Positions 1 to 64,000 of a stretch of 64,000 bases of DNA are shown in pieces (positions within the stretch are counted from its first letter, which is position 1; each line of letters starts with the position of its first letter). This stretch comes from an uncultured Saprospiraceae bacterium (lineage in GTDB: Bacteria > Bacteroidota > Bacteroidia > Chitinophagales > Saprospiraceae), in NCBI GenBank assembly GCA_938015805.1, contig CALLXF010000058.1:1-64000 (forward strand). The letters are read 5' to 3'. The translations under genes were made by a program, and so were the position numbers. The notes below the pieces were generated by a model. That model made no database searches and was not told the origin of the DNA. It saw only the letters and a program-made list of their open reading frames with translations.

Positions 1-110
1 GCCTCCTCAACATTGACGTCAGTCAATGTATACTCTAAATTAGACCAAGTAAAATTTGTACCTCTATGTAGTTCTCTTATATGTTTTGCGATATGCTGAG
101 GTATATTCAT
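1..110 (-). CDS. DinB-like protein, 5' end only
   Basis: Reading leftward from an ATG at 110, the frame stays open to the window edge for 36 codons. The product begins MNIPQHIAKHIRELHRG and continues with a WSNL motif. This looks like the N-terminus of the small DinB-superfamily (DUF1572-type) four-helix-bundle proteins of Bacteroidota, which often begin with a helix ending in LREVH followed by a W-S/T-N-L segment. The metal-binding histidines of the fold would lie outside the window, so function cannot be checked. It ends 54 bases from the stop of the HD phosphodiesterase gene and reads the same way, so it may be the last gene of that run. Confidence 0.6.
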   Translation of the reverse strand, partial: MNIPQHIAKHIRELHRGTNFTWSNLEYTLTDVNVEE

Positions 111-164
111 CGCCTATAAATTACTAAATGGACAGAAATAAACAACAAATCAAAATTAAAAATA

Positions 165-2147
165 TTACCCTTCCGATTTTTTAACCTCTGCAGGATATTC
201 GATACGTACGTGATAAATACTACGTAAAAGTGTTTTAAAAACCTTTTTAGCAGCCACTAGATCACTAAATGTAAGTAAAGAATTAGAGAGTAAACCGTGA
301 TCTATTTTATAATCTATTATCTTATCCACTAACTCATCTATATCTTGTCCCGTAGCTGACTTAAGACTTTTAGAAGCAGCCTCTATACTGTCAGCCATCA
401 TCATAATACTTTGTTCCTTGGTCGTCGGATTAGGTCCTGGATACTTAAATAAAGTTTCATCAAAGTTACCTTCTGGATTCTCTTTTAGTTGATTACGATA
501 AAAATACTCTACCCTAGAATCTCCATGATGCGTTGTGATAAAATCTATAATAGACTGAGGTAGTTTTGCTTTTAATGCTATTTTTTCTCCTTCTATGACA
601 TGATCGATAATCACTTTTGCACTTTGGAAATTATTAAGATCATTATGTGGTGATTCTATATTAGATTGGTTTTCTATATAATACTCTGGTTGTTTTATTT
701 TACCGATGTCATGATATAAACCCGCAACTCTTGTCAGTAAGGAGTTCCCTCCAATGGCTTTTACTGCGGCTTCTGATAAATTTGCAACTTGCAAGGAGTG
801 CTGAAAAGTCCCCGGTGCTTTAATAGATAATTCTTTTAAAACGGGACTATTTAGGTCTCCTAGCTCGGCAAGTGTAATGGAAGATGTAAATCCGAACAAT
901 TTTTCAATAATCGGAATAAAGGGATATGCGAGTAATAGAAATACTCCATTCATCAATAGCCAACCAAAAACATTCCAGCTAAATCCAGAAAAATTTCCTT
1001 CTTTGATTAATTCCAATCCAAAATATCCTAAAAAGTAAACTCCGAGAATTATGCCGATTACTTTAAAAAACACATTCCAATACCGTGTCTCTGAGGCAAC
1101 CAATACCGTAACCGCTCCAGCTAAAATCTGTAAAAACGTAAACTCATACCCTAACTTAGATAAGAAACTAGCGATTAATATTGTAATGATATGAACAAAC
1201 AATGCGAGCCGGCTTGTGTAAAAATTTAAAATCACTATCGGTACGATACAAAATGGAATTATATAAATACTCAGCTCCGTATTAGCTTCTAAAAGCCTTA
1301 CTAAAAACCCAAATAACACTGGCCATACTAGTATAAACGCAAGCTCCTTATTATTATCATAGATACTGGGATAGTGCATCCGTATAAACCATAACAGCAC
1401 CGCATATATCAACATTGTTAATAATAAATATCCTCCAAATACGACATAGCTTCCCTTACGGCTGGAGGATGAGTCAGAAAGCGAACTCTGAAGCGAATTT
1501 AATTTCCTTATCACATCATCGGTAATTATTTCTCCATTTCTGGCAATTGATTCTCCTTTTGAAACAATACCACTTTCTGTCTCCACTTTGTTAATTAATG
1601 CGTTTAATGTATTTGCATTACTCTCAGAATTAATTGAATAATTAGGTGTAATCGTCGAACTCAGTTGGATTATTTTTTCCTGCGGGAGCGAATTTGATAA
1701 TTCGTTTATTATTTTAGACGGAGTTGCAACTAGGGCTTTCCTTATTTTCTCGGACTTACCATTTGCATACTTTTCTATGAGTTCGTTAGGATACGTTTTT
1801 AGTTCTAATGGATCAAAAACCCCTACACTATAGACATCTTTAATATAATTACGAAGTTGTATACTATTTGCTAAGCTATCTGGAATAAGTTCTAAAAACT
1901 CCGCTGGATCTACACTGTTTTTCTGAAAAACAGGTATAAAGTTTAGCATGACCTTTTCTTCATCTCTTTTTAACTCGGATGCAGTTTTTACTAATGCAAA
2001 ATCATACGGAGCATATAAATCTTCATAGCTCCAGACCTGAGCCTTTTTAAAGTCGTAGTTAAAATACTTTGATTTAGGAAATAAAAATGCTGTAGCCACA
2101 ATGGCTAATAACAACATACCGTACTTGACAATTTCTTTTCTATCCAT
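165..2147 (-). CDS. 7TM-HD phosphodiesterase, PgpH/YqfF family
   Basis: A 660-residue membrane protein of the 7TMR-HD family, whose characterised members hydrolyse the second messenger cyclic di-AMP. One membrane segment lies near residues 10-25. It is followed by an extracytoplasmic HDED domain (about 50-230), a cluster of membrane helices (about 235-425) and a cytoplasmic HD domain (about 445-640). The metal-binding motif YHDIGK ends near 483 and a TTHHGD motif lies near 540, as expected for an active HD enzyme. The ATG at 2147 is well placed. The gene lies 30 bases after the sensor kinase stop, so the two are probably co-transcribed. Substrate is inferred from the family; no diadenylate cyclase is visible here. 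Confidence 0.9.
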   Translation of the reverse strand: MDRKEIVKYGMLLLAIVATAFLFPKSKYFNYDFKKAQVWSYEDLYAPYDFALVKTASELKRDEEKVMLNFIPVFQKNSVDPAEFLELIPDSLANSIQLRNYIKDVYSVGVFDPLELKTYPNELIEKYANGKSEKIRKALVATPSKIINELSNSLPQEKIIQLSSTITPNYSINSESNANTLNALINKVETESGIVSKGESIARNGEIITDDVIRKLNSLQSSLSDSSSSRKGSYVVFGGYLLLTMLIYAVLLWFIRMHYPSIYDNNKELAFILVWPVLFGFLVRLLEANTELSIYIIPFCIVPIVILNFYTSRLALFVHIITILIASFLSKLGYEFTFLQILAGAVTVLVASETRYWNVFFKVIGIILGVYFLGYFGLELIKEGNFSGFSWNVFGWLLMNGVFLLLAYPFIPIIEKLFGFTSSITLAELGDLNSPVLKELSIKAPGTFQHSLQVANLSEAAVKAIGGNSLLTRVAGLYHDIGKIKQPEYYIENQSNIESPHNDLNNFQSAKVIIDHVIEGEKIALKAKLPQSIIDFITTHHGDSRVEYFYRNQLKENPEGNFDETLFKYPGPNPTTKEQSIMMMADSIEAASKSLKSATGQDIDELVDKIIDYKIDHGLLSNSLLTFSDLVAAKKVFKTLLRSIYHVRIEYPAEVKKSEG

Positions 2148-2177
2148 CGATTCTCACTCTCCCGTAAAAATACAATA

Positions 2178-5100
2178 TTATGAGGAAGTGACTGGTACTG
2201 ATAAAATGACTTTAAAACCTTCTGAATGATCGATATCGAGAGTGCCATTTATTTTTTTAGACCTCATCTCCATGTTAGACAATCCTAGTCCAGATTTATT
2301 TATTTTCTCGTGGCCTACTTTTCCGTTATCCTGGATCGTCATCACTATATGATCATTTTGCAATTTTAAATAAACATCTATATGATTTCCATTAGAATGC
2401 TTAATACTATTAGTGATAGCTTCTTTATAGATCAAATAAATATTTTGTCTGACATCTGGGTTTATAAAAGATTTTTCGTCGATTTTATTTGTGTGAAACT
2501 CGTATGTAAAAGGTAGATTATTTAATTGTTGATAAGCAAAGTATTCCATTCTTTCTATGAGATTAAAAAACTTATCTTTTCTAGAATCCATCGCCCAAAC
2601 GATATCTCTCATACGTTCCATAGCCTGACGACTCATTACTTGCATTTGCATAACTAAGGTATCCTGCTCATCTTTTGTTGTCTTTTTAGAATCTAAAATT
2701 TCCGACTGCATGGCTATCCCACTCAGTAAGCTACCTACATCATCATGTAAATCACTAGATATTTTAATTCTCAATTTTTGCAATTCTTTCTGTCTTTCTA
2801 ATTTTTTCCTGTAGCTCAAATTCTGCAAGTACAGTAAAAAACTAACTGCCGCAATAAAGACCAATAATCTAAACCACCATGTTCTTTGCCATGGTGTTTT
2901 AATCTCCAAATTGATTTTACAAATATTCTCTGACCATTTACCAGAAGCATTTTTTGCTTTTATTTTTAAATTATAAATACCAGGCTGTAGATTGTTAAAC
3001 TTTAGGTTATTGGCTTTGCCTAACTCTCTCCATTGTTTATCATCTGTACTGGTCTTATAAGCGTAAATAGTAGACCCTTGATTTGCAAATTCTAACGTAG
3101 AAAAATAAAATTCTATATCGTTTTGGTTATAATTGAGACTCAAATTATAAACATTGCCCTTTTCTTCTTTAAAAGGAGAAGGTACTTGATTTATTAAAAA
3201 ATCTGTCAATTTAACATCCACCACACTTCCCGGAAATTTTAAATACTCAGGATTAAGTATGGAAACTCCCTTGTGACCAGCAAAATATATCAGTCCATCA
3301 ATTATAGAAACTGAACTAGGAGCTGTAAAATCCAGTCCTGAAATATTCTCTGTTAAATAGAAAGAACTCTCATCTTCATTCTCTAGATATCTTATAATGC
3401 CACTCGGCGTCCCGAACCAAAAACAGCTTTTAGGTTCTTCTACAATCCAATTACAAGAAGCTATTTGATATTGATCCAATACTCCAAATTTAGATATTGT
3501 TTTATCCGATAATGAGATAGTGTAAACCTCTCCATTAATAATCGACCAAAGTCTTTCACTAGTGTCACTAAATAAATAATCTATCGTTGGCTCCCTTTTA
3601 AAAAAGTCTTTTAAGTTTAAATCGACATCCTTAATACTATGATCAGAACCGATAAAAAAGAGGCCGATATTAGACCCAGCAAGTATTCCATTTTTATCCG
3701 CATCCTCTATAAAGCATTCAAACTGTATAAACTTTTCTGTTTCCTCATCTCTTATCAATTCAGGAAAATTTACAATTTGATCATTTTTAGCATTAATCAC
3801 TTTTAACCTATTCCAGTTGTCGATAATCCATATATTACCCTTGCTATCTTCTAGCAAACGCATCGCTTTCCTAAATGTGTTATCAATACTATCAATAGGT
3901 TCAAAATAATCTATCTCTAATTTCGCTTCAAGTGTTTCAGGATTTACTTTACATAAACTGCGATCGGAACTGATCCATAAAGAACTATCCTTAGTACTCA
4001 TAACAGCCCATGTATTTTTTAATCGTGACGATACTTTATAAGAGTTATTTATTTCTTTTGATTTTGGATTGTAGATCGATAGACCTTGTGATGTAGAAAT
4101 TAAAAGTTCATCATTGATTGATTTAGACATCCAAAAAACGTCATCATTTTTAAGACTACTCGGATCTCCAGATTTATGTTTAATCTCTTCTGTACTATAT
4201 AATTGTTCAGAACCTAATTGCAATGTATTAGAACAAACCCACAGATTATTTTGACGATCAGTTTTTATAGAACTTATGCTGTTACTTGCTAACCCATTTA
4301 GACGGCTATCATTTAAATAATGCTCTTTTATCTTACTCGCTTTAAAATCTATAAGTAAAAGCCCATCTTTCTCCGTAGCTAACCATACCGTACTATCATC
4401 TATTATTTGTAAATCAGTATAAGAAACTTCTTCCTTGGTGCTGTATATTTTTGATAAATCTATTATATCTATGATTTCTTGCGTATCCAGATTTAGAGTA
4501 ATTAGATGCTGATGACTATTTAAAATCAAAAGAACACTAGGACTCAATGCTTCAAAATCAACAATCCATTCAGTTAAATATCCATTCTCTGAAAAGCCCT
4601 CTTTAAATCTAAAAAAACTAAATTCCTCGGATTCCATATCAAATTCTACAAGTCCTATTTTCCTTGTAGAACAGTAAATTTTATTTTTATAATGATGCAT
4701 GATCCCTAGCCTTACCTTCTCTTCATGAGGCCAACTTTCTGGAGCTCTTATTTTATTACAATCATAAACAACTAGGCTGTCTAATTGCTCGTCTAGGTAC
4801 TGAAGTGCACCATAGGAACTAATCCATAATTTATCATCTATTTCTAAAATATCATGATACTCTGATATCTTCCAACCGTCCTCATACTCATGTGGAATGT
4901 TTACAAAAGCATTTAAGGCTTGATCAAAATTATATAGATATCCTAAATCAGAAATGACCCATAATCTCCCCTTTGTATCTTCATAAAATTGACTAGCTCC
5001 ACTTAAGTAAATATTCTTTTTAGGATCATTAAAAAAAGTAGAAAACTTATATCCATTAAATCTACTCACTCCTTGGTCTGTAGCGATCCATATCAAGCCG

Positions 5101-5246
5101 CGACTGTCTTGAAAAGTATTAAGGCAATTATAGGAAGGAAGACCATCCTTTTTAGCGTAAGCATTAAAGTAGGCCGTATTTTTCTGACTAAATCCAGTCA
5201 GATTAAGCAACAACAGTAAAAAAGGAAGTAGTTTACATGCTTTCAA
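2178..5246 (-). CDS. Two-component propeller sensor histidine kinase
   Basis: A 1022-residue one-piece sensor. A signal peptide (residues 1-20) precedes two-component-propeller repeats (about 30-690), a Y_Y_Y domain (about 700-785), one transmembrane helix (about 797-818), a HisKA_3 dimerisation domain and a HATPase domain. The phospho-accepting histidine is in SDLHDDVGS near 834. The N box is EAITNSIKHS, and the G box contains GLGLSNM. The only usable start is TTG at 5246; an in-frame stop lies 28 bases further out, and the ATG visible nearby is out of frame. A TAnnTTTG box at 5297-5304 supports this start. No LuxR/LytTR response regulator lies next to it, so its partner is unknown. The input is likely a periplasmic ligand. 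Confidence 0.87.
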   Translation of the reverse strand: MKACKLLPFLLLLLNLTGFSQKNTAYFNAYAKKDGLPSYNCLNTFQDSRGLIWIATDQGVSRFNGYKFSTFFNDPKKNIYLSGASQFYEDTKGRLWVISDLGYLYNFDQALNAFVNIPHEYEDGWKISEYHDILEIDDKLWISSYGALQYLDEQLDSLVVYDCNKIRAPESWPHEEKVRLGIMHHYKNKIYCSTRKIGLVEFDMESEEFSFFRFKEGFSENGYLTEWIVDFEALSPSVLLILNSHQHLITLNLDTQEIIDIIDLSKIYSTKEEVSYTDLQIIDDSTVWLATEKDGLLLIDFKASKIKEHYLNDSRLNGLASNSISSIKTDRQNNLWVCSNTLQLGSEQLYSTEEIKHKSGDPSSLKNDDVFWMSKSINDELLISTSQGLSIYNPKSKEINNSYKVSSRLKNTWAVMSTKDSSLWISSDRSLCKVNPETLEAKLEIDYFEPIDSIDNTFRKAMRLLEDSKGNIWIIDNWNRLKVINAKNDQIVNFPELIRDEETEKFIQFECFIEDADKNGILAGSNIGLFFIGSDHSIKDVDLNLKDFFKREPTIDYLFSDTSERLWSIINGEVYTISLSDKTISKFGVLDQYQIASCNWIVEEPKSCFWFGTPSGIIRYLENEDESSFYLTENISGLDFTAPSSVSIIDGLIYFAGHKGVSILNPEYLKFPGSVVDVKLTDFLINQVPSPFKEEKGNVYNLSLNYNQNDIEFYFSTLEFANQGSTIYAYKTSTDDKQWRELGKANNLKFNNLQPGIYNLKIKAKNASGKWSENICKINLEIKTPWQRTWWFRLLVFIAAVSFLLYLQNLSYRKKLERQKELQKLRIKISSDLHDDVGSLLSGIAMQSEILDSKKTTKDEQDTLVMQMQVMSRQAMERMRDIVWAMDSRKDKFFNLIERMEYFAYQQLNNLPFTYEFHTNKIDEKSFINPDVRQNIYLIYKEAITNSIKHSNGNHIDVYLKLQNDHIVMTIQDNGKVGHEKINKSGLGLSNMEMRSKKINGTLDIDHSEGFKVILSVPVTSS

Positions 5247-5296
5247 GTACGAAAAATAATTTAAGTAAATTTCTTAAATGTAATATACTATTAATG

Positions 5297-5304
5297 CAAA
5301 TGTA
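5297..5304 (-). promoter_or_regulatory. Putative -7 promoter box for the sensor kinase
   Basis: On the minus strand the bases read TACATTTG, an exact match to the Bacteroidota -7 consensus TAnnTTTG. It lies about 50 bases upstream of the TTG start at 5246. No clear TTG element was seen at the -33 distance, so this is a prediction only. Confidence 0.4.
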
Positions 5305-5399
5305 AAACAGTCTTGTTGTCTTGATTTATCAGAAAACGGATACCTGCTTAATAGACTTACGTCAATGTTTAAATAGCATTTTAAAAAACAGTATGATAT

Positions 5400-5428
5400 A
5401 AAAAGGCCTTTACGTTATGTAAAGGCCT
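5400..5428 (-). terminator. Rho-independent terminator after the sortilin-like gene
   Basis: A perfect 10-bp stem (AGGCCTTTAC at 5404-5413, complement at 5419-5428) with a 5-base loop is followed on the minus strand by four T residues. It lies just beyond the stop at 5515. The other strand also has an eight-T run on its far side, but no plus-strand gene ends here. Confidence 0.75.
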
Positions 5429-5514
5429 AAAAAAAATCAATGTATATATCCTCTCTTAGAATTATGCAAAGAGGACCATGTTTTATCCTCCAGCATTAAT
5501 TCCTTTTTCAAACT

Positions 5515-8500
5515 TTACGCTTTTAAAAACTCTGCTTTCGATTTCCATTTAGCAAGCTCCTCCCCACTCGTATTTATTGCTTTAGAAAACTTATTCCATG
5601 GACCAGACTTGATTTTCTCCAAAGTCTTTTTACCGTCATTAAAAGTCCCTTCTAAAAGAGACATATTTTCTAACTCAGCAGCTGATGGAGGCTCAAAACC
5701 ACCTGCAACTTTCGCGTAAAGCGTCGCTAACTTTTCTCTTAATTCCGGCTCTGCTGCTCCCACATAGTTATCTCCGGTTGTAATTACAGATCGAGATTTA
5801 AGAGCATTTAACTGATTGATCAGCTTATCTGCAATCTTTTTTACGCCTGAATTATCTGCTGATTCTTTTTCTGCAACAGCTAACATCTCATCCATCTCAT
5901 AAACCTGATATGCTAAGTCCTCACTCATGTCGAATAGCTTCCTAGTAACCTCTTGATGCTTTTTACGCTCTGCAGCTGTAATAACAGAATTCTCATCATA
6001 CTTTATTTCTAAATCAGTCTCATAGGTTTTTTTACCCTTAGTCAAGACTACTTTATATTTACCTGCAGGAGCACGTGGAGATGTAAATCCTCCAAAAGTA
6101 AATGTTTTACCTTTTGCCATTTTCGGCGTTTTAGTCAGGTAATTCCATGTCACTACATTTATTCCTTTTGATTTCCCAGGTGCGAGTTCGCTTACAAAAT
6201 TTCCATCCATATCCTGAATTTCCATTTTCATTTTACCAAAGATGTGTCTCTTTTTCAGATAGTAGATAATCCGAGCATTCCTGTTTCTATTAGGTCCTAC
6301 AAACTGTAACTCTGAACTTCCTCCTCCAAAACCACTCTCTTCAACCATCGTATATGGATCTGACTTAAAGAAATGAAGATCTTCTGCTAACACATCGGGC
6401 GTCAAGTTTCTCAGTGGACTGACATCATCCAATATAATAATCCCTCTACCGTGTGTACCCATTACGATATCATTAGTTCCAGCATGCATCTCGATATGAT
6501 GAACTGCTGTGGCAGGCATATTATTAGTAAACTGACTCCAGCTTTTACCACCGTTTATTGTAATATAAAGTCCAGTCTCTGTTCCTAAAAACAGCAGATC
6601 TGGATTTTCAAAATCCTCCTGTAATGATCTTGTAAATCCTTTTACCTCATCCGTCATTATGGAAGACCATGATTTACCAAAGTCTGTAGTTTTAAAGACA
6701 TAAGGATTTTTATCATTTTTTGTATGTCCGTCAAAAACAGCATAAGCCGTACCTGCATTATGCACACTAGCTTCGATATGATAACACCATGTATTCTGCG
6801 GTAATCCTTGTATGTTCTTAGTAATATTAGTCCATTTTTTACCCCCATTTTTTGTAACCTGTACATTGCCATCATCTGTTCCTACCCATATCACTTTATC
6901 ATCGATAGGCGACTCATTTATAGTAAAAATAGTACAGTGATTTTCAGCTCCTGAATTATCCTTAGAGAGTCCTCCAGAGTCAGCTTGATTTTGTTTGCTC
7001 TTATCATTTGTAGTAAGGTCTTTAGATATCTTTACCCAGGTATCTCCCATATCCTCAGACATATGTACAAACTGACTACCGATGTATATACGATCAGGAT
7101 GAGTCTCACTAAGAGAGATCGGTGCATTCCAGTTAAACCGTAACTTAGGATCTCCTTTGATCGGTAATGGCTGGATCGTTTTGTTCTGATTAAGCTTCAT
7201 ATCATACCTCCATACGTTTTCAGCACCTTGCATTTCCGAATAAATAATCGGCTTAGTCTTATGTTTTAATACTCTAAAACCATCACCATAACCTACACTG
7301 TTCCAGTCTCTTGCTTCTATGCCGCCTGGCGAATTAGATGGCCCATACCATGATCCGTTATCCTGTAGTCCACCATATATATTATACGGTTCTGCATTAT
7401 CGATAGAAATGTGGTAAAACTGCGATACTGGTAAATTAGAAACTATATCTAACGTATTTCCTCCGTCCCATGTTCTGTAGACTCCTCCATCAGTTGCAAA
7501 ATACATTCGATCCGAATCGTTTATATCGAATAAAATATCGTGGATATCCGCGTGCATTCTTCCAGGATTCTTAAAGGTCTTTCCACCATCTCTACTAATC
7601 GACCCAAACAGACCACCCTTTACCAATACATCCGGGTTTTTAGGATCAACCACTATACGAGAAAAATAAAACGGTCTTACGACTAGCCCAAAATCACCAT
7701 TTAGCTTCTTCCAAGAAGCACCAGCATCATCAGATCTATATAGTCCATTAGTTTCCTCTTTTTCTGTTTCTATTACAGAATATAAAATATTAGAATCCGA
7801 TGGAGCCACTGCAACTGCAATCCTCCCCAGCTTACCAGATGGATAACCATTATGTATTTTACTCCAAGTCTTACCTCCATTTGTGGATTTAAAAAGACCA
7901 GATTTAGTTCCTCCAGAATTAAACGACCATGCAGTTCTTCTAAACTCCCACATAGAAGCATAGAGGATATCTGGATTATTAGGATCTACTACTAGATCAG
8001 CACATCCTGTTTTCTGATCGATATAAAAGATTTTTTCCCACGACTGTCCACCATCTGTTGTTTTAAAGACTCCTCTATCCTCGCTATCTCCCCATAAGGC
8101 TCCTAACTCTCCTACGTATACGACGTCTTTATTTTCTGGATGTATGATGATATTACTAACACGTTCTGAACCTTTAAGGGGCATTTTTTTCCAGTTGCTA
8201 CCTCCATCGGTAGATTTGTAAACACCATCTCCTATACTCACAGAGTTACGAGTCCAAGTCTCTCCTGTTCCTACCCATATCGTGTTATCAGGGTCATGAG
8301 GATCGACTTTTACAACGCCGATAGACTGTATATGATCGTCAAAAATAGAATTGAAAGATGCTCCACCGTTGGTAGATTTCCATACTCCTCCACCGGCAGT
8401 TCCTGCATAAATGATTCTATTATTTGTAGGATGTCCCTCTAAGTCTGAGATACGACCACTCATCAGGGCTGGTCCGATCTGTCTAGCTGACATATCCCCA

Positions 8501-8598
8501 AACATTTCTTTTCCCTTTAAAATCACTTCAGAATCCTGGGCATTAATATATAGTGTAGTAGATACCAGTAGCACTACTAAGAGTATTAGTTTTTTCAT
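5515..8598 (-). CDS. Secreted sortilin/VPS10-like propeller protein
   Basis: About 1027 residues from the ATG at 8598, chosen because it opens a clean signal peptide (MKKLILLVVLLVSTTLYINAQ); an upstream alternative start adds 21 residues without one. The body is made of BNR/VPS10-type propeller blades with the recurring pattern GG-x-SW/TW after STDGG or TNGG. It belongs to the family annotated as 'glycosyl hydrolase' (sortilin-like) in Bacteroidota, but no catalytic residues are evident, so a hydrolase role is unproven. The C-terminal 250 residues include a beta-rich domain and a helical tail. It shares blade motifs with the lipoprotein at 36489-38990. The LolA-like gene lies upstream, separated by a stem-loop. 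Confidence 0.8.
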   Translation of the reverse strand: MKKLILLVVLLVSTTLYINAQDSEVILKGKEMFGDMSARQIGPALMSGRISDLEGHPTNNRIIYAGTAGGGVWKSTNGGASFNSIFDDHIQSIGVVKVDPHDPDNTIWVGTGETWTRNSVSIGDGVYKSTDGGSNWKKMPLKGSERVSNIIIHPENKDVVYVGELGALWGDSEDRGVFKTTDGGQSWEKIFYIDQKTGCADLVVDPNNPDILYASMWEFRRTAWSFNSGGTKSGLFKSTNGGKTWSKIHNGYPSGKLGRIAVAVAPSDSNILYSVIETEKEETNGLYRSDDAGASWKKLNGDFGLVVRPFYFSRIVVDPKNPDVLVKGGLFGSISRDGGKTFKNPGRMHADIHDILFDINDSDRMYFATDGGVYRTWDGGNTLDIVSNLPVSQFYHISIDNAEPYNIYGGLQDNGSWYGPSNSPGGIEARDWNSVGYGDGFRVLKHKTKPIIYSEMQGAENVWRYDMKLNQNKTIQPLPIKGDPKLRFNWNAPISLSETHPDRIYIGSQFVHMSEDMGDTWVKISKDLTTNDKSKQNQADSGGLSKDNSGAENHCTIFTINESPIDDKVIWVGTDDGNVQVTKNGGKKWTNITKNIQGLPQNTWCYHIEASVHNAGTAYAVFDGHTKNDKNPYVFKTTDFGKSWSSIMTDEVKGFTRSLQEDFENPDLLFLGTETGLYITINGGKSWSQFTNNMPATAVHHIEMHAGTNDIVMGTHGRGIIILDDVSPLRNLTPDVLAEDLHFFKSDPYTMVEESGFGGGSSELQFVGPNRNRNARIIYYLKKRHIFGKMKMEIQDMDGNFVSELAPGKSKGINVVTWNYLTKTPKMAKGKTFTFGGFTSPRAPAGKYKVVLTKGKKTYETDLEIKYDENSVITAAERKKHQEVTRKLFDMSEDLAYQVYEMDEMLAVAEKESADNSGVKKIADKLINQLNALKSRSVITTGDNYVGAAEPELREKLATLYAKVAGGFEPPSAAELENMSLLEGTFNDGKKTLEKIKSGPWNKFSKAINTSGEELAKWKSKAEFLKA

Positions 8599-8634
8599 TC
8601 TTAAGATTGATTTATAAATAATTGTTCTAGGATA

Positions 8635-8671
8635 AAAGCCCTGATTATCTATAAATAGCAATCAGGGCTTT
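8635..8671 (-). terminator. Stem-loop between LolA-like and sortilin-like genes
   Basis: Perfect 12-bp arms (AAAGCCCTGATT at 8635-8646 and its complement at 8660-8671) enclose a 13-base loop. On the minus strand it is followed by a short T run (TTTTATCC). It sits 9 bases after the stop of the LolA-like gene and 37 bases before the sortilin-like ATG, so it could terminate or attenuate read-through. Confidence 0.6.
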
Positions 8672-8679
8672 ATATAAAT

Positions 8680-9489
8680 CTATTGTTTATCACCTCCTTT
8701 ACCAGGCTCTCCATTTGCAGGTTTTGCAGTCGGAACAGCCTCTGAAGGAAACGCTAACAGTGTCTCGTCTAGTGTAGGATTTACCTCTACCTTTTCTATT
8801 ACGATAGGTTGAGATGGGCCATCTTTTATACCATCATTCATAGAGAATGGAATCATAAGTCCATCTACTTCCTGATAGTCGCTAAGTTTAGTCTGAGAGA
8901 TACTTCCTTTCATCGGGCCCTCTGTGATATCCGTTTCCGAACCGATCATTGCAAAAGACTCAGTCTCAAAATAATAATAAACCACATCTTCTACTTTCTG
9001 TCCGTCTACCATCATCGGCTCTTTAGTCAGTTTTAATTTAAATGCTTCTGTTCCGTCAAAAGTTTCTTTCCCTACTAATTCTAGGTCATACTTGTTTTCC
9101 TTGTAGTTTAATAGAGCATCAGGAAAATCATTGTTTTCTAATTTATGATTTTCGATTTGTTCTGTCGTGGCTTTCTCTGCTTTCATGGTTTGGAAATTAG
9201 TATTCCATAAAGTCTCTCCATCAAAAACACCTTGCATAATATTTAGTCCCTGAAAGCTGATTTTAGTATAAGTTTTTCCGCCTTTCATTTGTACCATTTC
9301 TACTGGAATTTCCATTCCCTGCTGATTAACTTTTGCAGTATATTTAAATCCCTCTACTTTACTCCATGCATCTCTCCCTCCTATCGCTTCGTAATATCCA
9401 TCAAGAATCTCGTCTGCAGTTTGAGCATTTCCAGTAAAGCTGATTACTAATAAAAGAAAAAGAATACAGGTTGATTTTAAAAATTTCAT
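8680..9489 (-). CDS. Secreted LolA-like lipoprotein-carrier-fold protein
   Basis: A 269-residue protein with a signal peptide ending near GNAQT (residue 23), so it is exported. The mature part starts with ADEILDGYYEAIGGRDAWSKV and continues as an antiparallel beta-sheet rich protein with FDGETLWNT and FDGTEAFKLKLTKE segments. This is the outer-membrane lipoprotein-sorting fold family seen in many Bacteroidota, sometimes annotated as 'LolA-like' or 'zinc protease N-terminal-like'. The C-terminal tail (PANGEPGKGGDKQ) is disordered. The true ligand is unknown. Its ATG at 9489 is only 14 bases from a possible divergent small ORF. Confidence 0.7.
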   Translation of the reverse strand: MKFLKSTCILFLLLVISFTGNAQTADEILDGYYEAIGGRDAWSKVEGFKYTAKVNQQGMEIPVEMVQMKGGKTYTKISFQGLNIMQGVFDGETLWNTNFQTMKAEKATTEQIENHKLENNDFPDALLNYKENKYDLELVGKETFDGTEAFKLKLTKEPMMVDGQKVEDVVYYYFETESFAMIGSETDITEGPMKGSISQTKLSDYQEVDGLMIPFSMNDGIKDGPSQPIVIEKVEVNPTLDETLLAFPSEAVPTAKPANGEPGKGGDKQ

Positions 9490-9503
9490 TTTTTTAATTT
9501 TAG

Positions 9504-9668
9504 GTGATTAAGATTTTGCATTACTATCCCAAAAGCAAAACATATAAATCCAAAAAAGGAAATTTCTCTAGATCTATGCTCTTTAGACATAATAAATATA
9601 AGCCTCATTATGGATCAGGAGAAAGATATTTCGATAAAGAAGAGTTTTTTAACGACGAGAAGGATTAA
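9504..9668 (+). CDS. Candidate small basic protein (54 residues)
   Basis: An unbroken frame starts at GTG 9504 (alternatives: TTG 9516, ATG 9576) and ends at TAA 9666-9668. From the TTG the product begins HYYPKSKTYKSKKGNF and ends with YFDKEEFFNDEKD. It has a Lys/Tyr/Phe-rich, protein-like composition with a basic front and an acidic tail, which is unlike random AT-rich sequence. I do not recognise the family. The start is very close to the divergent gene at 9489, which leaves little room for a promoter upstream of GTG and favours one of the later starts. It may be a real micro-protein or chance. Confidence 0.35.
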   Translation: MIKILHYYPKSKTYKSKKGNFSRSMLFRHNKYKPHYGSGERYFDKEEFFNDEKD

Positions 9669-9744
9669 ATCAAGAATGAATTTTTTTTCATTTATAAAAT
9701 CACCTTAGCTTTTAAGAAGAATCTCATTTTGAAATTCGTTTTTC

Positions 9745-9763
9745 ATTGGCTTTAAGCCAATGG
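9745..9763. repeat. 19-base intergenic palindrome
   Basis: CATTGGCTT and AAGCCAATG are perfect 9-base arms around one central T. It lies 40 bases from the stop of the phosphatase gene at 9803. No T run follows on the minus strand, so it is not a standard terminator. The CATTGGC half resembles the iterated 12-mer found elsewhere in the window. Confidence 0.6.
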
Positions 9764-9802
9764 AATAAAACCTACTTAAAAAGCAACCCTTTTATCAGAT
9801 GA

Positions 9803-10417
9803 TCAGAGCTCTATCTGGCTAAAAACGTAAAACATCTCGCCTGCTATTTCCAGACTTTTATTTGCATAAACTTCCAGTTGCTCGGGCGTCCCATCAGAGA
9901 TCTTAGGATCGGTAAAACTAATCGGAATCCTTTTCTCTGCACCAGAGATTGCGGGGCAATTTTGATCTGCATCGCTGCAAGTCATAATCGCAGCATAGCC
10001 ATCTAAAGGATTAAAAGGATGATCGTATACTTTAGAAAAACTGATGATAGCATCCATATCTGCATCATACTTTATAGCATATATAGGATTAGAAGCAGGA
10101 GCTAAAGTGATGATTTTAAAACCCTGAGACTCAAGGGTGTCTTTTACGGCAGTATATAATGCGGTGGCCTCTGTCCCTCCAGAGTAACAAGACACATACC
10201 CTATATCAAACCAATACGCGGCAACTCTTGCCCATATCTGAGAAAGATGAGATCTACGAGAATTATGAGTACAAATAAAATTTAGTCGGATCTCTAATCC
10301 CTCATTTACCTTAGCCTGTATATAATCGACTAAAGGCTGTAAAACCTTCCGACGCTGCTCAGAAATCTCGTTTAAATGTAATCCCTCTACGGTTTTTATT
10401 AAATCATTATACAACAT
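9803..10417 (-). CDS. Low-molecular-weight phosphatase / ArsC-like protein
   Basis: A 204-residue protein with a low-molecular-weight tyrosine phosphatase fold. The P-loop near residue 49 reads CTHNSRRS, matching the CX5R(S) signature, and this family is also used by thioredoxin-coupled arsenate reductases. Later segments include SGGTEATALY and a CSDADQNCP region with extra cysteines that could serve as resolving thiols. It is divergent from arsM, which favours an arsenate-reduction role, but dephosphorylation of proteins or small molecules is possible. A TACCTTTG box at 10517-10524 could drive it with a long leader. Confidence 0.75.
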   Translation of the reverse strand: MLYNDLIKTVEGLHLNEISEQRRKVLQPLVDYIQAKVNEGLEIRLNFICTHNSRRSHLSQIWARVAAYWFDIGYVSCYSGGTEATALYTAVKDTLESQGFKIITLAPASNPIYAIKYDADMDAIISFSKVYDHPFNPLDGYAAIMTCSDADQNCPAISGAEKRIPISFTDPKISDGTPEQLEVYANKSLEIAGEMFYVFSQIEL

Positions 10418-10516
10418 AAATATTATAATTTTTCACCTCTATTTTAACCTTTCTAAAAAACTTAACCTATGAACTTAAAAGGTTTAAAATTGTAAGATAG
10501 ATATTAATTATTTAGG

Positions 10517-10524
10517 CAAAGGTA
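10517..10524 (-). promoter_or_regulatory. Putative -7 box for the phosphatase/ArsC-like gene
   Basis: The minus strand reads TACCTTTG, an exact TAnnTTTG match in the divergent arsM region. It would give a leader of about 90 bases. A near match on the plus strand, TAGCTTTA at 10552-10559, could serve arsM. No ArsR operator was recognised. Confidence 0.35.
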
Positions 10525-10578
10525 AAGACAAATTTCATGATCTATATTGCTTAGCTTTACATTACATTTAAGAAAAAG

Positions 10579-11631
10579 ATGGATACAAAACACGAAGAAG
10601 TAAAAGAGTACTACGGTAAAGAATTAACTCACTCTGATGATTTAAAAACCAATGCCTGTTGTACAATAGAAGAACCTCCTAAACATATCAAAGCGATTTT
10701 AGCAAAGATCCACGATGATGTAATAACAAAATACTACGGATGTGGTCTTACTATTCCTTATCAGCTAGAAGGCCTGAGGGTTTTAGACTTAGGCTCAGGT
10801 AGTGGAAGAGATTGTTACATTGCTTCTAAACTCGTAGGTCCTAATGGTCATGTAGTCGGTATAGATATGACAGATGAGCAACTGGCTGTCGCCAATGAGC
10901 ATATCGATTATCACATGGAGCAGTTTGGGTTTGATAAACCTAACGTCGAATTTATAAAAGGAAATATAGATGAGCTAGGAGAACTCGATTTAGAGGAAGG
11001 AAGTTTTGACCTGATCATATCTAACTGTGTAATAAACCTGGCGGTCGATAAACAGAAAGTCTTAAAAGATGCTTTTAAATTACTAAAGCCTGGAGGGGAG
11101 ATGTATTTTTCTGATGTATACGCAGATCGACGCGTACCGATTTCCCTGCAGAAAAATCCAGTGTTATGGGGCGAGTGCCTTAGTGGAGCATTATACTGGA
11201 ATGACTTTTTAAATTATTCTAAAAATGCTGGATTTACAGATCCTCGTGTAGTAGAAACTCATCCGATCACTGTCGAAAATAATGAACTCCAGGAACTTAT
11301 CGGAGACATCACTTTTTACTCTGTTACTTATCGCTTGTTTAAAATAGAAGGTTTAGAATCTGACTGCGAGGACTACGGTCAATCTGTTAGATATAAAGGA
11401 ACGATCAAAGGAAAAGAACATAGCTTTGATCTCGATGACCATCATCATTTCCCAAAAGGAAAAATGATAACGGTATGTGGCAATACGTATAAGATGTTAT
11501 CAGATACGCGACTTGCAGATGCCTTCGAATTTTTTGGAACATGGGATACGCATTACGGCATATTTGAAGGTTGTGGAGGAAGTAGTCCGTTTAACAATGT
11601 TACTTCCGAGGCTTCCGCTGATTGCTGCTAG
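10579..11631 (+). CDS. arsM: Arsenite S-adenosylmethionine methyltransferase
   Basis: A 350-residue ArsM that transfers methyl groups from SAM to arsenite to give methylated arsenicals. The SAM-binding motif VLDLGSGSGRD is near 67-77. The three arsenic-binding cysteines of the family are present: Cys55 in YYGCG, Cys150 in ISNCVINL and Cys200 in WGECLSG. A further Cys27-Cys28 pair and a terminal ADCC provide extra thiols. The C-terminal domain (about 240-340) matches the extended form of ArsM. The ATG at 10579 is well placed. It is divergent from the ArsC-like gene. No arsenite efflux pump or ArsR gene is in the window. Confidence 0.9.
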   Translation: MDTKHEEVKEYYGKELTHSDDLKTNACCTIEEPPKHIKAILAKIHDDVITKYYGCGLTIPYQLEGLRVLDLGSGSGRDCYIASKLVGPNGHVVGIDMTDEQLAVANEHIDYHMEQFGFDKPNVEFIKGNIDELGELDLEEGSFDLIISNCVINLAVDKQKVLKDAFKLLKPGGEMYFSDVYADRRVPISLQKNPVLWGECLSGALYWNDFLNYSKNAGFTDPRVVETHPITVENNELQELIGDITFYSVTYRLFKIEGLESDCEDYGQSVRYKGTIKGKEHSFDLDDHHHFPKGKMITVCGNTYKMLSDTRLADAFEFFGTWDTHYGIFEGCGGSSPFNNVTSEASADCC

Positions 11632-11875
11632 TTTAATCGTAGAAGTTTTCTGAAAGGCGGGATTTAAACATCATTTTATTTTTAGTTTCTAGCTAAATAC
11701 AATTTGCTGGATTTGAAGTTTAAAATCTATTCTCCTCAGGTAGAACAGTACATAGATTTCGAAGCCTTCATTTTATAAGTACATTATTTACAATTGTAAT
11801 ATTTTTATGTAGATAGAATGGATTTATTTCTGCTTTGCCAATGATAAAAAATACTGCAGTACATTATCCTAACAA

Positions 11876-12988
11876 TTATACTAAAGACAGTAAATATCCC
11901 AATACTCCTCCTCCTAAAATAAGATAGAGAGTATTGATCCCTTTATAGTAAAAGTAGATAAAAGTGCTTAAAGCAAAAATCAGAATTGTCCTCCAGTCGA
12001 TCAAAATACTTTCACCCATTTTTACTGTAACGACTACCATTACTGCTACGGCCGCAACATTTACTGCTTCTAAAAATGATCTTAATATGGCTGACTTTTG
12101 CATCTTTTTTACAAAATTATTAAGTATCCAAACGTAAAAAAAAGAAGGTAAAAAGATACCTAAGGTCGCTAATATAGCACCCGTAAATCCCCCCACTTTA
12201 TATCCTACAAAAGTTGCGGTAGACAATACTGGACCAGGAGTAACCTGTCCTATAGCGATTGCTTCTACGAGATCTGGATGAGTGAGCCACTCTGTTCCTT
12301 GTATGAGTTCTCCATCGAGATAAGCAAACAGTACATATCCACTTCCAAATAAAACTAAACCTACTTTTAAAAAAATCAAAAACAACTTAAGATGTGTGTA
12401 AGACATCTTAAGCAAAAACATAATTGGAAATAGAGCTACCGATGCAAAACCATCTCGCTTTATTGCTGCTCTAAGTAAAATCATAATGAGTCCAGCACTA
12501 AGAATCAGTACGATCTCATTTATGCCATAAAAGGCAAGTAAAATTACGATAAGGCCTATAATGACGTGGATATAATTCTTAACTGCTTTTTTTCCTAACT
12601 TTAAAATCGCTCCCAGGATAAATGAAATTACAGCTGCCTTAATCCCATTTACGATCGGAACTACCCATTCTATCTCACTAAATTTCTCAAAGAAAACAGC
12701 GATAAAAAGTGTAATGGCCACGGCAGGAATTATAAAACTCATCCCAGCTATAAACAGTCCTTTTACCCCAGCTCTGTGATATCCGCAGTGCATAGTCATC
12801 TCTGTAGAATTAGGACCTGGGATCAGGTTAGTAGCACCCATATAATCCAAAAACTCCTGTGAAGACAACCATTTTTTCTTCTCGACTAGATCGTCTTGCA
12901 TCATTGCGACATGTGCAGCAGGTCCTCCAAATGCAACAAACCCTAATCTTAAAAAATACTGAAATACTTCCTTTGCTGTTCCTTTCAT
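11876..12988 (-). CDS. Chromate transporter family protein (ChrA/CHR)
   Basis: A 370-residue polytopic membrane protein with the two CHR half-domains typical of long-chain chromate transporters. The first half begins with RLGFVAFGGPAAHVAMM and contains LIPGPNSTEM. The second has VGLVLFGSGYVLFAYL and GQVTPGPVLSTATFVGYKVGG. The paired PGP motifs and duplicated layout are the family signature. Known members export chromate with proton exchange; whether this one moves chromate is inferred. It follows the Na/Pi cotransporter gene by 76 bases, with an inverted repeat between them. Confidence 0.88.
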   Translation of the reverse strand: MKGTAKEVFQYFLRLGFVAFGGPAAHVAMMQDDLVEKKKWLSSQEFLDYMGATNLIPGPNSTEMTMHCGYHRAGVKGLFIAGMSFIIPAVAITLFIAVFFEKFSEIEWVVPIVNGIKAAVISFILGAILKLGKKAVKNYIHVIIGLIVILLAFYGINEIVLILSAGLIMILLRAAIKRDGFASVALFPIMFLLKMSYTHLKLFLIFLKVGLVLFGSGYVLFAYLDGELIQGTEWLTHPDLVEAIAIGQVTPGPVLSTATFVGYKVGGFTGAILATLGIFLPSFFYVWILNNFVKKMQKSAILRSFLEAVNVAAVAVMVVVTVKMGESILIDWRTILIFALSTFIYFYYKGINTLYLILGGGVLGYLLSLV

Positions 12989-13002
12989 GTTCTAATGATT
13001 TT

Positions 13003-13048
13003 AATAGTAGATCTTCAGAGTTATTCCCTAACCTGCTGATCTACTATT
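13003..13048. repeat. 11-bp inverted repeat between NptA-like and chrA genes
   Basis: AATAGTAGATC at 13003-13013 is complementary to 13038-13048, with a 24-base loop. On the minus strand no T run follows, so it is a poor terminator. It could be an intercistronic RNA structure or an operator for chrA. Confidence 0.45.
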
Positions 13049-13064
13049 TGCAATTTATGTATTC

Positions 13065-14879
13065 TTATATCTCACCTGCTACTGACTCATTTATATTTAC
13101 GATATGATCACCTACTCTCTCTAGAGAAGAGAAAAGGTTTGTAAATACCATTGCAGCGTTTACATTGTATCCTTCGCTGTTTATCATTTCCTGATTAAAC
13201 TTCCTCATAGAATTACGTTGTATATTAATCTCTTCTTCTAAATCGTAACATTTTCCTAAAGAAGCATCATCATAGGTTGATAAATTTAAATTACGATTCA
13301 TCTCGTCAAATGCTTTTTGAACAATGGCTATCAGCTCGTTTAATTGATTTCTTTGCTCTGGAGAAAAATAAATTTTACGATCTACTTTTGACTCCACGGC
13401 TTTCGCCAATTGGTAAAAGATATCTCCGATACGTTCCATGTCGTTACAAATATTAAAGAAGCTTCTCAGCCTTACACTAGTCTTATGTGTCATCTCCTTA
13501 TCAGACAAGTTGGTTATATACTCTGTGATTTCTTTCTCAAAATTATCCGTAATCTCTTCGTACTTTCTGATCTTAGCAATCAGTTTCATACTTTCTTTAT
13601 CATCAGAAGAGTTAATTAGCTCTTTACTAAATCCTAGCATTCTAGTAGCGATCTCTCCATAACGAGCAACCTCTTGTTGTAGCTCGACTGTTGCTAATTC
13701 TGGTGTTCTATTAGCCGCATTTATAAATTTCAATGTTTCCAGACCATCTTCTCCAGCTTTTTCTGGTACAGTCTTGATAGCCACTTTTATAAGCCATGGA
13801 ACAAATCCAATCAATAAAGCCACATTTAAGATATTAAAAACGGTATGGAAAGCGGCAAGTGTATAGGTATCTAGTCGTTGAGCATCTGTTAAATCCTCTG
13901 TTTTTATTTTTGCATTACTTTCAAATAAGCTAGAGAAATTCTCAACAAAAATACTTAAGTATTCTACTACAAAAGGTAAAAGTAAGACCATCCAAAAAAC
14001 CCCGATTATGTTAAAAAGAGAGTGAATTCTTGCAGATCTTTTAGACTGAGTATTCCCGATAATAGAAGCTAACTCAGCCGTTATAGTAGTCCCTATATTT
14101 TCTCCTAATACCATCGCAGCAGCCACTTCTAATGGCAACCATCCTGCATAGACTAAAGTCAATGTTATCGCCATTGCAGCAGATGATGATTGCACAATTA
14201 CTGTAATAAGTGCTCCTACTAGGACAAATAATATCCTTGAAAAAATTCCGTACTGAGACCACCCCTCTATAAATGCCAGTGCCTCTCCTCCTAAATCTGG
14301 AATCGCATTTTTCAAGAAAGAAAGTCCTAAAAATAAAATAGCAAAACCGATCAAAAATTCTCCCCAGTACTTTCTTTTACCTGTTTTAGAAAATAATAGT
14401 GGTACACCGATAGCAAATAAAGGAATAGAGTATGCACTTAGTTTTACTTTAAAACCAAGAATGGCAATAATCCATCCTGTAACGGTAGTTCCTATGTTTG
14501 CTCCCATCATAATACCTGCAGACTCTACTAAAGAGATTAACCCTGCATTTACAAATGAAACCGTCATTACAGTCGTAGCCGAAGAAGATTGTACTAATGC
14601 TGTTATTAGGAATCCAGTAAATACACCTAGATATCGATTTTTAGTCATCGTCCTCAAAATATTTCGCATTTGCGAACCAGCAGCTCTTTGGATTCCTTCG
14701 CTCATCATTTTCATACCAAAAATGAAAAAAGCCAGGGCTCCGAGAATTTCAAAAATCCCCATTATTCCAAAACTATCGCCTCCTTTACCCTTAGCCATCA
14801 TCTCCGTGGAGTGGAATATTACCAATACCATAATTAATGGTATGATCTTTATTACTTTGCTAGATAAAATTTTACTCAT
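13065..14879 (-). CDS. Na+/phosphate cotransporter with PhoU-like domain
   Basis: A 604-residue inner-membrane carrier. Residues about 35-370 hold two repeats of the Na/Pi cotransporter family, each with the QSSSA signature (QSSSATTVMTVSF and QSSSAAMAITLTL). Residues about 400-600 form a helical PhoU-like domain, as in the bacterial NptA/YjbB group. It would import (or in some homologues export) inorganic phosphate with sodium. The ATG at 14879 is 20 bases after the porin stop, so the two form an operon: the porin passes phosphate through the outer membrane, this protein through the inner one. The operon promoter carries a PHO-like box at 16147-16168. Confidence 0.9.
   Translation of the reverse strand: MSKILSSKVIKIIPLIMVLVIFHSTEMMAKGKGGDSFGIMGIFEILGALAFFIFGMKMMSEGIQRAAGSQMRNILRTMTKNRYLGVFTGFLITALVQSSSATTVMTVSFVNAGLISLVESAGIMMGANIGTTVTGWIIAILGFKVKLSAYSIPLFAIGVPLLFSKTGKRKYWGEFLIGFAILFLGLSFLKNAIPDLGGEALAFIEGWSQYGIFSRILFVLVGALITVIVQSSSAAMAITLTLVYAGWLPLEVAAAMVLGENIGTTITAELASIIGNTQSKRSARIHSLFNIIGVFWMVLLLPFVVEYLSIFVENFSSLFESNAKIKTEDLTDAQRLDTYTLAAFHTVFNILNVALLIGFVPWLIKVAIKTVPEKAGEDGLETLKFINAANRTPELATVELQQEVARYGEIATRMLGFSKELINSSDDKESMKLIAKIRKYEEITDNFEKEITEYITNLSDKEMTHKTSVRLRSFFNICNDMERIGDIFYQLAKAVESKVDRKIYFSPEQRNQLNELIAIVQKAFDEMNRNLNLSTYDDASLGKCYDLEEEINIQRNSMRKFNQEMINSEGYNVNAAMVFTNLFSSLERVGDHIVNINESVAGEI
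13398..13410 (-). repeat. Copy of iterated motif ATTGGCGAAAGCC
   Basis: Minus-strand copy inside the Na/Pi cotransporter gene, where it encodes Leu-Ala-Lys-Ala. See the finding on this motif. Confidence 0.7.
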
Positions 14880-14899
14880 GTTAGTTGATTGGTTTTAAC

Positions 14900-16108
14900 T
14901 TAAAAATGGATGTCCATTTGCATTCTATAAATTAGATCATCATCACTTGTGGCGATAGATCTGTAGGTTATATCTGATTGTACTTTTAATTTATGACCCA
15001 CTATAAATTTTGATAATCCGAGTGTATACTGAGTTTCGTCACTGGCGACTCCTTCCTCTGGCTTTATATCTGTCCATCTTCCGGCAATCTCTACGTTATT
15101 TTTAAACATATATCCTAACGCTACGTTTACCCCAGTCCCCGTATAATAGGTTCCTATTTCCTCTCCTTCTGGACTAAATACTACTGGACCATCCGTAGTC
15201 GCCGTATTTGCATACTCGGCCATCAGCGATATCCCTTGGTATTTAAACATTAAATCTATATGTATATTAGTCAAGTCCTGACCTGAAAATGAGCCATCTC
15301 TATTTACAGGAATAAAACTTCCTTTACGACCTCTTTCTCTTCCTGCTGATTTATTTATATCGTAGGCAAATGCTATAGCTAGCTTAGGCTCGGTTTCTCT
15401 CTTTACTGCTGACCCAACATAAGCTCCCTTTGACTTAAATTGTCCAAATGGAAAAGCTTCTACTTTCATAGTAACAGATGAACCACCCACGTTAGCTGCT
15501 GTAATATTTTTACCTTCTCCTGAAGTCCATGCTACAGTTTCTTGTACTAAGAATTTCTGCCCAAAAGTGTGGTGATATTTTAGCATTATTCCGACATCAC
15601 GATCCAAGGTAAATCGGGAATTTAATCTAGACCGATCTACAAACTGTAAGTTCCCAGAGGAGACAACTCGCTCTCTATTACCAGGCAATTTTCCTTGACC
15701 AGCCCAAAGAGAAAAATTATTATAAAAATTCCACTCAATAGCAGCATCTAAAATAATATTAGCAGCATTACTAAAGTTATCACTATTTCCTCCTCCATTA
15801 TCTCTATTAGATAATGCTAACTCTGCTTTATACTTTAGTTTAGGTGTAAAAGCAAAACCGTTAAATTTCAATCTAGATCTTCTAATAAAAACCCTAGATG
15901 ACCGATCTTCTAAGGAGCCTAGATCGTCCTCTGCGACACTCCAGTCTGACTGGAACAAGGTCTGAAATCTAAATCCTATTTTCATTGTAAAAGAAGAATC
16001 TTGAGCTGTAATTTGTAGGCCTTTACCAAATTTCGGTGCTTTGATTTGGGCCGATATAAAACCTACCCATAAACAACACATTAGTGTTGTTAATAATTTA
16101 ATTTTCAT
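14900..16108 (-). CDS. Phosphate-selective porin, OprP/OprO type
   Basis: About 402 residues from the ATG at 16108. A TTG at 16120 would only add four residues before the signal peptide (MKIKLLTTLMCCLWVGFISAQ), so the ATG is preferred. The mature protein is an outer-membrane barrel with FTMKIGFRFQTLFQSDW, RSRLKFNGFAFTPKLKYKAEL and a terminal aromatic (IHF), all as in the OprO/OprP porin family. The family forms anion- or phosphate-selective trimeric channels. It is followed by the Na/Pi cotransporter 20 bases on. The promoter has a TACTTTTG -7 box with two exact 11-base TTAACATTGG repeats directly upstream, which suggests phosphate control. Confidence 0.87.
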   Translation of the reverse strand: MKIKLLTTLMCCLWVGFISAQIKAPKFGKGLQITAQDSSFTMKIGFRFQTLFQSDWSVAEDDLGSLEDRSSRVFIRRSRLKFNGFAFTPKLKYKAELALSNRDNGGGNSDNFSNAANIILDAAIEWNFYNNFSLWAGQGKLPGNRERVVSSGNLQFVDRSRLNSRFTLDRDVGIMLKYHHTFGQKFLVQETVAWTSGEGKNITAANVGGSSVTMKVEAFPFGQFKSKGAYVGSAVKRETEPKLAIAFAYDINKSAGRERGRKGSFIPVNRDGSFSGQDLTNIHIDLMFKYQGISLMAEYANTATTDGPVVFSPEGEEIGTYYTGTGVNVALGYMFKNNVEIAGRWTDIKPEEGVASDETQYTLGLSKFIVGHKLKVQSDITYRSIATSDDDLIYRMQMDIHF

Positions 16109-16133
16109 TGGAATTTGCAATTTTTTCCTGCGA

Positions 16134-16141
16134 CAAAAGTA
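16134..16141 (-). promoter_or_regulatory. -7 promoter box of the porin/NptA operon
   Basis: TACTTTTG on the minus strand, an exact TAnnTTTG match, 26 bases upstream of the porin ATG. The phased repeats end five bases upstream of it. Confidence 0.6.
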
Positions 16142-16146
16142 ATTTC

Positions 16147-16168
16147 TCCAATGTTAAGCCAATGTTAA
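16147..16168 (-). promoter_or_regulatory. PHO-box-like direct repeats, porin/NptA operon
   Basis: Two adjoining 11-mers on the minus strand, TTAACATTGGC then TTAACATTGGA, differ only in the last base. The 11-bp spacing puts both on one face of the helix. The layout resembles B. subtilis PhoP sites (TTAACA repeats) and the phase of E. coli PHO boxes. Its place just upstream of a -7 box, before a phosphate porin, fits an activator site. Confidence 0.65.
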
Positions 16169-16256
16169 TTAATCAATAAAAACACCTGTTTAACTGATCG
16201 TAAAATAAACCTACAAAAGATATTTTAAGGAGAACATTTTAAAGGAAAAACATCCT

Positions 16257-17132
16257 TTATGGTAACAATAGAATTTGTAGTTTTTCAAAGTCTATATAGA
16301 TTTCCTTTATCGGAATCTGGTTTAAACTAATGATACCATCTATCTTGACATCTAACTCATCATTTATGGCTTTCAATTCAGTAATACCAAATTGTAAATT
16401 CTTGATGCCCATTTTCCCGAATTGTACTATCTCGATCACTACTGTCTGCTGGTGGGCTACCTCATTCTTATCAAGAGTGTGGACATTTACTGCGGCCGAG
16501 TTTTGGCTAAAAACAGAAGAATTAGCTTTTACTAGTTGGTTATTAATTACAGATACAGAAGATCCAGTATCGAGTCCAAACTTGTATTCCTTTCCATCAA
16601 TTTTTAATGGAACAATAGGAACACCATTTTCTAACCAAATTTTACTAGTGATAAACTGTTGACCACTAGTGTTTTTCACCTGATTACGATCTAAAATCTG
16701 GATGACATTATTTATGTTATCTATAAATAGAACTTCACCCTCTAAAAATCTAGTTCCTATAATTCCTAGCAATTTTTTATTCGTAAACTTTTCTACCGAC
16801 GATAAATCATATGCAAAGGCCTGAATATCATTTAAAACATAATTGCCTAGAGTAATTTTATTTACTACAATTTTTGAAGTGTTTATGGCACCTGTCAAAG
16901 TTTCGAATGCCAAAACATCATGCTGATCTACTTGCTTGTTAATAACTATAGCATCTGCTCCAGTGTCAAAAACGAAGTATCCTTCTTGCCCTTCTAACTC
17001 AGAGGCAATGAGCATTAGACCATCAGCTTTTACAAAAGGAATATGATAAAGGGGCTTAATATTACAATAGCCATAGACGCTAGAGCCTACAATAAAAGAA
17101 AGAGAAAAGAAAATGATTCGAATGAATGACAA
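16257..17132 (-). CDS. Exported retropepsin-like aspartyl protease
   Basis: A 291-residue protein with a signal peptide (about 1-20) and two lobes, each with a catalytic triad motif: FVFDTGADAIVI near 53-64 and FGLDTGSSVSVI near 184-195. This matches the two-domain aspartyl proteases (PF13650/PF13975) common in Bacteroidota. The only sensible start is TTG at 17132; an in-frame stop lies two codons upstream. The substrate is unknown. It stands alone between a terminator and the porin operon. Its promoter region contains four TTAACA-like repeats at exact 11-bp spacing (17189-17227), so it may belong to the same regulon as the phosphate genes. Confidence 0.82.
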   Translation of the reverse strand: MSFIRIIFFSLSFIVGSSVYGYCNIKPLYHIPFVKADGLMLIASELEGQEGYFVFDTGADAIVINKQVDQHDVLAFETLTGAINTSKIVVNKITLGNYVLNDIQAFAYDLSSVEKFTNKKLLGIIGTRFLEGEVLFIDNINNVIQILDRNQVKNTSGQQFITSKIWLENGVPIVPLKIDGKEYKFGLDTGSSVSVINNQLVKANSSVFSQNSAAVNVHTLDKNEVAHQQTVVIEIVQFGKMGIKNLQFGITELKAINDELDVKIDGIISLNQIPIKEIYIDFEKLQILLLP

Positions 17133-17188
17133 AATTTATACTTATTTCTCTAAAAATAGGTACAAAAAAAGTCAAAAACAAGAATTAG

Positions 17189-17227
17189 TTAACAATTTGG
17201 TAACATTGGCTTAATACTTAGATAACA
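17189..17227. promoter_or_regulatory. Four phased PHO-like repeats upstream of the protease
   Basis: On the plus strand TTAACA (17189), GTAACA (17200), TTAATA (17211) and ATAACA (17222) follow one another at exactly 11 bp. They face the opposite way to the porin repeats. The only gene start nearby is the protease at 17132, for which a weak -7 box (TGTTTTTG, minus strand, 17173-17180) lies next to the repeats. Confidence 0.6.
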
Positions 17228-17290
17228 TTGATATGCATTTACAGAGACTATATTATTGATAATGGTAACGCCTTTTTTGACTTAAAAAAG

Positions 17291-17319
17291 AAAAACCCCA
17301 CCAGTCTATACTGATAGGG
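17291..17319 (-). terminator. Rho-independent terminator after the TonB receptor
   Basis: Ten-base arms at 17296-17305 and 17310-17319, with two G-U pairs and a four-base loop, are followed by TTTTT on the minus strand. It ends transcription about 100 bases after the receptor stop. Confidence 0.75.
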
Positions 17320-17414
17320 CTTTATTACTCCAACAAAAATTGGAAAAAATTGCTTCTTATTTAGCAGGTTGCTACTAAAGGTCTTTGCCTTTTATAACTC
17401 TTATTTACTTACTG

Positions 17415-20270
17415 TTAAATAAATCTATAACTCAAGCCTAATGAAAATGATCTTCCCGGATCGAAGTTTTCAAAAAGCTGGTCTTGAGCATTAAATGATT
17501 CGTAATGTTTTGTTCTAGATGAATTCAAAATGTTATTTGTTCCGATAGAGAATTTTAATTTTTGATCCGTTCCCAATCTCTTAGAAGCTTTAAAGTTTAA
17601 ACCGTGAAAAGGATTCTCAAAAACGTCTGGCACATTAGAAATTCCTACGATAGAAAGTCTTTCTCCTTGTACGTTGTAAGACATATTTACTTCCAAGCCA
17701 GTTTCTCTTTCGACGTAAGTCAAACCTGCATTTACTAAATACGGAGACTGCCCTACCATTTGTCTGCTTCTATTGATTTCTTCTCCATCTCTTTGAGCTA
17801 ATAATCTTCCTTGGTATTCGTTTTCTGTCATTTTAACAGAAGAATAAACTAGTGTCGTATTAACGTTAAATACTAGGTTGGATAAATATTGGCTTAAGCC
17901 TCCTAAAGAATTTCTATACTCTAACTCTACTCCTAGTAGATCAGCATTACCTACATTACGAGGGGTAAAACTAGATGGTGCAGTCGCATCGAATGCAGTC
18001 AGTTCGATAGGATTTATAAAGTGTTTATAAAAACCACTCACGGATACCATGCTTCCTCCAGGCATAAAGTATTCCCATCTGACATCCGCGTTATAGACTT
18101 TTACATCTTCCAAATCTATATTACCGATAAATAACCTTCCTGAAATTCTATCAGCAATCTGTGCAATAGACTTCTCTTTAAATGTAGGTCTCGCTAAGGT
18201 CTTAGAAAATGATGCTCTTAAATTCATCGTTTTACCTTCTTCATCTCTAAGCACTTTTGTGATTCCTAAACTCGGTAAAAAATCCAGTTCATCTAAGACT
18301 AATCTATTCTCAAATAAGTCAGTCTGTGGGTTAGTGATAAATTGTTTTCTACCGGTATACCAGTTTTGAGCCTGCTCTACTCTTACGCCGTAAACGGCTT
18401 TCCATGTATCTCCGATTTCCATCTCGTTCATTACATAACCAGAGAATATCTGCTGTCTTGCCTCATAAGATTTGGAAGGTTCAAATGCTCCTTTGACGAA
18501 AGTCCCTTTATTATTTTCTGGCGTCCATATATTTTCCTCCATAAATAACTCATTAGGATTACCTGTAAAATCGTAAGTCCCTCTTTTATGAAATGCAAAA
18601 TTATAGTCCAGAATAGAGAAGTCTCTATTTTTATACACACCGTAAAAGCCAGTTTTTATTTTATGTTTAAGATTAGAACCATTATCGATCTTATAGCTAA
18701 CATCAAATCGTCCAGCATAATTTTGCTCCTCTAGATCTCTATAGGTTCTAGTCGGAATTCCTGCTGTAGATGGGTTTAGCTCGTATTCCCCAGAATCAGG
18801 ATTTATCTCATATGCTGTGAGTCTGATATCTGGCTCTGACATTTTAGATAGTGTCGGAGAGAGCTGCCAATTTACTTCTAGATTTCCGTCGCCTACGCTA
18901 TGCGTTCCTTTTACGAGGAAATTAGAAACAGATCTCTCGGTAAATTCGAGTACACTTTTTTCTAAGACTGACTGCCCAAATTCTTTTCTAGTACTGTTTA
19001 TAAAAGCAGCTCTAGATTCTCCATTTTGAGAATGTAAAGCACTAAACGAAATTTTATGTTTTTGAGTTTTAAAAGCTAAACCAGCCAAAGTACTCCAAAG
19101 CACATTATTAGATCCGATCTGTCCCTGATCACTACGATCGTTAAACAATTCGTTTACATTACTGTCATTTAAGTCTTTAAAGTAGATCCCGAAAGTAGCA
19201 TTATCGTAATACTCATATTCGTTTCTGTAATTTGCAGAAAAGGTATATCCTAAATCATATCCGTTTCCATTAATCTGGTTTCCATAAGACAAGGCGTAGT
19301 TGCTATTAAGACCACTTCTTTCCCTAAGTGTGCTCATGATAGGAGAAAAACTATTTGTCAGTGTTGTGAGATAAGAGGTGTTATTAGTTCTTTCTGGAAT
19401 ACTAGTGTAAGGATGTAATGGTAAATCTCGTGTCCCATCGTCCATTCCTAGCTTATCGGTTCCTCCACCTTGATAAGTGATATACTGAGAATTAAGATTC
19501 ATATCAGGATTATAAGAAGCACCTGCTGATATATTTAAAGTCTGCGTTTCAGGAAAATCCTTAGTTTCTATATTTACCATTCCTCCTGTAAAATCTCCAG
19601 GTAGGTCCGGGGTAAAAGATTTATAAACGATGATATTATCTATCAGATTAGTCGGAAAAATATCTAATTGCACGGAGTTACGATCAGGATCAAGTCCTGG
19701 AACATCTAGACCATTTAAAATCGTTTTAGAATAACGATCACCTAGACCTCGGACCACTACATGTTTACCTCCTTCCACAGATACCCCAGTCACTCTTTTT
19801 ACTGCTGATCCTACATCACTGTCACCCGATCTTCTGATTGCCTGAGTAGTTACTCCGTCTAAAAGTCCTGGAGCTTTTTTCTGTATCGTGAGCATAGCTG
19901 CCTCTGTATTTCTAAGAGCTTTGGCGGTAACTACTACTTCTGTTAGTACTTCGCTAGCCTCGCTGAGAGACATATCTAATGTGGTTACCTCCCCTTCTTT
20001 TACTAACACATCAGAAACTACTAACTCAGCGTAACCAATATAACTTGCTGTAAAAGTATAAGTTCCGATGGGCAGTTCTGCTGAGAAAACCCCATCTAAA
20101 TCAGTGGATACTCCACTACCTGTCTCTGTAATAAGGATGTTTGCAAATGGTATGGTCTCTCCATTAGTACCATCTAATAATGTACCTCTAACGGTACCCG
20201 ATTGTGCAATTAAAAACGTAGCACATAACATCAGGCATACTACGATAAAAGATTGTTGCAATTTTTTCAT
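17415..20270 (-). CDS. TonB-dependent outer-membrane receptor
   Basis: About 951 residues from the ATG at 20270; a TTG four codons upstream is less likely. After a signal peptide comes a carboxypeptidase-like regulatory domain (about 25-110, with GYAELVVSDV), then a plug (about 120-240, VVVRGLGDRYSKTILNG) and a 22-strand barrel ending in LGLSYRFI. There is no SusD partner. Instead, a lipoprotein gene lies 76 bases upstream on the same strand, with a hairpin between. The operon promoter carries five TTAA repeats, so I infer import of a phosphate-containing or similar substrate in scarcity; the ligand is not evident from sequence. Confidence 0.9.
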   Translation of the reverse strand: MKKLQQSFIVVCLMLCATFLIAQSGTVRGTLLDGTNGETIPFANILITETGSGVSTDLDGVFSAELPIGTYTFTASYIGYAELVVSDVLVKEGEVTTLDMSLSEASEVLTEVVVTAKALRNTEAAMLTIQKKAPGLLDGVTTQAIRRSGDSDVGSAVKRVTGVSVEGGKHVVVRGLGDRYSKTILNGLDVPGLDPDRNSVQLDIFPTNLIDNIIVYKSFTPDLPGDFTGGMVNIETKDFPETQTLNISAGASYNPDMNLNSQYITYQGGGTDKLGMDDGTRDLPLHPYTSIPERTNNTSYLTTLTNSFSPIMSTLRERSGLNSNYALSYGNQINGNGYDLGYTFSANYRNEYEYYDNATFGIYFKDLNDSNVNELFNDRSDQGQIGSNNVLWSTLAGLAFKTQKHKISFSALHSQNGESRAAFINSTRKEFGQSVLEKSVLEFTERSVSNFLVKGTHSVGDGNLEVNWQLSPTLSKMSEPDIRLTAYEINPDSGEYELNPSTAGIPTRTYRDLEEQNYAGRFDVSYKIDNGSNLKHKIKTGFYGVYKNRDFSILDYNFAFHKRGTYDFTGNPNELFMEENIWTPENNKGTFVKGAFEPSKSYEARQQIFSGYVMNEMEIGDTWKAVYGVRVEQAQNWYTGRKQFITNPQTDLFENRLVLDELDFLPSLGITKVLRDEEGKTMNLRASFSKTLARPTFKEKSIAQIADRISGRLFIGNIDLEDVKVYNADVRWEYFMPGGSMVSVSGFYKHFINPIELTAFDATAPSSFTPRNVGNADLLGVELEYRNSLGGLSQYLSNLVFNVNTTLVYSSVKMTENEYQGRLLAQRDGEEINRSRQMVGQSPYLVNAGLTYVERETGLEVNMSYNVQGERLSIVGISNVPDVFENPFHGLNFKASKRLGTDQKLKFSIGTNNILNSSRTKHYESFNAQDQLFENFDPGRSFSLGLSYRFI

Positions 20271-20293
20271 TATTCGTTTCAATTAAAGTAATA

Positions 20294-20320
20294 GTGAAGA
20301 AGGTCTTCCACCTTCTCCAC
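20294..20320 (-). other. Intercistronic stem-loop between lipoprotein and receptor
   Basis: Eleven-base arms at 20294-20304 and 20310-20320 with one mismatch enclose a five-base loop. On the minus strand no T run follows, so it probably does not terminate but could tune the ratio of lipoprotein to receptor mRNA. On the plus strand TTTTT follows, with no gene ending there. Confidence 0.5.
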
Positions 20321-20346
20321 TTTTTGTTTATTTATCAATAGTATTT

Positions 20347-21768
20347 TTATAAATTTCCAGTTGCTTTAACCCATGACCAAGAATCAAAAACCGTAATATC
20401 TGCTCCTTTAGTGGCAGTAGAGTTATTATCATTATTAGCAGCACTTAAGATGTTTATGGCATCAGTTTGCATCATATCAGAGATGATACATTTCTCATCA
20501 TTTACGCAGTCTTTATCACCATACACATCCATCCAGTCTTCTACTGATACACCACCTACCCATTCTGAATTTTCGATTACTAAATTACCGTCGATATAGT
20601 TCTGGTAAGAATCAGACTTAGTCGTCATACAGTCACTCTCTTCACATGAGCTTCTAAGTTTTATATTATCTCCATAGCCTCTCCAAGATGCATTTCTGAT
20701 CGTACCTTGAGTTTTAGATTTTAAATCTGCAGCAGTATCGGCCTCTCCATCTTTGTCTATAAGCGTGATTCCATCAATCATAAAAAAGCCATCTGTAAGA
20801 GACCCTTCTGGACCATCTATTTCTAGTGCATTATCTCCTGCTGTAGCTCCAGACTGGATTACTACTGCATTAGTTATGGTTCCTGAGTAGTTCTGATCGA
20901 TATCTAATCCATCATCTTCTCCGTATGCAACAACTACATTAGAACAGTTTACTGTTCCTCCAAACCACTCGACACCGTCATCTAGATTTGCAACTACTTC
21001 GATATTTTCCACTACAGTTCCGTTTCCTACACCACCAAAAGTGATCCCATTTATCTCATTATCTGCACCTATAGAAATCCCTCCATGTCTTACAGAAACA
21101 TATCTTATCACACCAGAGTTATCCGCTGGATCATTACCACCGTACTCACCGATTCCTTCGCCTGGAGGAAGACCTTCGATGAGGGCTTCGTTATCACCAT
21201 CAGCAGCAGAAATAGGAGCTTTACCTAGTATTATTAATCCTCCCCATAACTGATTATCAAATTCGTCTAAATTAGGAGATACAATCTGACCAGATACAAT
21301 CTGATCTGTAACAGAAGTAAAAATAATAGGCTCTGAGGATGTACCTTGAGCAAATAGTTTTGCCCCTCTAGCGATAACTAAAGCAGAGGCTAACGTACCT
21401 GGATCATCCTCTCCTTTTATAACCGTACCTGCTTCTATGGTAAGGGTACAACCATCCGTTACGATCACTTTACCAGAAAGTACATATATCTTATCTTTTG
21501 TCCATGTTTCTGAACAATCTAAAATTCCTGATTTAGTAATTACGGACGATCCTGAATTATCCTCTATACAGTCGCAGTTAGCTGTTAAGATTTCTCCTGC
21601 AGCACAGGTTATCCCATCACATGGATTAATAGCTACACAATTACAATTAATATCTAGAACTTCCCCAGACGCACATGTCGTTGTACAGTCTGCACTATCA
21701 TCACCACAAGCTACCGCAAATGTTATTAGGCCGATTGCAAGGAATAAAAGTTTTAATGTTTTTAGCAT
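20347..21768 (-). CDS. Cys-rich lipoprotein with beta-helix-like body
   Basis: A 473-residue lipoprotein: the lipobox LITFAVACGDD puts the lipidated cysteine at about residue 21. Two copies of a mini-motif, C-x3-C-x2-GE-x5-NCxC, follow (about 28-67). The body (about 75-470) has GVISGxx/VIARGAKLFAQGTSSEPIIFTS segments typical of right-handed parallel beta-helix proteins. I recognise it as a family often encoded beside TonB receptors in Bacteroidota, but no function is established. Probably it is a surface-exposed partner that captures or processes the receptor's ligand. It is the first gene of the operon, with a strong -7 box at 21843-21850 and PHO-like repeats above it. Confidence 0.7.
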   Translation of the reverse strand: MLKTLKLLFLAIGLITFAVACGDDSADCTTTCASGEVLDINCNCVAINPCDGITCAAGEILTANCDCIEDNSGSSVITKSGILDCSETWTKDKIYVLSGKVIVTDGCTLTIEAGTVIKGEDDPGTLASALVIARGAKLFAQGTSSEPIIFTSVTDQIVSGQIVSPNLDEFDNQLWGGLIILGKAPISAADGDNEALIEGLPPGEGIGEYGGNDPADNSGVIRYVSVRHGGISIGADNEINGITFGGVGNGTVVENIEVVANLDDGVEWFGGTVNCSNVVVAYGEDDGLDIDQNYSGTITNAVVIQSGATAGDNALEIDGPEGSLTDGFFMIDGITLIDKDGEADTAADLKSKTQGTIRNASWRGYGDNIKLRSSCEESDCMTTKSDSYQNYIDGNLVIENSEWVGGVSVEDWMDVYGDKDCVNDEKCIISDMMQTDAINILSAANNDNNSTATKGADITVFDSWSWVKATGNL

Positions 21769-21830
21769 TTTTTACTATGTTTAGTTTTTAAAAGGATTTT
21801 TTACGATCAATATCTATATCTACTACCTCT

Positions 21831-21842
21831 TATCGTACGATA
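21831..21842. promoter_or_regulatory. 12-base perfect palindrome at the lipoprotein promoter
   Basis: TATCGTACGATA adjoins the downstream edge of the -7 box, so it lies at the expected transcription start. It may be a repressor site or chance; no second copy in an intergenic region was seen. Confidence 0.35.
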
Positions 21843-21850
21843 CAAAAGTA
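21843..21850 (-). promoter_or_regulatory. -7 promoter box, lipoprotein/TonB receptor operon
   Basis: TACTTTTG on the minus strand, identical to the porin promoter box. The nearest TTAA repeat begins 23 bases upstream, the same distance as at 58670/58693. Confidence 0.6.
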
Positions 21851-21865
21851 GGAGGTGTATATGCA

Positions 21866-21930
21866 CTGAGCGTTAAGGCAATATTAACTGTAGGTTAAGA
21901 ATGTATCTTTAGTTCTTAACGGTGGCTTAA
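21866..21930 (-). promoter_or_regulatory. Five phased PHO-like repeats, lipoprotein/receptor operon
   Basis: Read on the minus strand: TTAAGCCACCG, TTAAGAACTAA, a 10-base gap, TTAACCTACAG, TTAATATTGCC, TTAACGCTCAG. TTAA falls at 21927, 21916, 21895, 21884 and 21873, i.e. steps of 11, 21, 11 and 11. The last two 11-mers match 17 of 22 bases of the element at 58697-58718. They lie just upstream of the -7 box. Confidence 0.65.
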
Positions 21931-22008
21931 CAAAGGACGGAGGTAACTATTTTTAATATATAAACTATTGATTAACAATCCTCACAACACTTAACAAGAT
22001 ATTAGCGT

Positions 22009-22434
22009 ATGACTTTAAGACCGTTCCACTTAGCAATACCCGTTAAAGATTTAGAATTATGTAGAACTTTTTATCGGGATGTTTTACAATGTCCAGAAGG
22101 GAGAAGCGATACTCACTGGGTAGACTTTAATCTATACGGGCATCAGCTTGTTATACATCAGAAAGAGGGCTTTGAGCCCAATGTCTCTAAAAATACTAAT
22201 CCAGTAGATGGACATCAAGTACCGGTACCCCATTTTGGGATCGTATTATCTTTGGAACAATGGAGAACATTGGCCGAAAGGCTAAAAAATATGCAAATTC
22301 CGTTTCTTATAGAACCGTACATCCGTTTTGAGGGACAACCTGGAGAACAGGCTACAATGTTTTTTCTAGATCCTGAGGGGAACGCTCTAGAGTTTAAGGG
22401 ATTTGAAGATTTAGATAATTTATTTGCTCAATAA
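22009..22434 (+). CDS. VOC-superfamily (glyoxalase-like) protein
   Basis: A 141-residue protein with the VOC fold: it opens with RPFHLAIPVKDLELCRTFYRDVLQCPEGR and ends with FFLDPEGNALEFKGF. The putative metal ligands are His near residue 7, His in VPHFGIVL (about 73) and Glu in ALEFKG (about 129), the usual glyoxalase/dioxygenase layout. The reaction is not predictable. It starts at ATG 22009, 61 bases before the nitrilase, so the two may form an operon for a shared small-molecule pathway. Confidence 0.8.
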   Translation: MTLRPFHLAIPVKDLELCRTFYRDVLQCPEGRSDTHWVDFNLYGHQLVIHQKEGFEPNVSKNTNPVDGHQVPVPHFGIVLSLEQWRTLAERLKNMQIPFLIEPYIRFEGQPGEQATMFFLDPEGNALEFKGFEDLDNLFAQ

Positions 22435-22494
22435 TACCATTTAAGCCAAAGTGATTTACAAACGATTAAGAAAACCACAACCTAAACTTATATC

Positions 22495-23442
22495 ATGAAT
22501 GAACTAAAAGTAGGACTTGCCCAGATCTCTTCTGTTTGGTTAAATAAAGAAAAAACAATATTAAAAGTACTCGATTATATAAATCAAGCGGCAATAGATA
22601 AATGTAAATTGGTTGTTTTTGGAGAGGCAGTTTTACCTGCATATCCATTTTGGTTATCGATTACTGACGGAGCTGTTTTTAATGATCAGACCCAAAAAGA
22701 AATTCACGCACATTATATAAAAAATGCAGTTTGTATCACCGACGGAGATTTAGATCGTATCTGTAAACTTGCGAAAGAAAAATCTATAGCTATCTATCTC
22801 GGAACTATAGAAAGACCTGCTGATAGAGGTGGTCATAGTCTGTACTGTACTTTAGTCTATATCGATGCAGATGGCAATATAAGATCGACTCATCGTAAAA
22901 TACGTCCTACCTATGAGGAACGACTAGCGTGGTCAGCAGGTGATGGTCATGGATTACAAACTCATAAACTAGGTAACTTTATGCTTGGAGGTTTAAACTG
23001 CTGGGAAAACTGGATGCCTCTCAGTAGGACAGCTCTCTACGCTCAGGGAGAAAACATCCATGTCGCAGTGTGGCCAGGATGCGTCAGAAACACCATCGAT
23101 ATTACTCCATTTATTGCCAAAGAATCTAGATCCTATTCTATAGGAGTTTGCGGACTTTTTGGTAAGGAACAGATTACATCGGACATACCGCATTACGATA
23201 AAATGCAAGAACACTGTCCTGATATTATAGCTGATGGTGGAACTTGTATCGCTGCTCCTAATGGAGAATGGCTCATCGCTCCAATCTCTCACCAAGAAGG
23301 ATTATTTGTTGCTGATCTTGATATCCAAAAGGTTTATGAAGAAAGACAAAATTTTGATCCAGTGGGTCATTATTCTAGACCAGATGTCACTAAACTAATG
23401 GTCAATAGAGAAAGACAGTCACTCGTAACTTTTGAGGATTAA
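22495..23442 (+). CDS. Nitrilase-superfamily carbon-nitrogen hydrolase
   Basis: A 315-residue cytoplasmic enzyme of the nitrilase branch. The catalytic triad is visible: Glu in VVFGEAVLPAYPFW (about 44), Lys in STHRKIRPTYEE (about 133) and Cys in GGLNCWENWMPL (about 168). The CWEN context and length fit true nitrilases, which convert nitriles to acids and ammonia, rather than amidases. No nitrile-hydratase or aldoxime genes are adjacent. It lies 60 bases after the VOC gene on the same strand. Confidence 0.87.
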   Translation: MNELKVGLAQISSVWLNKEKTILKVLDYINQAAIDKCKLVVFGEAVLPAYPFWLSITDGAVFNDQTQKEIHAHYIKNAVCITDGDLDRICKLAKEKSIAIYLGTIERPADRGGHSLYCTLVYIDADGNIRSTHRKIRPTYEERLAWSAGDGHGLQTHKLGNFMLGGLNCWENWMPLSRTALYAQGENIHVAVWPGCVRNTIDITPFIAKESRSYSIGVCGLFGKEQITSDIPHYDKMQEHCPDIIADGGTCIAAPNGEWLIAPISHQEGLFVADLDIQKVYEERQNFDPVGHYSRPDVTKLMVNRERQSLVTFED

Positions 23443-23513
23443 TCTAAAAAATGATTTCCTTAACTGGATATTCTGCTTTAGAAATTTATAATTATAAAAA
23501 AGAACACTAACTC

Positions 23514-23526
23514 ATTGGCGAAAGCC
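23514..23526 (+). repeat. Intergenic copy of iterated motif ATTGGCGAAAGCC
   Basis: The only copy outside a gene, between the nitrilase stop and the convergent lipoprotein stop. This copy shows the motif is not merely a preferred peptide. Confidence 0.7.
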
Positions 23527-23531
23527 GCATA

Positions 23532-24080
23532 TTAGTTGCATTCCATGTCTAGTAAATCTATATCTGGTGCTCCATTATAGTTAGGATCGAGATAATAATT
23601 TACCCAGTTTACATCTCCACCACTTTCCGTCAAATAAAATATTTTATAAAAACCTTGCCCTAGATTACTTAAATCTAGATTAAATGTATTTCCAGAAGCG
23701 TCATATTCCTCTAGTGCAATTTCCTCAATGTCTTCTATATCTACGCTTATCGACAAAGACGCAATTTCTATGTTGGTATTTGTGGTATCGATAACGCAAG
23801 TAGCAGGTGTGATCCAAATTTTCCTAAACTCCTCTGATCCTAAGAATGCAATGTTTCCATTACCAGGCACAGGAAATAGTATTCCATCTCCAGGATTCTG
23901 ATTAGGTGTTTTCCATTTACCCATAGAAGCTCCGCTCGCATCTAACATATCTAGCCCAGTCACGGCTCGGAGCGACTGATAATCTAATTCTTGAGTTTTA
24001 TTAACCATTACATCAGTACAAGCACTAAATACCATGATCATACACAGTAAGAGCATCAAAGAAGAAGTAATCCATTTCAT
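23532..24080 (-). CDS. Uncharacterised lipoprotein
   Basis: The ATG at 24080 is preferred because it opens a lipoprotein signal (MKWITSSLMLLLCMIMVFSAC); an upstream start adds 39 residues without purpose. The mature protein is about 160 residues, starting CTDVMVNKTQELDYQSLRAVTG, with acidic patches and a C-terminal cysteine (DMECN). I do not recognise the family. It is divergent from the RluA-like gene and convergent with the nitrilase gene, so its position gives no functional clue. Confidence 0.6.
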   Translation of the reverse strand: MKWITSSLMLLLCMIMVFSACTDVMVNKTQELDYQSLRAVTGLDMLDASGASMGKWKTPNQNPGDGILFPVPGNGNIAFLGSEEFRKIWITPATCVIDTTNTNIEIASLSISVDIEDIEEIALEEYDASGNTFNLDLSNLGQGFYKIFYLTESGGDVNWVNYYLDPNYNGAPDIDLLDMECN

Positions 24081-24143
24081 AGTCGTTATTTGTATTGTAA
24101 AAATATAAGAATTCCAATAAAGATCGACTTTAGAATATACCTT

Positions 24144-24151
24144 TACCTTTG
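24144..24151 (+). promoter_or_regulatory. -7 promoter box for the RluA-like gene
   Basis: TACCTTTG, an exact TAnnTTTG match, 24 bases before the TTG at 24175. This rules out starts further upstream and supports the TTG. Confidence 0.5.
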
Positions 24152-24174
24152 TCGAATTTAAACAAGTACAACCA

Positions 24175-25848
24175 TTGCTCGAAAAGTATTTTTGCACATT
24201 TCCATTTGATGTTTCGGAAGATGATCTTCCCGACTCATTTACCTATCCTTTTTATTATAAACCGCATCCGCTCTGCATCAAAGCTAGCAAGATATTACAA
24301 GAGAAAATTTTATCAACTCCAGAATTTTCAAATCATTTTAAGGATCAAAAAGGAGGATGGAAAATAGGTAAGATGATGGGGGTAATGATCGTAAAAAATG
24401 AAAAGAACGATATCGGTTACCTTTGTGCATTTTCCGGAAAAATAGATGAGAGGTCTGTCATTTATCCATTTGTAACTCCTGTTTACAACTTTGCAGATAA
24501 GACAAACTTTTACAGAAAAGGAGAACTCATCCTTAATGAGATGAATGTAAAAATAGAGCAGCTAGAGCAGTCGGAAGATTACGCTAGAGCGAATAAAAAA
24601 CTATCCATAAAATCAAAAGATATAGATCAAAAACTAAATGCGGATAAGGCAAAGATGAAAACTCTAAAACTAGAAAGAGACCGCCTTAGAAAAACTGCGA
24701 AAGAGAAATTACCTATCACTGAACTTGCAATACTGGAAGAAAAATTAAAGAACGAAAGTCTAGGTCAACAATTTGCTTTTAAAGAATATCAGAACTATTT
24801 GATGATGCAGAAAGCTGAGTTGCAAAAAGAAGTAGACAAGTACAAGATACCGTTACAGCAATTAAGAAAAGACCGTAAAGCCCTATCTCAGAAACTGCAA
24901 GATCAACTTTTTGAATCATATACTTTCTTAAACGCAAGGAGAGAAGAAAACAATCTAAAAAAGATTTTCCAAAGTACGTTTTTTAAAACACCACCCTCTG
25001 GAGCGGGAGATTGTGCAGCTCCTAAGCTATTGCAGTTTGCTTATAAAAATAATTTACAACCTGTAGCTATTGCCGAATTCTGGTGGGGAAAATCACCAGC
25101 CCAGGAAATTAGAAAACACAAATTATACTACCCTGCTTGCCGAGGAAAATGCGAACCTATACTGGGACATATGCTAGAGGGACTAAATGTCGACCCTAAT
25201 CCCATGCTTACAAATCCGGCTCTCGGCAAAATACTAGATATTATTTACGAGGATAAATACATGCTCGCTGTTAATAAACCGGCTGACTTCCTATCAGTAC
25301 CGGGAAAAAACATAGAAGACTCCGTATGGCTCCGTATGAAGCATAAATACCCAGATGCTACTGGGCCACTTATCATACACCGTCTGGACATGTCTACTTC
25401 AGGAATACTACTCATCGCTAAGTCTTCTGATATATATAAGCCACTGCAAAAACAATTTATGACCAGAGATATCTCTAAGTCTTACGTTGCTGTTCTAGAA
25501 GGTATTATTGAGACAGATAATGGCATTATAGATCTTCCCCTAAGAGGAGATTTTTATGATCGCCCGAGACAGATTGTTTGTCACGAACATGGGAAATCGT
25601 CTCGTACAAAATGGGAAACCATCAAGCGATTAGATAATAAAACGAAGGTTAGATTTTATCCCATAACAGGAAGAACTCACCAGCTCCGTGTTCATGCAGC
25701 TCATCCTGAAGGATTAAACCTAGCTATCGTAGGTGACGATCTATATGGACAATCTGCAGATCGACTCTACCTCCATGCGGAAGAGATTTCCTTTACGCAT
25801 CCTATCACTCAGGAACGAGTCCATCTAAAGGCAGAAGCTCCGTTTTAA
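24175..25848 (+). CDS. RluA-family RNA pseudouridine synthase, long form
   Basis: A 557-residue protein. The C-terminal 215 residues hold the RluA-type synthase, with the catalytic aspartate in HRLDMSTSGILLIAK near 402-416 and the GRTHQLRVH motif near 501. The front half is unusual: a conserved N-terminal domain (about 1-110), a coiled coil (about 115-270) and a cysteine-bearing segment (SGAGDCAAP, YYPACRGKC). It would make pseudouridine in rRNA or tRNA; the extra part may aid RNA choice. The start is TTG at 24175, the only usable codon after the promoter box at 24144. Confidence 0.85.
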   Translation: MLEKYFCTFPFDVSEDDLPDSFTYPFYYKPHPLCIKASKILQEKILSTPEFSNHFKDQKGGWKIGKMMGVMIVKNEKNDIGYLCAFSGKIDERSVIYPFVTPVYNFADKTNFYRKGELILNEMNVKIEQLEQSEDYARANKKLSIKSKDIDQKLNADKAKMKTLKLERDRLRKTAKEKLPITELAILEEKLKNESLGQQFAFKEYQNYLMMQKAELQKEVDKYKIPLQQLRKDRKALSQKLQDQLFESYTFLNARREENNLKKIFQSTFFKTPPSGAGDCAAPKLLQFAYKNNLQPVAIAEFWWGKSPAQEIRKHKLYYPACRGKCEPILGHMLEGLNVDPNPMLTNPALGKILDIIYEDKYMLAVNKPADFLSVPGKNIEDSVWLRMKHKYPDATGPLIIHRLDMSTSGILLIAKSSDIYKPLQKQFMTRDISKSYVAVLEGIIETDNGIIDLPLRGDFYDRPRQIVCHEHGKSSRTKWETIKRLDNKTKVRFYPITGRTHQLRVHAAHPEGLNLAIVGDDLYGQSADRLYLHAEEISFTHPITQERVHLKAEAPF

Positions 25849-25875
25849 CATTACAACAGATAATAGTTAGTAGCG

Positions 25876-25914
25876 AAAAAAAAGGAGCATCTCTTATTAC
25901 TCTAGAGATACTCC
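25876..25914 (-). terminator. Rho-independent terminator after the repeat protein
   Basis: Eleven-base arms at 25884-25894 and 25904-25914 with one mismatch, followed on the minus strand by an eight-T run. It serves the gene ending at 25941. Confidence 0.8.
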
Positions 25915-25940
25915 ATTTACAATTTTGTTAGGGCTTGTTA

Positions 25941-28900
25941 TTAGTTTGTAATAACAATACGCTTATGATTTACTAAACGGCCACCAGTAACTAGATGTAC
26001 CGAATAAATCCCAGATGCAAGATCTGATATATTTATAGGTGCTCGATCGATCATATTATAATCGTCTATACTTTTTACTAATCGTCCCTCTAGATTATAA
26101 ATTTCTATTTTTATTAATTGAATATCCATAAAATCATTCTGTATGGTGATACTGTGAGAAGCAGGATTAGGATAGATTGTAAATGAAGATAGTGGTTCTT
26201 CTGCAACTACATTTCCACAGTCAGCACCAGACTCTCTAATGACCTCTATTGGGTTAGATAAACCAAAGCAGCCTTCTAATTCAAATGCGTTTTGTCCAAT
26301 TTCTAAATTCTCCACCATCCCATCATAAGAAACGTGCCATATGAGACAAGTACCTGCTTCCACTCCTTCAAAATTCACATCAGTATAATCATCAGTGATC
26401 CCTAGTATATTACCTTGACTATCAGTGATCACCCACTGATTAAAAAATGCATTATTACCTGACAAAGAAATATCATTAGTATCTAGAAAATCATCTTCTC
26501 CATCATCTATACAAAATGTAAAAGGACCTCCATCTAATATTCCACCATATACTCCATTAGAAATAAAAGGAGCAAATTCTAAATCTCTAATTAATGCATC
26601 AAATAAATTTACTGGATACGAGAGTCCTACAAAATCTACCTGACCATCATTATCTAGCATGTATAACTCAGAAGATAACGCATCGAACATCCATAGCTGT
26701 CCTGTATCCGGATGACCATCTAGTCTGCCTGATTCTACTTCTACTACATTTCTGATAAATACCTGATTACCGTTATTTAAATTTATGGAACCAAAATTCA
26801 GCGGCATCGGACAACCGTCGGTGTAGTACATCACTCCATTGGCGAAAGCCATAAAATCTGCCTCGTTCTGACAACTCCCTGATATATTCCCGACTAGATC
26901 ACAAGCTCCGGAAGATGTGTTTACCTCAAACAATGTACGGCTAAAGAAATTATTGTTAGAAGGATTATTACCAGCCGATGCATATATTTTTCCGTTATCA
27001 CTATTGTATTCTAATGCTTCACAAATGGTAAAATCAGGAATCGTAGAAACGGATGGGAACAACATCCCTACCTCCGTTACTAAACCCGTATATCGATCTA
27101 TTTTCACTAACCTCGGCCCTGATACTCTCCCTGCAATAGCATAGAAAACGTCCTCCGTTTCATGCCAGGTAAAACTTCCAAAATCATCGAGATCAGTGAT
27201 AAGCGGTATAATTTGTAGTAATGCTCCAGTAGTTTGACTCAGAGTAATCAAGTTTCCATCTACTAAACCAAACAAAGTCATCTCCTCCTCTTCAGGACAG
27301 ATTACATTCCCACATACCGCTGGATCATCCGTACGTAATACCTCTATCGGATTAGACAATGAAAAACAGCCTTCTAGATCTGATGCATTATTCCCTACCG
27401 CGGCTCCCATAAGTCCATCTTCAAAACTAAGGTGCCATACAAGGCAAGTCCCCGCTCCAGCAGTTTCAAAATCCACATCGGAAAAAGAGGATGGCAATCC
27501 TAATATCATTCCTGACTGGTCAGTGATTACCCACTGTGTATTAGTTCCTACATTACCCATCAAGGCTATCTCGTTTATACCAATAAAATCAGCCTCTCCA
27601 TCTCCCACACAAAATGTAAAAGGGCCTCCTTCTAACTGACCACCTGTGGTCTCTGTCCGTAATACTTCTAGAGGATTAGATAAAGAAAAACAGCCTTCTA
27701 AATCGGAGGCGTTATTACCTACCTGGGCTCCTTGCAAACCATTTTCAAAAGATAAATGCCAGATGAGACAAGTTCCTCCATCAGCTAGATCAAAATTTAC
27801 ATCTGTAAAATAATCTGGTAATCCTATGATAATTCCCTGAGCATCAGTTATGACCCACTGCGAATTAGATCCAATATTTCCCGAAAGTGTAATAGCCGTT
27901 GAATCTATAAAATCAGCTTCTCCATCTCTAACACAAAATTCAAATGGTCCTCCCTCTAGCTCTCCACCGACTGTCTGATTTCTAATTACAGGAATTGCAT
28001 TAGATAAAGAAAAACAGCCTCCTAAAAGAGATGCATTATTACCCACCACAGCACCTGATAATATTCCTTCGTAATGAATAAGCCACACTAAACAAATCCC
28101 TTCTCCTGCCGAATCAAAATCTACATCACTATAACTTGACGGAAGTCCTAATATATTCCCTTGTTGATCTGTTACGACCCACTGCGTATTACTTCCTACT
28201 CCTCCATTTACTGTGATCGCTGAAGAATCGATAAAATCTCCTTCCCCATCTCCCACACAAAACACAAAAGGTCCACCTTCTAAGACAGCGGCTTCTGTAG
28301 TCGATCTATTTACTTCTATCGGATTAGATAAATCAAAGCAACCTTCTAAATCTGAAGCGTTGTTTCCCACTATCGCTCCCATTAGTCCATCTTCAAAAGA
28401 TAAATGCCATACGAGACAAGTTCCTATTCCTGCCTCGTCAAAATTTACCGCACTCAACATTGGCGGTAAGCCTAAAATATTTCCTTGATCATCAGTGACG
28501 ACCCACTGACTGTTAGTTCCTGTATTTCCAGTAAGAATAATATCTCCGGGATTTATAAAATCCGCAAAACCATCCCCTACACAAAACGTAAAAGGACCTC
28601 CTTCCAGAACTCCTCCTTGAGGACCACTTCGCTGCACTTCGATCGGATTAGAAAGATCAAAACATCCCACCAGATTAGCCGCATTATTTCCTACCGCAGC
28701 TCCTTGTAATCCATCTGCAAAACTGAGATGCCAGATGAGGCAAGTGCCTAAACCAGCTCCATCAAAATCTACATCTGCAAAGCTACTTGGAAGACCTAAA
28801 ATATTTCCTTGGTCATCTGTGATTACCCACTGACTATTAGCACCTGTATTACCGGTAAGTATAATCTGGTCAGCTCCGACCACATCTGGAATACTATCTC

Positions 28901-29954
28901 CTACACAAAATACGAACGGACCACCCAGTAATGTTCCTCCTGATAGATTTATACGATTTACTTCTATAGCATTGGACAATGCAAAACAACCTTCTAACTC
29001 AGTAGCATCATTTCCTACTGATAGTCCTTCTATAGTTCCTTCGTAAGAAAGATGCCATATTAAACAGGTCCCTGGCGGAACACCATCAAAATCTACATCC
29101 GTAAAATGATCTGGTAGTCCGAGTATATTTGCATCAGCATCTGTTACGATCCACTGACTACTGGCACCAGAATTTCCAGTCAATACTATTTCCGAACTGT
29201 CGATTAAATCTGAAGTGTCATCCCCTACACAAAATTCGAACGGTCCACCTGTAAGTGTTCCTCCTTCTGGAAGAGCAGCACAGGATGCTTCTATATTTAG
29301 TTCATCTATATCCCATACAGATACCCCAGCTCCATTTCCTACGGGACAATAAGCAAGTAATTCAATATTAAAAACAGTAGGACTATCAACGTTAAAATTA
29401 GGGTTATTAGAAAAATCAAAAGATTGCTGCGTCCATGTTTGATTAGTAGGAATATTAGTCTCAGAATATATCAATCCTCCGTTTACTTTTACTACGACAC
29501 TATAAAAAGTAGGATAATCATTATCTCCTGTTTGCCCAAACTGCCATAAGTAAAAAGGACTAGATTGCTCATAAAAAGACAGTCCACTTAAGCTCGCTGA
29601 ACTTCCAGCTTCTGGTGTGATCTGAACATCCATATTTATAGATTTATCCGATAGTGCATCATAAACACATCCCTCATCTATCGATACACACATTCCTAAA
29701 CTACTTACACCAGGTGTACATGAATGCGAATTAAACATAGGATTATCTCGATACAAATGATCGCCCACGATACTCAGCGGACTGCAATTTTGCTCATCAG
29801 TAATCACTGCAGTAAATTCCTCATAGCTCTGAGAAGCCATACACTGATTAAAACTAAAATGGGCTGTACTAGCCGCTTCCTGACAAGGCGAACCTTGTCC
29901 AAATGAGCTAACAGAAACGAAAAAAAGAAAACTGGAAAGTAAAATCAATCTCAT
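25941..29954 (-). CDS. Large T9SS surface protein with seven ~100-residue repeats
   Basis: About 1337 residues from the ATG at 29954, chosen because it opens the signal peptide (MRLILLSSFLFFVSVSSFGQ). The N-terminal about 230 residues form a lectin- or jelly-roll-like region. Then come six tandem repeats of about 102 residues (about 235-855) with the pattern EGGPFxFCVGDG, SQWVxTDxQGNILGLP, DVDFD, GTCLxWHLSF, VGNNA, LEGCFxLSNPIEVxR. A propeller-like block (about 870-1120) and a seventh repeat follow. A T9SS type A sorting domain ends the chain (SFTIYPNPASHSITIQ to the end). Each repeat has two or three cysteines. The protein is probably anchored at the surface, with an adhesive role inferred. 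Confidence 0.85.
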   Translation of the reverse strand: MRLILLSSFLFFVSVSSFGQGSPCQEAASTAHFSFNQCMASQSYEEFTAVITDEQNCSPLSIVGDHLYRDNPMFNSHSCTPGVSSLGMCVSIDEGCVYDALSDKSINMDVQITPEAGSSASLSGLSFYEQSSPFYLWQFGQTGDNDYPTFYSVVVKVNGGLIYSETNIPTNQTWTQQSFDFSNNPNFNVDSPTVFNIELLAYCPVGNGAGVSVWDIDELNIEASCAALPEGGTLTGGPFEFCVGDDTSDLIDSSEIVLTGNSGASSQWIVTDADANILGLPDHFTDVDFDGVPPGTCLIWHLSYEGTIEGLSVGNDATELEGCFALSNAIEVNRINLSGGTLLGGPFVFCVGDSIPDVVGADQIILTGNTGANSQWVITDDQGNILGLPSSFADVDFDGAGLGTCLIWHLSFADGLQGAAVGNNAANLVGCFDLSNPIEVQRSGPQGGVLEGGPFTFCVGDGFADFINPGDIILTGNTGTNSQWVVTDDQGNILGLPPMLSAVNFDEAGIGTCLVWHLSFEDGLMGAIVGNNASDLEGCFDLSNPIEVNRSTTEAAVLEGGPFVFCVGDGEGDFIDSSAITVNGGVGSNTQWVVTDQQGNILGLPSSYSDVDFDSAGEGICLVWLIHYEGILSGAVVGNNASLLGGCFSLSNAIPVIRNQTVGGELEGGPFEFCVRDGEADFIDSTAITLSGNIGSNSQWVITDAQGIIIGLPDYFTDVNFDLADGGTCLIWHLSFENGLQGAQVGNNASDLEGCFSLSNPLEVLRTETTGGQLEGGPFTFCVGDGEADFIGINEIALMGNVGTNTQWVITDQSGMILGLPSSFSDVDFETAGAGTCLVWHLSFEDGLMGAAVGNNASDLEGCFSLSNPIEVLRTDDPAVCGNVICPEEEEMTLFGLVDGNLITLSQTTGALLQIIPLITDLDDFGSFTWHETEDVFYAIAGRVSGPRLVKIDRYTGLVTEVGMLFPSVSTIPDFTICEALEYNSDNGKIYASAGNNPSNNNFFSRTLFEVNTSSGACDLVGNISGSCQNEADFMAFANGVMYYTDGCPMPLNFGSINLNNGNQVFIRNVVEVESGRLDGHPDTGQLWMFDALSSELYMLDNDGQVDFVGLSYPVNLFDALIRDLEFAPFISNGVYGGILDGGPFTFCIDDGEDDFLDTNDISLSGNNAFFNQWVITDSQGNILGITDDYTDVNFEGVEAGTCLIWHVSYDGMVENLEIGQNAFELEGCFGLSNPIEVIRESGADCGNVVAEEPLSSFTIYPNPASHSITIQNDFMDIQLIKIEIYNLEGRLVKSIDDYNMIDRAPINISDLASGIYSVHLVTGGRLVNHKRIVITN
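26838..26850 (+). repeat. Copy of iterated motif ATTGGCGAAAGCC
   Basis: Plus-strand copy inside a minus-strand gene, so the peptide is Ala-Phe-Ala-Asn. It lies in the opposite sense to the copy at 13398. Confidence 0.7.
27330..29270 (-). repeat. Six tandem ~320-base coding repeats
   Basis: Six consecutive units of about 320 bases within the surface-protein gene, with a seventh unit set apart near 26240-26560. The units have diverged at DNA level but keep the same peptide skeleton. They could recombine to change length. Confidence 0.75.
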
Positions 29955-30205
29955 AATGATTAAAGTTTTTAAGTATTTTAAATAACGACAACCGAAATAG
30001 GTTATCCGATTAAAATGGAATAACAAACTGCAAAAATTATTCAGAGGGGGGAATTCTGTAAGAAGATCTATAAAAATACGATAAGTGTGCCTATAGTATC
30101 AAGGGTTAAACAACTTTTATCTTAATGACGTGTAGCTGTCATAAAAATAGACCCATCTGGAGACGAGCCTATTATTAAAACTGTTTTTTTTATACTGATT
30201 GGCGA

Positions 30206-32353
30206 TTAATCTCTCTTTGCAATAGCACCTTGCATCTCAGAAAATGATTTTGCTAGTCTGATAAACTCAGCTCGATAACCTTCCTCGTCTTTTCCTTTTG
30301 CCTTGGAGGCCAATGAAATAACTTTTTCAAAACTAGCATCTTCGGAATAAGCTGACTGTCTTAATAATAATCCAAATTGGGCTACAGCCAAAGAAAATCT
30401 GATATCATCATTACAGCTTTCTATAGATTTTTCCTTAGGGCTAATCACATTTTCTATCATTTTACTTTTAGCTCCCTTTGGAGTTTTATACCTAAATTTT
30501 ATAGTTGCCAGTTCGTCATTATGTTTAGAGCTAGGTCTTGTTTTACTACCTTGATATCTTAAAGGATCAACAGATGATTTAAAACTGCTCTTACTTCCGA
30601 CTGTTATGATCTCATAAATAGCGGTTACGACATGACCAGATCCCATTTCTCCAGCGTCTTTAGTATCATCATTAAAATCTTCTTTAGCTAGCAGTCTATT
30701 TTCGTATCCTACAAGACGGTATGACTGTACGTGAGATGGGTTAAATTCGATCTGTAACTTTACATCTTTTGCTATGGTAAATAATGTTCCTCCAAATTCG
30801 CTAACTAAGACTTTACGGGCTTCTTGTATATTATCGATGTAGGCATGATTTCCATTTCCCTTATCTGCTAGGGTTTGCATTTTCTCGTCTTTGTAATTCC
30901 CCATCCCAAAACCCAGCACCGATAAAAACACTCCAGACTTACGTTCTTTTTCTATCAGCTTTTCTAAAGCATCGTTACTGCTAGCTCCTACATTAAAATC
31001 ACCATCAGTAGCAAGAATGATTCTATTATTGCCATCTTTAATAAAATTATCTTTTGCTATTTTATAAGCCGTAAGGATACCTTCCGCTCCTGCTGTAGAA
31101 CCACCTGCTCCTAAACTATTTACCACATTTATAATTTTTTCCTTATCGCTGGCTGAGGTAGATTCTAATGCTACGCCTGCAGATCCAGCATAGGTTACAA
31201 TCGCTACTCGATCTTCTGATCTTAAATTATTAATCAGCATTTTAAAGGAAGATTTAAGAAGAGGTAATTTACTTACATTATTCATAGAGCCAGATACATC
31301 AATGAGAAAAACCATATTACTAGCCGGCAAATTTTCTGTAGGAATCTCTTTACCCTGTAATCCGATATGCATCAGCTGATGATCACTATTCCATGGACAA
31401 CTGGTCAGTGTACTGTGGAGTGCAATAGGATCATTACCTTCTGGCTGAGGATAATCATAATGGAAATAATTAATCATTTCCTCTATCCTCACGGCATCGG
31501 TAGGCGGCAGCATTCCATTATCTATAAAACGCCTTAAGTTACTATACCCTGCTCTATCTACATCCACTGCAAAAGTGGATAAAGCCTCAGTCATCGGATC
31601 AACAAAACTATTCTCCACAAACTGACCATACTGTTCGTTATCTATCGTACGATCAGGATGTTCATGATCTGAGTGGTGATGGAAATGTCTATTAGGATCA
31701 TCCGGATGAATACGCTGTGGATTATGAGTTGAAAGTTGCACAGCTTGTTTTTGTTTATGATTTCCATTTGGAATAGACGATGCTGATACTCTAATACCAT
31801 CCACGTACATATTTTGTGCATTGGAACGAGAACCTCTTACAGATATGTCAGTGCTTTTATTCGTTGTCTTCAGCCCTTTCGATTTGGCGGCTATGACTCC
31901 AATAGATTTTGTAGGCATAGACCTTATTTGTTCGCTAGTGACAACTTTACCTTGTGTGGTATTATCTTGATGTATGAGAGGTGCCCTATAAGCCTTTACA
32001 ACGACTTGATCCAACAAGACGCCTTCACTCATAGTAAGGTTTATTTTAACAACCTTACCCTCGTACAATACTACACCAGTTACGCGACTGGTCTCATACC
32101 CTATGTAACTTGCTACTAGGGTATATACTCCTGGTTCTATTCCAGTAAAAACATAATTACCGTCAAAGTCGGTGGTAGTACCTGTAATGAATACATCCTT
32201 TTTATACAAAGTAACTTCAGCAGCGATAAGCCCCTCTCCGATCTCCTTATCTATAACTTTGCCCTGTATCGAAGCCTGGCCAGAAATTATAGAAAATGAA
32301 ATGATCCATAAAGATGTGATTCTAATAATTGAAAATAGCAATCGTTTAATCAT
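30206..32353 (-). CDS. YfbK-like von Willebrand factor A protein with TonB-plug motif
   Basis: A 715-residue exported protein. A signal peptide (about 1-28) leads to a carboxypeptidase-like regulatory domain (about 29-118, GYETSRVTGVVLYEG). A short stretch with a plug-like motif (SVRGSR, YVDGIRV; about 168-193) follows, then the YfbK N-terminal region, a von Willebrand A domain with MIDAS motif DVSGSMNNVSK (about 352-362) and a DUF3520 C-terminus. The Asp-Ser-Ser MIDAS triad implies metal-dependent ligand binding. The same plug-like motif occurs in the nearby anti-sigma protein, suggesting the two act together. The mechanism is not known. Confidence 0.85.
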   Translation of the reverse strand: MIKRLLFSIIRITSLWIISFSIISGQASIQGKVIDKEIGEGLIAAEVTLYKKDVFITGTTTDFDGNYVFTGIEPGVYTLVASYIGYETSRVTGVVLYEGKVVKINLTMSEGVLLDQVVVKAYRAPLIHQDNTTQGKVVTSEQIRSMPTKSIGVIAAKSKGLKTTNKSTDISVRGSRSNAQNMYVDGIRVSASSIPNGNHKQKQAVQLSTHNPQRIHPDDPNRHFHHHSDHEHPDRTIDNEQYGQFVENSFVDPMTEALSTFAVDVDRAGYSNLRRFIDNGMLPPTDAVRIEEMINYFHYDYPQPEGNDPIALHSTLTSCPWNSDHQLMHIGLQGKEIPTENLPASNMVFLIDVSGSMNNVSKLPLLKSSFKMLINNLRSEDRVAIVTYAGSAGVALESTSASDKEKIINVVNSLGAGGSTAGAEGILTAYKIAKDNFIKDGNNRIILATDGDFNVGASSNDALEKLIEKERKSGVFLSVLGFGMGNYKDEKMQTLADKGNGNHAYIDNIQEARKVLVSEFGGTLFTIAKDVKLQIEFNPSHVQSYRLVGYENRLLAKEDFNDDTKDAGEMGSGHVVTAIYEIITVGSKSSFKSSVDPLRYQGSKTRPSSKHNDELATIKFRYKTPKGAKSKMIENVISPKEKSIESCNDDIRFSLAVAQFGLLLRQSAYSEDASFEKVISLASKAKGKDEEGYRAEFIRLAKSFSEMQGAIAKRD

Positions 32354-32505
32354 AGCATTACGTTTTAAGAATTAATGAATAAATAACTGCTGGCTTTATA
32401 TATAGATTAATATAGTTTGATTTAAGAGAAGATGTCTTTAATACCTAACAACTTGTCGTCGCGAACATCTAGAGATTCGTTTATATAATCCTACAGTATC
32501 CAGCA

Positions 32506-33117
32506 TTAGTTAAGCTTTACAGAAGTATTTTTATTTAAAAAGAGAGGTTTAAAATAACCCGGGATTTTTATTTCATCTCCTTCAAATTCCAGTACCGTGT
32601 CGTCTACTGGTAACAAAGGTCCTAGCTCATAGATATCCTCATACCCGTATCCATAGAGATTTATAAAAGTGGGAATATTAAGGGCGAGTGGAGGTAGTTT
32701 TGAAGCCAAGGAAGAAGGGCCGAACCGAAAATTATTATTACAATATATTAACACTCTGGTGTCTTTAGATGGAATTACGCTGGCTAAATTATCTTTGGTA
32801 AAATCTGAGAAATTTAAATGCACAGCTCCTTTAACATGCATCTTTCTAAACGCATCTGCAGATCTTGTATCTAGAATAATGGTATTTTCTTCTTTAGACA
32901 TTTTAAGAAAATCCTCTACACTAATTCTTCGCTGGCTACGATAATGTTCGATATTATTTGTGAGTTTTTTAAAACTGCTAAAATCTATGGACTCGTTTTT
33001 TTCAATAATTGCTACTTTATTAGTTAACTCTTTTCCAGTGGGTTTCTTACCATTGACGGAAGTCCATAATCCTACAGATGTAAAAATTGCTAAACCGATC
33101 ATCATTACTAGTTTCAT
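32506..33117 (-). CDS. Exported rhodanese-like protein
   Basis: A 203-residue protein with a signal peptide (MKLVMMIGLAIFTSVGLWTS) and a rhodanese domain (about 60-170). The active-site loop holds a cysteine in VLIYCNNNFRFGPSS (about 127), and the fold motifs ILDTRSADAFRKMHVKGAVHLNF are clear. Rhodaneses carry sulfur as a persulfide; the periplasmic substrate is unknown. It lies between the YfbK-like gene and the divergent ECF sigma gene, so the group may be one functional set. Confidence 0.8.
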   Translation of the reverse strand: MKLVMMIGLAIFTSVGLWTSVNGKKPTGKELTNKVAIIEKNESIDFSSFKKLTNNIEHYRSQRRISVEDFLKMSKEENTIILDTRSADAFRKMHVKGAVHLNFSDFTKDNLASVIPSKDTRVLIYCNNNFRFGPSSLASKLPPLALNIPTFINLYGYGYEDIYELGPLLPVDDTVLEFEGDEIKIPGYFKPLFLNKNTSVKLN

Positions 33118-33186
33118 AATTAAAAATTTAAAAGATTAATAAATTGATTACGGAAGTGAGATGTACAGAACACTGCGATTACATAA

Positions 33187-33786
33187 ATGAGATCAGATTA
33201 TTATAAATATATTTGTGCAGGCGTGGAATGGTTTAAAACAAAACATATCGATCTCACAGACAATGAGCTCCTAGAGCGTATTGCGAAAGACGGTTCTCAG
33301 GAATGGAGTACGGCACTGTTTAGTCGATATGTAGAGATGATCTATGGAGTCTGTATGAAGTATTATAAAAACCCTTCTGATAGTAAAGATGCTACGATGG
33401 ATATCTATGAAAAATTTTGCACCAAAGTAAAAACTCATAATATAGAATACTTCAAATCGTGGTTATACACTCTAGTCAAAAACCACTGTCTCGAAAAATT
33501 GCGAAAATCCAATCGAGATAGAGAGAAATTTAATGCTATTCCTCTTGTGCAATCTGAGGATTTTTTTCATCCCTTTAGTGAAGACCAAAAAGAATTAGTT
33601 CTTATAAAGCTCGAGGAGTGTATGACTAAATTAAAAGAAGAGCAAAGAGTATGTATCGATTTATTTTATCTCCAAAAAAAAAGTTATGAGGAAATTGTCG
33701 ATACATTGAAACTGGAATGGAAGCGTGTACGTTCTTTAATACAGAATGGACGCCGTAATTTAAAAATCTGTTTAGAAAAAGAGTGA
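33187..33786 (+). CDS. ECF-type RNA polymerase sigma factor
   Basis: A 199-residue sigma-70 family protein of the extracytoplasmic-function type. Region 2 (about 40-105) includes ALFSRYVEMIYGVCMKYY and FKSWLYTLVKNHCLEKLRK. Region 4 (about 140-195) includes QRVCIDLFYLQKKSYEEIVDTLKL. The stop overlaps the start of the anti-sigma gene by four bases (GTGA), so the pair is translationally coupled. It would direct polymerase to its own promoter set upon release from the membrane protein next door. Confidence 0.9.
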   Translation: MRSDYYKYICAGVEWFKTKHIDLTDNELLERIAKDGSQEWSTALFSRYVEMIYGVCMKYYKNPSDSKDATMDIYEKFCTKVKTHNIEYFKSWLYTLVKNHCLEKLRKSNRDREKFNAIPLVQSEDFFHPFSEDQKELVLIKLEECMTKLKEEQRVCIDLFYLQKKSYEEIVDTLKLEWKRVRSLIQNGRRNLKICLEKE

Positions 33787-35234
33787 ATACTAATCCGACA
33801 TATCAACAAGAATTATTACGGAAGTATATCGATGGCTCGATTACGGAAGCTGAACGCCATGCTTTAGATAAATTGGCATTGGACGATCCCTTTTTGTTTG
33901 ATGCTTTAGAGGGAATATATGTAAACAAAAAGCAATCTTCTCGAGAGATAGAAGAAATACAAAAAAACATTGGCTCCAGCCAAAATAATAAATCTACTAA
34001 AAGTCGTCGAATAGTTCCATGGCAGTGGATGTCCATAGCTGCAGGTATTTTAATAGTGATGGCTATAGGATTTCTGATACAGCCTAAACAAGATATGAAA
34101 TGGAACAAAACCACTGCGGAGAGTGCAAGTAGACTTCCGTCAATAGATAAGTATGCTGCATACGATGAAGCTGGTCAGGAAGCGATCTCAGAAAGTCAAA
34201 TGGCAGAAAACAGAATGGATATCACTGATCGGGATACCGCAGATAGTATAGAGCCTTCCGCAACTGAGCATAAAGATAGTATCTCTTCAATCGCTAGGTT
34301 TGATAGCTCTATGAAAAAGAATGAACCAGTATCGTTTAGGGAGGAACAAATTGCCATGAATGATATAAAATCCTTGCCTAATAGAGAATTTGATGATATA
34401 ACATCATCTCCTACGGACATCAATAATACCGATGATATACCGATATCCGTAAGAGGATCGAGAACTGAAGCTACTAATGTTTATATCGATGGAATCCGTG
34501 TCAGCCAATCCAATATTCCAAATACCACTAAAAAAACGGAAGATTCTGAGTCCCTAGAACCTATGGCTACTAATGCCTCAATGGCCAAAAAGTCAAAGTC
34601 AAAAACTAATGAAAAGACAAGAAAGACATCTATAGAAAACGATGATGTCCTTGCCGAAGATATAACATCCAAGAATACTCAAATAACGGGTTACGTTAAG
34701 GACGAAAGCGGGCTAGCACTAATCGGAGCCAATGTCTTAGATCCCAAAACTAATGCTGCAACCTTGACTGATATAGATGGGAAATTTGAATTGAACTATA
34801 GTAGCAATTCAGAGTTGCTCGAGATCAGTTATACTGGCTATGCGACTAAACTTATTCCATTAGATGGAAGTCCTACTTATGACATTATTATGGAAGAAGG
34901 AGCTCTTCTAGACGAGGTGATAGTTTCTCAAAATTTTGGCTCCAAAGTATTAAAATCTAGTTTGCAAAAAACACGACCTATGCAAGGTTTTGATTTATTT
35001 ACTGCTTATGTAAAGGAAAGTATAATCCTACCAGAAGGATGTGAAGGAGGCACTGTCACCTTATCATTTACAATAACAACAGATGGCAATCTAGAAAATA
35101 TCAAAGTAGAAAATGCCAATTATCCAGCTTGCTCGACAGAAGCAATCAGACTCCTAAAAAATGGTGGCAAATGGGTCACTACCCCACCTCGACAAACAGT
35201 AGAGACGGAGTATATTATGAAGATGAATTATTAG
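33783..35234 (+). CDS. Membrane anti-sigma factor with plug motif and TonB C-terminus
   Basis: A 483-residue protein starting at GTG 33783, overlapping the sigma gene. The cytoplasmic N-terminus (about 1-75, LLRKYIDGSITEAERHALDK) resembles anti-sigma domains. One membrane helix follows (about 81-100), then a low-complexity periplasmic stretch. A plug-like motif (SVRGSR, VYIDGIRV; about 220-240), a carboxypeptidase-like domain (about 300-370, GYVKDESGLALIGANV, YTGYATKLI) and a TonB-type C-terminal domain (about 400-483, GGTVTLSFTITTDGNLENI) come next. It probably holds the sigma factor at the membrane and senses something through its outer part. The combination of modules is unusual. Confidence 0.8.
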   Translation: MNTNPTYQQELLRKYIDGSITEAERHALDKLALDDPFLFDALEGIYVNKKQSSREIEEIQKNIGSSQNNKSTKSRRIVPWQWMSIAAGILIVMAIGFLIQPKQDMKWNKTTAESASRLPSIDKYAAYDEAGQEAISESQMAENRMDITDRDTADSIEPSATEHKDSISSIARFDSSMKKNEPVSFREEQIAMNDIKSLPNREFDDITSSPTDINNTDDIPISVRGSRTEATNVYIDGIRVSQSNIPNTTKKTEDSESLEPMATNASMAKKSKSKTNEKTRKTSIENDDVLAEDITSKNTQITGYVKDESGLALIGANVLDPKTNAATLTDIDGKFELNYSSNSELLEISYTGYATKLIPLDGSPTYDIIMEEGALLDEVIVSQNFGSKVLKSSLQKTRPMQGFDLFTAYVKESIILPEGCEGGTVTLSFTITTDGNLENIKVENANYPACSTEAIRLLKNGGKWVTTPPRQTVETEYIMKMNY

Positions 35235-35301
35235 TCATAGCTCATCTTTAATTTTTTATTCTTTTTCAAAAACTTATCCATCTATAACTTGTTTGTAGAA
35301 T

Positions 35302-35991
35302 ATGAAAAATATCGTAATCATAGGAGCCTCCTCCGGGATAGGAAAAGCAACTGCTGATTTATTATCTGGTCAAGGTCACAAAGTATACGGAACTTATAAT
35401 TCAGGAGAGATCAGTGCAGACATCGAAACGCAGCAACTAGATGTTACAGATGATGTAATAGATGCAAGTGCAATACCCGATCATATAGATGGTATAATAT
35501 ATTGTCCAGGAAGTATAAATCTAAAACCCTTTAGTAGAATAAAGCCAGAGTCGTTTGTAGAAGATTTTAACCTACAAGTAATCGGTGCGATCAAAACGAT
35601 ACAAGCACTTCTTCCTAATTTAAAAAAATCAGACCAGGCATCGATCGTTTTATTCTCTACGGTGGCCGTACAAAGTGGTTTTAATTTCCACAGTCAAGTA
35701 TCAGTTTCTAAAGGAGCTATAGAAGGTTTAACAAAAGCACTGGCGGCAGAATTTGCTCCTAAGATTAGAGTAAATGCGATCGCACCTTCTCTAACCCATA
35801 CACCTCTTGCGAGTAAATTATTATCTACAGAAGAAAAAATAGAAGCTAACGGCAAGAGACACCCGATGCAGAGAATAGGGACTGCAGAAGACATTGCGGA
35901 GATGGCTGGTTTTCTCATCTCTGATAAATCGAGCTGGATTACGGGACAAATTATGCATGTCGACGGAGGCATGTCCACTATTAAAAACTAA
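35302..35991 (+). CDS. Short-chain dehydrogenase/reductase
   Basis: A 229-residue NAD(P)-dependent SDR. The cofactor loop is IGASSGIGKATADLL (about 6-20). The usual catalytic YxxxK is replaced by a shifted arrangement around HSQVSVSKGAIEGLTKA (about 132-148), where Lys is retained but Tyr seems missing, so activity needs checking. Substrate unknown. It is followed five bases later by a Lacal_2735-like gene and then TIGR03643, and the three look like one operon. Confidence 0.82.
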   Translation: MKNIVIIGASSGIGKATADLLSGQGHKVYGTYNSGEISADIETQQLDVTDDVIDASAIPDHIDGIIYCPGSINLKPFSRIKPESFVEDFNLQVIGAIKTIQALLPNLKKSDQASIVLFSTVAVQSGFNFHSQVSVSKGAIEGLTKALAAEFAPKIRVNAIAPSLTHTPLASKLLSTEEKIEANGKRHPMQRIGTAEDIAEMAGFLISDKSSWITGQIMHVDGGMSTIKN

Positions 35992-35995
35992 AATT

Positions 35996-36169
35996 ATGTT
36001 TGGATTATTTAAAAAGAAATCACCAATAGAAAAATTACAAGAACAGTATCAGGCTTTAATGAAAGAGTCTTTTGACCTTTCTAAAATAGATCGTAAAAAA
36101 GCAGATGAAAAAGTAGCAGAGGCAGAAATCATCGCACAAGAAATAGAAAAGCTCAAAGCAAATGGATAA
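35996..36169 (+). CDS. Lacal_2735-family small protein
   Basis: A 57-residue protein (MFGLFKKKSPIEKLQEQYQ...), basic in front and helical, with alternating Lys/Glu in the rear. It matches the small Lacal_2735/DUF6435 family seen in Bacteroidota, of unknown function. The ATG at 35996 is preferred over a longer frame that begins inside the SDR gene. It overlaps the next gene by eight bases. Confidence 0.75.
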   Translation: MFGLFKKKSPIEKLQEQYQALMKESFDLSKIDRKKADEKVAEAEIIAQEIEKLKANG

Positions 36170-36437
36170 GTTATCTCCTAGAGATCACGATCGGATTATC
36201 GGAATGGCATGGGAAGATCGAACTCCTTTTGAAGCGATCAAATTCCAATTTGGGCTATCAGAATCCGATGTTATTAAGCTCATGCGGCGTTCCTTAAAGC
36301 GTTCTAGTTTTAATCTGTGGCGTAAAAGAGCCCATCAAATCAGTCAAAAACATCGCAAAAAAAGAAGCGAGGATATCGATCGTTTTAAGTGTTCAAGACA
36401 GCGTATCATCAGCAACAACAAAATATCTAAGCGGTAA
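36162..36437 (+). CDS. TIGR03643-family protein
   Basis: A 91-residue protein with the core DHDRIIGMAWEDRTPFEAI, FGLSESDVIKLMRR and SSFNLWRKRA that defines this family. Members are short, probably DNA- or nucleotide-related helix-turn-helix-like proteins, commonly near photolyase or SDR genes. The 3' tail is extended and very basic compared with the usual length. Its ATG overlaps the preceding stop, indicating coupling. Confidence 0.8.
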   Translation: MDKLSPRDHDRIIGMAWEDRTPFEAIKFQFGLSESDVIKLMRRSLKRSSFNLWRKRAHQISQKHRKKRSEDIDRFKCSRQRIISNNKISKR

Positions 36438-36488
36438 TAAATATTAGACTAATAGTTTTTAGACTTTTATAATCCTAGATTGCAAGTT

Positions 36489-38990
36489 TTAGATAATTAT
36501 AATTTTCTTTGATTTTTTGTATCGTTTATTTTTTAGCTGGACATAATAAACCCCAGACGGTAAGCCTACGACGTCTATTGAATGATTAGTCGCTCCTTTA
36601 TCTAATTTACCATTGTAAATAATTACACCTGCGTTATTTATCAGACTGGCTTCCATCGAAAGTCCATGACGTTCCGACCATTCTATGTTTATCAAACTAG
36701 AATTTTGTGCAAGGGTAAATTCTAGGTCATTTATGATATTTTCATTTGTATTAGAAATCTGTAAATCTATCTGAGACAAATCAAAGCTCTGTATACCTCT
36801 TGCAAATGTACCTGCTACCACTTCATCTTTGACAGGATTATAGGTCAGATCATACACTGGAATTACAGGCATATCATCTCCTAGTCTATCCCAAAATCCG
36901 CCTCCATCTACCGTCACATACACACCACCGTCAGTAGCTACAAAAATCACTTGGTCTAAACTTTCAGGATATATTAACATTTCGTTTATGGACAACTGGG
37001 GAAGATTTCCTTGGATACTCTCCCAAGAGTCACCACCATCTTCAGATCGATATATAAATGCTGTATTATCATTATCCTTGTATGCAGTAACAGTCACATA
37101 CATAACAGATTCATCATAAGTAGATGCATATACATCTGATATATAACTCATCCTGATACCTGCTGCTATGTTAGTCCAATTTTGTCCCTGATCCTCTGTT
37201 TTCCATACTTGTCCATCTGATGTTCCCGCCATTAGGATATTAGGATTTAGAGGAGACTCTGCTAAACTTACTATTTTCTTTTCTCTCTCATTACTTATCG
37301 GATCATAAAGCTCTGGACTGATGGCTTGCCACTCTGGAAGGTAAGAATCCTCTGTTTTAAAAACATTTTCTCCTCCGTAATACATAACGTTAGAATCATG
37401 AATACTCATAAAATAAGGTGCATCCCAGAATGCTCCACCAAAAAGTCCATTAGATGCATCATCGAAAGTTACACCACCATTTATCGTATAGTTAATATTA
37501 CCGCCTTGCGTTTCTACATAAAAATGCTGATCATCATTTGGATTAAAGACCATCTGGAATCCATCTCCACCCCATATTCTTTCCCATTGGTTAATCTCAT
37601 TTAAACTTCCACTTGTACTTCCATTATCCTGGGCACCTCCATAATATAAATCTGGACGATGTGGATTATAAGCTACACGATAAAACTGAGTCGTAGGGAT
37701 ATCTTCTATATCTACCCAAGTTATCGCATCGTCCGACGATCGGTATAGCCCTCCGTCAGTAGCAAGATAAAACGCCCCATCTTCTATTATCAGATCGTGC
37801 TTATCAGCATGCACCTCATAAGTCCACCACGGAGGAGCAGCTTCTTCCCACGTATCTCCTCCATCCTTAGATCTAATCAGATCTACTCCTAGGATAAAAA
37901 TATCATTATCGTCTTGCGGATTTACTCTAATCTGTCCAAAATACCATCCAAAACCTCCAGTTACCCCATTAAAGGGTTCTGCAGATTTATCTATCCAGTT
38001 TCCACCTCCATCTTCTGTTACATATACATTATGGACGTTATATCCCGTCCCTATATAAAGAGCGTAAATTTTTTCAGGATTCTGAGTTGACATTGCTAAC
38101 CCTATTCTACTAAAATTTTCTTGAGGTAAACCACCTTCTAAAATCGTCCAAGTATCTCCCCCATCTAATGATTTATGAATTTTAGCATCGGGTCCGTCTG
38201 CTACGGATGTTTTATTATTTCTGATCCTATTCCATGATGCTGCATAAAGGATATCTGGATTTTCTGGATGTACCAGTAAATCGATCACTCCTGTAGAATC
38301 ATTTACAAACAAAATTTGCTCCCAAGAGCTTCCTTTATCTAACGATTTATACAATCCCCTATTGATATTTTTTTCGAAAGGGAGCCCCATCGTAGCCGCA
38401 TATATGATATTATTATTAGTAGGAGCAATATTTATTCTAGATATAATGCTTGTTTCTCCAAGACCTATATTTTGCCAAGTTACCCCTGCATCTTCTGATT
38501 TATAAATCCCATCTCCTACAAAAGGATAACCAGAGATGTTATGATCTCCTGTACCTACATACAACAAATCAGGATCATTTTGATCTATTGTTATTTCTGA
38601 AATGGACAAATAGGCTTGCTCATCAAATATAGGATTCCAATTTGCTCCACCATCTACAGTTTTAAAAACGCCCCCATGAGAAAACCCGGCGTAAATAATA
38701 TTAGAATCATCAGGATGAACAGCAACCGTATTTATCCTAGCCCCAATATTTCCAGGCCCTTGTACATCCCAAGTACCAGCAGTAGATTTTAGAGATGGGT
38801 TATCTGCTAGTGCTTTAAGAGATTGAAAATATGCTTTGATCGGAAAATCTACATTAGGAAACTGTTTAGATTCCATATAGCCTTCAAAAGGATATAATTT
38901 ATTTTCTTCTCTATTTTTAAGTTCTTCATTCTCTTTAGATGTACAAGAAAACAAAAAAGCAATACAAGAAATTAGGATTAGTTTTTTCAT
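36489..38990 (-). CDS. Sortilin-like propeller lipoprotein with a T9SS-like tail
   Basis: An 833-residue protein with a lipobox (IAFLFSCTSKE, Cys about 16) and then VPS10/BNR-type propeller blades with repeated W-x5-G and TVDGGANW, SEDAGVTW, KSLDGGDTW patterns (about 60-730). The last 90 residues (LEFTLAQNSSLINIEW to the end, YYVQLKNKRYKKSKKIIII) resemble a T9SS type A domain. Having both a lipid anchor and a T9SS-type tail is odd, because each is usually enough to place a protein at the surface. It is related to the secreted protein at 5515-8598 but lacks its C-terminal domains. Catalysis is not evident. Confidence 0.75.
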   Translation of the reverse strand: MKKLILISCIAFLFSCTSKENEELKNREENKLYPFEGYMESKQFPNVDFPIKAYFQSLKALADNPSLKSTAGTWDVQGPGNIGARINTVAVHPDDSNIIYAGFSHGGVFKTVDGGANWNPIFDEQAYLSISEITIDQNDPDLLYVGTGDHNISGYPFVGDGIYKSEDAGVTWQNIGLGETSIISRINIAPTNNNIIYAATMGLPFEKNINRGLYKSLDKGSSWEQILFVNDSTGVIDLLVHPENPDILYAASWNRIRNNKTSVADGPDAKIHKSLDGGDTWTILEGGLPQENFSRIGLAMSTQNPEKIYALYIGTGYNVHNVYVTEDGGGNWIDKSAEPFNGVTGGFGWYFGQIRVNPQDDNDIFILGVDLIRSKDGGDTWEEAAPPWWTYEVHADKHDLIIEDGAFYLATDGGLYRSSDDAITWVDIEDIPTTQFYRVAYNPHRPDLYYGGAQDNGSTSGSLNEINQWERIWGGDGFQMVFNPNDDQHFYVETQGGNINYTINGGVTFDDASNGLFGGAFWDAPYFMSIHDSNVMYYGGENVFKTEDSYLPEWQAISPELYDPISNEREKKIVSLAESPLNPNILMAGTSDGQVWKTEDQGQNWTNIAAGIRMSYISDVYASTYDESVMYVTVTAYKDNDNTAFIYRSEDGGDSWESIQGNLPQLSINEMLIYPESLDQVIFVATDGGVYVTVDGGGFWDRLGDDMPVIPVYDLTYNPVKDEVVAGTFARGIQSFDLSQIDLQISNTNENIINDLEFTLAQNSSLINIEWSERHGLSMEASLINNAGVIIYNGKLDKGATNHSIDVVGLPSGVYYVQLKNKRYKKSKKIIII

Positions 38991-39179
38991 GGAAATGAAA
39001 ATAATGTAATCTAAAGAATAAAGCCATTAAAATTTAGAAAGAATCAATATGAATGTAATGAAGAATTACAAAGTCGAAAAAAATGATTCTGATTTTTGGT
39101 ATTTACAACGATGCAAATAAAATCAGTGAATCGATATAATTTAGAAAAACAAATCTATCCAAAACTAATTGAGATGAGT

Positions 39180-39211
39180 AAAAAAGAGCAACCAGCTTTC
39201 GCTGGCTGCTC
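39180..39211 (-). terminator. Rho-independent terminator with GAAA loop
   Basis: Eleven-base arms at 39186-39196 and 39201-39211, one mismatch, with a loop that is GAAA on the minus strand, followed by six T residues. It serves the gene ending at 39251. Confidence 0.8.
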
Positions 39212-39250
39212 ATTAATCAAGTAGGTTTGATAACCAAAAAAAAATGAGAA

Positions 39251-42200
39251 TTAGTGTTTAATTAATTTTATTGTAGAACTATTTTGAGCAGAATCAATAT
39301 TTACAAAATAAATTCCTGTATCAAAATCTGATCCATCAATCGAAATCGAACTAACTCCTTTTTTCGTAAATACATTACTTGTAAAAATTACTTTTCCTGT
39401 TATATCCGTTACAGTAAGTAACATCTCAGTATCATACGAAGAATGAATAGTTAGCTCAGTAGAATTAGTGAAAGGATTAGGAGCCGCTGTAAGTGCGAAT
39501 TCTAAATTAGTATCGCCTCTTCTAACTACTACTATTTCTGAGGTCTCTGTAAATCCATCAAAATCGACTGCTTTTAATCTATAAAAAGATGTAGCTAAAG
39601 GATTACGATCCAATATAGTATACTCGTTTACTTCAAAACTATAAGAGTGCCCTTGATGTTTTCCAATTTCCACCCACTCGTTTATACCATCTGCGGATCT
39701 TTCAATAATTTGGAATTCGTTATTAATTTCTGACGCCGTACTCCAAGATATTCTATTGTAAGCTCCTTCTTTTACCGCACCAAAACTAAGTAACTCGATA
39801 GGTAATAAAGGCTCTGCCATACAATCAGTTCCAAAACCAAATGGACATTCATATTCTACTGGAGCTTTAGTATCATCATTTATAGACTTGAATGTAGAAC
39901 CTCCTGTTCCATCTCCACATAAACAGTCCACAGTTATTTCTACCATTCCATCTCCTTGATTACATATTGGTAATATTTCAATGCTGTAAGTTCCATCCAT
40001 ATTATCGACAAAATTTGCATAAGTAGCATTAATTGGATTGGAGAAAAAAGCTTCGTATCCATCCGGACAAGAAAATGTAATCACATTATTACTCAGAGGA
40101 GCACAATCATCATCCACACAACCAGGATTTCCATCTTCTGGTCCTGAAACAAATGTCGGAGTAGGATCAACACATGTAGGATCAACATCAACTGTAAACG
40201 GAATAGATAATTCATTAGTTCCTGGATCTCCTACTGCATCTTGCCAACAAACAACCTCTATAGTATAATCTACAGGATCACAATCTACTGTAATATCAAT
40301 ATCCACAGCAGAAGTAGTAAATAAATTTCCAAGTAAACCCAAATTAGTAGTTCCCTCAAACAGATAAACATCTACGTCATAGGGAGGATTATAAGAAGAA
40401 GGATCTCCCATCGCATTTACGTCATGTACTTCTATGGTTAAAACATCAGTTGGACATCCGCTAAGTGGGCTAGTAATTATTTCTATATCACACAATGGAC
40501 CTCCACACGATACAACTCCACACTCCTCTACTAGATCATTACTATATACAGTTTCACAAGTGGTTCCTGCAAATGCCGTATATGTATATGATAACTCTCC
40601 ATCTACATGCGTAGCACAGTCGCCAGTTGTTCCTGTTGTTCCTGTCATCGTAAAACAGACTGTTCCGTCTGGAGAAGTAATCTCTACAAGTCCAGCTTCT
40701 CCAGCACAATCAGGTGACGTTTCTGCAACTGTCAGCTCTGGATAAACAGTAAATGTGTAAAGTACCTCAACTATATCAGATCCATCTATTGAACAATTAA
40801 CATCCCCTGTATACACAACTACCTGAGGATCACATGACTGTGGATCAACAGTTACAGTGGGATCTATATCCCATGTCAGCGATGCTAAATCTGGAACATC
40901 TACTAAATCAGCAAGTACAGGAAGCATAGACGGAACGCCTGGCCCTACGCATAATACTTCCATTGGGTCAACATAAGTTCCTAAATCTACTGGACATGTA
41001 CAAGTACAATCACTTGTCAAATCCATAGTAAAAGTTACTTCACATGCTGTTCCCGCGAAAAAGGTTTCATCATATGACAGAGCCCCATCTAGAGGATCTG
41101 TTGGACATGTGGTAGCAGGATCTTCTCCAGCTGTTCCTGTCATGGTAAAACACACAGTTCCGTCCGGAGATGTTATTTCAACACTCGGTAATGTACCGGC
41201 ACAGTCAGGCTCCACAATAACTTCTGTTAACTCTGGATAAACAGTTACTGTTCCTAAATCAAATTCAACTAATCCTACTGGAGCAGCACAATCAAAGGCA
41301 TCTTGCCAACAAACGACATATCCTGTATATGTAACATCCACTGGATCACAACCTTGAACTGGCTCAGGAGTTACGGTCAATGTTCGAGATGGAAATGAAG
41401 AATACACGTTGACTGAGTTAGAACAACTTCCATCAGAACCTACTGCATAAACATCTACATCAGCAGAAGTAGCACCACTGATCGCACCTACATCAATAGT
41501 TACAGAACTACCAGCACAAACCTCTGTTGCGGAAAAGGCTCCCAGTGATCCCATATCACATAAATCTCCACCACAGTCCAAGACTGGACACTCATCGGTT
41601 AATGTATAAGTAACTGTAACAATAACTGAATTATCTAGGTTACAAGTAACTTCTCCAGTAAATACAACTGTATCAGTATTTCCACAGCCAAGACCTGAAG
41701 CATCTGCATTATTAGCAGGATCCGTAGGATCCGGAGTCCATACTAATGTCGCTCCTGCAGGTGCATCTACTAAATCTGCCAAAGTAGGAAGATTACTAGG
41801 TAGACCCGCTCCACAAATCATCTCATTAGGGTCTACATAAGTCCCCAAACTTACTGGACATGTACATGAACAAATTTCCTGCAAGTCCATCGTATACTCT
41901 GTCTCACAATCTGTTCCCGCAAAAGCAGTAAATGCATAACTTAACGATCCATCAACTGGATCTGTCGGACAAGTCGTAGCTGGATCTTCTCCAGTTACAC
42001 CATTCTGTGTAAAACAAATAGTCCCATCCGGAGCAGTAATAGTAACACTTGGAACTGTACCCGCACAATCTGGTGCCACTACCGTCTCTGTTAATTCAGG
42101 GCAAGAAGAAGTTACATGGCCTGTCGAGATTAGAGTACCATCAGCTGGTCCATTAAAAGGGTCTTGCCATGGGACGTAATATAGATCTACGGCTGGTGCG

Positions 42201-42496
42201 TCTTCACAATCGCAGCCCATAGGATCATCTTGGGTTATCGTAATATCTGGTGTAGAGTTTCCACTGTATATATTTACAGGCCCTCCTAATACTTGCATCG
42301 CTGCAGGATCCCAAGCATAAATGTCTACATCATAAGTTACTCCGCCCGGATCTTCTAACGAAAGTACTCCATCAGCACCATTACATCCTGCTGCGGGAGT
42401 AGCAATAATGCCACCTTGGGCTACAACAAAAGTGTAGGAACAGCACATCACCACAATGGCCATAACACTCTTAAAATTAAGGTATCGTCTTTTCAT
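39251..42496 (-). CDS. Large Cys-rich T9SS surface protein
   Basis: A 1081-residue acidic protein. A signal peptide (about 1-26) precedes repeated beta-rich modules (about 30-880). A recurrent block reads PDCAGTxPSVxITxPDGTxCFT, GEDPATTCPTDP, LSYxxTxFAGTxCE and CTCPVxLGTYVDP, and occurs at least three times. The C-terminal 200 residues hold a fibronectin-like region (LLSFGAVKEGAYNRISWSTASEIN) and a T9SS type A sorting domain (APNPFTNSTEL to the end). No enzyme domain is visible. The many paired cysteines suggest a rigid extracellular fibre; an adhesive role is inferred. It is 22 bases downstream of the FG-GAP protein gene, so the two are probably in one transcript. Confidence 0.85.
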   Translation of the reverse strand: MKRRYLNFKSVMAIVVMCCSYTFVVAQGGIIATPAAGCNGADGVLSLEDPGGVTYDVDIYAWDPAAMQVLGGPVNIYSGNSTPDITITQDDPMGCDCEDAPAVDLYYVPWQDPFNGPADGTLISTGHVTSSCPELTETVVAPDCAGTVPSVTITAPDGTICFTQNGVTGEDPATTCPTDPVDGSLSYAFTAFAGTDCETEYTMDLQEICSCTCPVSLGTYVDPNEMICGAGLPSNLPTLADLVDAPAGATLVWTPDPTDPANNADASGLGCGNTDTVVFTGEVTCNLDNSVIVTVTYTLTDECPVLDCGGDLCDMGSLGAFSATEVCAGSSVTIDVGAISGATSADVDVYAVGSDGSCSNSVNVYSSFPSRTLTVTPEPVQGCDPVDVTYTGYVVCWQDAFDCAAPVGLVEFDLGTVTVYPELTEVIVEPDCAGTLPSVEITSPDGTVCFTMTGTAGEDPATTCPTDPLDGALSYDETFFAGTACEVTFTMDLTSDCTCTCPVDLGTYVDPMEVLCVGPGVPSMLPVLADLVDVPDLASLTWDIDPTVTVDPQSCDPQVVVYTGDVNCSIDGSDIVEVLYTFTVYPELTVAETSPDCAGEAGLVEITSPDGTVCFTMTGTTGTTGDCATHVDGELSYTYTAFAGTTCETVYSNDLVEECGVVSCGGPLCDIEIITSPLSGCPTDVLTIEVHDVNAMGDPSSYNPPYDVDVYLFEGTTNLGLLGNLFTTSAVDIDITVDCDPVDYTIEVVCWQDAVGDPGTNELSIPFTVDVDPTCVDPTPTFVSGPEDGNPGCVDDDCAPLSNNVITFSCPDGYEAFFSNPINATYANFVDNMDGTYSIEILPICNQGDGMVEITVDCLCGDGTGGSTFKSINDDTKAPVEYECPFGFGTDCMAEPLLPIELLSFGAVKEGAYNRISWSTASEINNEFQIIERSADGINEWVEIGKHQGHSYSFEVNEYTILDRNPLATSFYRLKAVDFDGFTETSEIVVVRRGDTNLEFALTAAPNPFTNSTELTIHSSYDTEMLLTVTDITGKVIFTSNVFTKKGVSSISIDGSDFDTGIYFVNIDSAQNSSTIKLIKH

Positions 42497-42518
42497 AATA
42501 AATAGGTTTAATAATTCT

Positions 42519-45026
42519 TTAATAAGTTTTTAAAATTTTGATCAATACGTTTTGGTTTTTTATGGTCAGGTTTAAAAAATATATACCCGGTAAGAAAGAT
42601 TGGGCGTTAATATCTATTTTGTTATTTCTAATGTCGTACATGTCATTTATAATCGTTTTTACTACTTTACCTTTTACGTCATATATTCGGATGAGTTCCA
42701 CATCATCCCAATCACCTAAATATTCCAGATTAAAATTTTGTCTAAAAGGATTAGGATAAACGCTTATCTCGTTCTTAATGTCTAAGTTTTCTAAACCGGA
42801 AATAATAGAGGCATCAACCTGTATAATACTATCACAACCATTTATTGAAGTCAGATTAATGCTAAAGGAGGTATCTGCTAATATTTCAATACTTTCAAAA
42901 ACTGTCCCTTGCATAACCGCTATCTCTTCTAACTGAAAAAATACCTCGTGCACTACGACTTCTAACATGATTATGCTATCACATCCGCTAGCGTCCTGCA
43001 ACTCTATTTCAAACTCACCTTCCTCAGTAATATCAAGTCCATAATATTGTAATGTATCTCCTTGACAGATACTGATCTCTTCTAAATACAAGGTATCTGG
43101 TTGTACTAATAAGTCAACTACTATTAGTGAATCGCAACCATTTTGTGACGGGTAACTATATTCATAAGAACCAGTATTAAATAAGCTATCTTCTTCTATC
43201 AGTAGATATTCACCTGCACAAATTTGAAATGATCGCATTTCCGCAAAGGCTTCTACAATGAGATCCAGAAGAATTATACTATCACACCCAGCTCCGGAAA
43301 GAAGTTTTATTTCATGAATTCCAGGAACATCAGTGGTATAGTTTCCGATAGTTATAAACTCCCCTGAACAAATAGTTTCGTTTAGTTCTAAAACTTCACT
43401 TTTTATAACCTCTAAATTTATAGTAACAATACTATCCAAACCTGAAGAAGAAACTCCAGAAAGAGTATACTCGCCGGTCTCAGTCAAAAGAGAATCAAAA
43501 AGCATGTAAGAATCATTATCACAAATTGTTTCATCAATTTGTATATCATAATAACTACTATGACTTCCTTCATTAACTGCCAAAGTTTGATTAACCGAAA
43601 TATTATAAAAACGATCTACAATTCCACTTAACCATTTCACCTTTAAACTGTCAATCTTAGCATTACTACCAAGACCAAAATGAACAATATTAGAATTCTG
43701 CGTTTTGTAACCTGTTCCGCACAAAACATATGCTACTTGCCTTATTCCATCAGCATCTAATGTTAGATGATTGCCTTTTCCATAAAGGTTACTTTGATTT
43801 CCTTTAAACTTTATGTTAATAAAGTTTCCAGTATCATTTTCGTTTTCTAATAGCTGAAAATTAGAAACCCCAGCATTATTAATAGCAATATCAGGAAATC
43901 CATCATTATTAAAATCTCCAACTGCACTTGAATAACTTTCTAAAGTATCTCCATCCATTCCATCTAGAAACCCCTCAAAGAATGATCCGTCCCCTTTGTT
44001 AAAATATAATCTATTATGATCGTCTAAGGTTGTTCTGTTATGGCAGATATATAGATCCAAATCTTGGTCATTATCGATATCTACAAAATTTGCAGCCCAG
44101 CCTACATTATGTATATCTAATTCTAGACTATCCGCAATGTCAGCATAATGATTATTTGAATTGTTCTGAAGTAATTTATTTCCTCCTAAAACAGTGTTTG
44201 TGATATAAATATCAAAATCTGCGTCTCTGTCAAAATCCGCATAGCCAATATTCATGGCATCCATATAACAATTAGTACCAGTTTCTGCACTTACCTCTTT
44301 AAAACGCCAACCTCCCAAATTCTTGTAGAGCAGATTAGGATATTCGTATTTATCCGAACAAACATAAATATCCTGTAAACCATCATTATTATAATCAATA
44401 AAACTCGAAACCAAAGTCGGGTTGTCACCAGCTCCTACTCCTGAATAAAGTGTATAGTCTTGAAAAACTCCATTACCCAAATTGCGGTAAATCAAATTTG
44501 TGTGACCTAAAACACCAAAATAATTACTTACATATAAATCCAATAACCCATCATTATCCACATCTCCAAAGCAAACTCCATGAGTAGCATCAGCTTCTAA
44601 TAGTAGACCAGATGATTCCGTGATATCTTGTAATTCTAAGTTTCCTTTATTGCGATATAAGCGATTGATCCCATTAAAAGCCGAGACATATAGATCTAAA
44701 TCTCCATCGTTATCAATATCTACCCAGAGTATCTGTTTAGCTTCCTCAACATTATCGACTAGGGAAGGAATTTTATGAAAGGCACCATTTTCGTTTAGGT
44801 AAAAATATAGACTGTCACCTGCTTGTGATGCAAAAGTTAAATCATCCCAGCCGTCAGAATTGAAATCAACGAAGCTAACTCCTCCACCAAAATGACCTTC
44901 TCCATAAGTTCCTATAATGTTATGATCTAACGCTACATTCCTCATGGTGTTTTGACCAAAAACATAGCTACTGAACAGCAGAATGCCAAGGACAAACAAA
45001 TTTGTTTTGTCTAAATCTATTCTCAT
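42519..45026 (-). CDS. FG-GAP/ASPIC surface protein with T9SS tail
   Basis: About 835 residues from the ATG at 45026; the ATG at 45059 adds 11 residues before the signal peptide and is also possible. Residues about 25-400 form FG-GAP/VCBS repeats with calcium-binding loops (DFNSDGWDD, DIDNDGDLD, DVDNDGLLD). An ASPIC/UnbV domain (about 405-510) and four or five repeats of about 55 residues (GCDSIIxxDLxV) follow, ending in a T9SS type A domain. The calcium loops suggest surface integrin-like binding. A -7 box at 45091-45098 supports transcription from just upstream. Confidence 0.85.
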   Translation of the reverse strand: MRIDLDKTNLFVLGILLFSSYVFGQNTMRNVALDHNIIGTYGEGHFGGGVSFVDFNSDGWDDLTFASQAGDSLYFYLNENGAFHKIPSLVDNVEEAKQILWVDIDNDGDLDLYVSAFNGINRLYRNKGNLELQDITESSGLLLEADATHGVCFGDVDNDGLLDLYVSNYFGVLGHTNLIYRNLGNGVFQDYTLYSGVGAGDNPTLVSSFIDYNNDGLQDIYVCSDKYEYPNLLYKNLGGWRFKEVSAETGTNCYMDAMNIGYADFDRDADFDIYITNTVLGGNKLLQNNSNNHYADIADSLELDIHNVGWAANFVDIDNDQDLDLYICHNRTTLDDHNRLYFNKGDGSFFEGFLDGMDGDTLESYSSAVGDFNNDGFPDIAINNAGVSNFQLLENENDTGNFINIKFKGNQSNLYGKGNHLTLDADGIRQVAYVLCGTGYKTQNSNIVHFGLGSNAKIDSLKVKWLSGIVDRFYNISVNQTLAVNEGSHSSYYDIQIDETICDNDSYMLFDSLLTETGEYTLSGVSSSGLDSIVTINLEVIKSEVLELNETICSGEFITIGNYTTDVPGIHEIKLLSGAGCDSIILLDLIVEAFAEMRSFQICAGEYLLIEEDSLFNTGSYEYSYPSQNGCDSLIVVDLLVQPDTLYLEEISICQGDTLQYYGLDITEEGEFEIELQDASGCDSIIMLEVVVHEVFFQLEEIAVMQGTVFESIEILADTSFSINLTSINGCDSIIQVDASIISGLENLDIKNEISVYPNPFRQNFNLEYLGDWDDVELIRIYDVKGKVVKTIINDMYDIRNNKIDINAQSFLPGIYFLNLTIKNQNVLIKILKTY

Positions 45027-45090
45027 TCTCAATTTAATGGTCAAATGATAACTAAGCATTTTCTTACAAAAAGCTTAAAAATCAAAATTT

Positions 45091-45098
45091 CAAAACTA
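45091..45098 (-). promoter_or_regulatory. Putative -7 box for the FG-GAP gene
   Basis: TAGTTTTG on the minus strand, an exact TAnnTTTG match. It lies 32 bases above the upstream ATG (45059) and 65 above the preferred one (45026). Confidence 0.4.
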
Positions 45099-45126
45099 CT
45101 GGGAGAAGAAAAAGAAATGGTGGTTA

Positions 45127-45282
45127 TAAGTAGGTTTTCTAATCTCCAATAATTAGTAACAACCTAATTTTCAATAAAAAATGGACAAAATAGATCCATT
45201 GATTTTAAAAAAAATCAAGCCTAGTATTATAAAGAAGTTGTTTTATGTATTGAGAATAAGAAAGGTTAAGTAGGTTTTCTAA
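45127..45282. repeat. Intergenic direct repeat, 16 bases
   Basis: TAAGTAGGTTTTCTAA occurs at 45127-45142 and again at 45267-45282. The following 30 bases are also alike but less exact (TCTC, AA, TAACAA, CT, TT matches), giving an imperfect repeat of about 45 bases at 140-base spacing. Confidence 0.6.
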
Positions 45283-45658
45283 GTCTCAACATATGGTTAA
45301 CAATCTGGTTGAATTCTAAATTTTTAGAATATTGTACCGAAAGTTAAACTAATCTAAGAAGAAATTGCAAGTTTAATACCATAACTCAAAACAAATATCT
45401 CGATCAAGTTTAAATGTAAAACATATTAAAATATACCGTTATGTCTAAATAACTGATAATGATATACTTAACAAGAAAATGTAGAAAAACCAATCCGTAA
45501 AAAAAGTGCTGAAGAAATATTTAAAATATTGTTTAAAAAACAAGAAATTTGAAAAAATACTAAACAAAACCGCATTTTACTAGGCATAACAATAAAATTA
45601 ATTGTTCGCCTGCTTTATCATTGCTTTAAAATGGAAGTATTAAATAAAGATAATTTGA

Positions 45659-47026
45659 TTAGGCTTCCTGATACTTTATAGCTTCAGGCTTAGTGATAAT
45701 AAACATTGAAAGACCTGCTAAAAACAGGCAGAGTCCAGCGAGTAACATCGTATTAATAACACCCTCCCCGAACAACAATTTATAGAAAATATTTATTCCT
45801 CCGATTGCAGCTAAAATCTGCGGTAGTACAATAAACATATTAAACAATCCCATATATATTCCCATTTTCTTAGGATCGATTGCACTGGATAGCATAGCAT
45901 AAGGCATAGAGAGAATACTTCCCCACGATAGCCCTATTAAACCAAAACATAAATTAAGCATCCATACGTCATGTGAATACTTCATTAACACAAAACCCAA
46001 AGCCCCAGAAAACAAACAGAACATATGAGTCCACTTCCTATTTATATTATACTGCTTAGCAATAAACGCTAGCAGTAAGGCAAAAAACATAGAAGTCAGT
46101 CCATACATACCCATCGCAGAACCCACTAAATCCGCAGCGTTATTATATGCCAGATCTGCGACACGATAGGCCTCTCCTGTAACCAATAATTTATCAGGCT
46201 TAGGAGCATTAAAAACAAACTCTGTTAATGCTGGAGTCGCCATACTCCACATAGTAAAAAATGCGAACCAACTAAAAAACTGCACTACCCCTAGCTTGAC
46301 CATAGTCGTAGGCATGGATAATAAATTTTCAACTATTTCTTTTACTCCATTTACAAATCCAGCGGACTGCTTTTTCTCTTTTAAAAATCCATCAAGATCT
46401 TCTGGTGGATGTTCTTTAGTGGTAAGTACCGTGTAAATTATAGAAGCCATAAAAACGATACCGCCTATTAAAAAAGCCAACTTTACATTCCCAGGCACTA
46501 CATTGGCGGAAGCCTCATTACTCACCCCTAGGTAATTTAAAAACCATGGCAACTGACTAGCGATAAATGTACCTACCCCGATGATCAATGCCTGTACCAC
46601 AAAACCATAACTACGCTGAGACTCTGGTAGTAAATCTGCGACCAATGCTCTAAATGGTTCCATACTAATATTTATAGAAGCATCGAGTACAAGCAAGCAT
46701 CCGACAGCAACCCACAAAACTGGAGAATGAGGCATAAATACCAATGCCGCCGATGCCATAACTGCCCCTATCAAAAAGAATGGCTTACGTCTTCCGTATT
46801 TTGCACTCCAAGTACGGTCACTGAGATATCCTATAATGGGTTGTACAATCAAGCCTGCTAATGGGGCAAAAATCCAAAGCATAGGAATGGCATCTTTTTC
46901 TGCTCCTAATGTTTGAAAAATCCGAGACATAAAACCACCTTGTAAGGCAAACCCAAACTGAATTCCTAAGAATCCAAAACTCATATTCCAAATACTTAAA
47001 AAAGAAAGCGGCTTTTGATTTTTCAT
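45659..47026 (-). CDS. MFS sugar transporter
   Basis: A 455-residue transporter with 12 predicted membrane helices. The loop GYLSDRTWSAKYGRRKPF (about 66-83) matches the conserved MFS motif in the glycoside/SLC45-like branch. It is the last gene of the maltose operon, 12 bases downstream of the GH13 gene. Its place with a disaccharide phosphorylase implies it brings maltose or short dextrins into the cytoplasm. Confidence 0.87.
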   Translation of the reverse strand: MKNQKPLSFLSIWNMSFGFLGIQFGFALQGGFMSRIFQTLGAEKDAIPMLWIFAPLAGLIVQPIIGYLSDRTWSAKYGRRKPFFLIGAVMASAALVFMPHSPVLWVAVGCLLVLDASINISMEPFRALVADLLPESQRSYGFVVQALIIGVGTFIASQLPWFLNYLGVSNEASANVVPGNVKLAFLIGGIVFMASIIYTVLTTKEHPPEDLDGFLKEKKQSAGFVNGVKEIVENLLSMPTTMVKLGVVQFFSWFAFFTMWSMATPALTEFVFNAPKPDKLLVTGEAYRVADLAYNNAADLVGSAMGMYGLTSMFFALLLAFIAKQYNINRKWTHMFCLFSGALGFVLMKYSHDVWMLNLCFGLIGLSWGSILSMPYAMLSSAIDPKKMGIYMGLFNMFIVLPQILAAIGGINIFYKLLFGEGVINTMLLAGLCLFLAGLSMFIITKPEAIKYQEA

Positions 47027-47038
47027 GATTATCGACTT

Positions 47039-48481
47039 CTAATTTGAACTAAGGACATAAAACTGCCAAGGCTCTAAACCGAGAGCCGTATCTTTTTTCC
47101 AATGGACATTTTGATTTGTAAATACATCTTTTAATTTTATATCCTCTGACAAGGTCAACGACTGCCTCTGATCTGATAAATTAAAAATTCCGATTACTGT
47201 GTCGTTTTCCTTCTCTCTTTTAAAAGCATAGATCTGATCATGATCAGATATTTTAGTTAACGGTCCTCCATAAGCACCGTTCCACAATGCTTTGTTTTTC
47301 TTCTTTAAATCAAATAAAGTGGTATAAAACTCAGCGTAAGCGTATTCTTTAAAACCTATATACTCTTTGGTGAAAAACGGCAATCTTTTTTTCATAGGTT
47401 CTTCCTGACCAGAATATAATAGAGGCATCCCATCAAAAGTAGCTGTTAATGCTGCCATGGTTTTATGTGCATCTCCTAATCGATCAAACACCGTACCTGC
47501 CCATGTATTCTCATCATGGTTAGAGGTAAAATGCATATGGAATCCTTTATTAAATTTTGAGCGATCCTCGGTATACCATTTATCGATATCTGCAGCCGAT
47601 TTTTTTCCTTGAGCGATCTCATTTATCAGATGATGGAAACTCCATCCGTAGGTCGCATGATAGGTATCATTATTTCGATGAGAAGGAACCTCTGACTCTG
47701 CAAGCATAAAAACATCAGGATTAGATTTAGTAAGAACTGGTGTTAGTTGATCCCAGAAATTTTGCTCGATGCCATGTGCCACATCTACTCTAAAACCATC
47801 TATACCGATATCTTTTACCCAGAAGTTCATACTCGCAATCATTTCCTTACGCATATCATTATTAGAATAATCTAAATCTGCTACATCGGTCCAGCCCCAA
47901 GACTCACCTGTTTCTGGATTTATAGGATCGGTTATATTTCCTTTTGCATCTTTGGTATACCATTCTGGATGAGCCGTTAGCCATGGGTTATCCCATCCCG
48001 TGTGATTAGGGACCCAGTCGATGATAATTTTCATTCCTCGATCATGAACTGCGGAAACTAGGTTTTTAAAATCTTGCAATGTCCCAAAATCAGGATTTAC
48101 TTTTCTATAATCCGCTACCGCATACGGAGAACCGTAATAGTTCTTACGCTCATCTGCATTAGGAATATCTTTTACTAGAACATCTCCAGTGGCTTTTCTT
48201 TTTAATTCACTGATCGGATGGATCGGCATCAGCCATAGAATATCTACACCCATTTTTTCTAACCGAGGTAACTGATCTTTTATCCCCTGAAGGTCACCTC
48301 CTGGCGAAAACTGTCTTGTATTTACTTCGTAAATAGTAGCGTCTTTAGCCCATTCCGGAAGTTTAAATTCTACTGACTTTCCTGTCTCATCAGGTACAGT
48401 TCGCTTAACGGTACCATCTGATTTACACGCCACTCCAAGGATAACAAAACTTAAGAAAAGTAAGAAATTTTGAATTTTCAT
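47039..48481 (-). CDS. GH13 alpha-amylase-family lipoprotein
   Basis: A 480-residue lipoprotein (lipobox VILGVACKSDG) with a GH13 (beta/alpha)8 barrel. The four signature regions are visible: DWVPNHTGWDNPW, GFRVDVAHGIE (nucleophile Asp), FMLAESEVP (acid/base Glu) and FTSNHDENTW (third Asp). A small C-terminal domain follows. It would cleave alpha-glucans in the periplasm or at the surface and supply the MFS transporter and the intracellular phosphorylase. It lies nine bases after the GH65 stop. Confidence 0.9.
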   Translation of the reverse strand: MKIQNFLLFLSFVILGVACKSDGTVKRTVPDETGKSVEFKLPEWAKDATIYEVNTRQFSPGGDLQGIKDQLPRLEKMGVDILWLMPIHPISELKRKATGDVLVKDIPNADERKNYYGSPYAVADYRKVNPDFGTLQDFKNLVSAVHDRGMKIIIDWVPNHTGWDNPWLTAHPEWYTKDAKGNITDPINPETGESWGWTDVADLDYSNNDMRKEMIASMNFWVKDIGIDGFRVDVAHGIEQNFWDQLTPVLTKSNPDVFMLAESEVPSHRNNDTYHATYGWSFHHLINEIAQGKKSAADIDKWYTEDRSKFNKGFHMHFTSNHDENTWAGTVFDRLGDAHKTMAALTATFDGMPLLYSGQEEPMKKRLPFFTKEYIGFKEYAYAEFYTTLFDLKKKNKALWNGAYGGPLTKISDHDQIYAFKREKENDTVIGIFNLSDQRQSLTLSEDIKLKDVFTNQNVHWKKDTALGLEPWQFYVLSSN

Positions 48482-48490
48482 ATTACGTAT

Positions 48491-50806
48491 TTAGGCTGTG
48501 AGAATTGTGGTTTTTATTTCTTTGGGATAAATTATTTTCTCTTCTCCTGCAAGAACTACAGATATTTGATTTGGAGAATGATTAATCATATTTATGTCCT
48601 CGTGAGTAACTGTTAACTGTAAAACCGATCCTCTAAATTTTATTTTAAAACTATAAGAAGTCCATTTATCTGGAATAAAAGGATTAAAAATTAGATGGTT
48701 TTCTTTTATTCTCATTCCTCCAAAACCCTTTACTAGAGCCATCCATGTCCCTGCCATACTTGTAATATGCAATCCATCCTTAGTATCATTATTATAGTCA
48801 TCTAAATCTAATCTTGCTGTACGTAAGTACATCTCGTAGGCCTTTTCCTTTCTGCCTATACTCGCTGCCAGAATACTATGCACACACGGCGACAATGAGG
48901 ATTCATGAACAGTTAATGGTTCGTAAAAATCAAAATTCCGTTTTATCGTTTCTTTATTAAATTGATCTTCGAAAAAGTACAATCCCTGTAAAACATCAGC
49001 TTGTTTTATAAAACATGATCTTAGAATACGATCCCACGACCAGTGTTGATGTATAGGATACTCTCCGTCCGGAATCTCTTCTGCAGGAACTAATTCTTTA
49101 TCTAAAAATCCGTCCTGCTGTAAAAAAACCTGACGCTCTTTATCCTCAGGATAATACATTCCGTCTATTATTGCTTGCCACCTTTTGGGTTCGTTCTGAG
49201 CATCTAACTGAGTTTTATCTGTAATTCTATCATAGTCAGATTTATGATTTTGCTGTACCCATTTTATAGATTCAGCAGTATAATGTAGACACCACGAGGC
49301 GATGTAATTTGTATACCAGTTATTATTTACATTGTTTTCGTATTCGTTAGGACCAGTGACTCCTAGGATCACAAACCGCTGTTTATCCTCTGACCAGTTT
49401 ACTCTTTGTTTCCAAAATCTAGCGATAGCGATTAAAACTTCTAATCCATATTCTGCAAGATATTTCTGATCACCTGTGTATTTTATATAATCATAAATCG
49501 CATAAGCTATAGCTCCATTACGATGTATTTCTTCAAATGTAATCTCCCACTCATTGTGACACTCTTCCCCATTCATGGTGACCATAGGAAATAAAGCAGC
49601 TCCGTTATTAAAACCTAATTTGGAAGCATTTTTTATGGCATTATCTAAATGATGATAACGATATTTTAATAAATTTCTGGCTACATCAGAATCTGCTGTT
49701 CCTAAATAGAATGGAATACAGTAGGCCTCCGTATCCCAATACGTTACTCCTCCATATTTTTCTCCGGTAAATCCTTTAGGGCCTATATTTAAACGAGCAT
49801 CATCACCCGTGTAAGTCTGATAGAGTTGGAAAATATTAAATCTAATTCCTTGTTGTGCAGCTGGATCTCCTTCTATCACAATATCACAAACACTCCATAT
49901 TTTACTCCATTCATTTTTATGTTTCTCGTATGCAGCGACGTATCCATCTTTGGAGGCTTTCGCCAATTGAGACCGACATATAGATTCTAAATTTTCTTGA
50001 TCATGATAAAGAGATGTCGTAATGCAACAATATTTTTCTACGGTAAATCTATCTCCCTCCTCTAAAGACACCTCTAAATTATGGCTCACTAAACCTTCCT
50101 GTGTTGAAAATTCTTTTTGCTTCCTAAGTTCTTTTTCATTTATATAATACTTAGAAATCATTCCGGCGGTTACCCTAAAATGAGTCTTCTTTGTTTCTGC
50201 AGAAACATAAGAGAAATCCTGTTCGGCTGAGTTACCCAGATGATTCCAGAACATCTCATCATAATTAGAATCTGTATTTCTGACATTAAAATCTAGATAT
50301 GGTGCAAGCGATACTTTACCAGAAAAGTTTAATGCCGTTACGGTATATTTTAAATAGCATTGATCTTTATCACACATGCTATAAAATCGTTCTGATTCTA
50401 TTTTTATTTGTTTACCGTCTGGCAATTCGGATATCGTGGTACGACGCAAAACACCTTCTCTCATATCCAGCTCAGCATAAAAGTCGACGACTCCATCGGA
50501 CCTCATCTCATAGTCGTAGTCCCCTACCCATACATCTATTCCGATCCAGTTTACACTATTGATCACTTTTGCAAAATATTCAGGATACCCATTTTTCCAC
50601 CAGCCGACCTTAGTCTTATCAGGATAATAAATACCTGCGATATAGCTTCCTCTTAACGTAGGTCCGTCAAATTTCTCTTCAAAATTCCCACGCCCTCCTA
50701 GTCTGCCATTACCTAAGCTAGCTATACTTTCAGAAACTAAATTATATTCTGTATGTAACGAATCCTCTATAACCTTCCAGCTATCTTTTATCAAGTAATC
50801 TTTCAT
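48491..50806 (-). CDS. GH65 maltose phosphorylase-type enzyme
   Basis: A 771-residue cytoplasmic phosphorylase of family GH65, which splits maltose (or a related alpha-glucoside) with phosphate to glucose and beta-glucose 1-phosphate. The N-terminal beta-sandwich (about 1-270) leads to the (alpha/alpha)6 barrel (about 310-690). The general acid lies in VTGPNEYENNVNNNWYT, the substrate-site motif is YWDTEAYCIPFYLGT, and a C-terminal sandwich ends the chain. Maltose, trehalose and kojibiose specificity cannot be separated by eye, but neighbours favour maltose. It is five bases from the beta-phosphoglucomutase gene. Confidence 0.9.
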   Translation of the reverse strand: MKDYLIKDSWKVIEDSLHTEYNLVSESIASLGNGRLGGRGNFEEKFDGPTLRGSYIAGIYYPDKTKVGWWKNGYPEYFAKVINSVNWIGIDVWVGDYDYEMRSDGVVDFYAELDMREGVLRRTTISELPDGKQIKIESERFYSMCDKDQCYLKYTVTALNFSGKVSLAPYLDFNVRNTDSNYDEMFWNHLGNSAEQDFSYVSAETKKTHFRVTAGMISKYYINEKELRKQKEFSTQEGLVSHNLEVSLEEGDRFTVEKYCCITTSLYHDQENLESICRSQLAKASKDGYVAAYEKHKNEWSKIWSVCDIVIEGDPAAQQGIRFNIFQLYQTYTGDDARLNIGPKGFTGEKYGGVTYWDTEAYCIPFYLGTADSDVARNLLKYRYHHLDNAIKNASKLGFNNGAALFPMVTMNGEECHNEWEITFEEIHRNGAIAYAIYDYIKYTGDQKYLAEYGLEVLIAIARFWKQRVNWSEDKQRFVILGVTGPNEYENNVNNNWYTNYIASWCLHYTAESIKWVQQNHKSDYDRITDKTQLDAQNEPKRWQAIIDGMYYPEDKERQVFLQQDGFLDKELVPAEEIPDGEYPIHQHWSWDRILRSCFIKQADVLQGLYFFEDQFNKETIKRNFDFYEPLTVHESSLSPCVHSILAASIGRKEKAYEMYLRTARLDLDDYNNDTKDGLHITSMAGTWMALVKGFGGMRIKENHLIFNPFIPDKWTSYSFKIKFRGSVLQLTVTHEDINMINHSPNQISVVLAGEEKIIYPKEIKTTILTA
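49955..49967 (-). repeat. Copy of iterated motif ATTGGCGAAAGCC
   Basis: Minus-strand copy within the GH65 gene, encoding Leu-Ala-Lys-Ala, as at 13398. Confidence 0.7.
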
Positions 50807-50811
50807 AGTTT

Positions 50812-51456
50812 CTAATAAATTCTTTCTAAATCCGAAAATCTAAATGCTGAAAATCCATCAATCACATAATCTGCTTGCATTAAATTTTTCCATGTCCCGA
50901 CCCCTATACATTTAAATCCTCCGGCTTTTGCAGCTTTTACTCCTTTTACAGCATCTTCAAAAACTATCGTTTTAGAAGGATCTACTTCTAAGGCTTGGGC
51001 ACCCATATTAAACACTTGCGGGTGGGGCTTTCCTTTCGTTGTTTTTGTACCATCTATAACGGCATCAAAATGTTTAATCAGATCGAGCTTCTCTAAAATC
51101 ACCGTTGCATTTTTACTCGATGATCCTAACGAGATCTTAAGTCCTCTCTCACGAGCTTCGATCATAAACTCTTCCACTCCAGATAAAATTTCAGATCGAT
51201 TTATATTAGAGATTAATTTTAAATAATGGTCATTTTTGGCTTTCGCCAATGTATTAACCTCTTCTGTTGATTTAGACAAGTTACCTAATTCTAAAATATA
51301 CTTTAAAGAGTCAATACGTCCTACTCCTTTAAGATCTTCATTATGCTCTTCTGCAAATGTAATTCCCAGACTATCAGCCATCGCCTTCCATGCTTGGAAG
51401 TGATACTTAGCAGTATCCACTATAACACCGTCTAAATCAAATATTAAAGCCTGCAT
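50812..51456 (-). CDS. pgmB: Beta-phosphoglucomutase
   Basis: A 214-residue HAD-superfamily enzyme that turns beta-glucose 1-phosphate, the product of the adjacent phosphorylase, into glucose 6-phosphate. The nucleophile and acid/base aspartates are in FDLDGVIVDTAKYHFQAW (about 6-23). The cap domain motif LKGVGR, the SLGSSSKNA loop and the metal site IVFEDAVKGVKAAKAGG are all present. It is the first gene of the maltose operon and begins at ATG 51456, about 28 bases from the divergent palindrome. Confidence 0.92.
   Translation of the reverse strand: MQALIFDLDGVIVDTAKYHFQAWKAMADSLGITFAEEHNEDLKGVGRIDSLKYILELGNLSKSTEEVNTLAKAKNDHYLKLISNINRSEILSGVEEFMIEARERGLKISLGSSSKNATVILEKLDLIKHFDAVIDGTKTTKGKPHPQVFNMGAQALEVDPSKTIVFEDAVKGVKAAKAGGFKCIGVGTWKNLMQADYVIDGFSAFRFSDLERIY
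51238..51250 (-). repeat. Copy of iterated motif ATTGGCGAAAGCC
   Basis: Minus-strand copy inside pgmB, encoding Leu-Ala-Lys-Ala. Confidence 0.7.
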
Positions 51457-51482
51457 TAAAATAATTTTTGTTCTATCGATTG

Positions 51483-51511
51483 TATCTTTGTGTCAATAAG
51501 ACACTAAGATA
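51483..51511. promoter_or_regulatory. 29-base operator-like palindrome of the maltose locus
   Basis: Left arm TATCTTTGTGTC (51483-51494), spacer AATAA, right arm GACACTAAGATA (51500-51511). The arms match in 11 of 12 bases. The left arm itself contains TATCTTTG, an exact -7 box for the regulator gene on the plus strand. The minus strand has the near match TATCTTAG facing pgmB. A regulator bound here could control both directions. Confidence 0.7.
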
Positions 51512-51560
51512 TACAAATGTTTAATTTTCAAAAGAATATTGAGATATTCGTAAGTAGATT

Positions 51561-52286
51561 ATGAAAAAAAGTATTGGAGTTAACAAAAGGGACAACGTAA
51601 AAGAATTTGAACAAGCGGATAGTACTACCGTATCTGTGGACTGTGTCGTATTTGGATATGATGGTTATGGTCTAAAAGTACTCATCATGGATTGTACCAT
51701 GCCTCATTTTAAAGGCTATGATTCTCTTATCGGCGAATTAGTTTTAAAAAGCGAAACACTAGATGAAGCTGCTAAAAGAATACTCCAATACTGGACTGGT
51801 TTAGACAACCTTTATTTAGAACAGGTTAAAGCATTTAGTGATCCAGGAAGACACCCTCTAGGTCGAGTGATCAGCGTAGCTTATTACTCTCTGGTGCAAA
51901 TAGATAATTATAAAATTGATCCTCAACTAAAGGATCGCCTAAGATGGGCTGATGTGAATGAATTAGGCCAAATGGCTTTTGATCATTACGATATATTACA
52001 TTCTTGCTTATCTACCTTACAGAAAAAAATCCGAGAAAAACCTCTTGGGTTTTCTTTGTTACCTAAAAAGTTTACTCTTATCCAGCTACAAAACTTGTAC
52101 GAAAGTATTTTATCCATAGAGTTAGACAAGAGAAATTTTAGACGTAAGCTTACTAATCTAGGTCTTCTAATAGATCTAGACGAATTACAGCAATCTGTAA
52201 ATCATCGACCTGCAAAATTATACAGTTTTGATTTTGAGAAGTATCGAAAAAAGAAGTCTAAGGGTAATTTACAATTTGAAATATAA
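51561..52286 (+). CDS. Nudix-fold transcriptional regulator (NrtR-like)
   Basis: A 241-residue regulator. The N-terminal Nudix domain (about 22-160) has lost the catalytic Nudix box: the expected REUxEExGU acidic residues are not there. This indicates ligand sensing rather than hydrolysis. The C-terminal winged helix is about 165-240 (LQNLYESILSIELDKRNFRRKL). Relatives in Bacteroidota control sugar use (for example AraR of Bacteroides). It is divergent from the maltose operon, and the intervening palindrome is its likely site, so it probably senses a sugar phosphate or maltose-derived effector. Confidence 0.85.
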   Translation: MKKSIGVNKRDNVKEFEQADSTTVSVDCVVFGYDGYGLKVLIMDCTMPHFKGYDSLIGELVLKSETLDEAAKRILQYWTGLDNLYLEQVKAFSDPGRHPLGRVISVAYYSLVQIDNYKIDPQLKDRLRWADVNELGQMAFDHYDILHSCLSTLQKKIREKPLGFSLLPKKFTLIQLQNLYESILSIELDKRNFRRKLTNLGLLIDLDELQQSVNHRPAKLYSFDFEKYRKKKSKGNLQFEI

Positions 52287-52311
52287 ATCGGCTGAATTAT
52301 AAATCCTAATT

Positions 52312-53397
52312 TTAGTTAAATTCAGATCGATTATAGTCTGCAATCATCTGAACGATCGTGCTGTAACTATCCAGACCTTCTTTTATGCCATGCGATTTTA
52401 GATACTGATCATAAATGATATCTCTAGCCGCAGGTAATATATCTGGATATCGATCCGCATACTTCCGACAGTCCATGATATCTCTCTGTATAACAGTAGG
52501 GATCTCGTAAGCCGTTCCTTGCGGCATAAATCCTCGTTGGTAATTATTTACAAGATATCGATAATACATCAGTAAACCGGAATACTGTATAACTGGCTCT
52601 TCACTTTTTATACAGGTGATATAGCCAATAAAATTACATTCTCCCTCATCTGTAATACCATAGCCATGCCCCATCTCATGAGCCATGGTAGCAGGCCACT
52701 GTATCGGATGTAATCCGCCATCGATATGACCTTCTAAAGCATGAGGTATATAAATACCTGCTGTAGAAAAACGCAATAAAAAACCATCAGGTTTAAGCTT
52801 TCGGACTCGGACTCGTTTTCTATTTGGTAATTTCCAATGAGACAGTAGCTCTTTCTGAACGGTTCTAATTTCTTTTTCCATATCTAAAGGAATGATCGTC
52901 GCCGTTATGAGCTTATCATCAGCGATAAAAGATTTTCTTGCAATAAGCAGGGCTGATTCTATTTCTCCTAATTGATCCTCTATATAATCCCTATCTATTT
53001 TTTGCTCTTCTAATTGTAATCTCTGCTTTAGATTATAGCTATTATAATTAAAACCCCACAACAAGTAAAACGCTCCTACCAAAGCAATAACTAATCGTAA
53101 TACTCCAATGGCAAAATGCTTTAGTTTTAAAAATAAGTTTTCCATTCGCCGAAAGGCAAACAACCAATTAAAAATTTTAATAAGCACAAAACCTATTGCT
53201 ATATAAATAAAAGGAAAGGGTAAAAATGCTATGGTATAATCATAAACAAAACGGAGTAACTGATAAAACCCATCTGTATAAAACCTGGTAGAAAGATCCG
53301 GAAAAGAAGAAAAGACTGCGTTTCCTAAAACCACTAAAATCACTATCCAGACATAAGTAGATCGTAAGCCTCGATATAGTATTGATTTTAATTCCAT
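52312..53397 (-). CDS. DUF3810 membrane protein with zinc-protease-like motif
   Basis: A 361-residue membrane protein. Three hydrophobic segments occupy about the first 125 residues, and the soluble part contains AHEMGHGYGI (about 240), an HExxH metalloprotease-like motif, plus EGECNFIGYITC, which could give the third ligand. This is the DUF3810 family, which has the motif but no proven substrate. It is convergent with the Nudix regulator and divergent from thioredoxin. Confidence 0.85.
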   Translation of the reverse strand: MELKSILYRGLRSTYVWIVILVVLGNAVFSSFPDLSTRFYTDGFYQLLRFVYDYTIAFLPFPFIYIAIGFVLIKIFNWLFAFRRMENLFLKLKHFAIGVLRLVIALVGAFYLLWGFNYNSYNLKQRLQLEEQKIDRDYIEDQLGEIESALLIARKSFIADDKLITATIIPLDMEKEIRTVQKELLSHWKLPNRKRVRVRKLKPDGFLLRFSTAGIYIPHALEGHIDGGLHPIQWPATMAHEMGHGYGITDEGECNFIGYITCIKSEEPVIQYSGLLMYYRYLVNNYQRGFMPQGTAYEIPTVIQRDIMDCRKYADRYPDILPAARDIIYDQYLKSHGIKEGLDSYSTIVQMIADYNRSEFN

Positions 53398-53453
53398 TTA
53401 GGTAGAACTTGTATATTAGGCCGCAAAGTATCCGCAGTAAGACAGATGTATCC

Positions 53454-53461
53454 TATCTTTG
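53454..53461 (+). promoter_or_regulatory. -7 promoter box for thioredoxin
   Basis: TATCTTTG, an exact TAnnTTTG match, 61 bases before the trxA ATG. Confidence 0.5.
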
Positions 53462-53521
53462 CAACTTTATTTTTAAATAAGGCGTTATAATCACATATTA
53501 CGAAATTAAAATTTTTATACA

Positions 53522-53842
53522 ATGGCATTTGAATTTACAGATACGAACTTTAAAGAATCAGCACTAGAAGGAGATAAACTAGCAGTAGTGGATTTCTGGG
53601 CAGAATGGTGTGGACCATGCAGACTAGTAGGACCAGTTATCGAGGAGTTAGCAGGAGATTACGAAGGGAAAGCAATGATCGGCAAACTAGACGTGGATAG
53701 CAATCCAGAAGTTTCTTTAAAATATGGAGTAAGATCCATACCTACTATCCTTTTTATAAAAAATGGAGAAGTAGTAGACAAACATGTGGGTACAGCAACT
53801 AAAGCTACCCTAGAACAAAAGATCAATGAACATTTATCATAA
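53522..53842 (+). CDS. trxA: Thioredoxin
   Basis: A 106-residue cytoplasmic thioredoxin. The redox motif WAEWCGPCR is at about 28-36, the cis-proline lies in SIPTIL (about 72-77), and the fold is complete. It reduces protein disulfides with electrons from thioredoxin reductase. It stands alone with its own promoter and a strong terminator. Confidence 0.95.
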   Translation: MAFEFTDTNFKESALEGDKLAVVDFWAEWCGPCRLVGPVIEELAGDYEGKAMIGKLDVDSNPEVSLKYGVRSIPTILFIKNGEVVDKHVGTATKATLEQKINEHLS

Positions 53843-53879
53843 TGAAACTTGATCTTTTTAAAAAGGTCTAATAAAATAG

Positions 53880-53912
53880 GCTCCTAATCAGTTATTGGTT
53901 AGGAGCTTTTTT
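53880..53912 (+). terminator. Rho-independent terminator of trxA
   Basis: Eleven-base stem with one G-U pair (53880-53890 with 53896-53906), loop GTTAT, then six T residues. Confidence 0.85.
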
Positions 53913-53933
53913 ATTTTTACTTAAATATTGGTA

Positions 53934-54854
53934 ATGAGTTTTTTTGACAAGTACGATTTAAAAAGTCTTAATAATCTAGAGTTACTAGCAAAGCAGGTTG
54001 TAGAAGGCTTTATCATAGGTCTACATAAGAGTCCATTCCATGGATTTTCTGTAGAGTTTGCGGAACACAGAATATATAATCCTGGAGAATCTACGAAGAA
54101 TATAGACTGGAAAGTATATGGACGTACAGATAAAATGTTTGTCAAAAGATTTGAGGAAGAAACAAATCTAAGATGTCAGATCGTAATCGATACATCATCT
54201 TCTATGTATTTCCCTAAAGGAGAAACTAAAGAGCAACTAAATAAATTGCAATTCTCATCTTTGGCTGCGGCATCACTGATGAATCTGCTGAGGAAACAGA
54301 GAGACGCTTTTGGGCTAAGTACTTTTGAAGAAAAACTAAATATACACACTCGAGCAAAGTCTAGTACTACCCATTTTAGACTTATGTTATCTCAGCTAGA
54401 TAAAATTATTAAAGACCCTGCCACAGAAAAATCTACCGCAGCTACAGCAGCTCTGCACCAGATCGCAGACAGTATCCATAAGAGATCACTGGTGGTCATT
54501 TTTAGTGACATGTTTGACCAGGGAGATGATAACGAGGCCTTATTCTCAGCATTACAACATCTTAAGCATAATAAGCATGAGGTGGTTTTATTCCATGTGA
54601 TGGATAAAGAAAAAGAAATAGATTTTGAGTATCAGAATAGACCGTATGTATTTATCGATATGGAAACTGGAGAGAAAATTAAGCTTCAGTCTGATCAGGT
54701 AAAAGATCATTATAAAGAAAGAGTACTCGCTTATACCGAGGCTCTCAAGATGAAGTGTCTACAATATCGTATAGATTACTTCGAAGCAGATATAAACAAG
54801 GGCTTCTACCCTATCTTGCAATCCTATTTAGTCAAGAGAAGTAAAATGAAATAA
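53934..54854 (+). CDS. DUF58 protein
   Basis: A 306-residue protein from the ATG at 53934; a TTG two codons earlier is less likely. The DUF58 signature is PGESTKNIDWKVYGRTDKMFVKRFEEE (about 46-72, split by other residues in the family model). It is followed by a von Willebrand-like region with DTSSSM. Such proteins normally pair with MoxR ATPases, but no MoxR gene is adjacent. It ends one base before the PPK2 start, so the run 53934-57714 is probably one operon. Confidence 0.85.
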   Translation: MSFFDKYDLKSLNNLELLAKQVVEGFIIGLHKSPFHGFSVEFAEHRIYNPGESTKNIDWKVYGRTDKMFVKRFEEETNLRCQIVIDTSSSMYFPKGETKEQLNKLQFSSLAAASLMNLLRKQRDAFGLSTFEEKLNIHTRAKSSTTHFRLMLSQLDKIIKDPATEKSTAATAALHQIADSIHKRSLVVIFSDMFDQGDDNEALFSALQHLKHNKHEVVLFHVMDKEKEIDFEYQNRPYVFIDMETGEKIKLQSDQVKDHYKERVLAYTEALKMKCLQYRIDYFEADINKGFYPILQSYLVKRSKMK

Positions 54855-55613
54855 ATGACAAAAATTGCTAAAGTTTCTACCAAAGCTCCCTCTAATATTA
54901 CAAAAGAAAAAGCCAAACTGGAGCTCAAAAAAATGAGCGAGGAGATCGGCGAGCTATTACTAAATATGTATGCCGAGAGTAAGCATAGTTTGCTCATCGT
55001 TTTACAAGGTATGGATAGTAGTGGTAAAGATGGTGTTGTTAAAAAAGTCTTTAGACATTCCAGTCCTATAAATTTAAGTGCTAAGTCTTTTAAGAAACCA
55101 AGTAAGGAAGAATTTGCACATGACTTTTTATGGCGTTGTCATAAGCTCGCTCCGCAAAAAGGTCATGCTCAGTTTTTTGTCAGATCTCATTACGAGGATA
55201 TCCTCATACAAAGAGTCCATAAATGGATCACTCCGAGACAGGTAACTCATCGGATGAAAGCCATCAATGCATTCGAGACACTATTACGAGATGATAATAA
55301 CACTACCGTCTTAAAATTTTACTTACATCTTTCTCCAGAGCGACAATTAGAAAAATTACAAGAGAGGCTTGACATCCCAGAAAAAAACTGGAAACATAAG
55401 GACGGTGACTGGGAAGAACGAAAACACTGGAAAGAATACATGAAGGCTTATCAGTACGCCATAGATAAATCTGTAATCCCTTGGACTATAATACCAGCGG
55501 ATCAGAGATGGTACCGGAACTATATGGTTGCTAAGGAGGTATTAAAAGCATTGAAGAAAATGAAAATCCAACTACCTGGATTGCAATCCGAACTTTTTCC
55601 TAAAAAGAAATAA
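54855..55613 (+). CDS. Polyphosphate kinase 2 family enzyme
   Basis: A 252-residue PPK2-type kinase that uses polyphosphate to phosphorylate nucleotides (or the reverse). The Walker A motif is LQGMDSSGKDG (about 48-58). The lid region contains FVRSHYEDILIQRVH (about 110-124), where the family usually has FNRSHYED, a small change. The short form with this Walker A fits class III. It is linked to the S4-domain gene by a one-base overlap. Confidence 0.87.
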   Translation: MTKIAKVSTKAPSNITKEKAKLELKKMSEEIGELLLNMYAESKHSLLIVLQGMDSSGKDGVVKKVFRHSSPINLSAKSFKKPSKEEFAHDFLWRCHKLAPQKGHAQFFVRSHYEDILIQRVHKWITPRQVTHRMKAINAFETLLRDDNNTTVLKFYLHLSPERQLEKLQERLDIPEKNWKHKDGDWEERKHWKEYMKAYQYAIDKSVIPWTIIPADQRWYRNYMVAKEVLKALKKMKIQLPGLQSELFPKKK

Positions 55614-56029
55614 TGTCTAAAGTACGTGTCGATAAATGGATATGGAGTGTGCGGATTTTTAAATCGCGTACTATGGCAAGTAATGCCTGTAAGGCTAATA
55701 AAGTAAGGATCGGTGAGACTCATCTAAAGCCTTCCTCACAGATACAAGTAGGCGATGTTATCAGTGTCCGTAAAAATGGATTTGACTTTAGATTTGAGGT
55801 TGTACAGCTGATTAGTAAAAGAGTCGGTGCATCTATCGCTGTAGAATGTTATAAAGATCGTACCGCTCCCGAGGAGCTTAATAAATATAAGTCTTGGTTC
55901 ATCGGAAAATCTGGAACCGAACGAAGAGAAAAAGGGGCTGGTCGTCCGACTAAACGTGAGCGTAGAGAGATCGACGAGTATAAAGACCATGTTTTTGAGG
56001 AAATGATGGACTGGAATGATATCGAATAA
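55613..56029 (+). CDS. S4-domain RNA-binding protein, Hsp15-like
   Basis: A 138-residue protein. The N-terminal S4 domain (about 1-65) begins VRVDKWIWSVRIFKSRTMASNACKANKV, the pattern of Hsp15/HslR, which binds stalled 50S subunits carrying nascent chains. The C-terminal tail is charged. The start overlaps the PPK2 stop by one base, and the neighbours suggest a stress or translation-related operon. Confidence 0.85.
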   Translation: MSKVRVDKWIWSVRIFKSRTMASNACKANKVRIGETHLKPSSQIQVGDVISVRKNGFDFRFEVVQLISKRVGASIAVECYKDRTAPEELNKYKSWFIGKSGTERREKGAGRPTKRERREIDEYKDHVFEEMMDWNDIE

Positions 56030-56077
56030 GATAGGTCTTTACCTTAATCGTTTATTACTTATTATAAATAATTACCA

Positions 56078-56896
56078 TTGATCATAATAGCAGATGCGGG
56101 TTCTACTAAGATCGACTGGGCTGTAAATCTAGCCGACGGTATCTCGTACTTTACTACTGACGGATGGAATCCTACTCAGGATAAAACAGACTTACGTATC
56201 GATTCTGCAATATTAATAGAACACCTTAAAAACTGTAGTGATATATATTACTACGGAACCGGTCTAGGAAATCAAGAAGGAAGTGATCGGGCTGTAGCCC
56301 AATTAAAAGCGTATGCTCCGACAGGTAATATCCAAGTCGCTACAGATTTGCTCGGGGCAGCAAGAGCCTTATTTAAAAACACGGAAGGGATCGTTACGAT
56401 TATCGGAACAGGGAGTAATGTTAGTTATTACGATGGCCAGCAGTTACATTACGCTACGCCTAGTCTAGGATACCTTTTATCGGATGAAGGCAGTGGTTTT
56501 GCGATCGGAAAAAATATTATTAAAGACTTCTTCTATAACCGAATGCCCAAGGATACACATCAATTATTTGCAAACCAATATTCTTTATCAAAAGAAGACT
56601 TACTGCAGTTACTATATCACTTACCACGCCCTAATGTGGCTATCGCTCAGTATACTCGATTTTTAGCATCCGTACAAAATGAGTGGAAAAACACAATTAT
56701 ACGTAGCCATTTTGATCACCTAGTCAAAGAGAAAATCCTAAGACATAAAAACTTCTTATCTGTACCCGTAGGGTTTATCGGAAGTATTGCAGATATCTAT
56801 GCGGATATTCTAAAAGATGCATGTGCAGCCTATGACATCCATGATACGATTATCATCGCTAGTCCTATTAAAGAATTAGCGGTATATCATATCTAA
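56078..56896 (+). CDS. BadF/BadG-family sugar kinase (N-acetylglucosamine kinase-like)
   Basis: A 272-residue ASKHA-fold kinase. The phosphate-1 loop is ADAGSTKIDWAV at the very N-terminus (about 5-16), so the TTG at 56078 must be the start; a stop lies two codons upstream. The phosphate-2 motif GIVTIIGTGSNVSY and the LSDEGSGFAIGK motif match the N-acetylglucosamine kinase branch. It probably phosphorylates an amino sugar during wall recycling. It lies in the DUF58/PPK2/S4 run. Confidence 0.85.
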   Translation: MIIIADAGSTKIDWAVNLADGISYFTTDGWNPTQDKTDLRIDSAILIEHLKNCSDIYYYGTGLGNQEGSDRAVAQLKAYAPTGNIQVATDLLGAARALFKNTEGIVTIIGTGSNVSYYDGQQLHYATPSLGYLLSDEGSGFAIGKNIIKDFFYNRMPKDTHQLFANQYSLSKEDLLQLLYHLPRPNVAIAQYTRFLASVQNEWKNTIIRSHFDHLVKEKILRHKNFLSVPVGFIGSIADIYADILKDACAAYDIHDTIIIASPIKELAVYHI

Positions 56897-56916
56897 AGGA
56901 CTTAGATAAAAAGACC

Positions 56917-57714
56917 ATGATGCATATCAGTTATAAATTCTATTTCAAGAAACTATTTCTTTGTTATTGCATCAGCTGTATGGCTCATAGCACAGCTATA
57001 TCACAAAAACTATTTTTACATTCTCATAATGATTATGATCAGGAAATTCCGCTTCACCATGCTTTAGACTTGAGCTATAACTCTATCGAGATAGATATCG
57101 TCGCATACAACAATGAGTTAATCGTAAGTCACGACACTAAGCATCTATCTAAAAAACCAAGATTAGATGAAGCATACTTAAAAAAAATAAAACGTTTTTT
57201 AAGTATCGACAGTCTGACTTATGACCTTCCTCTAATCTTACTGATGGACATAAAGGAATATAATGACCTCACGCTTATCCTTTTACACCAACTATTAGAA
57301 AAGTATGATCCTTTACTAATGAATGTAAAAAGCACTACGATAAAACCATTACAAGTGATACTCAGCGGAGACATTCCACGATCACTTATAATTAATGATA
57401 AACGTTTTAAATATTTTTTTATCGATGGACGACCTAGTGATCTACATAAAAACTACAATAGCTTTATCATGCCCTGGATAAGTCAGGATTTTTCTAAGCT
57501 AACCAAATGGAATGGTATAAATAAACTTTCACTAAAGGATGAACTCAATATAAAAAATAAGATTTACGCCATTCAGCAACAGGGTAAAAAGGTTAGATTT
57601 TGGAAAACTAATGATTTACCAGAGGTATGGAAATTTCTCTACTTTATGAAAGTGGATGTAATCTCTACAGACTCATTAAAAAAACTACGTACCTATTTAG
57701 AAACGATCAAATAG
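56917..57714 (+). CDS. PLC/GDPD-type phosphodiesterase, exported
   Basis: A 265-residue protein with an N-terminal hydrophobic signal (about 10-30) and the PI-PLC/glycerophosphodiester phosphodiesterase fold. Its motifs HSHNDYDQEIPLHHALDL, SIEIDIV, LIVSHD and LLMDIKEY carry the catalytic His and metal-binding acidic residues. Members include the Bacteroidota relatives of yeast AIM6. It may cleave glycerophosphodiesters, but the substrate is unknown. Its last 18 bases overlap the convergent gene at 57697. Confidence 0.75.
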   Translation: MMHISYKFYFKKLFLCYCISCMAHSTAISQKLFLHSHNDYDQEIPLHHALDLSYNSIEIDIVAYNNELIVSHDTKHLSKKPRLDEAYLKKIKRFLSIDSLTYDLPLILLMDIKEYNDLTLILLHQLLEKYDPLLMNVKSTTIKPLQVILSGDIPRSLIINDKRFKYFFIDGRPSDLHKNYNSFIMPWISQDFSKLTKWNGINKLSLKDELNIKNKIYAIQQQGKKVRFWKTNDLPEVWKFLYFMKVDVISTDSLKKLRTYLETIK

Positions 57715-58197
57715 TTCGTCTAACATAGTGGCCCTAGTAGTTGCACTATAAATAATGCTGCAGTCTGTAAGACCACTGTGCATGATCGATACGCAATTTC
57801 CATTGGCGAAAGCTTGATCATTATGAGCTCTACTCAGGTAACAGTGTCCTAACTCGTGAAAGACTACATACTCACGAAAATTTTTATTGGCCCCAGCCCA
57901 AAAATCCTCATCAATCGTTACATGATGGACATGATTTCCAAACTGACAAGTCCCCGCTACCCCGGGATCACTTATCTTCCTAATCACTCCCGTGATCCCA
58001 GCAGCCGCTAAATCTATATCTAATCCTCTACGTTTTCCTTCTTGCTCAAATGCATCAAAATAAGACCACAAAGCTACATCCACATTATTATAACTAGAAG
58101 CAGTATTCGATCGGTCTAAATCAGAGCTTGCATCACCATAACAAGACATAAAAAACAATGTAATAAGGATACTCAAAACGGAAGCAATATTTTTCAT
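57697..58197 (-). CDS. Putative zinc metalloprotease lipoprotein
   Basis: A 166-residue lipoprotein (lipobox ITLFFMSCYGD). Near residue 114 it has FHELGHCYLSRAHN, an HExxH with a third histidine seven residues on, and later SIMHSG with a possible Met turn. This resembles small zinc-dependent metalloproteases of Bacteroidota, although the spacing is not the classic metzincin pattern (HExxHxxGxxH). Its substrate is unknown. It overlaps the 3' end of the phosphodiesterase gene. Confidence 0.65.
   Translation of the reverse strand: MKNIASVLSILITLFFMSCYGDASSDLDRSNTASSYNNVDVALWSYFDAFEQEGKRRGLDIDLAAAGITGVIRKISDPGVAGTCQFGNHVHHVTIDEDFWAGANKNFREYVVFHELGHCYLSRAHNDQAFANGNCVSIMHSGLTDCSIIYSATTRATMLDELFDRF
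57802..57813 (+). repeat. 12-base copy of iterated motif ATTGGCGAAAGC
   Basis: Plus-strand copy in a minus-strand gene, encoding Ala-Phe-Ala-Asn. It lacks the final C of the 13-base form. Confidence 0.65.
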
Positions 58198-58368
58198 GAC
58201 GATGACTTTAAAAAATTAAATAAAATAATAAAGTCAAGTTGCAGCGATAATATAAAGTTTTAATTAAAGCAGTAACGCACTGTGATTATAATTTAGTATT
58301 TACCCAATCTTCTTAGGATCCTAAATAGTGATCTTCAGCACATTTTAAACGTATTAACTAAATAGATA

Positions 58369-58641
58369 TTAATCAAAGTTTAGATGCCCTTTATCGATAT
58401 CCAAAGGTTTATTGACAATTTTTATCACTGTGCTACAGGTATCTATATGCTCATATATTTTTTCCAACTCCAGTTGTATAGCAGGCATGATATCGTTCCA
58501 TTCTCCGGAGACTTGTGTACTCATGGCGTTAGTAAAGACTTGTAAAGCAGACCGTTGCTTTAAACCTTTTATGAAGTCAATAATCGGTTTTTCGTAATGG
58601 GGAGTAAAAGGATAGAGACTTATTTCTAGGGTTACTTTCAT
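58369..58641 (-). CDS. Thiamine-binding (YkoF/MTH1187-like) protein
   Basis: A 90-residue cytoplasmic protein with VTLEISLYPFTPHYEKPIIDFIKGL at the front and TCSTVIKIVN later, the core of the MTH1187/YkoF thiamine-binding fold. Known members bind thiamine or hydroxymethylpyrimidine; the ligand here is inferred. It is preceded by a strong TAAATTTG -7 box (58663-58670) and three phased TTAA-type repeats (58686-58718), so it seems to share regulation with the phosphate genes far upstream. Confidence 0.75.
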   Translation of the reverse strand: MKVTLEISLYPFTPHYEKPIIDFIKGLKQRSALQVFTNAMSTQVSGEWNDIMPAIQLELEKIYEHIDTCSTVIKIVNKPLDIDKGHLNFD

Positions 58642-58662
58642 TATATACGTTGAATTATGTCA

Positions 58663-58670
58663 CAAATTTA
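58663..58670 (-). promoter_or_regulatory. -7 promoter box for the thiamine-binding-like gene
   Basis: TAAATTTG on the minus strand, an exact TAnnTTTG match 22 bases above the ATG. The TTAA of the nearest repeat begins 23 bases away, the same spacing as at 21850/21873. Confidence 0.6.
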
Positions 58671-58685
58671 ATAGTAATTTATATG

Positions 58686-58718
58686 ATGGGAGTTAATCGA
58701 GCGTTAAGCTAATATCAA
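58686..58718 (-). promoter_or_regulatory. PHO-box-like repeats, thiamine-binding-like gene
   Basis: On the minus strand TTGATATTAGC, TTAACGCTCGA and TTAACTCCCAT adjoin without gaps. The first two match 17 of 22 bases of the lipoprotein promoter element at 21866-21887, including TTAACGCTC exactly. Confidence 0.6.
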
Positions 58719-58792
58719 GCGTATTATTAATAAATTTGTTTTGAGCAGATATTAAATAAAATAGTGATATTTGCGGCTTCTAAAAATACATC

Positions 58793-59248
58793 ATGACAGT
58801 TTACAGATTTGCCATCGTTATTTTTTCTTTTTTATTATTCTCCTGTGGAGGTAATGGATCTGGAAGCTCGAGCCAACCAAAAGGTTTAAATTTCTCAGAA
58901 ATTACTAATGCAGAGGAGTTTTGCGAAAAGGTAAAATTATCGATAACGTCTAGACGTAGTAGTTCGCTCATCGGTGAATTCCCAAAAGAAAAAACGATAG
59001 ATCCTAAGGCATTTAAACATACTGTAAACTCTTATGCTCAGGCAATCAGTCAAAAAGACTGGGTACTCGATCATCTAGATATGAAACAAGATGGAAATAA
59101 ATTTTCCAAAAGTTTTAGATGGTTAGATAAAAGACATCGTATGGCGATGACTATTGTCGTCAATGTAGTAAAACAAGGTAATGATATCTTATTGCAAAAT
59201 GTAGAATTCGATACCAATATAGAAGTCTTAGAAAAGATTACTTACTAA
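58793..59248 (+). CDS. Uncharacterised small lipoprotein
   Basis: A 151-residue lipoprotein (lipobox FLLFSCGGNG, Cys about 18, with a Gly/Ser linker to about 28). The mature domain starts FSEITNAEEFCEKVKLSITSRRSSS and ends with an antiparallel-beta pattern (MAMTIVVNVVKQGNDILLQNVEFD). I do not recognise the family. A weak promoter (GATATTTG, 58766-58773, with a TTTTG at 58739) could drive it. The gene at 59263 follows 14 bases on, so the two are probably one unit. Confidence 0.6.
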   Translation: MTVYRFAIVIFSFLLFSCGGNGSGSSSQPKGLNFSEITNAEEFCEKVKLSITSRRSSSLIGEFPKEKTIDPKAFKHTVNSYAQAISQKDWVLDHLDMKQDGNKFSKSFRWLDKRHRMAMTIVVNVVKQGNDILLQNVEFDTNIEVLEKITY

Positions 59249-59262
59249 ATCTCTTCTAAATC

Positions 59263-59508
59263 ATGGCCACTTACGACCTTAATGATCCCACGGATCTAGA
59301 CATCATGCGAGGACAATTCAATATGCTCACTGCAGAAGAATGGCAAGAATATATCGACGAAGCAGAATCCAGAAATCTAGGTTATAAAAATATCAATATT
59401 TTAAAAACAGCTCAACGCAAAGCGGGCATTGCAAAATATCTGAGCCCAAAAGTGATCAACTGGGTGCTATCATTAGTGGATCGTCTCGACTATGACGAGG
59501 AAGAATAA
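59263..59508 (+). CDS. Uncharacterised 81-residue protein
   Basis: A small acidic, helical protein (MATYDLNDPTDLDIMRGQF...). Helix-forming segments alternate with charged turns and the C-terminus is DYDEEE. No signal peptide or known motif is visible. Its ATG follows the lipoprotein stop by 14 bases, suggesting co-expression. Real coding is supported by length and composition, but no function can be proposed. Confidence 0.55.
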   Translation: MATYDLNDPTDLDIMRGQFNMLTAEEWQEYIDEAESRNLGYKNINILKTAQRKAGIAKYLSPKVINWVLSLVDRLDYDEEE

Positions 59509-59619
59509 AATACAGAGGTCTCCAAATTCTAATAAAACACGGAACACATTCTAAGCACTATGCGTTCTAAATAGATTATTTAGGAAATAATCCAGAGCGT
59601 CCATCAGCAGACTTATAAT

Positions 59620-60465
59620 TTGCCAGAGATTTATCATATTTGCACTGTGAAATACAGAGGACGAACAGGAGAATATTTTGAAGTACTAGAGCAGGCTCCA
59701 GATAACACGGTTATGTATAACTCTGAGGAAGGACAGCTCTCTATGCTTTGGTTTTTAGAAGATGATAATCAGGTAGAAATAGACGCCAGAACATATATTT
59801 TCAATAAACATCAAATCATTTTTTTAACAGAGTTTAATAAAGTCGACTTACGTCGAATGGGAAAACATCGTTTTCTAAAATTCAACAAACCTTTTTATTG
59901 TATTCTAAATCATGACAGTGAGGTCGGCTGTAAAGGGATATTGTTTTTTGGAGCATCAGAAGTCCCTGTATTAAATCCCAAAACAAACGATTTAGAAATT
60001 TTAGATACGGTATGGAAAATGCTAGCTCTAGAAATGGAATCTAATGACAATCTGCAGCTAGAAATGTTACAGATGATGCTTAAGAGAATTCTAATCTTAG
60101 CCACTCGTATATATAAATCAGAGGATGGCTATCAAGCCTTAGATAAGCAGCAAGGCGATATCGTTAGAGAATTTAATTTTTTAGTAGAGTCTCATTTTAA
60201 GACTAAACACTCCGTATCCGAATATGCCGAACTGCTTAATAAATCCCCAAAGACTATTTCTAATCTATTTGGGAAATTAAGTACAAAGACTCCTTTACAA
60301 TTTATCCAAGAAAGGATTATGCTAGAGGTCAGAAGACTTTTAAGATATACCGACATGACAATATCTGAAGTCGGTTATGATGTAGGATTTAATGATATCC
60401 AGTCTTTTAGCAGATTTTTTAAAAAACATCAAGGCGTCTCCCCTTCTGAATATAGAGTGCAGTAA
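59620..60465 (+). CDS. AraC-family transcriptional regulator
   Basis: A 281-residue regulator (start TTG 59620; GTG 59647 is an alternative). The N-terminal half is a cupin-like ligand domain. The C-terminal AraC domain (about 180-281) contains EYAELLNKSPKTISNLFGKL and VGYDVGFNDIQSFSRFFKKHQGVSPSEYR, with the two helix-turn-helix motifs. The gene lies 210 bases before the AhpD-like gene on the same strand, so it may activate it. Confidence 0.85.
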   Translation: MPEIYHICTVKYRGRTGEYFEVLEQAPDNTVMYNSEEGQLSMLWFLEDDNQVEIDARTYIFNKHQIIFLTEFNKVDLRRMGKHRFLKFNKPFYCILNHDSEVGCKGILFFGASEVPVLNPKTNDLEILDTVWKMLALEMESNDNLQLEMLQMMLKRILILATRIYKSEDGYQALDKQQGDIVREFNFLVESHFKTKHSVSEYAELLNKSPKTISNLFGKLSTKTPLQFIQERIMLEVRRLLRYTDMTISEVGYDVGFNDIQSFSRFFKKHQGVSPSEYRVQ

Positions 60466-60675
60466 TGTAACCATAAACATATTACGCATCTCACTTTAGC
60501 AGCAGTCCTATAAAGTCTTATATCTAGAATTTCAAGTCCAAAAACTAAAAATTTAGTCTTAAATCCACATTCGGGAAATTTTGATAACAGTCGGGGAATA
60601 ATAGATTATTTTCTAGCCTTGATATTGGCCCATCTTTGTATTGTAATTATTCTTAACAATCTAAAATTTAAAACA

Positions 60676-61230
60676 ATGGCTGCTTTTAATGTTCCTACAA
60701 AATCAGAAGTTTCAGATAAAAACCAACAAATATTTAATGACTTAGAAAAAGGACTTGGTTTTGTTCCTAACTTATATGCATACTATGCAAAAAATGATAC
60801 TGCTTTAGGTGATTACCTAAAATTACAAGAAAGAAAAACGACGCTTAGCAAAAGAGAAAAAGAGATTGTAAATCTAGTAACTAGCCAATACAACGATTGC
60901 TATTACTGTCAGTCTGCTCATACTGTTATCGCTGGTCTAAATGGATTTTCTAACGATCAGATATTAGAAATAAGAAATGGATCTGCTAGTTTTGACCCTC
61001 AGCTTAATGCCCTTGCAAAGTTTACCTTATCTATTGTTTCTAATCGCGGAAAAGTAAGCGAAGAAAGCAAAAATGACTTTTTTGCTGCAGGTTACTCGGA
61101 AGAAAATATGATCGATGTGGTAATGAATATTGGCGACAAGACGATCAGTAATTTTATACATAATATTGCCGGTTTTGAAGTAGATTTTCCAGGAGCTCCT
61201 AGCTTAGACAAACAGGCAGTTTCCGCATAA
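60676..61230 (+). CDS. AhpD-like carboxymuconolactone decarboxylase-family protein
   Basis: A 184-residue protein from the ATG at 60676; the longer frame starting at 60619 adds 19 doubtful residues. The AhpD core holds NDCYYCQSAHTVIAGLNGFS (about 76-95), with the CxxC thiols and catalytic His. Such proteins act in peroxide reduction or decarboxylate small acids. A CATCTTTG box (60631-60638) is a near promoter match. It pairs with the AraC regulator, probably in an oxidative or aromatic-acid response. Confidence 0.82.
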   Translation: MAAFNVPTKSEVSDKNQQIFNDLEKGLGFVPNLYAYYAKNDTALGDYLKLQERKTTLSKREKEIVNLVTSQYNDCYYCQSAHTVIAGLNGFSNDQILEIRNGSASFDPQLNALAKFTLSIVSNRGKVSEESKNDFFAAGYSEENMIDVVMNIGDKTISNFIHNIAGFEVDFPGAPSLDKQAVSA

Positions 61231-61251
61231 ATTATAGTAGTGGTTTTTTAG

Positions 61252-61288
61252 AGAAAGGAGGCTTTTATAAGAGTCGCCTTTCTTTTTT
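61252..61288 (+). terminator. Rho-independent terminator after the AhpD-like gene
   Basis: Seven-base arms AGAAAGG (61252-61258) and CCTTTCT (61277-61283) with a long loop, then six T residues. Confidence 0.6.
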
Positions 61289-61314
61289 CCTTTTGAATTT
61301 ATAAATACGAATCG

Positions 61315-61989
61315 ATGAAAAATTTTAAATCTATATTTTTTCTTTCTCTAATTATTTTGGCTAGCTCATGTATTGAGGATGATTTTGTAGAGGACATGAT
61401 AGATCCTCAAATAAGGTTTACTTCTATTATAGATACTATCGGATTTAATGACACATATCAGTTTGAACATATATTCTTAAATAACATCGGAGAAATCGAA
61501 CAGGTAGATGCTATTTATACGAGTAGTAACCCAGATATTATTCCGATCACAGAAGAAGGTTTAGCTTCTGGACTAGAAACAGGCGAAGCTATGATATCTG
61601 TAAGTTATGAAACTGAAGATTTTAGTGTCAAAGACTCCTTACGGGTAGTGGTAGGTGAAAGTACAGTGACCTCTTTACAAAAGACTTCTGGACAAATAAT
61701 GACGACAACTTTTTATGAGCTAGAGGGAGACTTTGAATTTATAGAAACGGAAAATGGCGTAACGCTTTCTATAGCAGAAAACTATAAAGCATCAACAGCT
61801 CTTCCAGGACTTTACGTATATCTCTCTAATAATAAGAACTCCATTGCCAATGCTCTAGAGATCGGACCAGTAGAAGTTTTTTCTGGAGCTCACGAATATC
61901 AAATAGACGATGTAGGTTTTGATGAATTTAGTTTTATCGTATATTTCTGTAAACCGTTTAACGTAAAAGTAGGAGACGCTTCTCTTTAA
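61315..61989 (+). CDS. Lipoprotein with Ig-like and DM13 domains
   Basis: A 224-residue lipoprotein (lipobox ILASSCIEDD, Cys about 19). Residues about 30-115 look like a bacterial Ig-like (Big_2) domain. Residues about 118-224 match the DM13 electron-transfer domain, with TSGQIMTTTFYELEGDFEF, LPGLYVYLSNN, GAHEYQIDDVGFDEFSFIVYF and CKPFNVKVGDASL. DM13 domains, also called DOMON-linked, have a conserved cysteine near the end (Cys in FCKPF). A redox role is inferred. The outer-membrane protein gene follows 21 bases on, so the pair may work together. Confidence 0.78.
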   Translation: MKNFKSIFFLSLIILASSCIEDDFVEDMIDPQIRFTSIIDTIGFNDTYQFEHIFLNNIGEIEQVDAIYTSSNPDIIPITEEGLASGLETGEAMISVSYETEDFSVKDSLRVVVGESTVTSLQKTSGQIMTTTFYELEGDFEFIETENGVTLSIAENYKASTALPGLYVYLSNNKNSIANALEIGPVEVFSGAHEYQIDDVGFDEFSFIVYFCKPFNVKVGDASL

Positions 61990-62010
61990 ACTGTAATAAA
62001 CAATAAAACC

Positions 62011-62877
62011 ATGAAAATTAATATCATTACTATAGTCCTAGTTTTTATAACAAGTACGCTTACAGCAGGAGGTCCATGGCCTCAACCCAAAGGAAAAGGA
62101 TATTTTAAACTATCAGAATGGTGGACTGTTTTTGATCAGCACTATACAGATTCTGGGATGATAGATCCTAATCTTACCACAGGAATATACAATACTACGT
62201 TTTATGGAGAATATGGTATCACAGATCGTTTTACAGCGGTGGTAAATGCCCCTCTTTTTAGTCGTACGTATATGAACAATCTCAGATCTAGCACAACAAA
62301 TGAAATAATAATTGCTGGAGAATCTCTAAATGGAGTCGGGGATATAGACCTAGGGGTAAAATATGGTTTAACAAAACCAGGAAGTAATATTCCGATCAGT
62401 GTAACGCTAGGTGTAGGAATTCCTACAGGTAACCCCAGTGGTGGATCCCAAGGAAATCTACAAACAGGTGATGGCGAATTTAACCAAAGCATACAAATCG
62501 ATGGGGGTAAATCATTTAAGCTATTTAATAAAAATGCTTATCTAAGTAGTTACGCAGGTTTCAATAACAGAACTAATGATTTCTCTGAAGAATTTAGATA
62601 TGGATTAGAATTAGGGATCGGATTATTTAATCAAAAATTATGGGTTGCTACAAAATTAAATGGAATAAAATCCTTTAAAAATGGAGCTACCGCAGAAACG
62701 GTAAACAGCACATCACTTTTTGCTAATAACTCAGAATTTACAAGTGTGGCTCTAGATTTCAATTACTATATCACTAGAAGAGTAGGTGTATCTATTAGTT
62801 ATGCCACGGCAATAAATGGAGCTATTATAGCTGCGGCACCTGCTTATAGTGTAGGAGTGTTTTATGATATGAAATAA
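62011..62877 (+). CDS. Outer-membrane beta-barrel / transporter-like protein
   Basis: A 288-residue protein with a signal peptide (about 1-19) and a mature start GGPWPQPKGKGYFKLSEWW, typical of the PF13557-like 'transporter' barrels. Alternating strands with aromatic ends (VGVFYDMK) form the barrel. The motif GVGDIDLGVKYGL is characteristic. It is probably an outer-membrane channel; the solute is unknown. It follows the DM13 lipoprotein, suggesting an electron- or metal-related role. Confidence 0.75.
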   Translation: MKINIITIVLVFITSTLTAGGPWPQPKGKGYFKLSEWWTVFDQHYTDSGMIDPNLTTGIYNTTFYGEYGITDRFTAVVNAPLFSRTYMNNLRSSTTNEIIIAGESLNGVGDIDLGVKYGLTKPGSNIPISVTLGVGIPTGNPSGGSQGNLQTGDGEFNQSIQIDGGKSFKLFNKNAYLSSYAGFNNRTNDFSEEFRYGLELGIGLFNQKLWVATKLNGIKSFKNGATAETVNSTSLFANNSEFTSVALDFNYYITRRVGVSISYATAINGAIIAAAPAYSVGVFYDMK

Positions 62878-62909
62878 AAAAAGTAGATAGTTTTTTCATA
62901 CTGGTTTGT

Positions 62910-62942
62910 AAAGGCAACCTTGTCATAGGGGTTGCCTTTTTT
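62910..62942 (+). terminator. Terminator between the outer-membrane protein and prfB
   Basis: Ten-base arms AAAGGCAACC (62910-62919) and complement (62930-62939), ten-base loop, then TTTTTT on the plus strand. On the minus strand only three T residues follow, so it mainly serves the plus gene but may also end prfB. Confidence 0.75.
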
Positions 62943-62948
62943 GTGGTT

Positions 62949-64000
62949 CTATGTACCATCCCACATCAAAAAGGCTTTTAGAAAACCTTCTATATCTCCA
63001 TCCATAACCGCATCAGTATTCCTATTTTCAAATTTAGTACGGTGATCTTTTACTCTACGATCATCCAGTACATAAGATCTGATCTGAGAGCCCCATTCGT
63101 TTTTCATTTTACCCGCTTCTACCTTATCTCTCTCTGCGTACTGCTTCTCTAATTCTTTTTGATACAATCTGGATTTTAGCATTTTTATAGCTTTCTCCCG
63201 ATTAAGGTGCTGAGATCTTTCCTCCTGGCACTCTACTACTATACCTGAAGGTAGATGCCTTAATCGGACGGCAGACTCTGTCTTATTTACATGCTGCCCT
63301 CCTGCCCCACTAGCCCTAAACGTATCCCAGTCTAGGTCTGCTGGATTAACCTCTATCTCTATGCTATCATCGACAGCTGGATGTACAAATACAGAAGCAA
63401 AAGAAGTCATTCGCTTACCTTGCGAATTAAAAGGAGAGATCCGCACCAGTCTATGTACACCATTTTCTGACTGTAACATCCCGTATGCATATTCCCCGTC
63501 TATCTCCAGCTCTACAGATTTTATTCCAGCTACATCTCCTTGCACTCTATTAAGCTCTTTTACCTTATACCCTGCTTTCTCTGCATACATTACATACATA
63601 CGATAAAGCATCTCCGTCCAGTCACAGGCTTCTGTTCCTCCTGCACCTGCATTAATTTCTAACGTACATGATAGTTCGTCCTCAGGTTTATTTAAAGTGG
63701 AACGGAATTCTATATCCTCTATTTTTTCTAGAGCGATGAGATATTTATGATCTACTTCTTCTTCCGTTCCTTCTCCGGCTTGTCTAAACTCTTCTAAAAC
63801 TTCTACTTCGTCTACCAGTTCTTTTATCGCGTTATATTTAGCGACCCAGTTTTTATGAAGCTTTAATTCCTTAAGTAGCTGTTCGGCTTTTTTAGGATCA
63901 TCCCACAGATTAGGATCTAGAGAAAGGTTTTCTTTCTCTTCTATTTGCTGTAATCGATTATCGACGTCAAAGATACCCCCTAACAACTGTCAAACGAGAC
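62949..64000 (-). CDS. prfB: Peptide chain release factor 2, with programmed +1 frameshift; 5' end outside window
   Basis: RF2 ends translation at UGA and UAA. The SPF recognition motif (RISPFNSQG) and catalytic GGQ (GAGGQHVNKTESAVRLRHLP) are present, and the frame covers the rest of the domain. The gene begins beyond 64000. On the minus strand the zero frame reads ...TVVRGYL then TGA at 63969-63967, and the +1 frame continues from GAC (63968) with DVDNRLQQ. The site AGG GGG TAT CTT TGA C is identical to the E. coli programmed frameshift (Shine-Dalgarno-like AGGGGG, CTT slippery codon, UGA). So RF2 probably autoregulates through +1 shifting. The first residues of the longer frame (MLGGIF) are an artefact. 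Confidence 0.93.

Follow-up and report, generated by a model that had tools for sequence, protein, structure and literature searches.

The window analysed here, i.e., the whole stretch of 64,000 nucleotides at the start of an 83-kb contig from an uncultured Saprospiraceae bacterium (genome of 3.59 Mb, 98.8% complete, 36% GC), carries arrays of an 11-bp unit, TTAACATTnnn, that recur upstream of orthologous genes in relatives and across the phylum Bacteroidota and keep a constant phase to the Bacteroidota promoter box TAnnTTTG. From these comparisons we conclude that the phosphate-starvation regulator PhoB very probably binds at the repeated TTAA units ahead of the phosphate-uptake genes, which would make the units a Pho box and the genes behind them a Pho regulon. 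The case for a real element rests on conservation and on the constant spacing to the promoter box.

Arrays in the window and the genes behind them

A preliminary description of this DNA had noted TTAA-headed 11-mers at four places and proposed a PhoB-like activator for the genes behind them. The letters alone prove nothing, as bare TTAA triples at 11-bp steps occur four times genome-wide, the same number as for a reversed control pattern, and their count was rejected as evidence; a unit matrix was therefore built from other genomes (62 arrays preceding orthologs of the porin, the lipoprotein and phoB, own genome excluded). Six window positions score at least 15 with this matrix, where 0.125 are expected in first-order shuffles, and they fall at exactly the four places noted before, i.e., the porin/NptA operon (26.3), an aspartic protease gene (20.0 and 19.2), the lipoprotein/TonB-receptor operon (18.7 and 17.8) and a site at 58.7 kb (15.1). 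The genome was also examined by patterns and by stretches, and since the candidates that this search gave elsewhere are mostly out of phase, intragenic or upstream of unrelated genes, we claim no complete regulon for it. The features of the lipoprotein operon are as follows.

21866-21898, minus strand: three direct 11-bp units, TTAACCTACAG TTAATATTGCC TTAACGCTCAG (single-unit scores 10.0, 8.7 and 9.1), the predicted forward Pho-box array
21843-21850, minus strand: Bacteroidota -7 box, TACTTTTG, 26 bp from the last unit
21916-21937, plus strand: inverted unit pair, TTAACGGTGGC TTAACAAAGGA (score 13.1 on the plus strand), pointing away from the lipoprotein gene
20347-21768, minus strand: beta-helix (pectin-lyase-like) lipoprotein of 473 aa (AlphaFold pLDDT 84.7; Foldseek)
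17415-20282, minus strand: TonB-dependent receptor, downstream of the lipoprotein gene (Pfam Plug/CarbopepD_reg_2)

On its coding strand this promoter reads TTAACCTACAG TTAATATTGCC TTAACGCTCAG, 15 bases, TACTTTTG (21898 down to 21843). All five TTAA starts listed earlier (21873, 21884, 21895, 21916 and 21927) are found, and most of them follow 11-bp steps; the step from 21895 to 21916 is, however, 21 bp and not 22, a phase break explained by the last two units forming the inverted pair on the other strand, so that three of the five, rather than all, make up one direct array. The forward arrays are retained in orthologous promoters, and the inverted pair is conserved in the relatives G001, G002, G003 and G035.

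No Pfam or NCBIfam family was matched by the lipoprotein, and its Foldseek matches, all of them weak, are parallel beta-helix proteins of the pectin-lyase fold. Nearly all of 80 named loci have the TonB receptor gene after that of the lipoprotein. In 13 relatives, phoB and the lipoprotein gene are no more than 7.5 kb apart (usually within 1 kb), and the two are close together in many named loci as well. The lipoprotein/TonB pair very likely constitutes a phosphate-limitation system, because a similar pair of TonB-dependent receptor (TBDT) and lipoprotein in Flavobacterium johnsoniae is strongly induced at phosphate depletion. In some relatives (G017, G026 and G048), open frames of 1000-1700 residues contain the beta-helix domain in tandem repeats. 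One locus labelled Verrucomicrobia (L225, JAFMKE010000143.1) holds a Bacteroidota lipoprotein/TonB pair and is seemingly identical to the 4429-base contig G074:C37 of a same-order relative; its label looks wrong.

The features of the porin/NptA operon are the following.

16147-16168, minus strand: two direct units, TTAACATTGGC TTAACATTGGA, the predicted Pho box with the highest matrix score in the window
16134-16141, minus strand: -7 box, TACTTTTG, 16 bp from the last unit
14900-16120, minus strand: porin O/P-type outer-membrane porin (PF07396), single copy in the genome
13065-14879, minus strand: NptA-type Na/Pi cotransporter with C-terminal PhoU domains (PF02690 and PF01895)

Both exact copies of the unit reported here are present, and the promoter runs TTAACATTGGC TTAACATTGGA, 5 bases, TACTTTTG (16168 down to 16134), with orthologs in many genera. 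NptA carries the only PhoU domains of the genome. Within the genus, the phosphate genes cluster with an ArsM-like arsenite methyltransferase, an ArsC-like protein and a ChrA chromate transporter (window 9803-14879; L295, L296, L297 and L299), i.e., oxyanion uptake beside arsenate and chromate handling.

The other two places differ from these operons in orientation or in conservation.

17189-17232, plus strand: four units, TTAACAATTTG GTAACATTGGC TTAATACTTAG ATAACATTGAT, upstream of the protease gene and on the opposite strand
16257-17132, minus strand: aspartic (retropepsin-like) protease (PF13650), behind the reversed array
58686-58718, minus strand: three units, TTGATATTAGC TTAACGCTCGA TTAACTCCCAT, a candidate site that is not conserved
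58663-58670, minus strand: promoter box, TAAATTTG, 26 bp from the array
58369-58641, minus strand: thiamine-binding-like (PF01910/YkoF-related) protein of 90 aa, downstream of the array

The protease array is real, but two of its four supposedly TTAA-headed units begin with GTAA and ATAA. In 6/6 genomes (our own, G001, G002, G003, G037 and G022; loci L293, L294, L295, L296 and L297 together with the window) it scores from 16 to 26 and its strand is opposite to that of the gene, with a weak TAtaTTTr-like box immediately downstream of the array, and in G003 the divergent gene at this array is ArsM-like. The reversal in all six led us to reject simple activation of the protease by PhoB, so that the proposed control by a PhoB-like activator keeps its direct-repeat element and its regulator and loses this target in its simple form. 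The reversed array may instead serve repression, other contacts or the gene on its other side. TAnnTTTG boxes had been described for the porin, lipoprotein and 58.7-kb sets, and all three are present (16134-16141, 21843-21850 and 58663-58670). The equal distance claimed between array and box at the latter two promoters holds (26 bp in both), although the figure of 23 bp to the nearest TTAA should read 22 bases between the two. At 58.7 kb two units are headed by TTAA and one begins with TTGA; the array is in phase and scores above threshold, but it is absent from the corresponding intergenic regions of the genus orthologs compared (G001 and G002), and we rejected it as a conserved member of the regulon: it is a recent gain or chance.

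Conservation and promoter geometry

Upstream regions of orthologs were drawn from up to 81 relatives and compared with 163 intergenic regions that are unrelated to them and come from the same genomes. TTAA pairs in the ortholog regions show a sharp excess at 11 bp over other spacings (in the lipoprotein set also at 22 bp). Such 11-bp pairs precede 13/20 porin, 23/29 lipoprotein and 18/28 phoB orthologs as against 11/163 controls, and TTAA triples are found in 15 of the 29 lipoprotein promoters and in none of the 163 controls. A matrix derived from one gene family detects the other two with AUC values of 0.84-0.98, at step 11 only. In a second lipoprotein set, taken from named genomes (Flavobacteriia, Cytophagia, Bacteroidales and others) after removal of the recognised training loci, though with a few Saprospiraceae relatives remaining, 60 of 75 promoters score above 10 compared with 3 of the 163 controls, and the median score of 13.2 at step 11 falls to 2.9 or less at any other step tested.

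The porin/NptA operon, phoB in 18 of 28 relatives and some pst operons have the array where a Pho box is expected, before phosphate-acquisition genes and phoB, with a weak array at our own phoB. The family PF12849 was dropped as a marker of PstS, for gene neighbourhoods suggest that many of its matches are not Pst proteins, and PstC was used for the phylum-wide comparison for this reason. Of 30 pst loci from across the phylum, 5 are preceded by a strong array in the 1.5 kb before them, compared with 1 when the reverse direction is scored, and a group of related pst loci shows the weaker form TTAACRATTTG ATAAT. The enrichment test that the preliminary description proposed for phosphate genes finds no pst or separate phoU gene in this genome; applied to relatives and the phylum, it succeeds for phoB and in part for pst. 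The phosphate role assigned there to the porin/NptA and lipoprotein/TonB operons is supported by the ortholog arrays, by the linkage to phoB and by the F. johnsoniae data of PMC8115612.

Across genomes the unit repeats directly with a period of 11 bp; positions 1-8 of the matrix are informative and 9-11 weak, step 11 alone gives high scores, and the arrangement corresponds to the seven conserved and four weak bases of a Pho box. The distance from the start of the last unit to TAnnTTTG is 15, 16, 26, 27, 37 or 38 bp in 24/24 measurable cases of the porin, lipoprotein and phoB families, that is, 15/16 or, equivalently, 4 or 5 modulo 11. The second lipoprotein set gives 15, 26, 27 or 37 bp in 7/9 cases and 57 and 60 bp in the other two. 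This is the set place directly upstream of a -10/-7 box that is expected of a Pho box, and judging from these distances the array is fixed on one helix face relative to the -7 box, where it appears to replace the -33 element.

The regulator, the proposed mechanism and the rival explanations

The genome encodes four OmpR-type regulators, one of which is PhoB-like and adjoins a candidate kinase.

Contig C3, L029:5725-6417: PhoB-like regulator, best NCBIfam matches Bacteroides PhoB and general PhoB
L029:4694-5722: PhoR-like kinase, best match to PnpS/PhoR models

The regulator has the domains of a PhoB, i.e., a receiver and an OmpR-type DNA-binding domain (PF00072 and PF00486). Its two best matches (NF053854, 209.8 of 270 bits; TIGR02154, 203.1 of 296.2) stay below the equivalog cut-offs, as does the kinase in its own family, and it is thus PhoB-like rather than a certified equivalog. 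Of all solved structures, those of E. coli PhoB (1qqi, the DNA complex 1gxp, and 3t72) come closest to its DNA-binding domain. In the alignment with 1gxp the pattern DRT.DVHIR.LR ... QT..G.GY.F is kept with two Arg-to-Lys changes, so that the recognition region, including what we take to be the DNA-contact residues of E. coli PhoB in that structure, is largely retained. Our phoBR genes lie apart from the lipoprotein cluster, and the array upstream of phoB is weak (TTAATACATTG ATAACATGGAA, score 11.8), with no TAnnTTTG in phase.

As a whole, the explanation that we hold to be highly likely is that the 11-bp units are Pho boxes bound by PhoB, which would switch on the porin/NptA and lipoprotein/TonB operons. 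Under phosphate scarcity PhoR would phosphorylate PhoB, whose protomers would each occupy an 11-bp unit and align head-to-tail along a single face of the DNA; such a row directly upstream of TAnnTTTG (at 15/16 + 11n bp) would recruit RNA polymerase at the usual -33 position. Switching on the porin/NptA operon would bring phosphate across the outer and inner membranes, while the lipoprotein/TonB operon would capture and take up a phosphorus-containing ligand.

Three other OmpR-family regulators are present, and the arrays could be bound by one of them and govern outer-membrane transport rather than phosphate as such. Direct repeats of 10-11 bp are common in this family, the lipoprotein, the TonB receptor and the porin are all surface proteins, and some array-bearing genomes gave no match to PhoB at a strict threshold (G072 and G037 carry good arrays and no PhoB at E <= 1e-60, with 35 of 45 candidates scored in G037). 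However, arrays also stand before phoB in relatives and before some pst operons, whose products are not surface proteins, and the 13 relatives in which phoB neighbours the lipoprotein gene likewise speak for PhoB; we consider control by another OmpR-type regulator unlikely.

Alternatively, the arrays might be no regulator site but an AT-rich upstream element, phased with the helix, that strong Bacteroidota promoters have in general. Their position directly upstream of TAnnTTTG in helical phase fits such a reading, which nevertheless appears very improbable, as three of the 163 intergenic controls score above 10 and the unit has polarity and non-A/T information in its conserved C at position 5. 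That the repeats arose by chance in an AT-rich genome would agree with the equal triple counts of the two patterns, but conservation in dozens of genera, the specificity for step 11, the phase-lock to the -7 box and the control sets leave chance a vanishingly small share. The porin and lipoprotein sites already refute it, and at the non-conserved 58.7-kb site it may still apply.

Returning to PhoB as the predicted regulator, the genome holds neither PstS nor PstC at the above completeness and no separate PhoU, the PhoU domains being found within NptA, so that an E. coli-type Pst-PhoU-PhoR system (PstSCAB with PhoU) is not present in it. About 35 of 49 genomes of the family encode PhoB and no PF12849 (PstS-like) protein. 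We tentatively postulate, as a possibility against which the balance still tips, a Pho regulon that works without Pst or separate PhoU: the PhoU domains fused to NptA would signal phosphate flux to PhoR, and PhoB arrays would act in both orientations, the forward ones activating and the conserved reversed array at the protease repressing or driving an opposing transcript.

Comparison with known phosphate regulons

The element appears to work like a Pho box and has the sequence features by which one can be recognised; it is of a known kind, and its Bacteroidota form is apparently undescribed. No earlier Bacteroidota Pho box came up in a literature search outside which most subscription papers fell, and novelty is provisional for this reason. 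In F. johnsoniae, the available excerpts of PMC8115612 describe a PhoBR/PUSIV cluster (Fjoh_0541-0549) with the order OprP-PhoR-PhoB-TBDT-lipoprotein FII (pectin-lyase fold), in which the TBDT and lipoprotein FII beside phoBR are strongly induced when phosphate is depleted (listed transcript changes 8.02 and 9.91); its authors propose organic phosphorus as the ligand, and those excerpts contain no cis-element. Our lipoprotein/TonB pair is like the PUSIV/FII pair in predicted fold and gene order and may correspond to Fjoh_0545/0546; phoBR linkage is seen in relatives, whereas our own phoBR is unlinked and our own cluster comes with NptA, ChrA, ArsM and ArsC-like genes. A fellow Bacteroidota PhoB, that of Bacteroides fragilis (BF1576), binds the pstC promoter directly, at a site left undefined in the available part of PMC3547664.

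In soils, seas and guts, Bacteroidota are the dominant degraders of polymers, and as far as our literature search shows, earlier descriptions covered the regulator and the induced proteins only. A consensus for their Pho box (TTAACATTnnn, two to four copies, 15/16 + 11n bp before TAnnTTTG) would let genomes reveal phosphate regulons directly, and it would connect phosphate limitation with a beta-helix lipoprotein/TonB-receptor pair that is widespread. It raises, too, the question of how PhoR senses phosphate without Pst and PhoU, which together with the reversed arrays is of more interest to us than the element itself.

Bacillus subtilis PhoP binds TTAACA-type repeats with a spacing of about 11 bp, i.e., with the same core and phase as generally described, at Gram-positive promoters. 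The E. coli Pho box (CTGTCAT) consists of 11-bp direct repeats with seven conserved and four less conserved bases (PMC4415409, PMC1906773) and is placed about 10 bp upstream of the -10 (PMC1906773). Our element shares with it the 11-bp repeats, the 7 + 4 layout, the position just upstream of the -10 region and the DNA-binding domain of the regulator, but its unit is TTAACATT and not CTGTCAT, its promoter box is TAnnTTTG, and it stands in a genome with neither PstSCAB nor separate PhoU. The cyanobacterial SphR box (CTTAACCT, at least three tandem 8-mers; PMC1906773) belongs to another phylum, promoter type and set of targets, yet its core (TTAAC) is nearly identical to ours, and its 8 bp plus 3 bp give the same 11-bp phase (PMC1906773).
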